DNA of 64,000 nucleotides, from assembly GCA_030386875.1 (NCBI GenBank), contig CM059575.1, forward strand, positions 43,430,859 to 43,494,858. The letters run 5' to 3'. Position 1 is the first letter of the stretch. Each line of letters begins with the position of its first letter. Both the position numbers and the translations under genes were made by a program. This DNA is from Morinoia aosen. Its lineage: Eukaryota; Arthropoda; Malacostraca; Amphipoda; Talitridae. The notes under the pieces were generated by a model that saw only the letters and a program-made list of their open reading frames with translations, did not search any database and was not told the origin of the DNA. Positions 1 through 64,000 of this stretch are shown here, in pieces.

Positions 1-260
1 CTTGAAATTGCGATCGCCTATTATGATTTGATCGCCTATACGCTAGGATTTGCAAGCATGCTCACTTGTATATGTGTGTACGTATATTGGTGTGCATGTG
101 TGCACAATACACCTGTGTGCACTGGACTAGCAACTGGTATATAAACTATAAATACCAGAATTTTTTCTCACTCCCAACTTCTAACACTACCCAACACATC
201 ATTTCATTTTATCATTGTAAGGCAATCCAAAGCTTAAATGTCTTGTACATGTAAAATGTG
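1..260 (+). repeat. Diverged copy of the inverted-repeat arm sequence
   Basis: The stretch with alternating TGTGTACGTATA-like runs, the motif CAACTGGTAT near 134, and the later ATCATTTCATTTTATCATTGT aligns by eye with 1080-1235 (CAACTGGCAT, then CATCTCTTTATTATTGTAAA). It is a diverged direct-orientation relative of the left arm of the inverted repeat that follows. GATCGCCTAT occurs twice at the very start. No coding potential is seen, and the short open frames are low-complexity. The left boundary lies outside the window. Confidence 0.55.
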
Positions 261-399
261 GTACCTATGTATATATATCAATAATGCAGGCATTTTGCGC
301 CATATTTCAAAGATAATGTGATTTTTTTCTTAATATGACACCCTTATAAGACATTCATGTTTCTCTCTTCGTCACGTCCAAAAATGCTCATGGTAGGCT

Positions 400-2815
400 A
401 GTGTAGTACAAATTATCATATAACCTCTTACGCTCTAGAATATATTATAACAACTGCACCTAAGCCTCGAGTGCTTCTGGAAATATTCTGTACTTGGGAA
501 CCGTTGAAGAAAAATCGCTTTCATGTTTCTGACTAAGGTAGTCTGTTTTGTGCCACTATTTTTAGTACTGAAATTTTTTAAAATTCATGCCATGATAAAA
601 GATATTTTCTCCGATTCCCTCGATTGGAATGCTAGTTTATACTGATTAGTTTACGCTGATATTTTGCGCACATGCTTACTTGTGTATATGTGTACGTGTG
701 CACGATATGCGTACGTAGATAGGTGAATGTGTCACTACGTAATACTTCATTTTACTTGATTATTGTATAGCATCTATAAAGTATAGATATGCAAGTATAT
801 TTGTTGCGCGATCACCGACATATGATAAATAAGACGCTTATCAACCAATGATCTGTTCGCTACAATATTTAATAGAACATCGTTACAATATTTCATTAGA
901 AATTGTAAGCAGCAACACATACTGAAAGAGTTGTCGCGAATCTTCCTTTGCTCATTATCCCATATTTCAGAACATCGCACAGCATTTTTATAGAACGTGC
1001 ATATATTGTGATTGCCTCGGTGCATAGAAATGTATTTGTGTATGTTTACGTGTTAGGTGTATGTATGTGCGTAGGTATATATGTGCATGTATATGCGTAT
1101 ACATTTACATGTATATATGCACATATGTGTGTACTAAACTGACAACTGGCATTTTAACTAAAGATAATTATTTTTTTGTTCTGTTCCCTCTCAACTTGTA
1201 ACATTATCTAACTCGTCATCTCTTTATTATTGTAAAGCGTTCGCGTAAAAAAACTATACATTTGTTGTGTGATCATCCATTTATATATAAATAAAATGCT
1301 TATCAACTAATGACCGTTATGTTAAAATTGCTTAATTAGAAATACAAATTTTGTAATTTTCGTGGTCCCCATGCATATACATATGTTTATTTATCTTTTT
1401 CGTGCTTCCTTAAAATGACATTTTTGAACATCTTCCGAAACAAACAATTCTAATACTATTTCCTGGCGTCAAGAATTGCGAAGTTTCATATCATGTATAC
1501 GTAAATTGTCAAAGGTGTTCTCAACCCACAATGAAAATGCACCGTCCATGAAATTGTGTTGTGTCTTATAATTATCTTTATGTGTATCGTCAAATGTAGA
1601 TTAAGCAAGATTAGAAGTACATAGCCCTCAATCAATTCTTTTCGACTAGTGACATGAGTATTGCAATACTCATGTGTGTGTATCACCTAAGTGTATTAAC
1701 TTTAAGATATTTTAAAAAACAAATGATGGTACTTTTGTACCATCTCTATTGGAAATAAAATGTTTTTCTTTTTTCTTTTCTTTTTTTCAGCAAATGTTTA
1801 AAAATGTCATTTCAAGGAAGCATGAAAAAATATAAATATAAGCATGAGGACCACGGAAATTACAAGTTTTTTATTTTTAATTAGAAATTTGCAATATAGC
1901 GGTCATTAGTTGATGAGCATTATTTTTAAGTATAAATGGATGATCACACAACGAATTTATAGTTTTTACGTGAATACTTTACAATAATAAAGAGATGACG
2001 AGTTAGGTAATGTTACAAGTTGAGAGTGAACAGAAAAAAGACCATTATCCCTCGATAAAATGCTACTTGTCAGTTTAGTACACACATATGTGCATATATA
2101 CATGTAAATATATACACATATACATGCACACACATACCTACGCACATAAACCTAACACGTAAACATTCCCAAATACATTTTCGATGCATCGAGGCAATCA
2201 CAATACATACGCTTTCTATAAAAATGCTGTGCGATCTTCTGAAATATTGGATAATGAGCAAAGGAAATTCGTGACAACTTTTTCAGTATGTGTTGCTGCA
2301 TACAATTTGTAAGGAAATATTGTAACGATGTTTTCTTAAATATTATATCGAAAAGATTATTGGTCGATAAGCGTCTTATCTATCATATGTGGGTGACCGC
2401 GCAACAAATGTATATATATTTTGGATAGGTGAATGTGTCACTACGTAATACTTCATTTCACTCGATCAAGTGAAATGAAGTATTACGTTGTGACACATTC
2501 ACCTATCTACGTACGCATATCGTGCACACGTACACATATACACAAGTAAGCATGTGCGCAAATATCAGCGTAAACTAGTCAGTATAAACTAGCATTCCAA
2601 TCGAGGGAATCGGAGAAATTATCTTTTATTATGGCATTAATTTTGTAAAATTTCCGTACTAAAAATAGTGGCACAAAACAGTCTACCTGAGTCAGAAACA
2701 TGAAAACGATTTTTCTACAACGGTTCCCATGTACAGAATATTTCCATAAATACGTGAGGCTTAGGTGCGGTTGTCATAATATACTCGAGAGCGTAAGAGA
2801 TGATAAACATAAAAA
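400..2815. repeat. Large inverted repeat, ~1-kb arms around a ~370-bp spacer
   Basis: The left arm, about 400-1425, is matched in reverse complement by the right arm, about 1795-2815. Anchor matches: the sequence at 484-580 (TTGGGAACCGTTGAAGAAAA, then TGTTTTGTGCCACTATTTTT) is complementary to 2650-2745; the sequence at 948-1010 (CTCATTATCCCATATTTCAG) is complementary to 2200-2260; the 1355-1430 segment (TTCGTGGTCCCCATGC) is complementary to 1795-1860. The arms have diverged by many substitutions and small indels. The spacer holds no ORF of note. The structure could be a foldback-type element or a head-to-head duplication of family A. No flanking target duplication was recognised. Confidence 0.8.
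2424..2507. repeat. 84-bp near-perfect palindrome inside the right arm
   Basis: The segment starting GATAGGTGAATGTGTCAC reads almost identically on the opposite strand, ending GTGACACATTCACCTATC, with its centre near CTCGATCAAG. The left arm has only one half of it, at 718-765. This palindrome therefore arose by a secondary local inverted duplication after the arms formed. Confidence 0.85.
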
Positions 2816-3300
2816 CAATCTTGCTCTTGCAACTTCTAAAATGACAGTCAAGCTTAGTGTAATCGTGAGAAATAACCTGAAGAAAAAATTTAGTAAAAGG
2901 AAAAAAGACTTCGAAAAGCGTAAAAATGAACTGGGTTTTAATTTTCTAACAGAAAATTTGAGAAAACTCTCGTTACAGTCGAGGAACAACGAAAACAAAA
3001 ACATCTCGGGTTTCACATCCTCTCGGTATTCGCTGCAGCATCATGCGGGTATGGGTACTTGGGATGAAATAGAGATACAGTGTAAGCCGGATATAACTTA
3101 TGAGCAGCAAATATCTAGAAAATTTAGGCAGAAACACGCAAACACACATAACCGCAAGATGAAAATTAATAGTTGGTTCAACATACGGATAAAAATATAA
3201 TTTTGCCACGATTCATATGCTCAAAGGGCGCTTTATTTCATATGCCTAATTGTATTTTCCATTTTTGCTATTGACATAAGCGCCATTTGGGGTAGTGGCA
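2690..3300 (+). repeat. Dispersed repeat family A, first half
   Basis: This sequence is colinear with 30730-31260. Shared blocks include TCTAAAATGACAG, GAAATAACCTGA, AAAGGACTTCGAAAA-like and CAGAAATGCGCAAAC-like stretches, plus the final segment with GGGTACATGGGATAAAAT-like sequence. A third copy lies in reverse complement at 56690-56945. A 166-codon open frame at 2700-3200 is Lys/Asn-rich, matches no family I recognise, and is not preserved as a clean frame in the other copies. I treat it as non-coding. Class unknown. Confidence 0.7.
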
Positions 3301-3378
3301 GATCTATTCCTGTATAATTTAGCAAGTGTAGTAAACGTTTTTACTGGATTTTTTGCACGCAAAAATAGAAAAGGAACC

Positions 3379-3381
<3 letters not shown>

Positions 3382-3422
<41 letters not shown>

Positions 3423-3455
3423 TTTTCGTGCTATATATATATATATATATATAGC

Positions 3456-3494
<39 letters not shown>

Positions 3495-3500
3495 TATATA
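3382..3500. repeat. (TA)n microsatellite with an internal TTTTTCGTGC island
   Basis: Three long TA runs are broken by a short CTTTTTCGTGC island and by GCATAAA. Open Tyr/Ile-rich frames on both strands come from the dinucleotide repeat and are not genes. Confidence 0.95.
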
Positions 3501-3521
3501 ATTTATGTAGATATACATATA

Positions 3522-5390
3522 CAGGGTGTTCATTTTTTACTTTGAACAAACTTCGAACTTAGGTACAAAAACTCAAAATAAATCGATTTTCATGAATGAC
3601 AAAATGTCCAAAACTCATTAGTTTTCGAGTTATGGCGTGGCAAAGCATGTTTAGAAGTGAATGTTATAACTGGGCCGCACACCAATTGTTAATTAAAGTT
3701 GTTAGTTTTCAAGATTGTCGAATACAATTAAAGCATTTTTTCTCATTTCATTATGGGTTATCCATTCCATTTAATCAACGACAAGATTTTAAGATGCAAT
3801 GTGAAACTGAAATAATGAAATAAAATTTATTATTAACAATCTACATTACTGGAACGCACGTGTTGCAGTATCAGTTCGCCATTTGTTGACACGCCGTTGC
3901 ACTGTGACCATGGAAAGATTTACCAATGCTGAGAAAGCAGACATGCATTTGATTTATGGAGCTGCAGGCGGAAATATTAGGCTCGCTCTGAGGATGTACA
4001 GAGAAAGGTTTCCTAGGCGCGAAGTGCCTGATTTCCGGTATTTTGCTACTCTGCATACGAGATTGCGTGACACCGGCAGATTCAACGTTAACAGAGGGAA
4101 TGCTGGGCGCGTCCATCATCCACAGGAGGATAGAATTGTGGAATACTTTGAGCAACATCCACGAACCAGCACTCGTGCAGCTGCTCAACGTCTTGGCTTG
4201 CGAAACCATACTACTGTGTGGAGGGCACTACATCGTCAGTAATTACATCCGTACCATTTCCAAAAAGTGCAAGGGCTCATGCCAGGTGATTTTGAACCTC
4301 GTATGCTGTTTTGCCAGTGGTTAATGCAACAGGAAAGAATGAATAGCGGGTTCTCAAAACCTATTCTCTTCACAGATGAACTTATTTCTGTCGTGATGGG
4401 GTTTTCAACCGTCACAATAATCATTACTGGGCTGGAAATAACCCTCATGTTATTCAGCCTAATAGTCACCAGCACAGATTTAGTGTTAACGTGTGGGCAG
4501 GCATTATTGGCAATAATTTAATTGGTCCGTACCTATTACCTTCTCCTCTCACGGACCTGCGTACACCATCTTCCTACGCGAAGTTTTGCCTGGACTACTG
4601 GAGGTCGTGCCCTTGGAGACACGCAGGCGAATGTGTTTCCAGCATGACGGAGCGCCAGCACATTACTTTCGTGAAACACGCCTGATCCTGAATAACCAAT
4701 TTCAAAACCGATGGACTGGCAGAGGTGCTCCTGTAGCATGGCCAGCTAGGTCACCTGATTTGACGCCACTGGATTTCTTCTTGTGGGGAACCATGAAGGA
4801 CCTCGTGTATGCCACTCCTGTTGAATCGGAACAGGATCTGGTTAGACGCATTGTGGACTCAGCTGGCCGTATTACGGAAATGCCTGGCGTGTTTCAATCT
4901 GTAAGGCGCTCACTGGCTGTTAGATGTCGTGAATGTGTTGAAGTTCATGGAGGCCATTTCGAGTAACTGTTGTAATAAAACTGTATTCAAGTTTGTTCTT
5001 GCGTTAAAGTTCTTACATTAAAGTTTGTATTGATTACGTTTTTTACCTGTGTCCTACAATGCTTACTGATTGATGGTTAGCTTACATGGTAATAATTGAT
5101 AATTACTCATTTATGACAATTTATTCTTATTTGTAAAACGTGTACACGCAAATTTCATTGTGAAATTACAAAAATACAACATTAGTGGGGCCCAAAAACC
5201 TCTTTAACTATCAAAGGTAGCGCTAAAAATGGTGCGCACGTGCAATCCTACTTGAAGTTCTAATATTCTTCAAGTAACTATAACTCGAAAACTGAAGAGT
5301 TTTGGACATTTTGTCATTCATGAAAATCGATTTATTTTGAGTTTTTGTACCTAAGTTCGAAGTTTGTTCAAATTAAAAAAAAACACCCTG
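3522..5390 (+). mobile_element. Mariner-like DNA transposon (DUF4817-type), 1.87 kb, inactive
   Basis: It is bounded by long terminal inverted repeats. The left end CAGGGTGTTCATTTTTTA and the reverse complement of the right end CAGGGTGTTTTTTTTTAA match almost continuously for about 110 bp. The TA target duplication is at 3520-3521 and 5391-5392. It encodes a disrupted transposase (3910-4966). TA target choice, the CAGGGTG tip and the transposase identify a Tc1/mariner superfamily element. A 21-bp flank (ATTTATGTAGATATACATAT plus A) occurs at both 3501-3521 and 5394-5414. The paralogous locus near 31330 has one such stretch and no transposon. The element therefore sits inside family A. Confidence 0.93.
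3910..4966 (+). pseudogene. Mariner-like transposase, disrupted
   Basis: The reading begins at the ATG at 3910 with MERFTNAEKADMHLIYGAAG, the DUF4817 helix-turn-helix typical of arthropod mariner-like transposases, and continues through RVHHPQEDRIVEYFEQHP to TTVWRALHRQ. An in-frame TAA follows at 4240-4242, apparently a CAA codon mutated, and the same frame then resumes with LHPYHFQKVQGLMPGDF. The first catalytic Asp sits in LFTDE near 4376. The frame shifts soon afterwards. It resumes in other frames at 4491 (WAGIIGNNLIGPYLLP) and 4586-4966, which contains the second Asp (QHDGAPAHY) and third Asp (RSPDLTPLDFFLWG). I count 36 residues between these two. One stop and at least two frameshifts make it non-functional. 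It would have catalysed cut-and-paste transposition at TA sites. Confidence 0.92.
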
Positions 5391-5393
5391 TAT

Positions 5394-6410
5394 ATTTATG
5401 TAGATATACATATACCTACACACATACACACGATACATCCATGCATGTGCGTGGGTAGATATATATGTACACACACATATCAATATATATATACGTATTG
5501 ACATGAATATAAGAAAAAATAATAAACGTACAAACCATCTTCAATCTACTACATCGAAAATGACCGTGGAGCTCGCTAAGAAATTATTTGAAAAAAAAAA
5601 TATAATAAAACGATGAATATAATAAAATATGAAATTTAAAAATGAAAAAGTTTCTAATTTTCCGGTAGAATTATATGAGAAATCAAGTTGGTCAGAGCAA
5701 CAACAATGTACATATGAACGGGTTTCACATCCTATTGGCATTCTTCTCAACTTTATTATACGGACATGGTTACATGGGATAAAAGGGGATACTGTTGTGG
5801 TCGAATATCACTTCTGAGTAGCAAATATTTACAAAACCTTGGCACATAGAGGTAGATTGAACAGTGATCCAGAGTAATAATATTAAATACTTAAATTTAT
5901 AGCTATTTCTAATTTGGAACTGCAGTGTTTTTGTGCGCTGAACGCACAGGAGGAGTACGAGGAGTACAGGAGTAAAAACCCAACGACGAGTGCAATAGCA
6001 TTGTCAGGGCTTTATTGTGTCCATGAGAAAACAGAAAATTTCTCTGGGATATTTAACGCTTGGTAAGATGACTGAAAACTTATTAATACTGCTAAAGAAC
6101 GCCTTAGAAATCCTTCACTACAAGTGAAAAGAATGAAAGTCGAATAGCCAAATGGAATAGTCATAGGTAGTAGAAGCTCAGCCGAAATCGACTGAAACAC
6201 CGTCGTGATTGATTTCGAAGTAGTGAGACAACATTAGCCAAAATTAATTTATTTAAAACACAGCACAACCCTCACATCTATAAACCTGTATACTGATGTA
6301 CGCACAAAAATGTATTTCAGAGCTTGTTCATCAAACGGATGTTAAATATAAATACAGAAAATAGAAAATAAAGATGAGGAAATTATTCTAATATTGACAT
6401 AGCTCTGGAT
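5394..6410 (+). repeat. Dispersed repeat family A, second half
   Basis: The order of blocks matches 31325-32105: TTTATGTAGATATACATATACC, the GAATATAAGAAAAAA region, AAATGACCGTGGAGCTC-like, ACATGGGATAAAA, GGCACATAGAGGTAGATT, GCTCAGCCGAAATCGA, TAAACCTGTATACTG, and AAAATAAAGATGAGGAAAT. Between about 5940 and 6175 this copy carries roughly 200 bp not seen in the other copy. Together with 2690-3300 it forms one repeat unit split by the microsatellite and the mariner. Confidence 0.75.
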
Positions 6411-7106
6411 GAACCAAACAACATTCAAGGTATAACTTTAGAAACGTGCAGAAATTTTCATTATTATATGTTAACTTGACCTAACGACCAGGAGGTAAAC
6501 GAAAAGAGATCAATTTGCAAGTACATAAGTACTACGTAAAAACAAAAAAAAATCAGCTAATATTTTAGTTATTAACATAAAAATAGGCTGAATAAATTTC
6601 CATTATCAATACTGATAACCACATAACCTGAAGAGTAGAAGTCTATAGGTATCGAAACATAGCTTTAGGTTTTGGCTAAGACTGGTAATCAATATATGAT
6701 GACCTAAAGACTAGAAATTGTTATGATCATAACATAACTTTAGGCTTCTGTAATGACGAGTCATTATCAATTAATACATCATAGCATAACCTAGAGACAA
6801 GAAAAATTGTTTTCGAAGAACCACTGGTATAGTGTATAGACACATTGAGAATTAAGAATGTTACAGAGTAGCCACTCTGTGTGTGAGTAAAATGTACTGT
6901 ATCAGATGCGCTGTCCTGCAAGTAACTTGCAACGCTTTTTGTACTAGTTTCTACTTCCTATAAATATTCATTAATGGGGAAGTAAAGAGTCAAAAATAAA
7001 AGGATAGGATTTTCTATGTTTTCAATGATTAATTCCTGTTTTTTAACTGTAAAATATGCAACATCAATCCTATATGAAAATTATACATATTTCGTACTCG
7101 TTTCAT
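6411..7106. other. No recognisable feature
   Basis: AT-rich sequence. A loosely repeated motif of the type CATAACCT-GAA-GACTAGAAA occurs near 6620, 6700, 6785 and suggests a decayed ~75-bp tandem array. No coding signal. Confidence 0.4.
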
Positions 7107-7109
7107 ATA

Positions 7110-7600
7110 CTGGGTGTCTCAAAACAGTGTACTCACTCTTGAACTATCGTTAACATGCTGCTTTGGTTAAATTGCATGGCATACTTAATTTAGCACAGCA
7201 TGGCAGGAAGTAAACTTAGCTCGGAAGAGAAGAAGTTTATCCTGAAACATTATAGCAAAACTTAAAACGCAATTGTAGTGTAAAGACGATTCAGAACTGC
7301 AGCACCTCGATGCAGCTTTTCCAGACACTTAGATTGAACGAAGCGGTAGGCCTACCATTGAATACCCTGCGCGTTCTCCAGACCTCATGCCCATGGACTT
7401 CTCTTTGTGTGGATATCTCAAAGATTTATCGCACCAAATCGAGAAAAATTGATGCATTGGAATTGGAAATTGAATTTGAAACTTCGCGATTTTCCTAATG
7501 ATATGTTTCGTGACGTTTGCGAATCACGTAGTGCCCCTTATCAGCGTTGTGTGGACAAATATGATCATCAATTTGAACATTTGCGAACATGATTCTTCAA
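7110..7600 (+). pseudogene. Short mariner-like remnant with transposase N- and C-terminal pieces
   Basis: The sequence after TA at 7108 begins CTGGGTGTCTCAAAACAGTG, a mariner-like tip. At 7199 an ATG opens MAGSKLSSEEKKFILKHYSK followed by a stop, resembling a transposase N-terminus. From about 7340 the frames read a PARSPDLMPMDF-like segment, then PNDMFRDVCES, YQRCVDKYDHQFEHLRT. This corresponds to the SPDLTPMDF-FLWGYLKD and C-terminal region of the same broad mariner family as the 3522-5390 element. The middle of the transposase is missing and the frames are broken. No right terminal repeat was found. It is an internally deleted, old copy. Confidence 0.75.
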
Positions 7601-7900
7601 TTACATGTCTGGTGCCTATGCAATAAGCATGGTCTCCCCTGTGCGGGCCGTTGGTACCAGCACGAGCCGCGGCTTACGCTTGAAAACGACGAGATCAAGA
7701 TACTTTAGAACATGTTGATTTAAATGGACATTCCCATCACAGTCAGATAGCGAGGTCTTCACCATGAATAAATAGAAAAAACAACCTTGGATGGGACGGC
7801 TTCCTATTACTTGAAAGTCGAAAATAAGCGAAGGGAGAAAATTTGTGAGTGTAAACACTGCCTTGACCTGGCTCGGATCCATCAACTCAGATGAGGGGTA
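7601..7900. other. Unassigned sequence between mariner remnant and LINE-1
   Basis: A 96-codon frame on the minus strand (7616-7906) has no recognisable family and no repeat partner in the window. The GC-richer stretch at 7640-7680 may be the tail of another decayed element. Confidence 0.25.
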
Positions 7901-10900
7901 ATTCACAATTTAAACAATTTAAACAATTTATTTACCACAGGTGATACAGAGATAAAATGTTTCTTAAGTCTAGTACAATGGTCAAATTTGAGTATAGCTA
8001 CCTGTGGGCCCGAATAAGTTCAGTGACTTCTAGGGCATCCTACCATCAAGGTTAGTCTTAGGAGTACAATAATGTTTAACCTAATTCACTTAAACTAGAG
8101 ACGCATTAGACTGATCAATGAGATAATTAACTCGAAATTAGATACTTCATTTCACAATATAGTTCATATGGACTAGATTTAACAGTATATTCGACAAACG
8201 ATTCAAGAACAGACTGAAGATCGGCGAAATTAACCAAGGCAAATTACATTATTAGGACCAGTTATGTAGGGGACAAGATTTGACTCTGTGATCTTACACG
8301 ACTAGTAATCTGATAGGAAGTGAGACTCTTGACTTTTTTTGAATACCTTATAAGAATTACTTTCACGGATCTCCGCAGGTATTGAGTTCCAAGTTTTAGT
8401 TCCAACGAAGAGGATACTGTGTTGTGACCGAGCCTTTGAGTAATAAGGAAGCATGAATTTACTTCTATTTCGGGTTAAATGGTCGTGATGACTAGTTTGC
8501 GCAGTTAATAGTTGTTTTAGGCTATTGTCGCCATCATTTGTTAATGTTTTGTAAATGAAATTGCAAATGGAGATTTTGTAGAGATCCGAAAGCTTAAGTA
8601 TTCGTAAATTTTTGAATGAGTCATTTGTGTGAGCATTATATTCTAGATTCATTACCGCTCTTATGGCTCTTTTTTGCAGGGTAAAAATTTTGTTGGTTTT
8701 ATTTTTATCAGTTCCGTGCCATGCTTCTATTCCGTATTGCAAGTATGGTGAAATGAGCGTTCGGTAGAGCATTTGTAAGGCTGTTTCAGGCAGGAAATTT
8801 TTAACTTTATTTAGGATTCCGATAGATTTTGATAATTTAGAACTAATAGGAGCGATGTGCTCTTTAAAGGTTAGATGTTTGTCTATTATGATGCCGAGGG
8901 ATTTACTTGAGTTGGTTTCTTCGATTTCACCTTCGCCAATTTGAATGCGTGGGAGAGATATATTTTTCTTGTATGAGAATGTAATATATTTTGTTTTATC
9001 GATATTAAGGCTTATTTTATTATCTTTAAGCCACAATGAAACCTTATGAAGTTCATTATTTATACGCTCCGCCATCCTAGCGGGATTTTGGTCTGGAAGG
9101 ACCGCAGAAAGGGTACTGTGATCGGCAAAAAGTATGAATTTGAAGAATGATGTAGATTTAATGATATCATTGATAAAAATTAGAAATAGGAGAGGCCCAA
9201 GGACAGATCCTTGTGGAATCCCATGGCTAATTGTCTGTGGGTCTGATTTTGCGTCGTCAATGACAACGTATTGTTTCCGATTTGCTAAGTATGACCTAAA
9301 CCAATCATGGGCAGCCCCTCGAATGCCATAACAATGTAGTTTCGAGAGTAATACGTTATGGCCCACACAATCGAATGCTTTTCGAAAGTCAAGAAATACG
9401 TAGAAAACAAGCTTTCCTTCATCTATATTAGAATAAAGGTATTGCAAATGATTTAATACAGCTTGTGTCGTAGATTTCTTAGAACGAAAACCGTATTGTT
9501 TGTCGTAGAGGAAAGATTTTTGTTCAAAATACGAATACACTTTTTTATACACAATTTTCTCGAATATTTTGCTAATAATTGGTAGTACAGAGATATGTTT
9601 ATAATTGTTAATGCAGTTTTTATCACCATTTTTAAAAATAGGGGTGACTCTCGCAATTTTGAAAGAGTTGGGGAAGATACCTTGAGAAAGGGATTGGTTG
9701 GCAATATAAGGTATGCACGGTGCTATTATATCAGCTATAGCCTTAAGAACTTTAGCCGAAAAATTTTTCAATCCACTTGATTTATTTTTCAAGTTGTTTA
9801 TGCACGTAATTACATTGGAGGGATTAGTTGGCGTGAAAAAGAAAGAGTTAGGTTCACGGACATGGTCCATGTATTGCAAGTGGTCTCTGGGTTCACTGAA
9901 GACACTATCGGCTATATTTTTCCCTATGTTTACAAAAAAGTTGTTAAACACAGTTGCAATATCTTTTTTCTCGTGGTATTTTACATTTTTGTGAACGACG
10001 GACTCAATTGTTTTCGTAGTATTATTATTCGGTTTATAGCATGAATTAAGCAGGCGCCAAGTTTTTTTAATATCAGTTTTGTATTCAGTAAATTTACGCG
10101 TGAAGTAGTCTCGTTTTGAGGTTCGTATTTGATTTGTCATATGGTTCCTGAATCTGTTATACGTTACTTTAGATATTCGCCCTTCGTATAGTAAGGCTAG
10201 GTACGCTTGACGTTTCTTTATATTGATCACGATATCTTCAGTAATCCAGGGCTTTTGTATATTTTTCGGCGTAATTGTGCGGGTGATTATTGGACAACAC
10301 TGGTTATATGCGGTCGTTATAATTTCAGTTAAATTTAGTATTGCTTCATCAATGTTAATCGCATCATTGTCCCGTTCATAGACGTCTAATGGTGGCATTA
10401 ATTCTTCTAGAACAGTTCGCATTGTTCCCAAGTTGTATTCGTTTACACAACGAAATGAATAAGTATCAGCCTGTGGGCTGGTACAAGGATTATAGACATT
10501 TTTCTTGATGAGAAACACCGGGAAATGGTCAGATAAGTCAGAAATTATTATTCTGGTAAGAAAATCAGTCGGATCTAACATAAGAATATTATCGAGTAAC
10601 GTAGCCGATTCAGAAGCAACACGTGTAGGTTTCGTGATGATTGGAAGGAAGGAGCTAGACTGAAAAACATTTATGAAGTTTGAGATTTGCTCACAGCTAT
10701 CATATTGTGGAAGATCGTAGTTGAAATCCCCGCAGATTATTATGTCATTATATAGAGACTTGTTGAACTGATAAATAATGCTTTGAAGCTCGTTCAGGAA
10801 AGAGACGTTACAAGCTGTTGGGGGCCTATATACTGTCCCAAGCACAATCCGTTTATCATTTTTCGTTAGTTCTATAAATAAAGTCTCAATATGTTCACGA

Positions 10901-11186
10901 TTCATAGTTGCACTTAAAATGACTTTCGAAGATATATGTTTAGATATGTGCGTACTGATGCTACCACCACGTTTGTTACTACGGAGTGAATGATGGCTAT
11001 AATAGTTTTGAATTTGAATCAGGTCTTTAGATGAGTCGTCTAGCCAACTTTCGGTGAAACTGAGAACATCAAAATTGCTGTTCAGCTCAGTGATAGTACA
11101 AGATATTTCATCTATTTTCGGATAAATGGATCTACAGTTCCAACATAATAGAGAAAAATCGTTACAGGTCTTCCTCATCGATTCAC
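7901..11186 (-). mobile_element. LINE-1 family (CR1-like) non-LTR retrotransposon, copy 1, 5'-truncated
   Basis: It lies on the minus strand. The 3' end is at about 7907 with the tandem tail (TTTAAACAA)n rather than poly(A), a hallmark of CR1/L2-group LINEs. The 3' UTR at 7925-8300 matches that of copy 2 at 25400-25800, for example CCTGTGGGCCCGAATAAG. A candidate 6-bp target duplication ATTCAC lies at 7901-7906 and 11181-11186. That puts the 5' truncation point almost exactly at the first Met of the long ORF, so the open frame starts just inside the truncated element. Endonuclease and reverse transcriptase are present; ORF1 is absent. Confidence 0.9.
8302..11178 (-). CDS. LINE-1 ORF2: endonuclease and reverse transcriptase, catalytic box mutated
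   Basis: An uninterrupted 958-codon frame. Residues 1-230 form an exonuclease-endonuclease-phosphatase domain with LLCWNCRS, SFTESWLDD, GTVYRPP, IICGDFNYDL and SDLSDHFPVF. Residues ~490-760 form the reverse transcriptase with VARVTPIFKNGDK, FLDFRKAFDC and GIPQGSVLGPLLFLIFINDI. The C-terminal part contains GTKTWNSIPAEIRESNSYKVFK, typical of CR1-like ORF2. The enzyme would nick genomic DNA and prime cDNA synthesis from its own RNA. The catalytic FADD reads FADH here (codon complement at 9118-9120; GAC to CAC). Copy 2 keeps FADD. The protein would therefore lack an essential metal-binding Asp even though the frame is intact. The apparent start Met lies at the truncation junction, so the true N-terminus is missing. 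Confidence 0.93.
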   Translation of the reverse strand: MRKTCNDFSLLCWNCRSIYPKIDEISCTITELNSNFDVLSFTESWLDDSSKDLIQIQNYYSHHSLRSNKRGGSISTHISKHISSKVILSATMNREHIETLFIELTKNDKRIVLGTVYRPPTACNVSFLNELQSIIYQFNKSLYNDIIICGDFNYDLPQYDSCEQISNFINVFQSSSFLPIITKPTRVASESATLLDNILMLDPTDFLTRIIISDLSDHFPVFLIKKNVYNPCTSPQADTYSFRCVNEYNLGTMRTVLEELMPPLDVYERDNDAINIDEAILNLTEIITTAYNQCCPIITRTITPKNIQKPWITEDIVINIKKRQAYLALLYEGRISKVTYNRFRNHMTNQIRTSKRDYFTRKFTEYKTDIKKTWRLLNSCYKPNNNTTKTIESVVHKNVKYHEKKDIATVFNNFFVNIGKNIADSVFSEPRDHLQYMDHVREPNSFFFTPTNPSNVITCINNLKNKSSGLKNFSAKVLKAIADIIAPCIPYIANQSLSQGIFPNSFKIARVTPIFKNGDKNCINNYKHISVLPIISKIFEKIVYKKVYSYFEQKSFLYDKQYGFRSKKSTTQAVLNHLQYLYSNIDEGKLVFYVFLDFRKAFDCVGHNVLLSKLHCYGIRGAAHDWFRSYLANRKQYVVIDDAKSDPQTISHGIPQGSVLGPLLFLIFINDIIKSTSFFKFILFADHSTLSAVLPDQNPARMAERINNELHKVSLWLKDNKISLNIDKTKYITFSYKKNISLPRIQIGEGEIEETNSSKSLGIIIDKHLTFKEHIAPISSKLSKSIGILNKVKNFLPETALQMLYRTLISPYLQYGIEAWHGTDKNKTNKIFTLQKRAIRAVMNLEYNAHTNDSFKNLRILKLSDLYKISICNFIYKTLTNDGDNSLKQLLTAQTSHHDHLTRNRSKFMLPYYSKARSQHSILFVGTKTWNSIPAEIRESNSYKVFKKSQESHFLSDY

Positions 11187-11535
11187 CTTAATTCCAATCC
11201 TTAGTGAAGAACTTGAAGCTGCTCAACGACGCCAACCTTAAGATGGCCTGTGATGATATGCCTCCTACAAAAAATCGTGCTCCTTGGAACCGCAAACATC
11301 CTCCGGAAAGCTGTACGACTAAAATCCCGTACTTACAAACGGATACCCTGTCTCGCACACCCAGACCTGCACCAACACCGGCCGGGCAAGTCGGGAGCAA
11401 CACATCTTCGGCTGCGCTGTGGCGGTGGGAGGTCTGATCCTTAGGCTGCGAGATGTAGCTCTTATAAGAGACCCAACAAAGAATTAACAGCCACAACACC
11501 TTGGCTGTGAAGAAATTAATGATAATGATATTAAT
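11187..11535 (+). other. GC-richer unassigned fragment, possibly a LINE 3' end
   Basis: The sequence from CTTAATTCCAATCCTTAGTG through GGTGGGAGGTCTGATCCTTAG to GAAATTAATGATAATGATAT is GC-richer than its surroundings and ends in an (ATTAAT)-like tract, as LINE or SINE tails often do. No domain is recognisable in either of the overlapping ~75-100-codon frames. Confidence 0.25.
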
Positions 11536-12340
11536 TATTATTACCTTAATCAGGATTGCCGGTCTGTCTCCAATTTTCCTAGGTTTAATAATTTAATTTA
11601 AAAACAACTCACCGAACAAACCCATCCTATTCTAACTTAACATGAACCTATGGGCTATGTTTTAACGTTAAATAAATCTTGAAATGTAATAGATATTGCT
11701 TTCTGGCATGTTCTTCCACATGCACGGATACCCTCCATAGCTCAATTTTGGCATTGAGGATCAGGGTCTTGGCTGCGCGGACCCTCTCTATTCACCGGAA
11801 GTGGGTGATCGGTAAGCCGAACACTGGAAATCTTAACACGTCGGCTGTTTTAAATACCAGATTATGAAGTAATAATAAAAATCATGCCGTGAGAACTTAT
11901 AGATGTGAAAATGTTTCAATCCGTACTTAATTTTAATTTAAAGAAAGGAAAAAATCCCACGATTTTGGAGCTCGTCGTTCTTGCCGGTTATCGTTGAATC
12001 GTGTTGCTTCAAAACAAAAACGCTGAAGTCTCGAAGGAAAAAGATTAAATTGCATAGTCTCCTATTAAAAATAATGAGTTTCATTTTCAAAACGACACTA
12101 CCAGGTGTGCTTCAAGTTCCGGGATTTGCTCCACGTTACTGAAGGCGGTAGCGCTGTTACTGCAATTTTAGACTTAGCAAGAATTTCAACTTTTAACAAT
12201 GAATTCATTGATGAAAGATCGTTTCTTATTTTAGGGTCGAACCGCTACATGCGCTGGAGGTGTTACAGGACATTAAATGATGAATTTATAAAGAAAGATG
12301 AATTGAATTAAACTCGCTCTATCTATAGTTGTTGGTAGAT
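11536..12340. other. No recognisable gene
   Basis: Only short open frames. The 11700-11830 patch is locally GC-rich (TTGGCTGCGCGGACC) but forms no RNA gene that I recognise. A 68-codon frame at 12105-12311 has no identifiable family. Confidence 0.3.
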
Positions 12341-13290
12341 ATCCCCTCCGGAAGAGTACAGGACCTTTTACATTGACGGTTTCTTCGCGCTCCACACCGT
12401 CGCTCCATCCCGGCAGTCAAATAAGCTCCGCCCACAGCAATGCAAAGTGACCCTTATTGCCACGCTCACGGTAAGGAGCGGCAACATTCAGCTCGCTAAA
12501 TATTGGCGGTGTACACTGCCAGCACGGTATACCGTGACTGCCAGTCAACAGCGTTCAGTTGCACTTGAGACTAGAGAGAGTAGTGTAGTCACGGCTTACA
12601 CATGTTGGAGCAAGGAAGAAATTAAAACTCCTATCGAAAAATATAAAGAATTTCCATGTTTATGGAAGTTAAGCTCGCTGAGTAAAAAAAAAGAGTGTCC
12701 AAAGAAGATGCTTATAAAATTATAGCATCTCATTTCCCAAATTGTTACATTGCAATGGTTAAACTGAAAATTCAAACACTGAGAGGCCATGATAGGAAAC
12801 AGCTCACTATTCAAAAAATCGAAGAAACATACTACATTGCGTATGTCAACGTCAAATTAATTAGTGTAATTAAAAATGCATGATGTACATTGCTCTCAGG
12901 AAAAATACCTCAAATAGACGGAAAACATTCGGCAGGCGTCGTTAGAAAATTACTCAAATTAAGAAAAAAGTAAAAATGCACCTACATATTAGCAATGGGT
13001 TATTATTCATTTCATTTTCAGTATTTTTGAAAGTAATTGTATGTTCATGAAATTCTTTACTATATTAGCGTGTTACTTCTGCAAATTATTCTATAATTGT
13101 TATGAAAATTATTCTGTGAGTATTGCAAAAGCAACACTGACGATTGCTGTCTCTGAGGAAGGAGCGTTGTATTGAGCGGCAATGTAAAAGCAAGTCGGTG
13201 TGCACTGACGCTCAATCCTCTCGTGGGAGGAGCTGTAGCAAGTTCACTGCCGCTCCATACCGCTGGTGTTAAATGAGCTTTACGGTTTAT
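12340..13290 (+). mobile_element. Candidate DNA-transposon remnant carrying a MADF-domain fragment
   Basis: Two GC-rich edges with related motifs (AAGCTCCGCCCAC, GGAGCGGCA at 12440-12490; the complement of TGCCGCTCC near 13248) enclose a MADF-like coding fragment. PIF/Harbinger elements often carry a MADF or Myb-like second gene, which is why I suspect that class. Similar GC-rich motifs (CGGCATTAAGCCCCGCCCAC) occur at 58728-58747. Exact ends and target duplication were not found, so the class is inferred. Confidence 0.35.
12597..12883 (+). pseudogene. MADF-domain DNA-binding protein fragment
   Basis: The frame at 12597-12690 reads TCWSKEEIKTPIEKYKEFPC followed by LWKLSSLS. After a run of nine A's (12686-12694) the homology continues in another frame from 12695 with MSKEDAYKIIASHFPN, then MVKLKIQTLRGHDRKQL and IQKIEET. 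This matches the MADF pattern (I..Y.e.PcLW, a middle helix with W/Y..I, then vK.Ki..LR..y.rel). The A run is the likely frameshift site. MADF domains bind DNA in transcription factors and in proteins encoded by some transposons. The piece is about one domain long and no BESS motif is visible. Confidence 0.6.
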
Positions 13291-13541
13291 CTTACTACTA
13301 CATTACATATATGTTGCACACAACGTGAAAAATTTGCTAATATAGCAACTTTTTAGGGCTAGTAGAAATTCCAATCATTAGTGATTTTTTCTTATGAGGT
13401 CTTTTAAATATTTGTATCTTTGATCATTTTAATTTTGATGTTTTCCAAAATCAGTGAGATTTCTTAGTTTCCTTATTTGAATCATCTGTAATACTCACCA
13501 CAGGTTTTCAAGACGGCTAAGGTTTGACGAATGACGTGTCA
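12884..13541. other. AT-rich sequence without a recognised gene
   Basis: It contains the GC-rich patch at 13145-13275 described with the MADF-carrying element. The rest is AT-rich with no coding signal. Confidence 0.3.
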
Positions 13542-13907
13542 TTCCACGACCTTTCTCCTTCGGGGGATACATCTATTGTATCTATGGGAATTAGCACTCC
13601 CTGGGCGAAAATGTGTGAGGGCCCGAGCTGAGAGTTGAGTAGGCCATCTTTTTGTTGAAATAAATTTTTTTTTGTTATGTTACGGATCACGTTCGGTTCA
13701 CTGCTGTCTTGTTTTTTCAGCACCTACTTTCTTCTTCAACTTATATCTCGTTTCATCCAACTTACAGTTTCTATACCTTTTGTGCGTAGACTCCGCATTC
13801 CCTTATCTCTACACTAAATGGTGCATTCCTCCTTCCTCTCTTCGGAACACCTTTTTTAGCGGTTAGGGAAACTTGAACTAACATCCAACTAATCTTCCAC
13901 GACCTTT
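13542..13907 (-). mobile_element. Family B short retroposon-like repeat, copy B1, with 13-bp target duplication
   Basis: The body at 13555-13894 is flanked by the direct repeat TTCCACGACCTTT at 13542-13554 and 13895-13907. It matches 35743-36101 in the same orientation and 60760-61095 and 62127-62483 in reverse. Shared blocks are TGTATCTATGGGAATTA, GTTCACTGCTGTC, TTTTTCAGCACCT, TTTCTTCTTCAACTT, CTAAATGGTGC and TTCCTTCCTCTCTT. The long target duplication points to target-primed retroposition. No poly(A) and no clear tRNA promoter boxes were seen, so calling it a SINE would be a guess. Confidence 0.75.
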
Positions 13908-13909
13908 AC

Positions 13910-14296
13910 TTTCTTATGCTGAACCAACGCTGAAGAGCTCTTGATGGTAATTTTGGATCGATGTCTTATTGCTATACCGTTCCTTTTTAACTTTACGTCA
14001 TCTGCAGACGGCAAGATACTATCATCTGGATTCCTGCGATACATTTGCGCATTCATTTTTCATTCAATAGCATGGAGTCTATCAGGTCCTGCACAGAAGA
14101 ACCGCCATACCTAATGCTGCCCCACCAAACGCCACTCTTGGATCGTATTTTTTATCTGGATCATGCGTTGAGTGTTTCGGTCTGTAAGCGCTCAGCACTT
14201 TTCCGCCCAAATAACTCAATTTTCAAATCGTCAGAACACAGCATGATGTCCCAAAACTTTGTAAGCCTCTCTAAATGTATTGATAAAATTCAGTAG
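13910..14296 (-). pseudogene. Tc1-like transposase remnant
   Basis: Read on the minus strand, 14290 to 14160 gives DIMLCSDDLKIELFGRKSAE, which corresponds to the first catalytic Asp region of Tc1 transposases (SDE.KIELFG). Further on, SIRYGGSSVQDLIDSMLLNEK matches the HGGGSVMVWG...G..N..Y segment, and near 13950 DPKLPSRALQRWF matches NDPKHTS...WF. Stops and frame changes occur throughout and the catalytic pieces are degenerate. Copy B1 abuts this fragment, so B1 may have inserted into it. Confidence 0.65.
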
Positions 14297-15131
14297 ATTT
14301 TTTACTTGAATAGGTTCTCATTAAAAAAGGCCAAAAAAAGTATTTCCGTAATGTTGGCACAAAAGTTCAACACGTTGGTTTTTAAAAATTTCTTTGGAAA
14401 GAAGGCCTTATATTTAATTGGTGAAAAAATACAATATACGCACTGTAATATGTCTTACAGAGTCAACTGAAAGCAAAATTGTGAAAATGTTCTGCAGCAA
14501 GTTAGAAAAACATAAGAGGTAACACTCAACTGCCAAAGAAAAGGAAAAACATTGAGAGGGTTGATCGAAGTACCTTTTTTGGTATTCTCTCGAGAACGGA
14601 ATCCCTTGTTCCCTAGAACTGGCCTAAATGTGTTTTTGAAAGTAACTGTTACAGTTGCTTCTAAATCATGTTAAATTTCAAGTATAAACGAGTAGAAAGT
14701 GGTTTTAATGAAAAAAAACTCGTTGGAACTTCTCGAATCAAAGTGTTGAAGTTTGAAAATCAAAAAGTTAGTTGAGAGATTGTTTGATTTTGAAAATGAA
14801 CGAAGATTCTACAGTGGTGAGGCTTAAAGTGTTCGATGAGCACCTCAGTATCGCAAATTGACCATCGGGTAATATATCATATAATGAAATAATCACTAGA
14901 CTCAGCATGGTCCTTAACTGCTGAATGAAGTGGTTAGGATAATTGGGCATCTGTTCTGACACTGACCCCTCCAAAATATGAAAATATTGTAGATTGAACT
15001 TACAAACATTATTAATGTAGGAGACCGTGTTGGGTAAGCACATTTCCTCTTTAAAAAAATTCTATTTTTTAAAACGAGTGTGAACCGTAACTACTCGAAT
15101 GAAAAATTATATAAATGAGAATCGATTATTC
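14297..15131. other. No recognisable feature
   Basis: AT-rich sequence with only short chance frames. Nothing supports a gene, RNA or repeat. Confidence 0.35.
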
Positions 15132-15207
15132 ATCGTAAACTAATTTTCAATTAGAGTAAATTTTACAAGCTTGTAAAATTTACTCTAATTGAAAATTAGT
15201 TTACGAT
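15132..15207. repeat. 76-bp perfect palindrome
   Basis: ATCGTAAACTAATTTTCAAT begins a 38-bp arm that is followed, with no spacer, by its exact reverse complement, ending ATTGAAAATTAGTTTACGAT. The centre is the HindIII-like AAGCTT. The palindrome lies about 250 bp upstream of the repetitive acidic gene. It may be a recent foldback duplication or an assembly/repair artefact. Confidence 0.95.
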
Positions 15208-15453
15208 TAGTTTACGGGAAACAAGTTTTTATGCAGTTCAATTTAAAATGAGTCGAATACTGTAGAAATTGGTGCTTAACCCTCTGTGTACCAAAAGTAA
15301 AATAGTTTAGGAGAACGTTTTCCGATTAGTGAGGGTTACACTAACTTCTAATTTAACCTGCAGTCATTTCGTATTTGTGTAGTTATGAGTGACGATAGTC
15401 AGGGTATTCGCGCAATGACTATGCAGGTATAGGTAAACAGCAAATACAAAAAA

Positions 15454-16222
15454 ATGAAAGTAACACGTATGAATAAGCGAGACACAACTTATATACGTAG
15501 GTTTAATGTTTTACATGACTGCTCTTATGGCAAAAATAGTCCACTCATTTTTTATTCATTTACAGATACATCTCATTCTTTGACGAGAGCTCTACCAAAC
15601 TTTCTACTAAACGTAAAACGGCAGGCCAAAATGTGTCAAAGGAAGGCTGATGACTTTATTGAAATCTTCAAAGGCATCAAGTATACGTTGCCAAGTCTTC
15701 CGAAGTACGAGGACAATCTCTTCGGACAAAATATTTCCTCTTGCTTTATACTTTGTCAAAATGCTAACTGTAAACCTCTACAAATGGACCTTGGCCACGG
15801 TTCTAAGAACGGCTACCAAGGAGATATCCCGATACGAAATATTTCGGTTGCTCGCAGCGGGGGTTTTGGGGGACGCAATGCTGAGTATACATCAGCATTT
15901 TCTTCCCCAGGTGAGTGGCTATATCACGAGTGGTTACGGGCGTATAAGACCTCCATTCCATTTTCTTTCATGTTGCATTTGCCATTCCAAAAGCATTCCA
16001 CAATATGTTGAAGCAAGCCTTCTATGGAAGAATGCGTACAGCTACTGGGAACGATGCCGATCAGAAAAAGCTTTTCCCATTCATTATTTGACTTACTTCA
16101 TCGACGGCGAAGAACGCAGGAGCATAAATTTTCAGATTAAGTATAATGAAAGAAACTCTGTGGAACATAATGTTGATGGTAATCATGATGACGATGGCAG
16201 TGAAAAGTATGGAGGTGGCTAA
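15454..16222 (+). CDS. Candidate 5' coding part of the repetitive acidic gene, unknown product
   Basis: Two overlapping open frames cover this stretch. The first, from the ATG at 15454 to 16011, reads MKVTRMNKRDTTYIRRFNVL and later KADDFIEIFKGIKYTLPSLP. The second, open from 15650 to the TAA at 16220-16222, is most protein-like after about 15850: YFIDGEERRSINFQIKYNER, then HNVDGNHDDDGSEKYGGG. That tail runs directly into the acidic region downstream. A good splice-donor consensus, CCCCAG/GTGAGT, lies at 15903-15914. The switch between frames near 15900 could be an intron boundary or an indel. No known domain was recognised, and the start codon is uncertain. Confidence 0.45.
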
Positions 16223-16559
16223 GGAAGAAAGAACGGTGACAACGGTGTACGCGAATGTGGTGACCGAGATGAGAATGATGAGAGCGACGCTATAGTATCT
16301 CTGACGATATAGCCGAGCTTGCTAATTACCAACGTAGGAATGCTAAAATTGAAAGGTATGACAGGGACAATGTTGATAATGATGGGTGTCACAGCAATGA
16401 TTGTTTAATAAGCGGTGCCACAAATGAGCGGAGCAATCCTGATAACGAACGAGGTGATGATAAGGACGGTTATATTGACCATGACGTAACCAGTAATGAT
16501 TGTTGTGAAAAGAGCGGGAAAAAAACGAACAGCGATGATGGTGAAGAAAAGAGCGATGA

Positions 16560-17472
16560 TGGCGATGCAGAGAACGGAGACGGCGATGCAGAAAACGGAG
16601 ACGGCGATGCAGAGAACGGAGACGGCGATGCAGGGAACGAAGACAGCGATGCAGAGAACGGAAACGGCGATGATCATCGAAAAGAACGGAGACGGCGATG
16701 CAGAGAACGAAGACGGCGATGCAGAGAACGGAGACGGCGATGCAGAGAACGGAGACGGCGATGCAGAGAACAGAGACGGCGATGCAGAGAACGGAAACGG
16801 CGATGATCATCGAAAAGAACGGAGACGGCGATGCAGAGAACGAAGACGGCGATGCAGGGAACAGAGACGGCGATGCAGAGAACGAAGGCGGCGATGCAGA
16901 GAACAGAGACGGCGATGCAGTGAACGGAGACGGCGAAGCAGAAAACGGAGACGGCGATGCAGATAACGGAGACGGCAATGCAGAGAACGGAAATGGCAAT
17001 GCAGGGAACGGAGACGGCGTTTCAGAGAACGGAGACGGCGATGCAGGGAACGGAGACGGCGATGCAGAAAACGGAGACGGCGATGCAGAGAACAGAGACG
17101 GCGATGCAGAGAACGGAGATGGCAATGCAGGGAACGGCAACGGCGATGCAGAGAACGGAGACGGCGATGCAGAGAACGGAGACGGCGACGCAGAGAACGG
17201 AGACGGCGATGCGGAGAAACGGAGACGGCGATGCAGAGAACAGAGACAGCGATGCAGAGAACGGAGACGGCGATGCAGAGAACGGAGACGGCGATGCAGA
17301 GAACGGAGACGTCGATGCAGAGAACGGAGACGGCGATGCAGAGAACGGAGACGGCGATGCAGAGAACGGATACGGCATTGCAGAAAGGGAGACGGCGATG
17401 CAGAGAATGGAGACGGCGATGCAGAGAACGGAGACGGCGATGCAGAGAACGGAGACGGCGATGCAGAAAACG
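16560..17472 (+). repeat. 21-bp tandem array 1, unit GAGAACGGAGACGGCGATGC plus A
   Basis: About 43 copies of a 21-bp unit encode ENGDGDA in the acidic frame. Variants include GAACAGAGAC, GGGAACGGAGAC and two larger variants containing GATGATCATCGAAAAG that shift the frame. Unit-to-unit divergence is low, which indicates recent expansion or homogenisation. Confidence 0.97.
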
Positions 17473-18470
17473 GAGACGGCGAAGAGGAGAACGGAGCCGG
17501 CGAGGAGGAGAATGGAGACGGCGAGGAGGAGAACGGAGACTGCGAGGAGGAGAACGGAGACTGCGAGAAGGAGAACGGAAACGGCGAGGAGAAGAACGGA
17601 GACGGCGAGGAAGAGAACGGAGACGGCGAGGAGGGAGGAGAACGGAGACGGCTAGGAGGAGAACGGAGACGGTGAGGAGGAGAACGGAGACGGCGAGGAG
17701 GAGAACGGAGACGGCGAGGAGGAGAATGGAGACGGCGAGGAGGAGAACGGAGACGGCGAGGAGGAGAACGGAAACGGCGAGGAGGAGAACGGAGACGGCG
17801 AGGAGGAGAACGGAGACGGCGAGGAGGAGAACGGAGACGGCGAGGAGGAGAACGGAGACGGCGAGGAGGAGAATGGAGACGGCGAGGAGGAGAACGGAGA
17901 CGGCGAGGAGGAGAATGGAGACGGCGAGGAGGAGAACGGAGACGGCGAGGAGGAGAACGGAGACGGCGAGGAGGAGAACGGAGACGGCGAGGAGGAGAAT
18001 GGAGACGGCGAGGAGGAGAACGGAGACGGCGAGGAGGAGAATGGAGACGGTGAGGAGGAGAATGGAGACGGCGAGGAGGAGAACGGAGACGGCGAGGAGG
18101 AGAACGGAGACGGCGAGGAGGAGAACGGAGACGGCGAGGAGGAGAATGGAGACGGCGAGGAAGAGAACGGAGACGGCGAGGAGGAGAATGGAGACGGCGA
18201 GGAGGAGAATGGAGACGGCGAGGAGGAGAACGGAGACGGCGAGGAGGAGAACGGAGACGGCGAGGAGGAGAATGGAGACGGCGAGGAAGAGAACGGAGAC
18301 GGCGAGGAGGAGAATGGAGACGGCGAGGAGGAGAATGGAGACGGCGAGGAGGAGAACGGAGACGGCGAGGAGGAGAATGGAGACTGCGAGGACGAGAACG
18401 GAGACTGCGAGGAGGAGAACGGAGACGGCGAGGAGAAGAACGGAGACGGCGAGGAGGAGAACGGAGATAG
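17473..18470 (+). repeat. 21-bp tandem array 2, unit GAGGAGGAGAACGGAGACGG plus C
   Basis: About 47 copies of a 21-bp unit encode ENGDGEE. It shares the GAGAACGGAGACGGC core with array 1 but replaces GATGCA with GAGGAG. Common variants are AATGGAGAC and GGAGACTGC. The switch from array 1 occurs near 17475-17490 and is abrupt. Internal blocks are themselves duplicated, for example the variant order around 18140-18220 recurs at 18260-18340, suggesting multi-unit amplification. Confidence 0.97.
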
Positions 18471-18600
18471 CAATGAAGAGAGCAGTGATGGTGAAGATAT
18501 TGAAAGTGGCAATGATGGTGATGAGAGTAATACCGAATATGATGAGAATGCGCCGGTGGAAATAGACAAGGTGGTGTCATAGGTTGTGATCTAGAAAATA

Positions 18601-19857
18601 GGGCGATTGTCAACCAATCTGATGAAATGGCTTCAAATGGTTTTCCAACGAGGTGGAAGGATGTGGAATGGTTACCAACGAGGTGGAGGGGTGTGGAATG
18701 GTTACCAACGAGGTGGAGGGGTGTGGTAGGGTTACCTGCGAGGTGGAGGGGTGTGGAATGGTTACCAACGAGGTGGAGGAGTGTGGAATTCTTACCAACG
18801 TGGTGGAGGGGTGTGGAATGGTTACCAACGAGGTGGAGGGGTGTGGAATGGTTACCAACGAGGTGGAGGGGTGTGGAATGGTTACCAACGAGGTGGAGGG
18901 GTGTGGAATGGTTACCAACGAGGTGGAGGGGAATGGAATGGTTACCAACGAGGTGGAGGGGTGTGGAATGGTTACCAACGAGGTGGAGGGGTGTGGAATG
19001 GTAACCAACGAGTTGGAGGGGTGTGGAATGGTTACCAACGAGGTGGAGGGGTGTGGAATGGTTTCCAAGGAGCTAGAGGTGATAGGAATTGTAACCATGG
19101 AGTCGCTAATGGAATCTATGTTGCCGAGAATTTTTACGAAAGTGAAGAAGACTCTTTGCTCGATGACGAAAGTGAAAGCGAATTCAGGATTTCCTTTTAT
19201 CCTGATGAGAATTGCTCTAGCTCTGAAATATTTGAAATTGGGGGAATTGTCCAAGAAAGGTTTTACGCAGAACCTGATTCTTCAGATTTCTATTATACTA
19301 ATGAGGAAAGTGAAGATGACGGTTTCTTTCATGACAGTGACAGCGAATCTGATGAGCATGACGAACATTATGATAGCGAAGAAAACGATGATTATCCAGC
19401 AAATAATGGCGGACAAGAATACTACAACGTTCAATTATATTATGATGACGCTGAAAATGATGGTGATGAAATAGATAATGACAATAATATCCCCAGAGAC
19501 TTTCACTCTAACACGAGTGAAGATAGTAATGGGGATGACGATGGTGGTGAAATTGATAACGGAGACGACAATTTGGAAACTGTCACTTTATTAGGTCCTT
19601 TCCTCGTCATTCTTCCTTGTGACAATCCCTACTATCACGTTGGAATGATTGCTGAACATGTAAGCCGGGGTAATTACGAAGAACATCGGCAAAGCAACTC
19701 TGAAGGTCACGTGCCGCCCACGTCCATCGCCAGCGCGAACTTCGGGGCCGCGCGACGTCCGGTGTGGATGCCGGCGAAGGTGATGGCTCTCAGCAAGCCC
19801 AGGCGCGTCCTCCAGCCTCTAACGCAGGCAGCAGTTATACTGCAGTGTTGCTTATAG
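18601..19857 (+). CDS. Gly/Trp-rich 10-residue-repeat and acidic C-terminal region, unknown product
   Basis: The frame reads (GGVWNGYQRG)n over about 18640-19070. It continues without a break into a unique acidic, Ser/Tyr-rich region (NFYESEEDSLLDDESESEF, then FHDSDSESDEHDEHYDSEEN), a hydrophobic patch (TVTLLGPFLVILPCDNPYY), and ends at a TAA in 19855-19857. A TAG at 18727-18729 interrupts the repeat near its start, so the clean frame runs 18730-19857. Just upstream, 18573-18640 reads GVIGCDLENRAIVNQSDEMA in another frame, implying a further phase change. The shared acidic style suggests this is the 3' part of the same gene as 16223-18582. The last ~50 codons (19690-19830) are abruptly GC-rich. 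No homologous family was recognised. The composition resembles secreted structural or adhesive proteins, which is inference only. Confidence 0.55.
18640..19075 (+). repeat. 30-bp tandem array, unit GGAGGGGTGTGGAATGGTTA plus CCAACGAGGT
   Basis: About 14 units of 30 bp encode GGVWNGYQRG in the frame continuous with the downstream acidic region. Most units are identical. Exceptions include GTGTGGTAGGGTTACCTGCG at 18721-18740 (introduces the TAG) and GGGAATGGAATGG near 18930. Confidence 0.97.
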
Positions 19858-20031
19858 TTTTAGTAGAATCCATCCATCACTAACGAACAATGTCCACAGC
19901 TCTATATTTCCTCAGTTTGCACTAAACGCAATACATACGTCTGGATTGCCATTTCCGTTACATGGTTTTCGCGATTTGACTAATCGGATGCATTTGCTTC
20001 AAATAATAACCTTCAACGAATTCCACATGGA
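19858..20031. other. Spacer between repetitive gene and small secreted-protein-like ORF
   Basis: No ORF. This interval would hold the 3' UTR of the upstream gene or an intron and 5' UTR for the next. No firm polyadenylation or promoter signal was recognised. Confidence 0.3.
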
Positions 20032-20310
20032 ATGCTTCCTCAATTTCTATTCTTTGCTTGCTTTCTATTAGGTATTAGTTTAATCAGATCATTACCAGGT
20101 GCTGCTTTCATCTCAGGTGTCATCAATCCCAACCACCATTTCGTGCAATCATTCGGAAATTTCGGACTGGCTTGGACAAATTATGCTTGGGACATTATTG
20201 ATTATGGCATAAATGCCCTCGGAGAGCCCTATATGGTCACTGCCGACGGACTCTTGATTGGACTGAGCTTTTACTACGGACCACCTGCTTGTTGTTCGAG
20301 TGAAATCTAG
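20032..20310 (+). CDS. Small protein with signal-peptide-like N-terminus, unknown function
   Basis: A 92-codon frame starts MLPQFLFFACFLLGISLIRS, followed by LPGAAF, which fits a secretory signal or a membrane anchor with cleavage after the small residues. The mature part, with NPNHHFVQSFGNFGLAWTNY and GLSFYYGPPACCSSEI at its end, is rich in aromatic residues and contains two adjacent Cys and no known domain. It lies 175 bp downstream of the repetitive gene on the same strand and in the same phase, so it may instead be a 3' exon of that gene. I favour a small secreted protein, because the codons read well and the hydrophobic start is clear. There is no repeat partner in the window. Confidence 0.45.
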   Translation: MLPQFLFFACFLLGISLIRSLPGAAFISGVINPNHHFVQSFGNFGLAWTNYAWDIIDYGINALGEPYMVTADGLLIGLSFYYGPPACCSSEI

Positions 20311-21173
20311 TCAAGATGTTGTACTTATATTGTAGAATGAGTGTAAAATCCTTTTCAAAACGTTTAGACTCATTCTTTTGGAACGATCAACTGAAATGCG
20401 GAAATTTGAAAAATATTAGAAACATGCAAGGAAATAGAGAAGCGGTGGGCGTACTTTAATCTCTCACTTCACTGATTAAGTCAATAAAATATTACGTTTA
20501 TTTTCTGCGTCTTTTTAAAATATCAGATATAAGTCTTTTACATCGAGTTTAGTTTAGATAGAAAAGAAAGAAAAGAAAAACATTTTATATCCAATAAAGT
20601 ACAAACATGAAATGTCGATACATTGGTTTTTAAATCATCCTAACATTAACATCCTTAACTGATTATAATACATTGGTATCGTAATACCCGTGTAAAATGT
20701 TGAAACAAAAATGATTGACAGAAAAGCACAACAAAAATGAGTTCCTTTCCTTGCCTAATCTGATTTCGAACTAAGAGAACACAATCCTCGCGACGCTCGT
20801 TTGAAAAACACTTTCATTGGTGCGCACAACTATTCAAATAAAAGCGAAAAATGCATTCAAATACCTTAGCATAGAGACCCTTAATTGCTATTTATACATG
20901 GTTATCGTAATACCCATGTTAAGTGTTGAAACAAAGGATTTAGATCCTTAATTGCTATTCATACATAGTTATCATAGTACATATGATAATTATCGACACA
21001 GGAGTCAGAGAGAAGCACAAGTTAATAAACAATAAACAGTAATATGCTTAAAAGGATCGTTTGCATTTGGAGTGCGGCACTAAGTTTCAGTTTCTGTGTT
21101 TCAATTTCTAAGTTTCAATTCCTGAAATTTTGCTAGAAAGTAAAAATTCATTTTATTTTTCGTTTGCTAAGTC
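20311..21173. other. Intergenic, with a decayed ~60-bp triplicated motif
   Basis: Three diverged copies of CCTTAA-TG-TTAT-TACAT-GGTTATCGTAATACCCATGT followed by GTTGAAACAAA lie near 20650-20715, 20878-20930 and 20945-21000. No coding signal. TATTGTAGAATGAGTGTAAAA and AATAAAATATTACG near 20325 and 20483 could hold polyadenylation signals for the ORF just upstream. Confidence 0.4.
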
Positions 21174-21397
21174 TGTTATACTTCAGTATAACTGTAAGAG
21201 GAGTGACGTTAAGAATTGGACGAAGCGATTGGCCAACGTTCTTGTCCATAAAAAAATCTAGAAGAACCATAAGTCTGTGAATCAACGAAGGAGCGCATCA
21301 TGTCATCTATACCTTCTGGAAGAATCTTCGTTTGGACGTCGACGAAACAAGGAACCTCAACAGAAGATGCCAGGAACATCAACGAATAATCTTGTAT
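21174..21397 (+). repeat. Repeat X, copy A, left part
   Basis: The unit starts TGTTATACTTCAGTATAACT, a small foldback (GTTATAC...GTATAAC), and matches 33701-33926 almost base for base up to CGAATAATCTTGTAT. The match then resumes on the far side of LINE-1 copy 2 at 25806. Class unknown. The TG start is compatible with an LTR-type end, but no matching CA end or target duplication was found. Confidence 0.85.
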
Positions 21398-21808
21398 CTG
21401 AAGGACATCAACATCGACCTCAGTGATGCTGACATCACGTCAGCTAACAGAATGGGAAGAAAACCACTAAGTGGAAACGAGGATCGAAGAAACATCGCTT
21501 TCGAACTGAAACATTACAACAAAAAACGTGAAATTCTCTCTGCCTGCCGAGTAAATAAACCAACGTTCTATATAAATGAATATCTAATACCTTCACGAGC
21601 CAAGATCATGTACACCTTGAGAGTAGCCAAGAGAAATTTCCCGGAAAAAATCGGAACCCCGAGGACCCAAGATGGAAACATCTTCGCATTCATCCCTGGA
21701 CAACCGGACTCGAGACGTCAGATTAACACGCCAGAAGAGCTCGACCAATACCTGATGCGGCAACTGGATAAATCATCGAATCAGGTCTTGGGTGTTCACC
21801 TCAATTAG
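21398..21808 (+). pseudogene. LINE-1 ORF1, 5'-truncated nucleic-acid-binding protein
   Basis: The frame from the insertion junction reads LKDINIDLSDADITSANRMG, then RRNIAFELKHYNKKREILSA, FYINEYLIPSRAKIMYTLRV and DGNIFAFIPGQPDSRRQINT. This follows the RRM/C-terminal pattern of LINE ORF1 proteins (L..L.I.l...DI..a.RlG; i.V.l......r..il......; iyin..Lt....r.l...r). Its role would be RNA binding and chaperone activity in the retrotransposition particle. Upstream residues in the same frame (from 21332) come from repeat X and are not part of the protein. The start codon is lost by 5' truncation. Confidence 0.8.
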
Positions 21809-22459
21809 GTATCAAAACATGTACCTGTGTCAAATTATATACTCGTATGCCAATAAAGCCTAGAATTCTATAACTTTACACTAGATCTTCAAACTGCATA
21901 ACTTCATGTCATGAATCAGTTTCAACCTCTAAAGATATATACGGCAGTTTTACCTCAATTTTGACAATCTTATGACAGATATATATGAACATTTATGACA
22001 ACTGTATTGGAAATTGCAACAGCACCATCAGCAATTTGTACCTACCAATATTATGATGGAATATTGATATCCACCTTGTTCACCTTTCCTCGTAAATTGT
22101 ATGTAATTTTTAACCAACAAACTATTATTATGTGTAAAACATATTAGCTGATTAGATTATCATCGTCGCTAAATTTTTTTCTATTTATCTTTATTTTTTT
22201 TAAAACTTTATTACCTGTTGTATGTGAACTTTGTAACAACGCCTTCAGCAATTTGTGCGCATCAATTTTGTATATTGAACTCCAATATTAATCGCTATTG
22301 GCTGAGTATTGAGTGTACCCACGAAATCACGCTAGATTTCTTACTCTTTTCTATACTTTCTAAGCTAGTTTTTAGATAGATATATCCTTTTAATCTTGAC
22401 TCTGTACTTCGTTTTAAGTTGTACAATAGTACGTACTGCCTACTGTTTACTAATTTTGA
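21809..22459 (+). other. LINE-1 inter-ORF region
   Basis: About 650 bp of AT-rich sequence without ORFs separates ORF1 and ORF2. This is long for a CR1-like element, in which the ORFs are usually close. It is either a family trait or secondary decay; copy 1 does not extend this far, so the two cannot be compared. Confidence 0.5.
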
Positions 22460-25399
22460 ATGACTGATCACGCTGATATATTAGATGAAATCGACCCGGA
22501 TCTCAATCATTTGAACAGAATATTTCCAAACCTAAACGACTCTGAAAACTGCAGATATACTAACATATCAAAATTCAACGAATCTATACGAATAACCCGG
22601 CAGGATTTTTCGCTACTGTGTTGGAACTGTAGGTCACTCTATCCAAAATTGGAAGAGATACAATGCACTATTACTGAACTTAAGTATACCTTAGATGTGA
22701 TTAGCTTCACCGAAAGCTGGCTAGATGACTCGACCAAAGACATGATTAAATTTGAAAATTATCATAGTTACCATTCGCGACGAAAAAACAAGCGAGGCGG
22801 GGGCATCAGTACATACATTTCTAAGCACATGGATTCGAGAATCATAGCAAGTGCAACACTGAATCAGGATCATATAGAATCATTATTCGTAGAACTGTCT
22901 AGAGATGGCAAACGAATTGTGCTTGGAACGGTGTATAGGCCGCCTACAGCCTGTCCTATATCCTTCCTTAATGAGCTTAATCGAATTATTTCTCAGTTCA
23001 ACAGGTCCTTCTACAATGACATAATAATATGCGGTGACTTCAACTATGATTTGCTGAAACATGAAAGCTATGAACCAATCTCTAATTTCTTAAATGCATT
23101 TCATTCTAAATCTTTCCTTCCGATCATCACAAAGCCAACACGAATAACCTCAGAATGTGCCACGCTGCTTGACAATATCTTTATGACAGACCCAAGTGAT
23201 TTTCTTGCTGGAATAATTACTTCTGACTTATCAGATCATTTTCCAGTTTTTCTTATTAAGAAAAATGTCTATCTTGCGTGCACCAAAGCACGGGCTGAAA
23301 CTTACTCATATCGTAAAATAAACGAATCAAATTTAGAAGAAATGCGCACCGTTCTAGAAGATTTAATGCCAACATTGCACATCACCCAACAAAACAATAA
23401 TGCAAGGAGCATTGATGAATCAGTAGTAAAGTTGACTGAAACTATAATGAACGCATACAACCAGTGTTGCCCAATTGTAACTCGTACAGTTACCCCGAAA
23501 AATAAACAAAAGCCCTGGATTACTAGAGACATCGTGATAAATATAAAGAAACGCCAAGCGTACCTAGCTCTCCTTTGCGAAGGGCGAATATCTAGAGAAA
23601 CATATAACCGATTCAGAAACTATGTGACAAACCAGATATGAACATCAAAAAAGAGCTACTTTACCCTCAAGTTTACTCAATTCAAAGCTGACGTTAAAAA
23701 GACTTGGCGCCTCCTTAACTCTTGTTATAAACCGAATAACGCCGAAAAAAAGAAAATTGGTTATATCACTCAAGATAATGTAAAATACCATGAGAAGAAT
23801 GAAATTGCTAATCTCTTCAACAACTTCTTTGTAAACGTAGGGAAAACTATAGCCAATGGTATTCCAAGTGAACCTACTGATCACGTGGAATTTATGGATC
23901 ATATTCGAGAACACAACTCCTTTTTCTTTACGCCTACAAACTCCTCCGATGTAATTGCGTGCATAAACAACATGAAAAATAAATCGAGTGGGTTACAAAC
24001 GTTTCCTACTAAAATACTTAAAATAATTGCTGATATTGTGGCCCCGCTGATATCCAATATTATTAACCAGTCTCTCTTACTAGGCCCTTTCCCGAACTCC
24101 GTCAAAGTTGCTAGAGTAACCCCTATCTTTAAAAATGGTGAAAAAACCTGTGTAAACAATTATCGACTTATCTCCATGTTACCAATTATTAGCAAGGTAT
24201 TCGAGAAAATTGTGTATAAAAAAGTGTACTCTTATTTTGAACAAAAATCATTTCTCTATGATAAACAATACGGCTTTCGCTGTAAAAAATCAACAAGACA
24301 GGCAATATTAAATCATTTACAATTCCTTTATTCTAATATAGATAACGGAAAGACTGTCTTCTCTGTATTTCTTGACTTTCGAAAGGCATTCGATTGTGTG
24401 GACCATAACATATTACTCTCGAAACTTCATTGTTATGGCATTCGTGAGGTTGCCCATGATTGGTTCAGATCATACCTAACAAATCGGAAGCAATACGTTG
24501 TCATTGACGACGCAAAATCGGACCCACAAAAAATTAGCCATGGAGTTCCACAAGGATCTGTTCTTGGGCCTCTCCTTTTTCTGATTTTTATCAATGATAT
24601 TATTAAATCTACATCATTTTTTAAATTCATACTTTTTGCCGATGACAGTACGCTTTCTGCGGTCCTTCCGAACGAAAATCCCACTACGATTGCGGAGAGT
24701 ATAAATAATGAACTCCATAAGGTTTCACTGTGGCTTAAAGCTAATAAAATAAGCCTCAATATCGATAAAACAAATTATATTACGTTCTCATACAAGAAAA
24801 ATATATCTCTACCATCCATTAAAATTGGCGAAGGTGAAATCAAAGAAACCAACTCATGTAAATTTCTGGGCATCATAATAGATAAACATCTGACCTTCAA
24901 AGAGCACATCACTCATATTAGTTCTAAATTATCAAAATCTATCGGAATCCTGAATAAAGTTAAAAATTTCCTGCCTGAAACAGCCTTACTAATGCTTTAT
25001 CGAACGCTCATTTCACCATACCTGCAATACGGAATAGAAGCATGGCATGGAACTGATAAAAATAAAACTAATATAATTTTTACTCTGCAAAAAAGAGCCA
25101 TCAGAGCGGTAAAGAACCTAGAATATAATGCTCACACAAATGATTCATTCAAAAATTTACAAATACTTAAACTCTCGGATCTCTACAAAATCTCCATCTG
25201 CAATTTCATCTACAAAACATTAGCTAATGATGGCGACAATAGCCTTCAACAGTTATTAACTGTTGTTGCCGCTCGCAACATAAGTATACTATTCGTTGGA
25301 ACTAAAACCTGGAACTCAATACCTGCGGAGATCCGTGAAAGTAATTCTTACAAGGTATTTAAAAGAAATCTTGAGTCTCACTTCTTATCAGAATACTAG
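22460..25399 (+). pseudogene. LINE-1 ORF2: endonuclease and reverse transcriptase with one nonsense codon
   Basis: A single frame of 980 codons is open except for TGA at 23639-23641, where copy 1 has CGA (Arg); this is a CpG-type transition. The N-terminus is MTDHADILDEIDPDLNHLNR. The endonuclease spans about residues 45-265 (LLCWNCRS, SFTESWLDD, GTVYRPP, IICGDFNYDL, SDLSDHFPVF). The reverse transcriptase spans ~540-770 (VARVTPIFKNGEK, FLDFRKAFDCVDH, GVPQGSVLGPLLFLIFINDI, and an intact FILFADDSTL). Near the C-terminus a short in-frame replacement (LLTVVAARNIS) shortens the segment relative to copy 1. With all catalytic motifs present, this copy is close to a complete ORF2 and inserted relatively recently. 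Confidence 0.93.
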
Positions 25400-25805
25400 T
25401 CGTGTAAGATCACCAAGTCAAATCCTGCCTCCTACATGTCTGGTCCTAATAATGCAATTTGCCATGAGTAATATCGCCGATTTTCAGTCTGCTCCCAAAT
25501 CGTTATCGAATATACTGTTAAATATTGTCCATATGACCTATATTGTAAAATTAAACATCAATATCGAGTTCATTATCCTGTTGATCAGTCTAATGCGAAA
25601 CTAGGCTAAGTGAATTAGGTTAAACATTATTGTACGCCCTAGAATAATGTAATGGTAGGATGCCCTAGAAGTCGCTGAACTTATTCGGGCCCACAGGTAG
25701 CTATACTCAACTCTGACCATTGTATTAGACTTAAGAAACATTCTACCTCTGTATCTCCTGTGGTAAATAAATTGTTTAAAATTGTTTAAATTGTTTAAAT
25801 TGTAT

Positions 25806-26630
25806 AATGTTTTACTTAATATTAATAGTGTGTTAATGGGGAATATTAGAATACATATATTAACATAAGTAAGTACATATGTATTTGAATTGTTTTAGGA
25901 AATATCTTCCATTCATATATCAATCTTGTGATACCGTTATTACTAGTCAGCATCTCAAATGATCGCGTCACCAAGAGCGTTGCTTTTGAAAAGGGAGAAT
26001 CAGTGAGGCCGTGACAACCGTTGAGTTAGGAGCTCAGAACACGTCGTGATGGCCGGTCCATTTGGGGGCTGGCTAGGGCTTTGTCTTTCTTGTAACATTT
26101 TGTAACCAAGTGAACTACGCATATATTATCAAGTAACGTAAATTAATTGGTTGTCACGGAACACATATAAGCTACCTTTCCTGGAGTCCTCAGATAAAAT
26201 AAGTCCCATTCATATAACACTTATCCGTTCTAATGCATCCTCATTTCTTTCCTCTGTGCAATAGGTAATTCATAGAAACATTCAGCGAACATCCGATGTT
26301 TTATTAAATGTGACTAGGTGCGTTGGATCCATTTTGATTATTTCTGTGTCAAGTTTAGAATATAAATAGTGATGTCAATGCCTCGTGAATTTCCCCTTAA
26401 ATAAGAAAAGAATTATCGTTTCTGTTGAAGAGAAAAGGTTAACCCGCTTATATTAATTGTTTATTAAATAACGTAAAATACTAATTATATTGGAGACGTT
26501 GAAAAGTCTCGATTGATCTTTATTGACAAAATTAAATAATTGTGGCCTTAAGTCACGACGATTATCAGCATAAATTACAGCAGCTGAAAGAAACAACGAC
26601 GAATTATGCAGGAAGAGAAGAGCGCCATGA
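25806..26630 (+). repeat. Repeat X, copy A, right part
   Basis: It continues repeat X beyond the LINE insertion and matches 33927-34717 with few differences, for example the shared GGCCGTGACAACCGTTGAGT and GGTTGTCACGGAACACATAT. The right limit is near AGCGCCATGA. Copy B lacks about 35 bp just before it. No ORF is shared between copies. Confidence 0.88.
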
Positions 26631-28008
26631 AAATTGGTGCGCAACGATTGTGGATATTTTGATTCCTTTTCTTCATAATAAGAGTTAAATTTCCCTTATC
26701 CATTCCTCCGAAGCAATTAAAGCTCGAGCCTACTAAAAATTAACACCAAACATTTTAACCTCTTGACAGATTCGATAACTTCTATCTCCATAATAAACTA
26801 AACCCGTTTCATTCAGAGTGTACGTTAGGATGATATTAACCGAATTTTATCATGTATTTCATGTAATTTTATATTATAGATATATTTCTTTGCATTTATT
26901 ATTTCCTATGTACGTGTGAACCTTGCCTTGATAGCTAATTAAAATTTAATTCATGTATCAACCATTAGTATATGTCCATTGATCATAGCTTTTAATATGT
27001 CAAACCGTTTGAATTATATAGAATTCGATAATTCGATTATTTTTATCTAAAACCATTTAATTACTTAATATAAATTTAATATCGTGCACCATTCAATTTA
27101 TCATACTACGAATTAACTGTACTTCGATGATTTGTGTGAAAATTATAAAATGATACTATATAAATTTCATCATTCTGCCGTGTAATTCCGACTCAGGACG
27201 CTATTTTGTTTGAGAAAAGCCTAGGCAGCTTCGATAGCGACAGACGCTTCGAATCAAATTTCCCTCATCTTATGCCATTAAAATATAAATTTAGAATCCA
27301 AATCCCATATTATACATTTAAAAATAAATAATAATTTGAAAACTTCCCTTAAATTCGACTTTGTAAATGAAACATTCAATAAATTATCTACTTAAAATTC
27401 TATCATATGTATACGCTAAAGAAAATTCATTTAGAGTAAAATTCAATCAATCGGAATGATGTTTTCGCATAACTACAAATATAACTTTGCACATTCTGAT
27501 TTCATATAATTATCGTAAATATTATAGTGGTAAATTTATTGTAATTTTATTTCATTCTGATGCCCGTGTCAAAATTACAATTTCAATGCATTTTTCCATC
27601 ATGTAATGAACGTCTGCTTCTATATTTGAATGTTGATATGCCAGACGTGAGGTTATGGAGTAATGGAATGTGGACCGAATGTTCAGGACTCGCTGTGTAG
27701 CAGGTGTGGTACTCTGGTGCTCAGGGCTCACTTGGTTTACAAATATCCTTCTCCCTTCGCCTGGTCATTAATCTCAGCTCTACCCTGTCGTTCGAAACCA
27801 CTAGACTGAATTCAGCCACTGCTTCTTGCTGTGGTAGACTTTTGAACTGCTTTGCTATTGTGTTGAGAAACTTAGGAGGTAAACTTGGAGCTTAGGGTAA
27901 ATGTTTAAATGCTTAAGTTTTGATGTAATATCTTAAACATATGATGCGTAGTAACGTAAAAATATAATAGTTTTATTTAAAATTTGCAATTTACATATAT
28001 ATAAAACT
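26631..28008. other. AT-rich sequence, no recognisable feature
   Basis: About 1.4 kb with no repeat partner in the window and only short chance frames, such as 63 codons at 27704-27895. Confidence 0.35.
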
Positions 28009-28329
28009 TTGAATTACGAACACGATCTAAATAAAGAATTATATTTTATGTTAAAAGTATTTCTCGATGAGGAAAACGTCATGAGAATATTGAAGGATGA
28101 TCATCTCAATAATATGATACAGGAATTTACGATAAATTACAATTTTTTGAGCTTTATTGATACACGCTTCACATTAAATAAAAATTGCTGGAGAACTTTG
28201 TCATATGACGTACTCAATATTAATGCATTATTTAAAAATTTAATTCTCTTGCTCCGCATTATATTTAGAATTTTAATGTCATTCGAAGCAGTGGAATATT
28301 ATTTTAAGTTCAATTTGTCTAATATGTGA
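28009..28329 (+). CDS. Hypothetical 106-codon ORF, weak support
   Basis: The frame starts MNYEHDLNKELYFMLKVFLD, continues LFKNLILLLRIIFRILMSFE and ends before TGA at 28327-28329. It is rich in Leu, Ile, Phe and Asn with no recognised family. In AT-rich DNA a frame of this length can occur by chance. It is listed only because it has a balanced composition with D/E residues and an amphipathic hydrophobic segment at residues 78-92. Confidence 0.2.
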   Translation: MNYEHDLNKELYFMLKVFLDEENVMRILKDDHLNNMIQEFTINYNFLSFIDTRFTLNKNCWRTLSYDVLNINALFKNLILLLRIIFRILMSFEAVEYYFKFNLSNM

Positions 28330-28439
28330 GCACAGAGGTAGAATGAGACGAGATGCTAGGATATGTGTGTGAGAGATGAATGGGAACTTGTCTAGAACGA
28401 ATGAAATTCACAAGAACGCTGAATAACAATAACGATGAT

Positions 28440-28850
28440 TTCAGTTGTTGCTGTCGCTGATGGTGCGCTGCAGCCAGCACCACTACCGGCGTACCGCCAC
28501 ACCATCGACTTCGCTCACCACCACGGGTTCAACCACTCCCACACCATCGATTCCGCTCACGACCACGGATTCAAACCACGCGCTCCCACACGCTCTAGAC
28601 AGGCAGCACCCACACCATCGACTCCGATCACCACATCGGCGCTTGAGCCACCACACACAACAACCTGAGCTTACGCTACGCACTGACATAGAAAACGAGA
28701 CGTAGAAAACTACACACCAGATGGTTCAGTCGACTGCTGCGGCAAAGTTTTATACGGAGGTCCAGCTCACAGAAAACAACTGCCACAGAAAATTTTCTAC
28801 GGAGGTCCAGCGCACAGAAAACGACGCCCTTTTAAAATTTAAAGGTAATA
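28440..28850 (+). repeat. GC-rich patch with short internal repeats
   Basis: CACACCATCGA(C/T)TC(C/G)GCTCACCACCACGG-like units recur at 28497-28580 and again near 28610. A second pair, TTTT-TACGGAGGTCCAGC-CACAGAAAAC, occurs at 28748-28780 and 28793-28825. Proline/histidine-rich frames here follow from the repeats. The patch stands out from the AT-rich surroundings and may be the edge of a mobile element. Confidence 0.5.
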
Positions 28851-29430
28851 GTTCAACATGAGGCTTCGACTGCGACTTCAGGTTTCTTTTCTACGATTTC
28901 AGCGACAACGGGGGACGACGGCGACTACGGATGGTATCTACGATGACGAAGGAAATACTACGAAGGCCCAGATGAAAATCAACGTATACAAATCGCACTT
29001 CGGCGATCTCAGCATAAATGGCAGCGTCTTCTATTACTCTCTCCTTAAAAAGAAGATGAGTTCCACGAGATAGTAGTCCACTTAAATTGATGACACACGG
29101 AGTAATAACTCGAAGATCTCTATAAGACTTCTGTAAGTGAAAAAAACACTACCATGCAGCCCAGAACGAATGAGTCTGTGGCATTTTGGAAGTATTAGCT
29201 ACACTTCCGAGAGTCTTTACTCTCAGGGTTTCCGCGGAAATCCACAACGTCGGAGAGGGAAGTCGATGATATTCTTAGGACAAGGTTCTGCGTAAGAACA
29301 ACTATGATGGCATCTATACGTGACGACCCTGTATCAGCGCTCGGCATATGAGCAAACTGCTGTCGTTAGCATGCTGCTCTTATCACGATCCACGCGTTCA
29401 ACGCGTCGGCTGCACGTGTTTCACATTGGA
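28851..29430. other. Unassigned sequence
   Basis: It contains a 71-codon frame (28858-29073) opening MRLRLRLQVSFLRFQRQRGT with no known family. No other feature. Confidence 0.25.
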
Positions 29431-30010
29431 GATATATATAACAAACAAACAACAAAAACAAAACCGTTTATTTCCAAGTTGTCACATGAGATACATATGC
29501 CAACATATTGGCTTTTAAAATTTCCTTAATATAAGACGTCCTAAAACAAAAGATCCATACGAGGAGTATTAATTGACAAACCATCCGAGGTGTAAAAATA
29601 GATAAGCCATACGAGGCATAATAATCGACAAACTATATGAGATGTGCTAATAGATAAACTATCAGAGGTGCACAAATAGAAAGACCATACGAGGCATATT
29701 AATAGACATAATATACGAGGCGTACTATAATAGACAAACAACACGTGGTGTGCTAATAGTCTAACAAAGTTCCATACGAGGAATACTAATTGACAAACTA
29801 TACGAGGTGTACAAATAGATAAGCCGTACGAGGCATAATAATAGACAAACTATTCGAGATGTAATATTAAACAATACTATCATAGGTGTACAGATAGATA
29901 GACCATACGAGGCATATTAATAGAAAAAATATACGAGGCGTACTAATAGACAAACCATACGGGTCGTGCTAATAGTTTAACTCTGTCAAGGGTAGTTGAA
30001 TGAGAAACGA
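29430..30010 (+). repeat. Higher-order minisatellite: two blocks of eight ~26-bp units
   Basis: The unit is approximately CATACGAGGCGTACTAATAG plus ACAAAC. Units 1-8 (29548-29765) differ from one another, but the same ordered series recurs as block 2 (29770-29990): unit 2 has AAATAGATAAGC, unit 3 GGCATAATAAT, unit 5 ATCA-AGGTG-ACA, unit 6 GGCATATTAATAGA, and unit 8 GTGCTAATAGT-TAAC. Flanks AAAATTTCCTTAATATAAGA on the left and TCTGTCAAGGGTAGTTGAAT on the right recur around the inverted copy at 57005-57540. The whole ~560-bp segment is therefore a dispersed repeat with an HOR core. Confidence 0.88.
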
Positions 30011-30729
30011 GAAATATTATCTCTTGGATATTTTATATTCCAAGAGATTCCGGTACAGCGCTTCTTGCCTTTTTCCTACTTCGATAATTTCAACTAAGAA
30101 CTTGGCAGTTTCGAAGAATTCTTTAGTATTTTTCGAATTATTTATAAGATCATCGAAGTAGGAAAAATACAAAAAAAAACGCTACACCATACTAGATTGA
30201 AACAACACCGTAAATGACAATCAAGTATTGAGAAAAAGATAGTCTCGAAATAATTTGTAAAGAACATCGCGCAACACAGCACGCACATCTAGGAATGCGT
30301 AAACAAACTTACACTCAAAATTGAAATGCATGGCTTGTTCGGCATACAAATATAGAGATAATTTTTGCACGAGTGCTTTATTTCCTTTGTTTGTTTATAC
30401 TTTTTAATTTCTTCTGTTCACAGAAATGCCCTTCGGGGTCGTGATAGATCGATTTATAAATCATAAAGCAAGCGCAATCAATTTGTTTATTTCTGAAATT
30501 TGGTGCAGTGTTAACTGATCGCAGAGCTTTAGGTAAAATGTAATGTGTCTTGAGGTTTTGCTTTTTATGCAAAAAGTAGAAATAGAAACCGATATATGTA
30601 CATGTGTGCGAAACGTGTGCATGTTTACACTGATACATAAACATTCATGTTTGCGTGCGCACACGTACATACGCACACACAACACACATATTCATATATA
30701 TACGTATTGAAAACGAATATAAGAAAAAT
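30011..30729. other. Sequence between HOR minisatellite and family A, with a foldback
   Basis: TTTTTCCTACTTCGAT near 30071 is complementary to ATCGAAGTAGGAAAAA near 30152, a 16-bp inverted repeat with a ~65-nt loop. This block is absent between the minisatellite and family A in the inverted copy at 56.9-57.0 kb. It was inserted here or deleted there. Confidence 0.5.
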
Positions 30730-32105
30730 GCTAATAGACATGAAAAATAATCTTACTCTTTCAATATTTAAAATGACAGCCCAAGCTCTGATGAATCGTA
30801 AGAAATAACCTGAGGAAAGATAAGGAATAGAAAAGGACTTCGAAAAACGTATAAATGGAATGGTTTTTTAATTTCCTAAAGGAAATTTTAAGAAAACTCA
30901 AGTTACCGCTGAGGAACAACAACAACAAAAAAAACATATATCTTCAATATATCATATCATATATCATATCTTCTCGATATTCTCTGCAACATCATGCGGA
31001 CATGGGTACATGGGATAAAATGGAGATACAGTGTAGGCCAGTTACCACTCATGATTGATAAATATCTACAAAATTTTGGCAGAAATGCGCAAACAAACAT
31101 ATACTCAACATCAAAATTTGCTTTTACAACATACGGACAGAAAGAAAATTTTACCATGATTCATACGCTCAAATTACGATTAATTTCATTAATTGTATTT
31201 GTCATTAATCCGATTCACAGAGACGTCCTCTGGTGTAAGTGGGAGATCTATTTTTGAATCATTTCGCTAGTGCAATAAAATTTATTAACCGGATGGTTTT
31301 TGTGTAAAGAAATGAAATAGAAACATGTATATCTATTTATGTAGATATATATATACCTATATACGCACACACACATATTAATATATGTACTTATTGAGAA
31401 TGAAATATAAGAAAAAAATACATGAATAAAATAAGAGGATAGAAACAACCTACCATCTATTACACCGATAATGACAGTTGAGCTCATTGTAATCCTAAGA
31501 AATTATTCGAAAAAAAATAACTAAAAGGAAAAGAAGACTTCGGAAAACGTAAAATGAACTGGTTTTTAGTTTCTTCATAGAAATTTTTAAGAAAACTCAG
31601 GTTACAGTCAAGAAACAACACAACTCTTCAGCATTATACAGACATGGGTACATGGGATAAAATGGAGTAATATTGTGGCCGGATATCACATTTGAGTGGA
31701 GAATATTTACAAAATTTGGCACATATAGGTAGATTAAGCAATGGTCCAAAGTGATAATTTTGATAACAGAAATTAACAGTTTTTTTCGATTTCAAAGTTT
31801 AGTGCTGGTGTGCACTGAACGCACGGAAAAATATTAAAAGACTAAATGAAAATGCTTAAATTAACCCCTCCCCCCAGCTCAGCCGAAATCGATTGAAAAC
31901 ATCTTCGAGAATGATTTTGAAATAACGAGACAACGTTAGCCAAAAATTTAATTCATTATAAACTTTGCACAATCCTCACATTTATAAACCTGTATATTGG
32001 TGTACACAAAATGTATTTCAGAGTGTGTTTTCCATACGGATGTTAAATATTAACACAGAGAAGAAAAAATAACAAAATAAAGATGAGGAAATACTCCTAA
32101 TTATG
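30730..32105 (+). repeat. Dispersed repeat family A, uninterrupted copy
   Basis: It is colinear with 2690-3300 plus 5394-6410 and lacks the mariner and the long TA microsatellite found there. The junction region CTATTTATGTAGATATATAT near 31331 is the empty-site equivalent of the mariner insertion. The first third (to ~31250) also matches 56690-56945 in reverse complement. No conserved ORF. The unit is at least 1.4 kb and its class is unknown. Confidence 0.75.
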
Positions 32106-32289
32106 GAAAAAACGTTCATTCTGCTGTATTGAACTCACGGCTGGGGTGCTCATTATTGTCGACAGAAATAGTTAAGATGAATGCACGAATGGCTTAGCAA
32201 ACGTACAATGAAATAGTTTCTAATTTTCTAACAGAAATTTCAGGAAAATTAAAATTTCTGGTAAATGGGAAATTCACACCGAAATGCTG
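32106..32289. repeat. Family A fragment flanking LINE-2 copy C
   Basis: TTTCTAATTTTCTAACAGAA at 32216 resembles the family A segment near 2940 and 31568. The LINE-2 copy therefore appears to have inserted next to or into family A sequence. Confidence 0.4.
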
Positions 32290-33655
32290 CAGGTCTATAG
32301 AGATGCAAAATGACGTGACACATTTACTCTAAATTCTTTTACAGTTTTAGAGTTTTTGATATGCTGGGGAAGCTTGTTCCACAAAAAAGCTCCAGAAACT
32401 GAGAGAGCTTTTTGTCCCACGTTAGATGAACGGTAACTGACTAAAACATCATTCCTCCGATTTGGTTTTTTGTTTGGGATATTAGATGGAAAAAATTTTA
32501 CCACCTCTGCATTACTTTGGGGGAGGTACAGAGAGGAGAACACTCGTCGAGCTTTTTGGATCATGAATCTGTTCGGTATTGGGATCCAGTCGAGTTTTCT
32601 TAAAAGAGGGGTGACATGATCGTATTTATTGAAATTTCCTTTGCACACTACTTTGGCGGCGAAGTTTAGACATTTTTGCAACTCTTCCTGACGATATTGA
32701 GGTAAATTTCCCCATACAAGACTGCAGTAGTCCAGGCGCGATAAAACTAAAGACTGAATCACTAACAATCTAGATTTTTCGTCAAGTGTGTTCTTAATGC
32801 GATGAAAGAACATTAAGGTTCCGTTTATTTTGTTGCACATTGTTTCGACGTGTGAATTGAAAGTCATATTTTTGTCAAACCAAACACCCAGATTTTTTAC
32901 CGTCTCTACTGGTTCAATTGTATCGTCTCCAAATGTTAGCTTGAATGGTGGTAAATTTTTAGTCGCATTCTGTGATCCAAAAATAATGCATTTCGTTTTA
33001 CTTGCGTTAAGTTTGAGGCCATTATGGTCATACCACAATTTAAGGTTTCTCAGAAGGTTTTCAGCGTTGGCTTGTGTTTCTTTTAAATCTGCTGTTGAGC
33101 TTGTCATGGCAATTTGTACGTCATCAGCATACATTGAGATTTTTGTGTTTGCCGGCATGGTGGGGAAATCATTGATGAAAATTGAAAATAAGAGCGGGCC
33201 GATGATTGAACCTTGAGGAACGCCAAAATTGTTTGGTATGAATGATGACATTTTGTTATTCAAGCACACTGCATGAGAGCGGTTTAGTAGGTAGCTTTCA
33301 AACCATTGAGTGTCAATTCTGAGGTTTGAAATTTTTTGTAGAAGTTTCTTATGCTCAACACTGTCGAAAGCTTTGGAGAGATCAAGCAATCGTAAGAGAG
33401 TTAATTTTTTTTGGTCAATATCATTGTAAATTTTTTCTGTTATGTTTAACAGGGCGTCCTGAGTACTGGTATTCCTTCTGTAAGCATATTGATTGCGATG
33501 CAGTAGATGTGACTCGTCTATGTAAGACGAGAGCTGGTTTGTTATTACTTTTTCTAATATTTTGGACATAACAGGCAGGAGACTGATTGGTCTGTAGTTT
33601 GACGCTATGTCGATATCACCAGATTTATGTAATGGCTTAATAATGGATAATGGAT
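32290..33655 (-). mobile_element. LINE-2 family (CR1/L2-like) retrotransposon, copy C, 5'-truncated
   Basis: The minus-strand element keeps only the reverse transcriptase and C-terminal part of ORF2. The 5' end stops near 33655, in the codons corresponding to SIIKPLHKSGD. Beyond it come ~45 bp of unassigned sequence and then repeat X copy B at 33701. The family is distinct from LINE-1: LSKAFDSVEH, GVPQGSIIGPLLFSIFINDF, YADDVQ. Confidence 0.9.
32295..33569 (-). pseudogene. LINE-2 ORF2 reverse transcriptase fragment, open but 5'-truncated
   Basis: A 424-codon open frame begins MSKILEKVITNQLSSYIDES. Reverse transcriptase motifs are DLSKAFDSVEHKKLL (~65-80), FGVPQGSIIGPLLFSIFIND (~113-132), the intact catalytic MYADDVQIA (~145), and LNASKTKCIIFG followed by NLGVWFD. 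The C-terminal region has CLNFAAKVVCKGNFNKYDHV with TPLLRKLDWIPIPNRF, and GQKALSVSGAFLWNKLPQHI, which is diagnostic of CR1/L2-group elements. The frame runs to the natural stop. It is non-autonomous because the endonuclease and start are missing. Confidence 0.92.
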
Positions 33656-33700
33656 ATAGTCAACCAGGAGCTTGACAAGTTCCCTGGGGCTTCGGAGAAT

Positions 33701-34717
33701 TGTTATACTTCAGTATAACTGTAAGAGGAGTGACGTTAAGAATTGGACGAAGCGATTGGCCAACGTTCTTGTCCATAAAAAAAATTCTAGAAGAACCATA
33801 AGTCTGTGAATCAACGAAGGAGCGCATCATGTCATCTATACCTTCTGGAAGAATCTTCGTTTGGACGTCAACGAAACAAGGAACCTCAACAGAAGATGCC
33901 AGGAACATCAACGAATAATCTTGTATAATGTTTTACTTAATATTAATAGTGTTTTAATGGGGAATATTAGTATAAATATATTAACAAAAGTAAGTACATA
34001 TGTATTTGAATTGTTTTAGGAAATATCTTCCATTCATATATCAATCTTGTGATACCGTTATTACTAGTCAGCATCTCAAATGATCGCGTCGCCAAGAGCG
34101 TTGCTTTTGAAATGGGAGAATCAGTGAGGCCGTGACAACCGTTGAGTTAGGAGCTCAGAACATGTCGTGCTGGCCGGTCCCTTTGGGGGCTGGCTAGGGC
34201 TTTGTCTTTCTTGTAACATTTTGTAACCAAGTGAACTACGCATATATTATCAAGTAACGTAAATTAATTGGTTGTCACGGAACACATATTAGCTACCTTT
34301 CCTGGAGTCCTCAGATAAAATAAGTCCCATTCATATAACACTTATCCGTTCTAATGCATCCTCATTTCTTGCCTCTGTGTAATAGGTAATTCATAGAAAA
34401 ATTCAGCGTACATCCGATGTTTTATTAAATGTGACTAGGTGCGTTAGATCCATTTTGATTATTTCTGTGTCAATATTAGAATATAAATAATGATGTCAAT
34501 GCCTCGTAAATTTCCCCTTAAATAAGAAAAGAATTATCGTTTCTGTTGAAGAGAAAAGGTTAACCCGCTACCATATTAATTGTTTATTAAATAACGTAAA
34601 ATACTTATTATATTGGAGACGTTGAAAAGTCTCGATTGATCTTTATTGACAAAATATAATAATTGTGGCCTTAAGTCACGACGATTATAAGCATAAATGA
34701 CAGTAGCAGCGCCATGA
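33701..34717 (+). repeat. Repeat X, copy B (carries the LINE-1 empty site)
   Basis: It starts TGTTATACTTCAGTATAACT and matches 21174-21397 and then 25806-26630 without the 4.4 kb LINE. At 33911-33930 it reads CGAATAATCTTGTATAATGT. It is therefore an independent copy of X that never received, or precedes, the LINE-1 insertion. Differences from copy A are sparse. Confidence 0.93.
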
Positions 34718-34725
34718 CAAGTCAA

Positions 34726-35227
34726 TCTAATATTGATCTTACTAATTCCTGTCGACTATAATGAGCATCACAACTGTTGGTTCAATGCAGCGGAATGAAG
34801 ATCGTTTTTCCACGATTAGTAGTACTTCGTCTGTGGTGTCCGGAAATGGACCTTATTATTTTTCTAATAAATTGCCAACTTCAAAATCCAAAAATTTTTG
34901 GTGGTATGAACACACACCACCACACAAGCTTAAAAGCGCCACCTCACAGCCTCAAAGCGCCAGTGCTAAACGACCAATAATCAGAGCTCAAGTTTGGGCT
35001 GGGGTGCCGGACCGAGCTTTATAAGCAGCCTGCCTCAAACAGTCAGGCAACGTCGATAGAAACCTCCGTAAGTATAGCACAAGCCTAGACGGCGAAAAGC
35101 GGGCACCCCCGTCTTGACCAGACGGACACCTGGACGGCCAGAGTTATGCTCCAGCGAGGCCTATATAAAAAGCCGCGCAGCCAGCGCAGCCTCAGTACAC
35201 CCTCAGCGTCCCTGATATTCACACTAA
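34726..35227 (+). promoter_or_regulatory. GC-rich, TATA-containing promoter or LTR-like segment, left part
   Basis: A composition shift to GC-rich sequence leads to CTATATAAAAAGCCGCGCAG at 35161-35180, a strong TATA box. TTTATAAGCAGCC at 35018 is a second candidate. The segment continues after the Harbinger insertion at 36257. The arrangement (GC-rich upstream region, TATA, then a short GC-rich leader) resembles the regulatory part of an arthropod LTR or a host promoter. No paired copy is present in the window. Confidence 0.35.
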
Positions 35228-35399
35228 AGCTGGCCACACACTATCACATCTGATCGGTCAGTTTCTGCCGATTTGATCCGTACAGACCAAATCGCTCAAA
35301 TATCTGCCAGTGTGTGGGGTGATACAGATAAAGTCTGGCATATCAAATCGCTCATTTTGATCTTCCATCATGTTGGAATTCCTTACCCGCCTGAAGATA

Positions 35400-35720
35400 T
35401 TATCGCCCAGTGTATGGGCAAATGTTACAGTTCTTTCTCTCCACCACAGAACTTATTGCCTCTCTGAGCATCGTATTTTGCTTTTGTATGAATGGGGCAA
35501 TAGTGGCATGTATTTTTTGGAATACCTCATTGGATATTCGCAAATGATTTCTAAAATCATCTTGGTTATTTTCTTTTAATTCTTTTAGAAGTGTCATTTG
35601 AGAAAATTCTACTCTTTTTTAAGCCATTCCTTTGACCAACGCGATCGTTTCCGCTTTCCGGGCTTTCTCATAACACTTAATAGCACAAAGCTTGCTAAAA
35701 CTTTTTTTCTTATCGTTCAT
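35400..35720 (-). pseudogene. HARBI1-like transposase N-terminal fragment
   Basis: The minus strand reads SKEWLKKE-like residues, then MTLLKELKENNQDDFRNHLR, ISNEVFQKIHATIAPFIQKQ and NTMLREAISSVVERKNC. These match the N-terminal helical region of Harbinger nucleases (LL.EL...D...F.NFLRM....F..LL..v.p.I.k..T.mR.aI...eRL). No DDE catalytic residues are present. The frame is lost on both sides. Family B copy B2 interrupts the sequence coding further upstream. Confidence 0.8.
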
Positions 35721-35727
35721 GATTGGT

Positions 35728-36116
35728 TATCTCACATCCGCCCCCCTCAGGGGAAACAACTATTGTATCTATGGGAATTAACGCTCCCAGGGGTACAATG
35801 TGAGGGCCTGAGCTTAAGGTTAGGTGGGCTTCCTTTTCGTTAAAATAACATAGGTTTTTGCTTGTTACGGACCATCTTTTTTTCAGTTCACTGCTGTCCT
35901 GTTTTTCAGCACCTCCTGCTTTCTTCTTCAACTTTTTCTTGTTTCATGATCTTCTTTCTTAGCTTTCTGTTTCTATGCCCTTTCTGCATAGATTCTGCGT
36001 TCCCTTAACTCCATACTAAATGGTGCTTGCTTCCTTCCTCTCTTTGGATCTCATTTGTTGAGGATAGGGAGGCTTAAACTAACTAATAATCTAATTTTAT
36101 CTATCTCACATCCGCC
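35728..36116 (-). mobile_element. Family B short retroposon-like repeat, copy B2, with 15-bp target duplication
   Basis: TATCTCACATCCGCC is repeated directly at 35728-35742 and 36102-36116 around a 359-bp body that matches copy B1. The clean duplication inside the Harbinger element shows that B2 arrived after the Harbinger. A short open frame with ALIPIDTIVVSPEG occurs in B1 and B2 but is broken elsewhere, so I do not call it coding. Confidence 0.85.
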
Positions 36117-36256
36117 TGCTACCACTGCTGAACACGCACTGGAGTTGCAGGTATAGTCGCTGCAGTTAGTGGCGAATAGAGCGACATATTTCATCTGTAG
36201 CATTCCATATCTGTTGGTCATGACCGATCAGAAATGCTAGTGTGTGGCCAGCTTAA

Positions 36257-36930
36257 GTCTCGACGCTCCGCCAGCACGTCACCCGTCGCCTTCACCGCCG
36301 CCTCGACTGCCAGCCGCCACGTCTGGCTGCTTGCTAGACGCACCAGTTCCCTGCTAGTGCCTCTGGTACTCCTTGGTCGGAGACACTCTGCCAGCAGCAG
36401 CCTCACCGGTCTGTTCTCGTCCTCCAACCATGCAGCGTCTCCCCGGCAACCGTCGGTCCGCCAAGACGTCATCGGTTACTGTATTACTCTACTGTAATAT
36501 TCCCTTGTGCCATTATTGTCGGCGATCTTCATAATAATACGGCGTTTATTCCAGTTGTGTTTTCCTTACCTTGCCGGGTTCGTTTGCACCTCAGGCACTC
36601 ACTTCGGGCAAAGATATTTCACAAGTCTATCGATATTCACAAATCTCTAGACATTCACAAGTCTGCCCGGAGTGTAAAGCAGCCTGAGGGAGAACACCAC
36701 AAATTCCTTTCGCCCATCCGGCAACACTTCACCCCCTCTTCCGGTGATGCCCCGCATCCGGTAATGCCCCTACATTTGGTTACGCCTCACATTCATCTAT
36801 ACCCCACATCCGGTGAAAACCCACATCCGGTCCTTCATCTCTATATAAGGCGTCCCAACGTCTTCATTCGCTATAACAAAACAGAAAATGGTTATGATAT
36901 TTCTTACTTACGCTAATAGTACTGGCGCAA
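36257..36930 (+). promoter_or_regulatory. GC-rich segment, right part of the interrupted promoter/LTR-like unit, with a second TATA box
   Basis: It continues directly from 35224 if the Harbinger is removed (GATATTCACAC / GTCTCGACGCTCC). ATAATAATACGGCGTTTATT near 36531 could lie near the end of an LTR. Further on, CTCTATATAAGGCGTCCCAA at 36839-36858 is another TATA-type core, preceded by repeated CCACATCCGGT motifs at 36806 and 36822. No gene follows closely. Confidence 0.3.
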
Positions 36931-37930
36931 AGAGTTCGTCGGAGTCAAAGACATGAAAAGTATTGTTCTACATTGCTCGCCGTAATATTTTCAACATAGG
37001 TGGAACCGGGCAAAAATTAACTATCTAAAATTAGTGTCGTCGTAGTGTATTCACGAGAATAAAAAGGTAAGAAGAGTTTACCACACAAAGCTAACGACAG
37101 TAATTTGAGACCAGAACAAGGAGATTAAAATGATGTTTTTTAAAGTTATGAAATTCGTTGAATCCGAGGCCTTTTTTAACTGTTTCAATAAGACTGGAAC
37201 ATTCCCTCCGTTTAGTTTATATCAAATACATAAGGATCATAATATTTATATCGGTTAATTTTAAAACAAATGGTTGGGAGAAAAGTACGTAGAAAAATGC
37301 ATACCCTCCGTTGTGTTAGTCTGATTTTAACACTGGATTTTATTACAAGTGGTCAAGAAAACACTGTACATGTGATGCGTTGTTAACACTCTAGTTAGTG
37401 CACTTCCATATTGAAATTTGAGCTTACGAACGTTGAAACTAGTGAAATGAGGGATTAAGGTTGAAAGTAAAACGGTTAGATCCAAATTAATTTGCGTCTT
37501 AGAATGCGAGGTTGATATTAGAGGCAATTTTACATTGTTCTGTATCAACTAGTAAGCTAAATAACTGGTACGGTTAAAATGAAAGATTTTACAGAAACAC
37601 AAAAATTTAAATTTCGTATGCTACTGGCTTTGGCACAGAAAAGTTCACCGGATTCAAAATAGATGAGAAGGATCGTTGTACAATGCCAACCGTAACATTA
37701 TCAACAGTGCTGGGGCAAAACGAGAAAGTCAAAACAACCTAAAATGGTGTGGCCGAAGCATACTAGAAGAGTGTAAGGGACGACACTGTGTCACAAAAGA
37801 TCAACATGAGCATTTTAGGAGGGGAATAAGTTCTACATATATAGATATACGTACACACGAGTGCCACATGTGCGTACATACATGTACTTAATGCTCGCGT
37901 ACGGGCAGTCATATTGCATGTGCACACTAT
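36931..37930 (+). repeat. Two diverged family-A-type segments
   Basis: ACTGGCGCAAAGAGTTCGTC at 36919 with CATGAAAAGTATTGTTCTAC, and TACTGGCTTTGGCACAGAAA at 37621 with GGATCGTTGTACAATGCCAA, both resemble 2665-2740 (AGTGGCACAAAACAG...CATGAAAACGATTTTTCTAC). The TACGTACACACGAGTGCCAC stretch near 37847 resembles the TGTGTACG tracts of family A. There is no coding signal between them. Confidence 0.5.
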
Positions 37931-38019
37931 AAAATTGTCTTGATTGTTGTATAATGTAACGAAAGAGAAGATAATTAGCAACAAAAATTCCCGACTTCTT
38001 TTCCAGTACGTACTGCAGT

Positions 38020-40493
38020 TCACACTTCTTGTGTTGACGCAAGATAGAGAGCCATTTTAGTTTTGAATTCTCTTAGTGTTAGAGGGGTTTCGATGCTCTG
38101 GGGGAGTCTATTCCACAGTAAGGCGCCTGATACTGACAGAGCTTTCTGCCCGATGTTAGATGAACGGTATTTGATTGAGACATCACGTCTCCTTTTCGGC
38201 TCTTGGTTGGTGACGGTAGGGGAGTGGAATTCCACTATTTCAGCACTGCTATGAGGAAGATATTAGAGGAGAAAACGTTTTGGGCTTTGTGCGCCAGAAA
38301 CCTTTCCCGAATCGGAGCCCAGCCAAGCTTATTCAGGAGAGGTGTTACGTGATCCTTCTTTTTGAATTTACCGTTGCATACAACCTTAGCTGCAAAATTC
38401 ATGCATTTTTGTAGGTCTTTCTGAAGATGTTTTGATATACCTCCCCAAACCAGGCTACAGTAGTCAATACGTGATAAGGCTAAAGACTGAACGGCCAACA
38501 ATCTAGATTCTTCGTCAAACATACTTTTTATACGATTAAAAAACAATAAAGCCCCGTGAATTGTGTTACAGGTTTTATCAACGTGGGATTTGAAGGACAT
38601 GCTTCTATCGAACCAAATACCTAAATTTTTTAGGTTTTCTGGTGAGTGAACTTTATCATTCCCAACTGTAAGAGTTAGATCTAGATTTCGAATGTTGTTT
38701 ATTGAATGATTTGACCTAAAAATAATGAATTGTGTTTTACTCGCGTTTAGCTTGAGACCATTTTGGTCACACCATGACTTGAGGCTGATCAATAGGGCTT
38801 CAGCTCCATTTTTCGTCTGTGGTATTTCTGCTACAGAGCTTGTCATTGCAATTTGGACATCATCTGCATACATGGAGATTCGTGTGTTAGAAGGCATTGG
38901 AGGGAAATTGTTAATGAAAATTGAGAACAATAGCAGGCCCAGAATTGATCCTTGAGGGACACCAAAGTTATTTTGAAGGAATGGGGACAACTTGTTATCT
39001 AAGAGGACTGCATGAGACCGATTTGAAAGGTAACTTTTAAACCACTGCGTATCCATTTCTAAGTTCAGTATTTTCCGTAGGAGTTGATCATGTTCGACGC
39101 TGTCGAATGCTTTAGAGAGATCGAGTAGCAGCAAAAGTGTTACATTTTTTGATCGATATCGCTGTATATTTTTTCAGTGATATTGAGCAGGGCGTATTGA
39201 GTGCTAGTGTTCCTCCTATGGGTATATTGATTTCGATGAAGTAAATTTGACTCGTCCACGTGAGGTGACAGTTGATTCGTTACTATTTTTTCTAATATTT
39301 TGGACAGGACAGGTAAAAGGCTTACGGGCCTGTAATTTGACGCTGTATTTATGTCACCAGTTTTATGCAACGGTCTAACTATGGAGTGTTTCCACTGTTT
39401 TGGAAACTTATTAGTTGCTATTGATGTGTTGATAATCAAACGAATCAATGGTGCTGTGACTGGAAAACTGTCTTTTATGTATTGGAGGCTGATTCCATCA
39501 TTTCCGACTGCTTTTGTGTTTTTCAACTAGGATAAAATAGTCCGTAACTCTGGTAAATCGACAGGACGTGGCTTCCACAGAGCACCAGCCTTTAAAAGTG
39601 CAGTAGGGCATGAACTTTCAACTAACAATTTCCTCGGACTGGTTTTACTCACTTCATCGAAGACTCGGTCACCTACTTTTGAAAAGAATGTGTTGAACTC
39701 AGTGGCTTTTTCCAAAGGATTTTCAAAATCACTTTTGCGCTCTAAGTTTTTATATTGAGCCACCTCACTAATGATTTCCCATGTACGTTTTAGATTATTT
39801 TTCGCCTTGAATAGTTCTTGGTGGAAGTGAGTTTGTTTTGCTTGCGTGATTTTCTTCCGAAGAATCTTTCCAAGTACTTTATATCTCCTGTATTAAGTAA
39901 TGTTTGACCTGTTTTCTTTATACTCTCGCAAGTAAGTTTTTTTATTCTGCTCAGGTCTTCAATTTCGTTTGTAATCCACAGAGTGGGTTTTGGCTTAGTT
40001 TTTTTGGTGATATAAGGTGCGCAGTCATTGGGAGCTGCTGTAAAGTTCTCGTTAAAGATGGAAACTTGAATGTCCACACCGTCAGATTGCGTCATACTCT
40101 GAAAATCGGTGAACCTCTTTAGGAGTGTTTCATTAAATAGTTCCGTTGTATATTGACTTTTAGGCGGTAAGTTATGAAATGATAGTTTTGTCTTTCCTTT
40201 GCAATATTAATTTTACATTCTACAGAGTGGTGACCGGCGACAGAGGGTGATATAACTTTATTAAGTATTGCCGTATGTTGGTTTGTGATTGCCAGATCGA
40301 AGAGAGTCTTTGATACTCTTGTAACGCGAGTCGGTTCCTTAACCATTTGTGAAAGGTTTAGTTTGTACAACGGTCTGCTAAGCTGATTTTTTTCATCCGT
40401 TAAGTCAATAATAAAATCACCGAAAGCAAAGAATGACTTTTTTGTACCTAAAATTTTTCTGAAAATTTTCTCAATGAACTCCACTGTTTTGGG
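38020..40493 (-). mobile_element. LINE-2 family element, copy D, 3' portion of ORF2, several breaks
   Basis: Minus-strand pieces in order are: part of the endonuclease (40493-40119; FAFGDFIIDL, PSVAGHHSVECKI), a linker (40095-39790, 39763-39527), reverse transcriptase start (39526-39140; PLHKTGDINTASNYRPVSLL), and the RT core (39134-38235; LDLSKAFDSVEHDQLL, FGVPQGSILGLLLFSIFINN, MYADDVQIAM, then CMNFAAKVVCNGKFKKKDHV). The C-terminus is at 38235-38020 (GQKALSVSGALLWNRLPQSI). There is an in-frame stop near 39527 and several frameshifts. It is cut at 40493 inside the endonuclease by the start of a BEL LTR. The missing N-terminal part matches copy E at 52.8-53.2 kb. Confidence 0.9.
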
Positions 40494-41082
40494 TCGCGTC
40501 TTACCAGACGCGAATTTTGAACTTCCCCAGACGGCAACATTTTGCGGATCCGCGCTGGTCCGCAAAGCCGACGCCAGCGTTCTATTTGACTAAAGTGCTC
40601 GTGAAGGCAACCACGTGTACCCGGATAATTTTAAGTTTCCGTGTACTTTCGTGGTGTTGTGTCAGAAAACTATTAACTCCGTGTTTTTGAACTAGCTATA
40701 TTGTCAATTCGCCACTATGAGTCTTTGTGTTTGACAGCGGTGAACAGCCGGCCGCTAGAACGTTCAAGGATGTTTCTGGCGGCCGGCGAACCACCTACAT
40801 TGAGTCAGACTAGCCGTCGTGATGCTGTGATTATCCTAGTGCTTTCTCTAGCCAGTATGCTGCAGTGTAATGCTAGAAATAAGCCAGATTCTAGATTAAC
40901 AGTATTTTAGCAGACCACTGAATGTGTGAATTTTGTAAACTTGCTCATTGAGTTTGACTCTAAATTTAGGCCTAATATGTGTATTCTCATGATAGGATTT
41001 GACAACTCAGATGGGGAAAACAGGAGTATTAGACAGGTTCAGTGAATGTGTGGTTGTCACAGGTTTGCCTGTTAAATAATTT
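40494..41082 (+). repeat. BEL LTR, portion shared by both copies (5' copy)
   Basis: It matches 45931-46518 at about 98%. The shared part does not end in CA at GTTAAATAATT, and downstream sequence has LTR-like features (AATAAAGAAAGAGTTAC at 42283). The full LTR is therefore probably longer, up to about 1.8 kb. A minisatellite lies in the inferred remainder. Confidence 0.85.
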
Positions 41083-41796
41083 TGATTCTGAATTTAGGTT
41101 TAATATGTGCATTTGTTGCCCTGTATTTGAATTAAGCAATTTAAAAAAATTGGCGAGTCGTGTCAAACCTTTTCAGTATTAGGCTGGTCAATGAGATAGC
41201 CGTTTTTATGTTTGATAATAGGATTTTTTTGACAATGGCTGATCTGCTGTATCTCAAGTTCTGATTCTGCGGCTGGATAGGCTGTAGTACTAGCCCGCTG
41301 TTACTATTTCAGCTTGCCCCTGCATCAGAGACCTAATTTTCACTGTTCCCTTTCCACAGGTAGAGTAAAGAAAAAGACAAAGTAGTCGTTTATTTTGTAT
41401 GTTGAAATAGGCTATTCCAGGTTTTGACGTGAGGGACCTTCCCCCATCGTCTGTAAGTATTTTAGGGTATTGTCAGGTTGTTCTATCAAGGTTGTAACCA
41501 GTGGTGCTGTAGCTTTTGATCATGTAAACAGTCAGAGAAGGCCGAGTACTTAAAATTAAAGTCAATGTGTCAACGTGTTGTCCTCTTTTGAACACAGTGC
41601 ACATATCTGATAGCCTAAAGATTATAACAAGTTAACAAGTAAAGACTCCATGTAGAGAATGAAATGTGTTTTTCATCATGAAAGCCTGAAATTTTAACAT
41701 GCTGACTCAGACGCTAAAAATGTTGTAAACAATGTGTGTGTGAGTAGGCTGTCTTCCTTTGGTCCTGTGGGTGTATTACGAATGTGTCTTTTATAA

Positions 41797-41970
41797 ATGT
41801 GTTTTTTAGCAATGTGTTCTTTAGCAAGGTGTTCTTTAGCAAGGTGTTCTTTGGCAATGTGTTCTTTAGCTGGAAAATGTTCTTTAGTAATGTGTTCTCT
41901 AGCCTGAGAGACTTATTTTTCTTCTCTGAATTGTGTCATTGTGTTATGAATTGTGTCATTGTGTTATGTT
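41797..41970 (+). repeat. 15-bp minisatellite and 22-bp duplication
   Basis: AATGTGTTCTTTAGC-like units recur about seven times at 41797-41910 with variants such as AAGGTGTTCTTTGGC. Immediately after, TGAATTGTGTCATTGTGTTA is present twice (41930-41968). Both lie in the inferred LTR interior. Confidence 0.85.
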
Positions 41971-42482
41971 GTTGGCAGGGCGGTGAATTCCCTTTCATGT
42001 GTTGCTATTCTCCCATGGCAATGTTTCATTGCTACTCTCTTATCGCTCTTCTGTCCTTAGAATATCATACCTAGTTCTAGCATTATTTAGTTGCTCTTCG
42101 TGTCTTACTCAGCTACTTCTCATATACCTTCGAGGTATGAATTTCCTTTCTTGTTATGCGGTACTATATACCTTAATTGGTCAGTCGTCTATGATCTTAA
42201 ATTAGGAGTTTTTCTTGTCATGCAATTGCTGGTCCGAGTCTGAACTATACCTGTTTGTGCAGTTTACGGCGCCACGGATATCGAAATAAAGAAAGAGTTA
42301 CAAGCCCTTTTTTGTCCGTCCCCGCCCGTTAACCCGCGTTGCTGTAGCGAAGATCATAATCCGCAAAGAAACGTGAGAGTAAAAGACGTCAGCGGAAGGT
42401 GCCCCTCCACGAAGAAGTCCTCCAAAGAGGAGGCCCACAGCAGATTCTCAGCAGCCCGTGGCGAATATTCGAGAGCACAGAA

Positions 42483-45455
42483 ATGAACTCTCTCGGAAGA
42501 AAGAACAAGCCTAGACTTCCACAGCTGGAAGACCAGTTCAACACCGAGCTAGCAGCCTTGAACAGTCTCCTGAATGGTGCAGTACCACGAGATCTCAAGA
42601 CTCCCGGCGAGGTCGACCAGGTGTACTCTGGAATCCGAACAAAGGCTAAGGCCGTCAAGCAGCTCGGAGATCAGTTAGTCACGACTCTCGAGACCTCAGG
42701 GGCCACAGCACAAGCGACGGTAATCCGAGACTCATTGACAAGCGCTAGAGCTCGTAGAAAAGCACTAGCGAATTCAATGGATCACAGAAACGAGGAGCTC
42801 TGGGGGAGCTCGTCACAGAGTGTGGCAAAAGAACCCTCCCAGCGCAAGAGTTCGAGGTCGAAGAAGACCTCGTCCAAGAACCAGCAGCAAGGCGCTGCAT
42901 ATCAGAACAAGCCTTCAAAGTCATTATTGGCTGAGAGCAGGAACGGACACGGTTCCCACCGTCGAGGCAAAGACCAGGCCAGCCCCAGTCATCCTCGTCA
43001 GAGTCACCAAAGCTCGAGCTATTACAGCCAGAGCCAAGACAGTGAGAGCGATCATAGCCAGAGCCTTCCCAGCGCCAGCTCTCGTCACAAGGATGGTGAG
43101 TCCGAGCGTCGCGAGCCCCCTAGCCAAGGCAATAAGCAGATGCTTATCGACATCACGGAAGATCCATCGGTGCTGTTGGCACAAATCAACATCGAGAGGT
43201 CGAAATTGAGGAATGGGAACCGAACGGAGAATGATCAGCCCTTTGGCGAGGAGAATATCGAGAGCAAAGATGCTCGCACAGGTGCCTGGGTCGACCAAGC
43301 TTTCCAACGCCATGTCGTGGAGCCCACAGGGGGCGCGACGGCGGTCGCGAACGCTCTACCCCGTAACACCGCCCTCGCACCTCCGATGAACCCCCCCGCA
43401 CCAGCATTCCAGCCTAGCACCTCCACCAGCTCACCGGCCGTGGTCTTTGAAACAAGGCCACCAGTGATCGACGGAGCTATGAGGCTCTCGATGATCGAAG
43501 ATTTAAAAAAGGGGCCCAGATAGCCTTACGCGGGAGAGGCTCATCTGTTCCACAGATGGTTCGATGCCTTCAAGAGAAGGATGGAAAGGCTCGCCGTGGA
43601 GCCCATCGACGCCATTAAGATCCTCACAAACCATACCTGTGGAGAGCCGAGGAGCCTGATCGACGATATACTAGCCGCCACATACCTGGACACAGCGGCC
43701 CTGCTCACCCACATCGTCGAACAATTGAAGACTCGCTTCGGCTCTGACGACAGAGTAGCCGACAGCCTGCTCGAACGCCTCGCGCAAACTTCGGACATCA
43801 AAGGGTCGAAGGGCGACCGCACGGTCGGTCTCAAGCTGCGGAAGTTCAGCGACGCCTGTCTAGCGATCCATCACACCATGCAACATAACCACGGCCTCTC
43901 CTTCCTGAACACCGACGTAGGGCTATCCCCCATCGTAGAGAGACTGCCCTTCTTCGTTCTGGATGCCTGGAGAAACGAAAGAATTAGGCACAGAAGATTA
44001 TTTGGATCGCTACCTGATTTCGCCAGGTTCTGCGAGTTCATCAAAACGCTGTCAGACACCCAGTGCGACAGTTTTGGGACATCGAACCTCAACTGGGTGA
44101 GTAATCGACGCGACACCGCGGCCCCCGCTCGCCCTAGTCCAAGAGCCCCGCGAGTTCTCTACCCATCCTCGGAGAATCAACCCGGCAGTTGCGTCCTCCA
44201 CCAGAGCACACAGCACGAGACAAGCTCGTGCCAAGCGGTGAGAATAATGGAACCTCAAAAGAAGAAGGATTTCATCCGCGAGTACAAATTGTGCTACCGC
44301 TGCCTAGGCACTCACTGGGCCAAGCACTGCAATGAAGTTGTGAAGTGCGACGACTGCGGAGCCAACAATCACAGCACAACTGCTCACATCAACAGGCGAG
44401 CAGCAGGAAATTCGAGTGAAACCCCTCGTCAGCAGAGACCCAGTCGAGAACCGAGCGACGACAGGGCTCAGAGTGAACTCGGGGAGAGTTTGAAAGCCGT
44501 GGCCCTGACCTCTCACGTGCCCACAGCCGAGAAGGGTGCATGCAGCAAAGTTCTTCTGGCAGACGTTATCGACGAGAACACGCATCGGTCGTGCCGCGCC
44601 TACGTAATCCTAGACGAACAGAGCACCACGTCCTTCTGCTCTCCTAAGTTGTTGAACACCCTTCGTGTGACAACCTCCAAGACTCACTACGCGCTAGAGA
44701 CGCTGACTGATCAATCCGCCGTTCGGTACGGCAGACGCGTGTCAGGGCTGAAAATAAGGGGAGTGTCTGAAGACCAAACATTCGAGCTCCCACCGATGTT
44801 GGAATGCAATTCCATCCCCGACAGAAAACAAGCAGTCGCGACCTATGGACGCGTCGCAAGAACCCCGGAGATATCACACTTCGCCCACCATTTCCTGCCC
44901 TTGGACAAACACGCAGAAGTAGCGGTGCTCCTAGGGACGGACCGTGGAGACCTACTCTACAGCCACTCCGACAAACAATGCCGTAAGGCTCCGTTCGTCC
45001 ACCACACTGCCTTAGGCTGGGCAGTGGTCGGCAAGGTGAACGACGACGTCAGACCCGAAGGAGAGCACTCTTACACGGTCGCAAGAATCGTAGCCGAAGC
45101 CGCTCTCAAAACCCGTGGCCCGGAGACGTGCCTTGAACCGTTTTCAGGAAAGGACGCTATTACCCAGCAGCACAGCGACGAAACCTCTCATCCGCGGCCC
45201 CCCGACGACCGCGGAGACTCTGAAAAGATGAAAAACACAAGGGTAGAGGACGAGAATCAAGCGGAAGCCATGCCAACGACGAGATTTATCAACCAGTCAG
45301 CAACCAACGATGGAATGACCGTTCTTCGCGATCAAGACAGCACATCACCGAAGTCCAAGAAGAGACAGAAACGGGAGAAGCCGTACCCTGACGATCATAA
45401 GAGAAAGTGCAACGTGCACTATGCTGAGCGCACATCTGTTGATAAGAGAGCTTGA
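42483..45455 (+). pseudogene. BEL/Pao gag and protease region (fossil)
   Basis: The first part (42483-43523) encodes a gag-like protein opening MNSLGRKNKPRLPQLEDQFN with a Ser/Arg-rich middle. The second (43581-45455) encodes the remaining gag-type domain (NERIRHRRLFGSLPDFARFC), zinc-knuckle motifs (CYRCLGTHWAKHC, CDDCGANNH) and a DUF1758 Pao-type peptidase with the active-site-like ILDEQSTTSFCS. Base composition is much more GC-rich than the flanks. These parts would package element RNA and process the polyprotein. It is a fossil and is considered non-functional. Confidence 0.85.
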
Positions 45456-45928
45456 CAGAACGGACCAAGCAAAGGGGGAGGCAGCCCCGCGGCCCCCGAC
45501 CCTCCAGGAAATGCCAAGCACCCACCTCCATCCTCCCTTGACCAGCCTCTCAGTACCGTCTGCGCGACAAGCTGCCGTCGGAACTCGAAACATCGGGACG
45601 AGCATGACGCACTTGCCGACGCACGAGAAATGCCGAGCAGCGTCGAAAAAGACCAGGAGACAACACCAGGACCCCTCCAGAGGTCCACCACCCGCCAGCG
45701 ACCGAAAGCGCGACGTTGGTTGGGGAGGCAGAGAGGCCTCCTCTACGAGCCACGACAGCGCAGCAGGTGGAAGGCCACCCACCCGTCGCTGAAGACAACG
45801 ACGACGCGTCTCGCGGGGCGAGGCGACTGCGATGAGCCCCGTCGAGTGGGGCGCCCCGCCACCGAACTAGCCCTTACCCAGCGCCCCCCCGAAGGCAGTT
45901 ATTGGTGGATAAACCCACCAGAGGGGAA

Positions 45929-46518
45929 GTGTCGCGTCTTACCAGACGCGAATTTTGAACTTCCCCAGACGGCAACATTTTGCGGATCCGCGCTGGTCCG
46001 CAAAACCGACGCCGGCGTTCTATTTGACTAAAGTGCTCGTGAAGGTAACAACGTGTACCCGGATAATTTTAAGTTTCCGTGTACTTTCGTGGTGTTGTGT
46101 CAGAAAACTTTTAACTACGTGTTTTTGAACTAGCTATATTGTCAATTCGCCACTATGAGTCTTTGTGTTTGACAGCGGTGAACAGCCGGCCGCTAGAACG
46201 TTCAAGGATGTTTCTGGCGGCCGGCGAACCACCTACATTGAGTCAGACTAGCCGTCGTGATGCTGTGATTATCCTAGTGCTTTCTCTAGCCAGTATGCTG
46301 CAGTGTAATGCTAGAAATAAGCCAGATTCTAGATTAACAGTATTTTAGCAGACCACTGAATGTGTGAAGTTCGGAAACTTGCTCATTGAGTTTGACTCTA
46401 AATTTAGGCTTAATATGTGTATTCTCATGATAGTATTTGACAACTCAGATGGGAAAAACTGGAGTATTAGACAGGTTCAGTGAATGTGTGGTTGTCACAG
46501 GTTTGCCTGTTAAATAAT
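45929..46518 (+). repeat. BEL second LTR, portion present
   Basis: It begins TGTCGCGTCTTACCAGACGC immediately after the purine-rich tract. It matches the 5' LTR up to GCCTGTTAAATAATT and then passes abruptly into Gypsy pol sequence at 46519. Confidence 0.88.
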
Positions 46519-49500
46519 TATGGTGAACGTTACTGCAAGCGTGACCCCCAACGTCGCTATCACTTGCCCATACGAGCAAGTGTTGGTAGAATTCCCTGCC
46601 CTTTTCTTATCTAACGTAACCCCTAATCACAACACGCTCACGGAACACTATATTGAGACGAGTGGTCCACCCGTTCACGCTAAAGTAAGGCGTCTTCCCC
46701 CGGACCGGTTGCTAGAGGTAAAAGCGGAATTTCAGCGAATGACCGCTGATTGGACCGTTCGCATTTCAAAAAGCCCTTGGTCTAGCCCCTTGATTCTAGT
46801 CCCCAAAAGCAATGGCGAGTTGCGCATTTGCGGCGACTACCGCCAATTGAACTCCGTAACCGTGCCTGATAGATTCCCAATTCCCCACCTGCAAGATTTC
46901 ACTGGGAATCTTGCAGGTGCTAAAATATTCTCTAAAGTAGATCTAAAACGGGCATTTCAACAGATCCCGATGCACGAAAGTTCCATTCAAAAGACCGCCG
47001 TGTGCACGCCGTTCGGTTTGTTTGAGTATCTTCGCATGCCATACGGCCTGCGTAATGCCCCGCAGACCTTTCAGCGACACATGACTGAGGTCCTTTCTGA
47101 CCTACCCTTTTTGTATTGCTACCTTGACGATGTGCTCGTGGCTTCGGGGACGCCCGAGGAGCATGTGCGCCATCTGAGAGAGCTTTGCAAACGACTAGCG
47201 TCGCACTCACTACTGATCAATTCAGAGAAGTGTGTGTTGGGAAAGAAGGAATTGACTTTTCTAGGTTACCACGTTAGCGAGAGGGTAATTAAGCCACTGC
47301 CCGAAAGAGTAGAGGCGTTACGTAGTTTCCCCAAACCTACTAAGCAGAGACAGTTGCGCAGGTTCTTGGGATCGGGTAATTTTTACCACCGATTCCTGAG
47401 AAATTGTGCAGAGACTCTTGCCCCACTTACCTCCTTGATTAAACAATAAAAACGAGGCAAACCCTGTTACGGTCGAGTGAACTAGGGAGGCGGAGAGAGC
47501 GTTTGATCGGATTAAAGAGCAGCTGGCTACTGCTACGGAGCTGGCTTACCCACAACCTAATGCAGAGTTCAGCTTACTAGTAGACGCTTCAGACCTAGCG
47601 GTTGGAGCTGTCTTGCAACAAACCGTCCAGAATGTCACTTCGCCATTGGCATTTTTCAGCCGGAAACTCTCTTCCACCGAACAACGTTACAGCACGTTCG
47701 GGAGATAGCTTCTGGCCATATACTTAGCGGTAAAGCACTTTCGCTATACTCTTGATGCTCGTCAGTTCATTATCTACACAGACCACAAGCCCATCATCAA
47801 CGCAATTAAAATGCCTCCCGAGCGCCACTCGCCTAGAGAAAGCGGGCATCTGAGCTTTATCGCGCAGTTCACGACTGATCTCAGGCACATAAAAGGCGAG
47901 GAAAATACGGTTGCTGACTGCTTATCGCGTGTGTACAGCGCGGTATTAAACCCGTCAGCACCCGAGTTCCGACCCTCTGTTCAAGCGGTTTCGCTACCCG
48001 AGATCATTCGTGAACACCAGTGCGACCTGGAGATCCATAACTTGATTGAGTCCCCCGACTCCTCCTTGAAGTTGTCACTCAGAGAAGGCGCGTACTGTGA
48101 TGCGTACCGTCCCCGCCGTTTTTATTTGCCCTCGAACTTAAGGCACAAAGCAATTCAGCATTACCACAGCCTGGCGCACCTGGGTACGGATAGAACCTTC
48201 CGTTTAATCGCGGATCGTTTTGTTTGGCCCGGGATGCGCAGGGCCGTTAGAGAGTTCGTACGAACCTGCCCCGATTGCCAAGCGAGCAAAGTCACCCGGC
48301 ACAACAAAGCCGCGGTCCAGTCTTGCGCATTCGCAGGGGACAAATTTGATTCCGTTAACATCGATATCGTGGGCCCCCTTCCCAACTCTCGTGGCTGTGC
48401 ATATCTTTTGACCATAATCGACCGCTTCTCCAGATGGGTCGAGGCGGTACCTATTCCTAACATAACAGCAGAAACTGTGGCCCGATCTTTCACAGAGGTC
48501 TGGGTGTCTCGTGATAGTGTGCCGTTAACCGTCACCCATGACAGGGGCGCCCAGTTCACCTCGAGCCTTTGGGCAGAAATCACGAAATTGTTGGGGTGTG
48601 CGAATATAGCAACAACAGCATACCACCCGCAATCAAATGGACTCATAGAGAGAGTACATCGGGATATTAAAGCTGCTCTTCGATGCCTAAAATGTCATGA
48701 TGACTGGGTAGACCGCCTGCCTATTGTACTACTTACTATGCGCAACCTTATCCGGCAGGACCAAAAGTCCACGTCGTCAGAACTGCTTTACGGTAAATCC
48801 TTAAGATTGCCGGGCGATATTGTTGACCCTTCTTCTCACATCGATGACTCCCTGGGACGAATCGCGAATTACGCGACTCGTCTCAAAGCATCGATGCGAG
48901 ACCTCTTATATGTTCCTTCTCGCTCACCTCCAACTACTGAAAGATTAGATCCCATGCTCAAAAAATGCACACACGTGTATGTGCGCGTAGACGCAGTCAA
49001 ACCTCATCTGAGACGACCCTACGATGGCCCGTACAAGATACTAAAGCGCTCCCCTAAGTATTTTGTCGTGGAGAAGGGTCTGGGGACCGACAGCGTTAGT
49101 ATAGACCGCCCTCTCCGTGGCACAGCGGTTAAGGGATCGGACTTGTATGCTGGAAGTCGCGGGCTCGTTCCCAGCGCTGGCGCGGAGATTTTCCCTGTTG
49201 GGTATAAGGGAAAGCTCAAGCACAATACCCCACTCAACCCAGGTGTCGAAAATGGGTACCGGCTTTACGGGGGAACCGTCATGGTGTCCTATATATGGGG
49301 TTAGTTATAAGACATTTGAAAAACCAATGCTAAGATCATATGTATCAGGCTTGATTGGAAATAAAGCATCCCAAAGATGCCGATGTTAACCTTAACCTTT
49401 AACCTTGAAAGCAGCCTACGTTTCTGAAGCTGCGAACTCCCCCATCTCAGCCCCCGAAACACCGGTCCTACTATCCCACCCCAGGGCACCATCTGGGGTG

Positions 49501-49940
49501 CCCCTCAACTTACACTTGTCTGATTGCGCTAGGAGATTACCTCCGATGATGGAATGTAATGAATGCATTGTCCCCCGTGATACCGTTCAACGAACGCAGT
49601 TGGGACACAGTGTTTCCGACGCTGCCACATCGGCTGAGTCTCCGGCAATCTTGGTATCAGTAGATGATCCTTCTGCAGAAAACCCCTTAATATCGCAACC
49701 CATAATAAGGACTAAAACATTCACGGCCCCCAAACCGATCCCTCCTAATAACCCCGTATATCACAGTAGGCACGGCAGACCATCGCGTCCACCAGCCCGT
49801 TACGCCCAAATGTGATTCGTGCGTTCGGACTTGGTTGCTTCCGGTTGGAACCATTTCCTTCGGCACTCATTGTACATTATCCGGGCAACAGCTTCGCTGC
49901 TACCAGACCTTTCGGTCTTCTTAGTGGGGGGGGGGGGGGG
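46519..49940 (+). mobile_element. Gypsy (Ty3-like) LTR retrotransposon fossil, incomplete and broken
   Basis: The parts visible in order are reverse transcriptase (about 46680-47400; LRICGDYRQLN, FGLFEYLRMPYGL, YLDDVLVAS), RNase H (about 47500-47940; LLVDASDLAVGAV, YTDHKPI), integrase zinc-binding and catalytic core (about 48120-48800; HYHSLAHLGTDRTFR, CPDCQASK, DIVGPLPNSRG), a C-terminal segment (49405-49815), and a G-rich tract at 49926-49940 that could be the plus-strand primer site. A tRNA-derived SINE is inserted at about 49105-49405. The left edge abuts the BEL LTR. The fossil is broken in a few places. No pair of LTRs is visible, so its age cannot be estimated. Confidence 0.9.
49105..49405 (+). 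mobile_element. tRNA-derived SINE inserted in the Gypsy fossil
   Basis: The head CTCCGTGGCACAGCGGTTAA (A-box-like) is followed by GCGGGCTCGTTCCCAGCGCT (B-box-like GGGCTCGTTCCC). A terminal CGCGGAG pairs with the initial CTCCGTG, so 49112-49185 resembles a tRNA cloverleaf. The unrelated body ends in the tandem tail GTTAACCTTAACCTTTAACC. Internal pol III promoter boxes would drive its transcription. A short-repeat tail rather than poly(A) suggests mobilisation by a CR1/L2- or RTE-type LINE. No clear target duplication was seen. Confidence 0.8.
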
Positions 49941-52063
49941 TGATCGCTTAATGTAGTGATCGCTTCCAGCCTCTCACCAGCCAAAAATTACGAATTATTA
50001 AAACGTCCATCTAAAAATCCAAGTATCGCATAATAATGACTCTCATTATTTTTAGATTAAGAAATTTACTCAACATTACCCATAATCTATTAAAATTGTG
50101 TACCAAAAAAATATGTCTCTGGAAAATCCAGTTCAAAAAAGTAAGAGACCTCTCAGAGACGCACAGTGGCAACACCAGTCGCCAACAAGCTCACTTTTAC
50201 AAACTGACTTGGTGTGTGTGCGTCACGTGTCTTTGTCTCCTCGGGTGAGATTCTTAATTTTATTGTTCTGTGTCTCGTGTGCTTTACGGTTAAATATTGG
50301 GTACAATTGTTCCGTGAGTATGCTGGTAATTTGAGTCGATGTTATTGTGCATTTTTGTTTTATCTCTTGACTAAGTATCCGACTCTCCCTTTTTACCGAA
50401 TTAAATTGGACAGTTACATTGGCTGGTAATTTGATTGGATCGTTTGCCAATAGGCAGTGATTTTCAGCGTGAAGAATGGTAAAGGAATTCATGTTAGGTC
50501 AAGTTATTAGGAACATCTTCTCTGTTGAGTCATTCTGTGCAAACGCTTAAGCGGGCACAAGTGTTCAAACTTACTACACCATTTTTGTCACTGTTGTTTT
50601 TCCTGTTTGTGTTCCCAGCCTATGATTAATCTCGTGATCTCAATTATTGCATTTTTTAAATTAAGTTTAGGTATTGAAATAATTATAAACTGTTGTTATT
50701 TGCACAGTCAACGATTAAAGTCCAAATTTAAAAAAGCGTTGATAGGTTATTGCAGCTAACAGAGTTTCATTGCTTTAGTTGCTCATTGCTAATCTATTGA
50801 CATAAATAATTAATTAGGAAGTCTGGCTCAGAACTATCCCAACAGTTACCCGATTACATGTGACAACATGTTTGTATAAATAGAATCGGTATTCTTAATA
50901 TAAATACTCTAGAAACTTTCCACATACTATTGATGTTGGAAGGCTGGTTAGGTAGCTAGTAAGTTGAGTTGATTTTGACGCTATGCGTCGTTTTTCAGCG
51001 GGAATAAATTGTAAGGTATTCATGTAAATGCAAGTCATGTAGGACTCAATTCATGGAGGAACTTAGTAACATTTTTTATTTCAATTATTGTTAGAAAATA
51101 AATTGCCTGATGCGTTGGAGAAGCAGCTATTTCTTGAAGCCAGAATTAAGCTATCACAACTCTTTTGTTTTCTTGAAAGTAGTTAGGTGTTAAGCTGAAA
51201 TAGTTAGTCTTGCTCCTAGGAACTTCATATTTAGAGGCCTCACCTCTTCTCATATTTGTTGTCTAAATTCCTTATTTTTGCAATTCATACTCAGTTGTAT
51301 ACTGTTTGTGTCATCTCAGTCCTGTTCCTGCATGTTCTGTAAATTTATAGGCAATTTTTAGTTTTCCAAGTTGCTTCTAAGTTAATTCAATTATTGTATA
51401 TATGTGATAGTCACCCAGGAGCATATGGAGCAAATTCTATCTCACCTATCCCTCATGAGTCAATGTGTTCAAAAACTATGATTAATTTTTGGCATCATTA
51501 AAGCCTAATCTATAGTGCAGACAGTCCTTGACTGTTTGCTTAGTGTAAATGGTTCTAATATAGCAACTGCCAATCCTAAGGCACTTTTGTATTTTATTAA
51601 GTGTACCCTAGAGTATTTGGCTGCAACTTCCTTATATAAAATCAGCCAAACCTTTCTTACGTCGTCTTATCCTTTAACGACTCTGTTTCTAGTAGTACTC
51701 TGAGTATAGTCTTGGGTTAGAGAAATGGGAAAAATTGCACCTGGGAATTTCATGATTGTCCATACGATGTACTCAATTGTGCGATTGCCATCGGCCGTAT
51801 TCGGGCGCCAGAATACGGTTGGGGTACCTGTATAGAGACTCCTCGTTCCGAGGCAACCCTGTTAATTAGCAGTTAGCTCGCAGCCTGGCTTGTGCAGCGA
51901 CTGTTCTCCCTTTTTTATTCTGCTTGAACAAGTAACCCAAATCCTCTTTCCTGTACAGAAGAAACTACGAAGCCAACACAAAAACACCACCACCTTCCTC
52001 AATCCAAAGTCATTGAGCCCAAAAATCGGACGTTCCTCAGACCCACTTGAGACGTCCCTAAGA
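49941..52063. other. Non-coding block after the Gypsy fossil, possibly LTR-derived
   Basis: About 2.1 kb of T-rich sequence with no ORF of note, starting TGATCGCTTAATGTAGTGAT right after the G tract, where a 3' LTR would be expected. A perfect hairpin, CCGTATTC / GGGCGCCA / GAATACGG, lies at 51795-51818. Without a second copy in the window the LTR interpretation cannot be verified. Confidence 0.35.
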
Positions 52064-52230
52064 GTCATTCAGCCACACGGCTCACACTCTGATTCATTCA
52101 GCCACACGGCTCACACTCTGATTCATTCAGCCACACGGCTCACACTCTGATTCATTCAGCCACACGGTTCACACTCTGATTCATTCAGCCACACGGCTCA
52201 CACTCAGACTCACTCAGCCACACGGCTCCA
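52064..52230 (+). repeat. 29-bp minisatellite, ~5.5 copies
   Basis: The unit CATTCAGCCACACGGCTCAC plus ACTCTGATT is repeated nearly perfectly. The last copies vary (CACTCAGACTCACTCAGCCA). A Pro/His/Ser-rich frame here follows from the repeat. Confidence 0.95.
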
Positions 52231-52755
52231 CACGCAGCAACCCCCCAGGGACTGCCTCTTTTGAGACAACATAATTGAACCAACTATCACCGCATCTGCG
52301 GATAACTACACCAACAAATACATTCTCGCCTGGATCCACAACGGATTCCCTCGAGCCACGGCAGCGGCTGGAGAACGTCGCCTTACTGGACCCGGATCTC
52401 CTCCACAAGAAGCGGATCCACCCCCACAGTTGCCGTAGTCACGGCACCCATAGGCGACACAAATAAAAAAAGGCGAGAGTTTTCGTTTATCACTGTCCTT
52501 CAGAGGATAGACTCGTGCTGGTGGAGTGAAAAACCACGGTGCCAGTAGAGCACCCGATTACCCACTCCTTCTGAGTCCATGGGCCCAATCTAACTGACAA
52601 TCTTATATTCAAATTTTAAACGTGCATTTATGTGCCTTGCCCTAGGCACCATAAGTGCTGGTGACCCCCTGTCAAAACCTTAATTATCGAAGTTGTTGAT
52701 ACCAGCATATCAAACTGGTATCCTTAAATAAATAAGCAAAAATTAAAAAAACACG
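52231..52755. other. Unassigned sequence between minisatellite and LINE-2 copy E
   Basis: It is moderately GC-rich to 52560 with no recognisable domain. ATTTTTGCTTATTTATTTAA in complement near 52728 may mark the right edge of the inserted block. GATACCAGCATATCAAACTG with GGTATC near 52700 forms a short foldback. Confidence 0.3.
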
Positions 52756-52769
52756 CCACCAATGAAAAT

Positions 52770-53125
52770 TCATAAGCTGATGGGTGCCGGTAAAGGCTGC
52801 CGGTAATGATGGATTTATGTTTATTTATTTGCGCTTTCAACCGAACCATTTCTATGCCCTCGCACACTTCATTTGTTAAAAGTAAAGACGAAAAATAAAT
52901 TTCTTTCGCGAAAATAAATGATCCACTACCTTTGTTACCTTTAACGCCGGCATGGCGGTACAGCACGTAATCGGGAATATTGAAAAAGGAGCTCTGAGTT
53001 CGCGAATCAAACCATGTCTCGGAAACACATAAAATATCAATGTCTTCTGTGACCAACATTACTCTAACGTCATCCAGCTTATTAATGAGGCTACGAGCAT
53101 TGATATGTTTAATTTTGATGTTTTT
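52770..53125 (-). pseudogene. LINE-2 ORF2 endonuclease N-terminal piece
   Basis: The minus strand reads KIKHINARSLINKLDDVRV, then MLVTEDIDILCVSETWFDSR, NIPDYVLYRHAGVKGNKGSG and KSIITGSLYRHPSA. This is the N-terminal half of an exonuclease-endonuclease-phosphatase domain (N of the NARSL motif, E of SETW, R of YRHPS). The GDFN and SDH motifs are missing here but occur in copy D (GDFIIDL, AGHHSVE). The frame is open across this piece. Confidence 0.85.
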
Positions 53126-53253
53126 TATTTTATTACGATTATTTGTGGCATCAAAGTGATTTTTTGGTAGGGACTGTTTCGTGGATTCGTTGATCTTATC
53201 ATTGTTGCTCAGAGTGTCAAGTCTAGCATCAGGTGTATTTGAGAGAGTGCCAT

Positions 53254-55200
53254 TTAACTGGACAACAGTATTTTGTCATGAAGATGATGTGATATCAGTG
53301 AGTACATGGGGCTTGAGTCATATTTAGGCTGACTTTCATCATTATCAGACGAGAGTTGTTTGGATTTCTTGTTTTCCTGGCCTTGAATTGGCAGGCTGTG
53401 GTCAGTTTTAGTTGAGTGAGCGACTGAGAAATGAGGGGTGCTCTTGTCATTTCCACTCTCTTGGTGGTGATTATGTATGCGGTTTGGCTGTGAATTTTTT
53501 TTCGGATTTCGACTGAGATTCTGCTGCAATTTTTCTCTTTGTATTGATTTTACTGCTTCTGAGTACGTTGTTGGTGGTTGATGATTTGTACTCGTTTGTG
53601 ATGAGAGTAATACCGCTCTCTGAGTTCGCGTCAGATAATAACGAAAACCTATTTTTTGTGGGTACTGTGCGGTAGTCGGAGATCAATGGAGGAGAATGTT
53701 CATCATCAATAGGCAAGCAATGATTCAGGTATCTGGAGACTTCACTTGAAACTGCTAGTGATCGACTAGAATTCTTCAATTCATTTTGCTGTTCTGCACT
53801 GATGTTGGAGCACTCAGTTCTGTCATTCAGGTCATTGGAGTTTATGATACATGAGCTAGATTGTGAAGTGAGTTTTAGACTCGATCTAAGAGCAATCTGT
53901 TGAAGAAAAAGGTGTGTTTCTTCTCTTGTACCGGGCCAAGTACAAATATCATTGCAAGTTATGAAATCAGTTGCACCTTTTGTTCGGAGCGGAATCAATT
54001 TAATACCGTTTGTTTTGCACAAATTCAACGCCTGATGCAATTGTTTACCGCTACATGCACTCACTGCATAAATACGGGCCAGGGCATGCTTAGACAATGA
54101 GTTCCTTAATTTTAGCAATGTTAGGTTGTGAGAGGCTTAAATCTCTGAATCAAAAGATGTAGTTAGTGAATTGAGGCATTTGGCCAATTACGTCAAGGAG
54201 ATCATCAATGCGACCGGAAGTTACAGTTCGTATTTTACAAGTGGGGTCAATGTCGCTCCTTTGGACCGTCGTGAGAATTTTATCTCCGACGAGAAATGTA
54301 TCCAGAGGTTTTTTGCAATGTGAGTCCAAAAATTGGCTTGCAATGTAGAAAGCGGAATCTTTGGCGTACGATCGAAAGAGCTTACGTGTAAGTTCAATAT
54401 GAAAAGTTGTTCTGTAATGAGCCTAATATTAGAAGCGGTGGAAGATATCGAAAGTGGACTTGGAGGCGTCCGCTGTTTTGACATTTTCATTAAGTGGGCT
54501 GCAGTGTGAGACAGGTTATTGTTCACCTGGTGGATGATATGGGACATTGAAATTGCAAGCTGCTTGATGCAATATTCAGGTAATCATGATCACTAGAATT
54601 ATAAATATTAGAAATATTAGAACCGCTAATATTAGGCTCATTCATCGCATAATTCTCGGTAGCTAGTGACAAATTTACATTTTTACCCATCGTAACACTT
54701 GAGGTTCTTGGTGACTCTTTCGCTGGTGTGTCTTCTCGAGGATTGCTTGGATAGTGGAGGTCAGGCTCAGGGGCTTCTTCATTGCTCTTGCTAGAGCTTG
54801 ATTCAACTGCGTTCGATGCTGGTGTGGAGACTTCATTATTACCAGCAGCGCTTGGGAGATTTTTGTCTTTGACGGGTGACCCCGAACCTCGACTCTCTGT
54901 CGGGCGACCCTCTGTCGACTCTCTGTCGGTTCGCTCTGGTGATGCTGGATGTGTTGCGGTGCTTTCGTTGACGTCGCACTGCTTTACCGTAGGGGTTTCT
55001 TTTGTCATTTTGGGCGGTTGAGGATTTTGAACGAGCGATTTTACGTGTGACGTTTTTGGTGGTTTTCGTTTCCGTTTTGTGAACGGTTCAGATATATTCT
55101 GTTTTTTTAGCTTTGAGTTTTCAAGCGGCGTTGTGAGGGGTGTTATTTCTCCAGATAAAGCCGCTTTACGAGTAGCAGAGCGAGTTTCATATGAAAACAT
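53254..55200 (-). pseudogene. LINE-2 ORF1 (disordered/nucleic-acid-binding type), frameshifted
   Basis: Successive minus-strand frames are 55200-54523 (starts MFSYETRSATRKAALSGEIT; Lys/Ser/Pro/Thr-rich; KKQNISEPFTKRKRKPPKTS), 54547-54221 (MSHIIHQVNNNLSHTAAHLM), 54118-53471 (MLKLRNSLSKHALARIYAVS, with CSGKQLHQALNLCKTNGIKL and CNDICTWPGTREETHLFLQQ), and 53529-53254. They follow one another in the right order upstream of the endonuclease, so they are read as one broken ORF1 with about three frame changes. Such LINE ORF1 proteins bind element RNA. No zinc knuckle, PHD or esterase motif was confidently recognised. Confidence 0.55.
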
Positions 55201-55918
55201 TGTGAAATTGTATCGGATATATGGATAGAGGGAAAGATATTTTAGGTTTTGTTCACTGAGTAGAAGTTATTGAGAGGAGCTTTACAGGTGGAAAAGTCGT
55301 TTTTATTGAAGTATTGAAAAATCGTTTGTATTGAAAAGTCGTTAACAAAACATGATCCTTGAAAGTTCATTTTCACGAGATACGGGCTTGCCAGAGTACA
55401 ATTTCTATTTTGCTGCGATTTTAGTATCCATGGTTTGAAAAATAGGAGACATAGGTGACATCGCCTTTAAAATGGGATGAAAATAAACTGTAAGGCGATG
55501 AAAAGAAATCCACAAACACTCAACTCAAATTCACTGACACTCGACATAAATTTTGCAAGAGCAGATGAGAATTGCATAAATGTATCACTGTATTTCATGC
55601 TGGTGTTCACAAAATTCAACTTTGCTATTTAATCAGGTCTTTTGTTGTTTCCACGTTAGTATTCGTGGTAAGCTTGTTCAAGTTCAAGTCGGTGGGAGTG
55701 ACAGGGGATGCGGAAGGGGGGGGGGAAGAGGGTTGTTGCGGTTCACCAGGGAGGGAGGCGGAAATGGCCATTTCAGGGGGCTGTTCCGCACACTTCGAGT
55801 CTAAACATAGCTTACAGAAAACATCATTTTGTTTTGCATGATGAAATTTATCACAACTGATTTTTTGATTACTTTTTTTTACAGTTTCACGATTCAATGA
55901 TGTAGAAAGTACATTCAC

Positions 55919-56689
55919 GGATGCTCAGTTTTCCATCACATTTCGAAGTGCTTGAAATTATAGCACCAACAACTCCTCGCTGGAGCGGCACGCAACACCT
56001 CACCTCTTCTCACCACCGCAGCCACAACTCAACTTATCTAATCTTATGATAAACTAACTCATCAGTCATTTTTACAAAGGTATTAATTTTGTAATATCTG
56101 ATTACTATTTTTGAACATTTCAAAATTTTTACAAGCCAACACGAGAGACGTTTTCCAAGGCCAGTGTAAGGTGGAGAGTATAGGACTAGCATGGAATCGC
56201 CTCAAGTAAATGTAATTTATCGAAAAATAATTGAATGACAGGCAAATAAGTGAAGTTTACCATTTATTTGACCGAACTAAAATTGAGGTTACAAAGTAAT
56301 AAGTTGTTGCTATTGAAATAATTAATTATTCTTTAAAAAAAATATGTAATGAACATTGATGAAAATTTTAATTTATTTAAACGTTCAATAAATTCTTAGT
56401 TACTGGGACTGCCTGGCGGATTCTACATTATAGATCTACCTTTCTTACGGAGGTTGGGGCTGCAGATCAATTTTTTTTGAGTCATCAGTTTTCATAACAG
56501 CATTAAAATATTGTTCTCGCTTTTATAATGGTTGACTGTGTGTTTCTGAGTCCGAAGATCTAAATATGATTTATAAGTTACGGAGGTGTTAAATGTTCGG
56601 TAATACTGTGTTCAACATCTCACATGCTTTCTTTGTACATGTCTGTACTTTGTACATGTCTGTATCACTTCCCCAGAGGGCGTTTCTGT
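55919..56689. other. No recognisable feature
   Basis: AT-rich with no coding signal. It may contain the 5' UTR of the LINE-2 element near 55920-56000. Confidence 0.35.
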
Positions 56690-56945
56690 GAATCGGATTA
56701 ATATCAAATATAATTAATGAAATAAAGTGCAATTTGAGCATATGAATCGTAGTAAAATTATCTTTCTGTCCGTATGTTGCACAAGCTATGAATTTTTATA
56801 TTGAGTATATATTTGTTTACCCATTTCTACCAATATTTTGTAGATATTTGTCAATCATGAGTGGTAACCGGCTTACACTGTATCTCTATTTTATCCCATG
56901 TACCCATGTCCACATGATGTGGTGAATATCGAGAAGATATGAAGT
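56690..56945 (-). repeat. Family A fragment, inverted copy
   Basis: The reverse complement of this stretch matches 30960-31240: GACATGGGTACATGGGATAA, CATGATTGACAAATATCTAC, TTTACTACGATTCATATGCT, and the GTGAATCGGATTAATATCAA complement. It lies directly beside the inverted higher-order minisatellite, in the same relative order as at 29.4-31.2 kb but with ~60 bp instead of ~950 bp between them. Confidence 0.8.
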
Positions 56946-57004
56946 ATGTTTTTGGTGGTGATAGGGCTTTGCATATTTTTATTGCATATTTTTCATTTCT
57001 CATT

Positions 57005-57540
57005 CAACTACCCTTGACAGAGATAGACTATTGGCACGCCACGTATGGTTTGTCTATTAGTACGCCTCGTTTGTTTTGTCTATTAATCTGCCTCGTATGG
57101 TCTATCTATTTGTACACCTCTGATAGCTTGTCTATTAGTACACCTCGTATAGTTTGCCTATTATTATGCCTCGTATGGCTTATCTATTTGCACACCTCGG
57201 ATGGTTTGTCAATTAGTACTCCTAGTATAAAACTTTTGTTAGACTACTAGCACACCACGAATGGTTGGTCTATTAGTACGCCTCGTATATTTTGTCAATT
57301 AATTTGCCTTGTATGGTTTATCTACTTGTACACCTCTGATAGTTTGTCTATTAGTACACCTAGTATAGTTTGTCTATTATTATGCCTCGTATGGCTTACT
57401 ACTTTTACACCTCGGATGGTTTGTCAATTAATACTCCTCGTATGGAACATTTGTTTTAGGATGTCCTATATTAAGAAACTTTTAAAAGCCAATATGTTGG
57501 CATGTATCTCATGTGACAAATTGGAAATACACATTTTTTC
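57005..57540 (-). repeat. Higher-order minisatellite, inverted copy
   Basis: Read on the minus strand it gives the same eight-unit series twice. The blocks are separated at about 57240 by the GTCTAACAAAAGTT motif that also separates the blocks at 29757-29770. Flanks TGTCAAGGGTAGTTGAATGA (complement at 57000-57022) and CTAAAACAAATGTTCC match the plus-strand copy. Per-unit divergence between loci is visible, so this is not a recent duplication. Confidence 0.88.
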
Positions 57541-58837
57541 TTTCTTTCTTTTCTTTTCTTTCGAGTGCTGTCCTTATGACAGCGGTCAAAGCCTCTATGA
57601 AGTAGTTTGTTTACACTTGCTTCGGCGGCAGTTGAATCACTGGACAAGATTAACACCTATCTTGTATGAGCAGCCCAAGAAAAGAACTATACCTCGAACC
57701 ATATCTAAACCATGATTGTATGAGGAAACTGGCACTTTTACGAGCTGGCACCGCACACTGTCTGTGTGCGGTGAGATGGGGATGAAAACCGACCAGATAT
57801 ATCTACATAAAGGGGCAGCGCAACTAATAACACGCCTCGCTTGGACGCACGTAGCTTCGTGCATTTCTCTCATGGTTTATAACATGAACTTACTATTTCT
57901 TATCCAGACGAATAAGACATCATGAACCCATGGCGCCGTTAGAAGATGAATTTCGGGAGTACAAGATGCCACATTTTGCAGCACAACTTCGAGGCGACAA
58001 AATTCGAACGTCAGGAAAGTTTTCTCTGCTTCTGAAGTTCATACCGATACGACTAGGCTGAAAATTATCCCTTCGCTTGAGAATGATATGATTCTGATAA
58101 AATCTCGTCTGTGGGTCGAATAATTTTTACACTGTTTCAGTATTTACTGTCATTGAGTCTTTTATTTAGGCGACCTCAAATATAGATAAGGCATTGAGAA
58201 TTTATCTTTCCCGCCCATTTTCCCCCTTTTTCCGTTTTCATGCCTTCTTTGCCGTTACTCCTTTTTTTCCTCTTAACTTGCTACTTTTATACTAAAGGCA
58301 GTCCGTGAGGGAATACCATGTTATGTGCTAAAATTCCCCATTTGCTCCAGCTCATACTGAATGATCGCTTCTATTTGTTTTCTCAAGATCACATTTATAC
58401 AGGCTAGGAGTCTAAATAATATGTGAGCATGATATATTTAGTTTATTCCCAACTTCCTATTTTAACCCATGACTTTTTAGTTAAAGTTTCAAAAATCATG
58501 AGTCCATTTTCAATTCACCCACGTAAATTTTGGTCACTACGGTGTTGGATCAAATTATTCACTTCACTTCGACCTCGGAACGAAACGGTGGCTTGTGTGT
58601 GCATGAATTAATGTATAATCTTTTGCAATCATACATATTGCTTAATACTAGCAACTCAACCACATGACCCTAACCTAAAGGCCATTATACCGTACACTTT
58701 TTTCACCATCACCGTTCATCACAAGCGGCATTAAGCCCCGCCCACCGCAAGTAGTGAGCGTGAACGGTCACTGCTGCTTATACATTCACAGCAGCTGATA
58801 CGTGATCATGCGTTAAACGGTGTCGCAAATACCATCC
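57541..58837. other. Unassigned sequence with a 10-bp-stem hairpin
   Basis: The hairpin CACCGCACAC / TGTCT / GTGTGCGGTG lies at 57749-57773. A GC-rich patch at 58690-58800 shares CGGCATTAAGCCCCGCCCAC-like sequence with 12405-12440, suggesting a related MITE end. No gene recognised. Confidence 0.4.
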
Positions 58838-59690
58838 TTTAAGGGGAGCGCCCCCCATAAAAATGGGGAAATGTGGGAAAAATAGATTTTAGCAGTTATA
58901 GGAGAGGAAAGAGGTCAGGTACATCCTGTGAAAAAATGAATTTCGGAAGTTCGCTCGTTCGCCCGCTACGGGGATTTGAAGAATGTGGGGGGGGGGGGAG
59001 GGGAGGGGAGGGGGAATTGATATTTTATCATGTTACACCTCCCCCTTGGCTCTTTCTTCACTGCGCAACGTTGCTATGTCATATTCTATGTCTATTTATT
59101 ACTATAGAATGATTTCAATGGTCCTAGCTGGTCCCATAAATAATAACGAAGAATGATTTTTATTGTTTATGTTTACCTAATTTGCCTTATTTTATTGGTT
59201 CGGAATTCGGGGTTTCAAAATGCACCTCCTCCTACAGTTTTCAAGCTACAGCAATGATTTTGGTATCATTGGATGCGAAAAAGCGTGGAAAATAAAGGAT
59301 ACTATAAGGGAATTTCGAGATTTGTTGCAAACAAAAGTTGTGATGTCACAAATGAAAAAAATAAATAAATAAAAATAAATTTAAATTTTTTCATAGTGTG
59401 ACTTCATAGATTTCCCTTACAGTGTTCTGTAATGTCCACGATATTCCGAATCTAACGACATAAAAATCATCACTGCAGCTTGAAAACTGTAGGAGATGCA
59501 TTTTGAAACCCCCACCTCAAACTCCGTTTTCTACGAATATAAAATTTTCTTTGAAGAAAGTCACATATTTTCATGGAAGACAAACGATTCCAATTTGTAT
59601 TTCCTATCAGTATACCAAATTTCATCGCTCTAGGTTCAATAATAAAAAAAAATTCCGTTAAGGGGGACGCTCCCCTTAAAAATGACAGCA
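58838..59690. mobile_element. Foldback/MITE-like unit with nested inverted repeats
   Basis: The outer motif CCTTTAAGGGGAGCGCCCCC at 58838-58857 is mirrored by GTTAAGGGGGACGCTCCCCT at 59657-59676; each end is itself a short palindrome and both contain TTAA. An inner pair of ~65-bp inverted repeats lies at 59200-59262 (GGTTTCAAAATGCACCTCCT, CCTACAGTTTTCAAGCT) and 59461-59527. The space between the inner arms holds no ORF. A G-run (58987-58999) and G4A repeats follow the left end. No transposase is present and the superfamily is uncertain. Confidence 0.55.
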
Positions 59691-60759
59691 TATCACAACA
59701 CCAAAGCTTGGGTGCATAAATTTCCTCAGTTCCTGCGCCTGATTTCGCAGATTTCATCATAGCAGAAGCTTCTTTCCGATTTTGTCTCCTCAATGTATGT
59801 ATTTTTCTTTTAATACTAACAATCGAAGTTAGGAAGTTGTTTCCCTATCTGTTTTACTCGTCTATTTTTATATGAATCCAGCTTTGTATTCCATAACCAT
59901 AGTTACTGCTTGTAATTATTAATCAAGATAGGAACCTAATCACGTGATCACAGGGAGTGCGGCATAGTCACCATCTCCCTTCGCTACGTCTGAATCATCG
60001 CTACCGAGCTTATACACGCGCGCTCTTCACCGTCACCGTTTATTATCACTGCCGCTCATGAGGGAAAATAGACAAGGATCGGTGCCGCTCACGCAATTAA
60101 GAACGAGAGAAGAGACGCTACCGTTTAGCACGGATTTGTAAAAGGCGTGTTCTGACAACGTATACTCTGAACATAGAAACAGCAAGTTGAGAACGAAAAG
60201 GAAGAAAAAACAAAGGAGGTAGCGAAGAAGTTATGAAAACCGAAAGAAACATAGTGGCCACGAAAGGTGATAACCCAGAAGCGAATTTATATCTGAGTTA
60301 ACCAAACGGCATCTTCCCTAAGAGTGCTAGTTCCCATAGCATAGACAAACTCTACTAACCTAAACCTATTATTATGTCTTCTGCCACCTGAGGGAATTTG
60401 AAAAGAAAGGTGTAACATCTACTGAAGCATTCATCACCCGAATATCCGTCGCTGGCTATAAAGTTAGATCGATTCCCAACGGAAAATTTGGTGTGAAACG
60501 ATACACAAATTATTTTTTGATGTTCATTGCTAAATAAGACAAAGACTTCAAGAAAACAACAAATCCTATACTGCGACAAATGAAGATGTCCCAGAATCGT
60601 AGCAATTTGTGAACATGATGAATCCCCGTCATTCAATATTCTAGTTTGATCACTCTAACCTCTTTTGCCAATGTTGAACTTGTACCAGTTAGTGATCAAG
60701 CACAAGGACTCTGCAACTACACTTCAGGTCGGAGACGGTGAGGTTGTTATTTTTATTAT
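59691..60759. other. No recognisable gene
   Basis: A GC-rich patch at 60030-60130 (CCGTCACCGTTTATTATCAC, GCCGCTCATGAGG) resembles the element edges near 12350 and 58690. A 93-codon minus frame (60636-60355) has no known family. Confidence 0.35.
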
Positions 60760-61095
60760 ATAACAAAGTTTTAGCCTCCCTTAACCACGACAAAGATGTT
60801 CCAAAAGAGGAAAAAGGAAGGCACCATTTAGTATGGAGTTGAGGGAACGCGGAATCTATGCACAAGGTGCACAGAAACAGTAAGCTAGGAAAGAAGTTCA
60901 TGAAACAAGAAAAAAGTTGAAGAAGAAAGTAGTAGGTGCTGAAAAACAGGACAGCAGTGAACCGAAAAAAAGTGGTCCGTAACAAAACAAAAAACTATTT
61001 TATTACAACAAAAAGGAAGCCTACCTAACCTTTAGCTCAGGCCCTCACATAGTCCCCCTGGGAGCGCCAATTCCCATAGATACAATACCTGTATG
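60760..61095 (+). mobile_element. Family B short repeat, copy B3
   Basis: It is the reverse orientation relative to B1 and B2. It runs from TTTTAGCCTCCCTTAACC to GGGAGCGCCAATTCCCATAG and ATACAAT. Conserved internal blocks include GGAAGGCACCATTTAGTATG, AAGTTGAAGAAGAAAG, GTGCTGAAAAACAGGACAGC and AGGCCCTCACAT. A target duplication was not clear. Confidence 0.8.
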
Positions 61096-61592
61096 CGTTG
61101 TTGCTGAGAATTAGACATTCTCTATAACACGCCTTTCTTCATAACGGTAACATGACCGCCAAGTACTTAAAGAAAACACCATTTAACCAAAATGTTTTGC
61201 AAGCAGTATTTGGAACTATTCCGAGGTGTGGAATAATTTGTAATACTTCGATTACATCTTCAGTTTCAGCCGACTTGACGGGTATCACGCATTGAAACGT
61301 ATTTCCATGGAAGTTTTAGGTGCCATTTGCGCTCTAGCGTAACGTTTTAACAAGTGAGTAGAAAAATTTTGCAAACTTGGTATGAGAAAAACTAAATAGA
61401 ATAAACAAGATATATTTCGATCATATATAATGTTACAAATATAGGAGATAAAATTGACGTACTCTAGTTAGGAAACTAATAAATGACTGACAAGGGTAAA
61501 CAAAATGCTTATTGGACAACATGGTAGCTTCTATGCTCACGACATTAAGAATTTTAGCCGTGAGGATTCTTAATGAGGGTAGGAAAACGGAG
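61096..61592. other. No recognisable feature
   Basis: AT-rich; no coding signal. Confidence 0.35.
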
Positions 61593-61815
61593 AAGCAGTG
61601 AGCAATCGAAAAAATTGAAAAATAGAAGCAGTGAGCAATCGAAAAAATTGAAAAATAGAAGTAGTGAGCAATCGAAAAAATTGAAAAATAGAAGTAGTGA
61701 GCAATCGAAAAAATTGAAAAATAGAAGTAGTGAGTAATGAGAGAAATTGAAAGAAAAGCAGTGAGCAATCGAAAAATGGAAAAATAGAAGTGGTGAGCAA
61801 TCAAAAAAATTGCAA
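61593..61815 (+). repeat. 33-bp tandem array, ~6.5 units
   Basis: The unit GCAGTGAGCAATCGAAAAAA plus TTGAAAAATAGAA is repeated almost perfectly for the first four units and then decays (GTGAGTAATGAGAGAAATTG near 61730). Minus-strand frames rich in Phe, Ser and Leu are products of the repeat. Confidence 0.95.
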
Positions 61816-62126
61816 AAGTGAGCAAGTTCGTCATAGCCGTTAAGTGGGGAGACTCAACAGTACGAGGCAGCCAGAAACCAAGCCGGGCGAAGCAGTCTGC
61901 CTCACTTGAGCTCGCTCAGACGAACCTGTTCACCTCGTGAAAATTAGCGGTCAAAAACGTCGGACAAAGATAGTAATACGAGCAAATAACACCATTAATG
62001 AAGATCGTACTCCGATGAAACTTCTTCAACAAAACAATGCTCACAACGGGATCTGAATATTTGCTGCCTGGTCGTGATTTACCTTCTATTTAATATTTAA
62101 AAAATTTACCTGGAATTTTACAGGGA
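61816..62126. other. No recognisable feature
   Basis: A modest GC-rich patch at 61840-61930 with no identifiable RNA gene or domain. Confidence 0.3.
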
Positions 62127-62483
62127 GATTAGATTATACGTTAGTTCAAGCCTCCCCAACAGCAAAATTCGAGTTCCAAAGAGAGGAAGGAGGAGGGCAT
62201 CATTTAGTAAGAACTTGAGGGGATGAGTAATCTATGTGCATACTGCACAGAAACAGTAAGTTGAGAAATAAATTGATGTAACAAAATAAAAGAGAAGAAA
62301 GTAGGTGTTGAAAAACAAAACAGCAGTAAACCGGAAAAGATTGTCCGTAACTACACAAAAACCTGCTCTTTTAAAAATAGAAGGGCCTTCCTTATCTTTA
62401 GCTCGGGACCTCACTTGGGCGGGACCTCACTTGGGACCTGGGGGCGTTTATTCCCATAGATAAATAATTGTATCCCTTAAAGG
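62127..62483 (+). mobile_element. Family B short repeat, copy B4
   Basis: It starts GATTAG...GTTAGTTCAAGCCTCCCC and ends CCCATAGATAAATAATTGTA with TCCCTTAAAGGG. It matches B1-B3 throughout, with a small local duplication of GGGACCTCACTTGGG near 62404-62440. Copies B3 and B4 are 1 kb apart in the same orientation. Confidence 0.82.
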
Positions 62484-63909
62484 GAAAAATTTGTAAATAT
62501 GTTCCGATGTAATATGGAACATATTTCCGAACATTATCAGTTTGGGAGTTATCATATCGAAATATTTTCAAAACTAAACTAGAAAATGATCATGCAGAAG
62601 TAGGATGAACCAGTATAGCTACTAATTACTCGGACGAAATATCCTCACTATACAGACCTTCATTCAATGAAGTAATTAAGAGTCCAAACTGTTCGACCCC
62701 ACAACTACTCAGAGAAGAACGCACGGCACACCTTCTTAACGCAGCTACCATTTTTACTTTTTCTCAATCGAATAACACTCTCTAGTTGGTAATTCATACG
62801 GAACAGGGATAAAACTTAGTATCTTCTATAAATAAATGTATTTTCTATAATAGAAAATGAGGCATAATAGAAGCTATTGCACTTGACAGAAAAATTCCTT
62901 GCTCCAATATAATTTTTCATAAATAGTCTAGATCTTAATTATTCATCCAAGGATCAAGCTCGCCGAATCCCACCCTAACGCAAGCGATACACTGGGCAGC
63001 TTTCCCGCACACGACGGGGTAGCTCACACTTATGTCGCGGTGACGGAGCCAAGACATTATACACAAATTACAGCATTTGCATCCTGAGAGTGCTGCTTCT
63101 CCCCTTTTTGTCAACGACTTACTGCTTCCCAGCTTAACTTCTTACATAATACATTCAACCTGCCACAAGTAGGTACGTTTAGGGAAAGCATTGATGGCGA
63201 TGGCAGCCGGTCTTCATCTTTTCGATTTTATCAAAAAAAAGTCAGGCTGCACGCGACTAACCTACCACGCTAGCAGTCTGACGCGGCCATGACCGATGAC
63301 AGCAGTCACAACGACGCTGCTGGCTGCACTGATGCCACACAAAGTGGCAAAAGCAACTGTGAGGGAATGGGAGAGGGGAGAAAACCGTGTTGATGACTCC
63401 CCGGAGCACCCATAATTACCCATTGTATCATCCCTTAACCCCAACATGTATTTAACGAAAGCACAGCATGAAAATTCATTTCACCTCATCAGGATACAAG
63501 CTAGCCCTGAACTATTTACACAAAAAGCCAGAAAACTGATGAACAAGAAAAGGGAGGTTTCCTTACCTATATATTATACTACAGCTAAGCTAAGAAGTAA
63601 CACTGCAAAGCGTTTAAGGCACGAGCCTCTCACGCTCTCGTCCACTCGATTTCCAACGCCCAGCTCACGTGGACTCACTCACGTACAGGAGTGAAGCATT
63701 CATATCAGGTTTGTCTTTGCGACCCACGTCCGTTTTATTTCGCGTAAATTGGCAAACTGCAACTTGCTGATGTTATTAGAAATTTGAGTCTCGTCACCAT
63801 CCGCAAATCTCCTCATAGCAAATTTATAACTCATTACACTGATACATATAATATATAATACCCAATATAAGGAAATGGTTACAGAATAGCATCAACATAA
63901 TACAGCATA
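62484..63909. other. No recognisable gene
   Basis: About 1.4 kb with only short frames. The 61-codon minus frame at 63447-63262 and the 82-codon plus frame at 63446-63694 match no family I know. Confidence 0.35.
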
Positions 63910-64000
63910 ATCTATTTGAAATTTTTCATACAATAGATCGGGCATGAAAAATTTGATTTGCTGATCTATTTGAAATTTTTCTTACAAATAGATCGAGGAT
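63910..64000 (+). repeat. 54-bp tandem repeat running off the window end
   Basis: ATCTATTTGAAATTTTTCAT at 63910 recurs as ATCTATTTGAAATTTTTCTT at 63964, with ACAAATAGATCG following in both. This gives a 54-bp unit; the second is cut by the window edge. Each unit contains an imperfect foldback (GATCTATTTG ... CAAATAGATC). It could be the start of a longer satellite array. Confidence 0.7.

What the first reader, a model, noticed from the sequence alone, without database searches (positions are those of the whole stretch)
15454..19857. An acidic then Gly/Trp repeat gene built from 7- and 10-residue units, with no known family
Unique acidic flanks, two related 21-bp arrays (ENGDGDA then ENGDGEE) and a 30-bp array (GGVWNGYQRG) lie in one direction. 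They are followed by a unique Ser/Asp/Tyr-rich tail with a clean stop. This modular layout resembles secreted structural, adhesive or mineral-associated proteins, but I recognise no family. It is the strongest candidate here for an undescribed host protein. Seen: arrays, frames, acidic composition. Inferred: that it is one gene, and its role.
Basis: partly seen in the sequence, partly recalled or inferred. Interest (0 to 1): 0.75.

Follow-up and report, generated by a model that had tools for sequence, protein, structure and literature searches.

The report
Decayed acidic-repeat gene, probably crustacean
The repeats are real, but they look like the remains of a single-copy animal gene for an acidic repeat protein that is now broken by stop codons and frameshifts, rather than a working new structural-protein gene.

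Summary
The arrays are real: 21-bp units at 16561-18481 (90.6 copies) and 30-bp units at 18636-19079 (14.8 copies). Unique segments around them stay open beyond chance, so a coding origin is likely. But the locus does not read as one gene. Reading on meets stops at 16220, 16804, 17653, 18580 and 18727. The acidic frame jumps inside the 21-bp array by +7 (present twice), +1, -1 and +4, and three more times by eye in the flanks. Distinct substitutions in the arrays show no silent-site excess. GC3 of the main unique segments is below that of sampled host exons. Pfam, NCBIfam, PDB and viral-contig searches of the segments tried found no relative, and the host genome held no convincing paralogue of them. 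TTAGG repeats and many GH7 cellulase exons suggest a peracarid crustacean host (partly recall). Best reading: a decayed, single-copy, lineage-restricted gene for an acidic repeat protein, whose arrays now drift as minisatellites. A working gene hidden by assembly error, a broken allele or unusual splicing is not excluded: no reads, RNA or related genome were available.

The parts
15566..15910 (+). Candidate exon E1 (reading 15568-15909, 114 aa, four Cys), acceptor ttcatttacag and donor CAG|GTGAGT
   Evidence: Sequence; the only donor scoring over 5 in 14.0-20.8 kb in my rough scan; frame open in 58 of 20,000 shuffles for the exon, 0 of 20,000 for the whole ORF 15433-16008; single strong match in the genome, itself. 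Exon status inferred.
16014..16219 (+). Candidate second exon E2 in frame 2, ended by TAA at 16220; acidic frame-2 reading goes on past the stop to about 16300
   Evidence: frame open in 149 of 20,000 shuffles; one match in the genome, itself
16282..16560 (+). Unique acidic segment in frame 1, continuous with the first repeats; read on, it stops at TGA 16804
   Evidence: 16282-16548 open in 10 of 20,000 shuffles; DNA of 16303-16560 has one match in the genome, itself; stop
16561..17465 (+). 21-bp array, ENGDGDA units, with frame changes at 16654 and 16787 (+7 each, one event copied by duplication), 17214 (+1), 17383 (-1)
17466..18481 (+). 21-bp array, ENGDGEE units, with a +4 change at 17613 and TAG at 17653; open in frame 1 from 17656 to TAG 18580
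18482..18635 (+). Unique acidic spacer; reading shifts from frame 1 to frame 0 near 18545-18580, and back to frame 1 near 18641
   Evidence: Three-frame translation, judged by eye
18636..19079 (+).
   Evidence: the degenerate unit pattern matches 8 times in the genome, all here
19080..19857 (+). Unique Asp/Glu/Ser/Tyr-rich tail with TAG at 19855; the last 165 bp or so are GC-richer and not acidic
   Evidence: Open in 0 of 20,000 shuffles; one match in the genome, itself; GC3 0.32 for 19081-19689 and 0.73 for 19690-19854
20029..20310 (+). Separate 93-aa ORF with a hydrophobic start; a further exon, a separate small secreted peptide gene, or chance. Link to the repeats not shown
   Evidence: Open in 222 of 20,000 shuffles; one match in the genome, itself (as 19984-20307); poor model, mean pLDDT 56.1

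Best explanation
The locus is the decayed remnant of a single-copy, lineage-restricted host gene. It once encoded a protein with a unique Cys-containing N-terminal part, a long Asp/Glu/Asn/Gly repeat region, a Gly/Trp/Tyr repeat block and an acidic tail. Nonsense codons and frameshifts now break it, and its arrays gain, lose and mutate units as a minisatellite. Shown: the arrays, the open unique segments, the stops, the frame changes, no paralogue found, no silent-site excess among distinct changes. Inferred: that the segments were once one transcript, that it was translated, and that function is lost. If the ancestral protein worked, its composition suggests an extended, disordered, calcium-binding or matrix protein; that step is analogy only.
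For: Unique segments open beyond chance. The acidic frame runs from unique flank into repeats at both ends of the 21-bp array, and the Gly/Trp frame runs into the tail. Nonsense codons at 16220, 17653 and 18727, and reading on from each block stops. Frame changes of +7 (twice, by duplication), +1, -1 and +4 within the array and three in unique DNA by eye. ORFs 16282-16803 and 17656-18579 have no ATG, and 18730-19854 has its first at codon 306 of 375. Distinct silent changes 6 of 20, 3 of 10 and 4 of 15 in the three unit types, against 4.8, 3.2 and 3.6 expected. GC3 0.32-0.40 in E1, E2, 16282-16548 and the tail, against 0.43-0.85 (5-95%) in 24 sampled host exons.
Against: No intact relative was found, so the lesions are judged only from continuity of the acidic frame. 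The frame changes in the 21-bp array add up to 18, so its two flanks end up in the same frame. The tail is still open over 258 codons and 39 consecutive ENGDGEE units (17659 to 18477) are free of indels and stops, which could mean constraint or recent expansion. Counted by occurrence, the ENGDGEE units have 19 silent of 31 changes, though 14 are one change. Two other array ORFs, 16490-16966 and 16674-17675, do contain ATGs just before acidic repeats. The tests of distinct changes have little power. Codon scores also failed to single out the open frame over the other frames.
Confidence: 0.62

Rival explanations
1. It is a working gene for a secreted acidic and Gly/Trp matrix, silk or mineral-associated protein. 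The lesions are sequencing or assembly errors in a hard repeat, are removed by introns, or mark a broken allele that segregates with intact ones.
For: Tail open over 258 codons; a long indel-free run of ENGDGEE units and frame changes that sum to a multiple of three; good splice signals at 15566 and 15911; some changes are one-base indels beside short runs of A or T, the kind that long-read errors make (recall).
Against: Lesions also lie in unique DNA (16220, near 16300, near 18560); the +7 and +4 changes are not run-length errors; no other donor scored over 5 in a rough scan; no silent-site excess among distinct changes.
Confidence: 0.25
2. The arrays never were coding: they are GA-rich and GGT-rich minisatellites beside short fortuitous ORFs.
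For: Array variation looks neutral in every frame; several frames are open by composition alone; the unique segments have codon scores near those of non-coding DNA.
Against: The unique tail, the ORF 15433-16008 and 16282-16548 are open far beyond shuffled DNA, and acidic frames join repeats to unique flanks.
Confidence: 0.08
3. It is a fragment of a transposable element or of an integrated virus.
For: Retroelement ORFs lie on both sides, and a 76-bp perfect palindrome lies upstream at 15132-15207.
Against: The segments tried have one strong match each in a 2.0-Gb genome, themselves; no relatives of two segments in viral contigs; no transposon or viral domain in Pfam.
Confidence: 0.05

Closest known systems
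Unitary (single-copy) pseudogenes of fast-evolving repeat proteins (general kind, recalled)
   Same: Single copy, stops and frameshifts, arrays drifting without silent-site excess
   Different: No intact orthologue was available to prove that it once worked
Orchestin and other acidic crustacean mineral-matrix proteins (PMC3335408, passages seen)
   Same: Acidic and Ser-containing tail; likely peracarid host; the review describes orchestin as a phosphorylated calcium-binding protein of an amphipod
   Different: No sequence comparison was made (orchestin was not held); this locus is built of 7- and 10-residue units and is broken
Variable 30/33-bp repeats in prawn C-type lectins, Rlecs (PMC7536079, listing and start of abstract only)
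   Same: 30-bp coding-length units in a crustacean
   Different: No Pfam family, so no C-type lectin domain, was found here; unit sequences were not compared

Membership tests
Pseudogene (unitary) | Disabling lesions relative to an intact gene | tested here: inconclusive
   Three nonsense codons and seven frame changes judged from continuity of the acidic frame; no intact relative to compare with
Pseudogene (unitary) | No purifying selection on the protein | tested here: inconclusive
   No silent-site excess among distinct changes in the arrays; few changes, and unique parts not testable without relatives
Pseudogene (unitary) | No functional paralogue in the genome | tested here: met
   Five segments searched, one strong match each, itself; E1 also has a weak 35% match (E 0.04, with stops) at two identical places. 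The 21-bp array was not searched
Pseudogene (unitary) | No translated product | not testable with these tools
   No RNA or proteome data
Acidic mineral-matrix proteins such as orchestin | Phosphorylation and calcium binding | not testable with these tools
   Needs a protein
Acidic mineral-matrix proteins such as orchestin | Sequence similarity to a known member | not tested
   No member sequence was held
Any Pfam or NCBIfam family, or a protein of known structure | Profile or sequence match | tested here: not met
   Pfam: 0 families at E up to 10 for the 7 queries from this locus, of 10 queries in the call; NCBIfam 0 for 4; PDB none for E1 and tail; three chance-level PDB hits, best E 0.16, for 20083-20307

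The most novel reading that the evidence does not exclude
A living, lineage-specific gene for a very long acidic and Gly/Trp/Tyr repeat matrix protein of a peracarid crustacean, seen here as a broken or mis-assembled allele, with intact alleles segregating or present in sister species.
Probability: 0.2. Interest if true: 0.5.

Novelty: new member of a known kind. Interest (0 to 1): 0.22.

Why it matters
It shows how a repeat-built orphan gene may decay while its arrays go on changing as minisatellites, and warns that long open frames in GA-rich arrays are weak evidence of a gene. If intact alleles exist, the locus would be a new candidate matrix protein.

Tried and rejected
Single-sequence structure prediction of E1 (mean pLDDT 38.4) and of 20029-20307 (56.1) was too poor for a fold search, and none was run. 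The first codon-usage run was wrong because minus-strand loci had not been turned; one search replaces it. One search used 24 of the 33 loci L016-L048 (23 kinase exons, one GH7 exon): left out were three on contig C27 (bacterial-looking), one with three stops and five near-duplicates; three that were kept have one stop each, dropped from the count. A weak genome match of E1 at two identical places (35% identity, E 0.04, with stops; alignment) was taken as chance. Joining the tail to 20029-20310 by a donor at 19660 was rejected because none of the acceptors that I looked at has the right phase (by eye). Naming the host species failed: four paper searches (listings only) did not settle it. Silk and mineral roles were kept only as analogy. 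PDB was not searched with E2 or 16282-16548, and viral contigs were searched with E1 and the tail only.

Full report
What is there. TRF gives a 21-bp array at 16561-18481 and a 30-bp array at 18636-19079. Aligning 16543-18490 to the 21-bp unit gave 93 rows, the first and last partial. ENGDGDA units run to about 17466 and ENGDGEE units follow. Unique acidic DNA lies before the arrays (16282-16560), between them (18482-18635) and after them (19080-19857).

Is it more than chance? Of 20,000 dinucleotide shuffles each, the observed frame stayed open in 0 for the tail 19081-19854, 0 for the ORF 15433-16008, 10 for 16282-16548, 58 for the exon candidate 15568-15909, 149 for 16016-16219, 623 for 18478-18579 and 222 for 20029-20307. 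So the larger unique segments probably were coding. Inside the arrays openness means little: long ORFs occur in all three + frames and on the - strand.

Is it one gene? As assembled, no. Reading on from each block meets stops at 16009, 16220, 16804, 16964, 17653, 17673, 18580, 18727, 19002 and 19855. Nonsense codons in the acidic or Gly/Trp frame lie at 16220, 17653 and 18727. Frame changes in the 21-bp array are +7 in the units at 16654 and 16787 (one event copied by duplication), +1 at 17214, -1 at 17383 and +4 at 17613. Three more were judged by eye from the three-frame translation: between 16220 and about 16305, near 18545-18580 and near 18641. That makes seven distinct frame changes and three nonsense codons. 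The array's changes add up to 18, so the flanks end in the same frame, which has one chance in three. ORFs 16282-16803 and 17656-18579 have no Met and 18730-19854 has its first at codon 306; two other array ORFs (16490-16966, 16674-17675) do contain Met. A rough splice-site scan with weights that I recalled found one donor scoring over 5 between 14.0 and 20.8 kb, at 15911, so introns do not obviously remove the lesions.

Selection. In the protein frame, distinct silent changes were 6 of 20 (4.8 expected), 3 of 10 (3.2) and 4 of 15 (3.6) for the ENGDGDA, ENGDGEE and 30-bp units; the other two frames were not clearly different. Numbers are small. By occurrence the ENGDGEE units show 19 silent of 31 changes, of which 14 are one change.

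Codon usage. Against 24 host exons (4,996 codons), E1, E2, 16282-16548 and the tail 19081-19689 have GC3 0.32-0.40, below the 5-95% range of 0.43-0.85. Their silent-codon scores (-0.07 to -0.20) are at or below the exons' 5% point (-0.06), near those of local LINE ORFs (-0.15 and -0.17). The score does not single out the open frame from the other frames. The end of the tail (19690-19854) is the exception, with GC3 0.73 and a score of 0.29 (all).

Relatives. Pfam gave 0 families for the 7 queries from this locus, NCBIfam 0 for 4, PDB none for E1 and tail and three chance-level hits for 20083-20307 (best E 0.16). Viral contigs held none for E1 and tail. In the host genome each of five segments has one strong match, itself; E1 also has a weak match (35%, E 0.04) at two identical places. 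These searches score only the best candidates. The 30-bp unit pattern matches 8 times, all in this array.

Host and setting. The genome has 1.99 Gb in 29 contigs, long TTAGG runs (6,769 forward and 8,723 reverse matches to six repeats, 0 in the control), a mitochondrial COX1 with TGA in frame and 46 GH7 exon matches, 36 of them at 59.49-59.79 Mb of contig C24. The best PDB match of one GH7 exon is 4gwa, 349 bits, which I recall as the enzyme of the marine isopod Limnoria. This suggests an isopod or amphipod; the step rests partly on recall. Reverse-transcriptase ORFs lie on both sides of the locus (8305-11187 and 22460-25396).

How it most likely works. I read it as a decayed single-copy gene: the lesions are shown, the former coding function and its loss are inferred. 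The arrays change by unit gain and loss as a minisatellite. The main rival, a working gene hidden by assembly error, a broken allele or unusual splicing, keeps about one chance in four because no reads, RNA or sister genome were available. The only literature that I read for role is passages of one review (PMC3335408); the other paper searches were seen as listings.

Noticed in passing
15132-15207: A 76-bp perfect palindrome just upstream of the locus; a genome search of 14900-15565 found it only here.
   Followed up: partly
20029-20310: A 93-aa ORF with a hydrophobic start like a signal peptide and a polyA signal at 20483; no family, one copy in the genome.
   Followed up: partly
L007-L010 (contig C27, 55-66 Mb): Contig C27 holds several COX1 genes without TGA codons; the first 300 bases of L007 look bacterial. 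Probably bacterial contigs within the assembly.
   Followed up: no
L046-L048 (contig C24): A large cluster of GH7 cellulase exons: 36 of 46 matches lie at 59.49-59.79 Mb of C24.
   Followed up: partly
L014:2510-6647: Mitochondrial contig with tRNA-like folds spaced by about 161 or 209 bases upstream of COX1, suggesting a tandem repeat.
   Followed up: no
21174-21397 and 33701-33926: Two pieces 98.7% identical, each beside a reverse-transcriptase ORF, pointing to recent retroelement activity.
   Followed up: no
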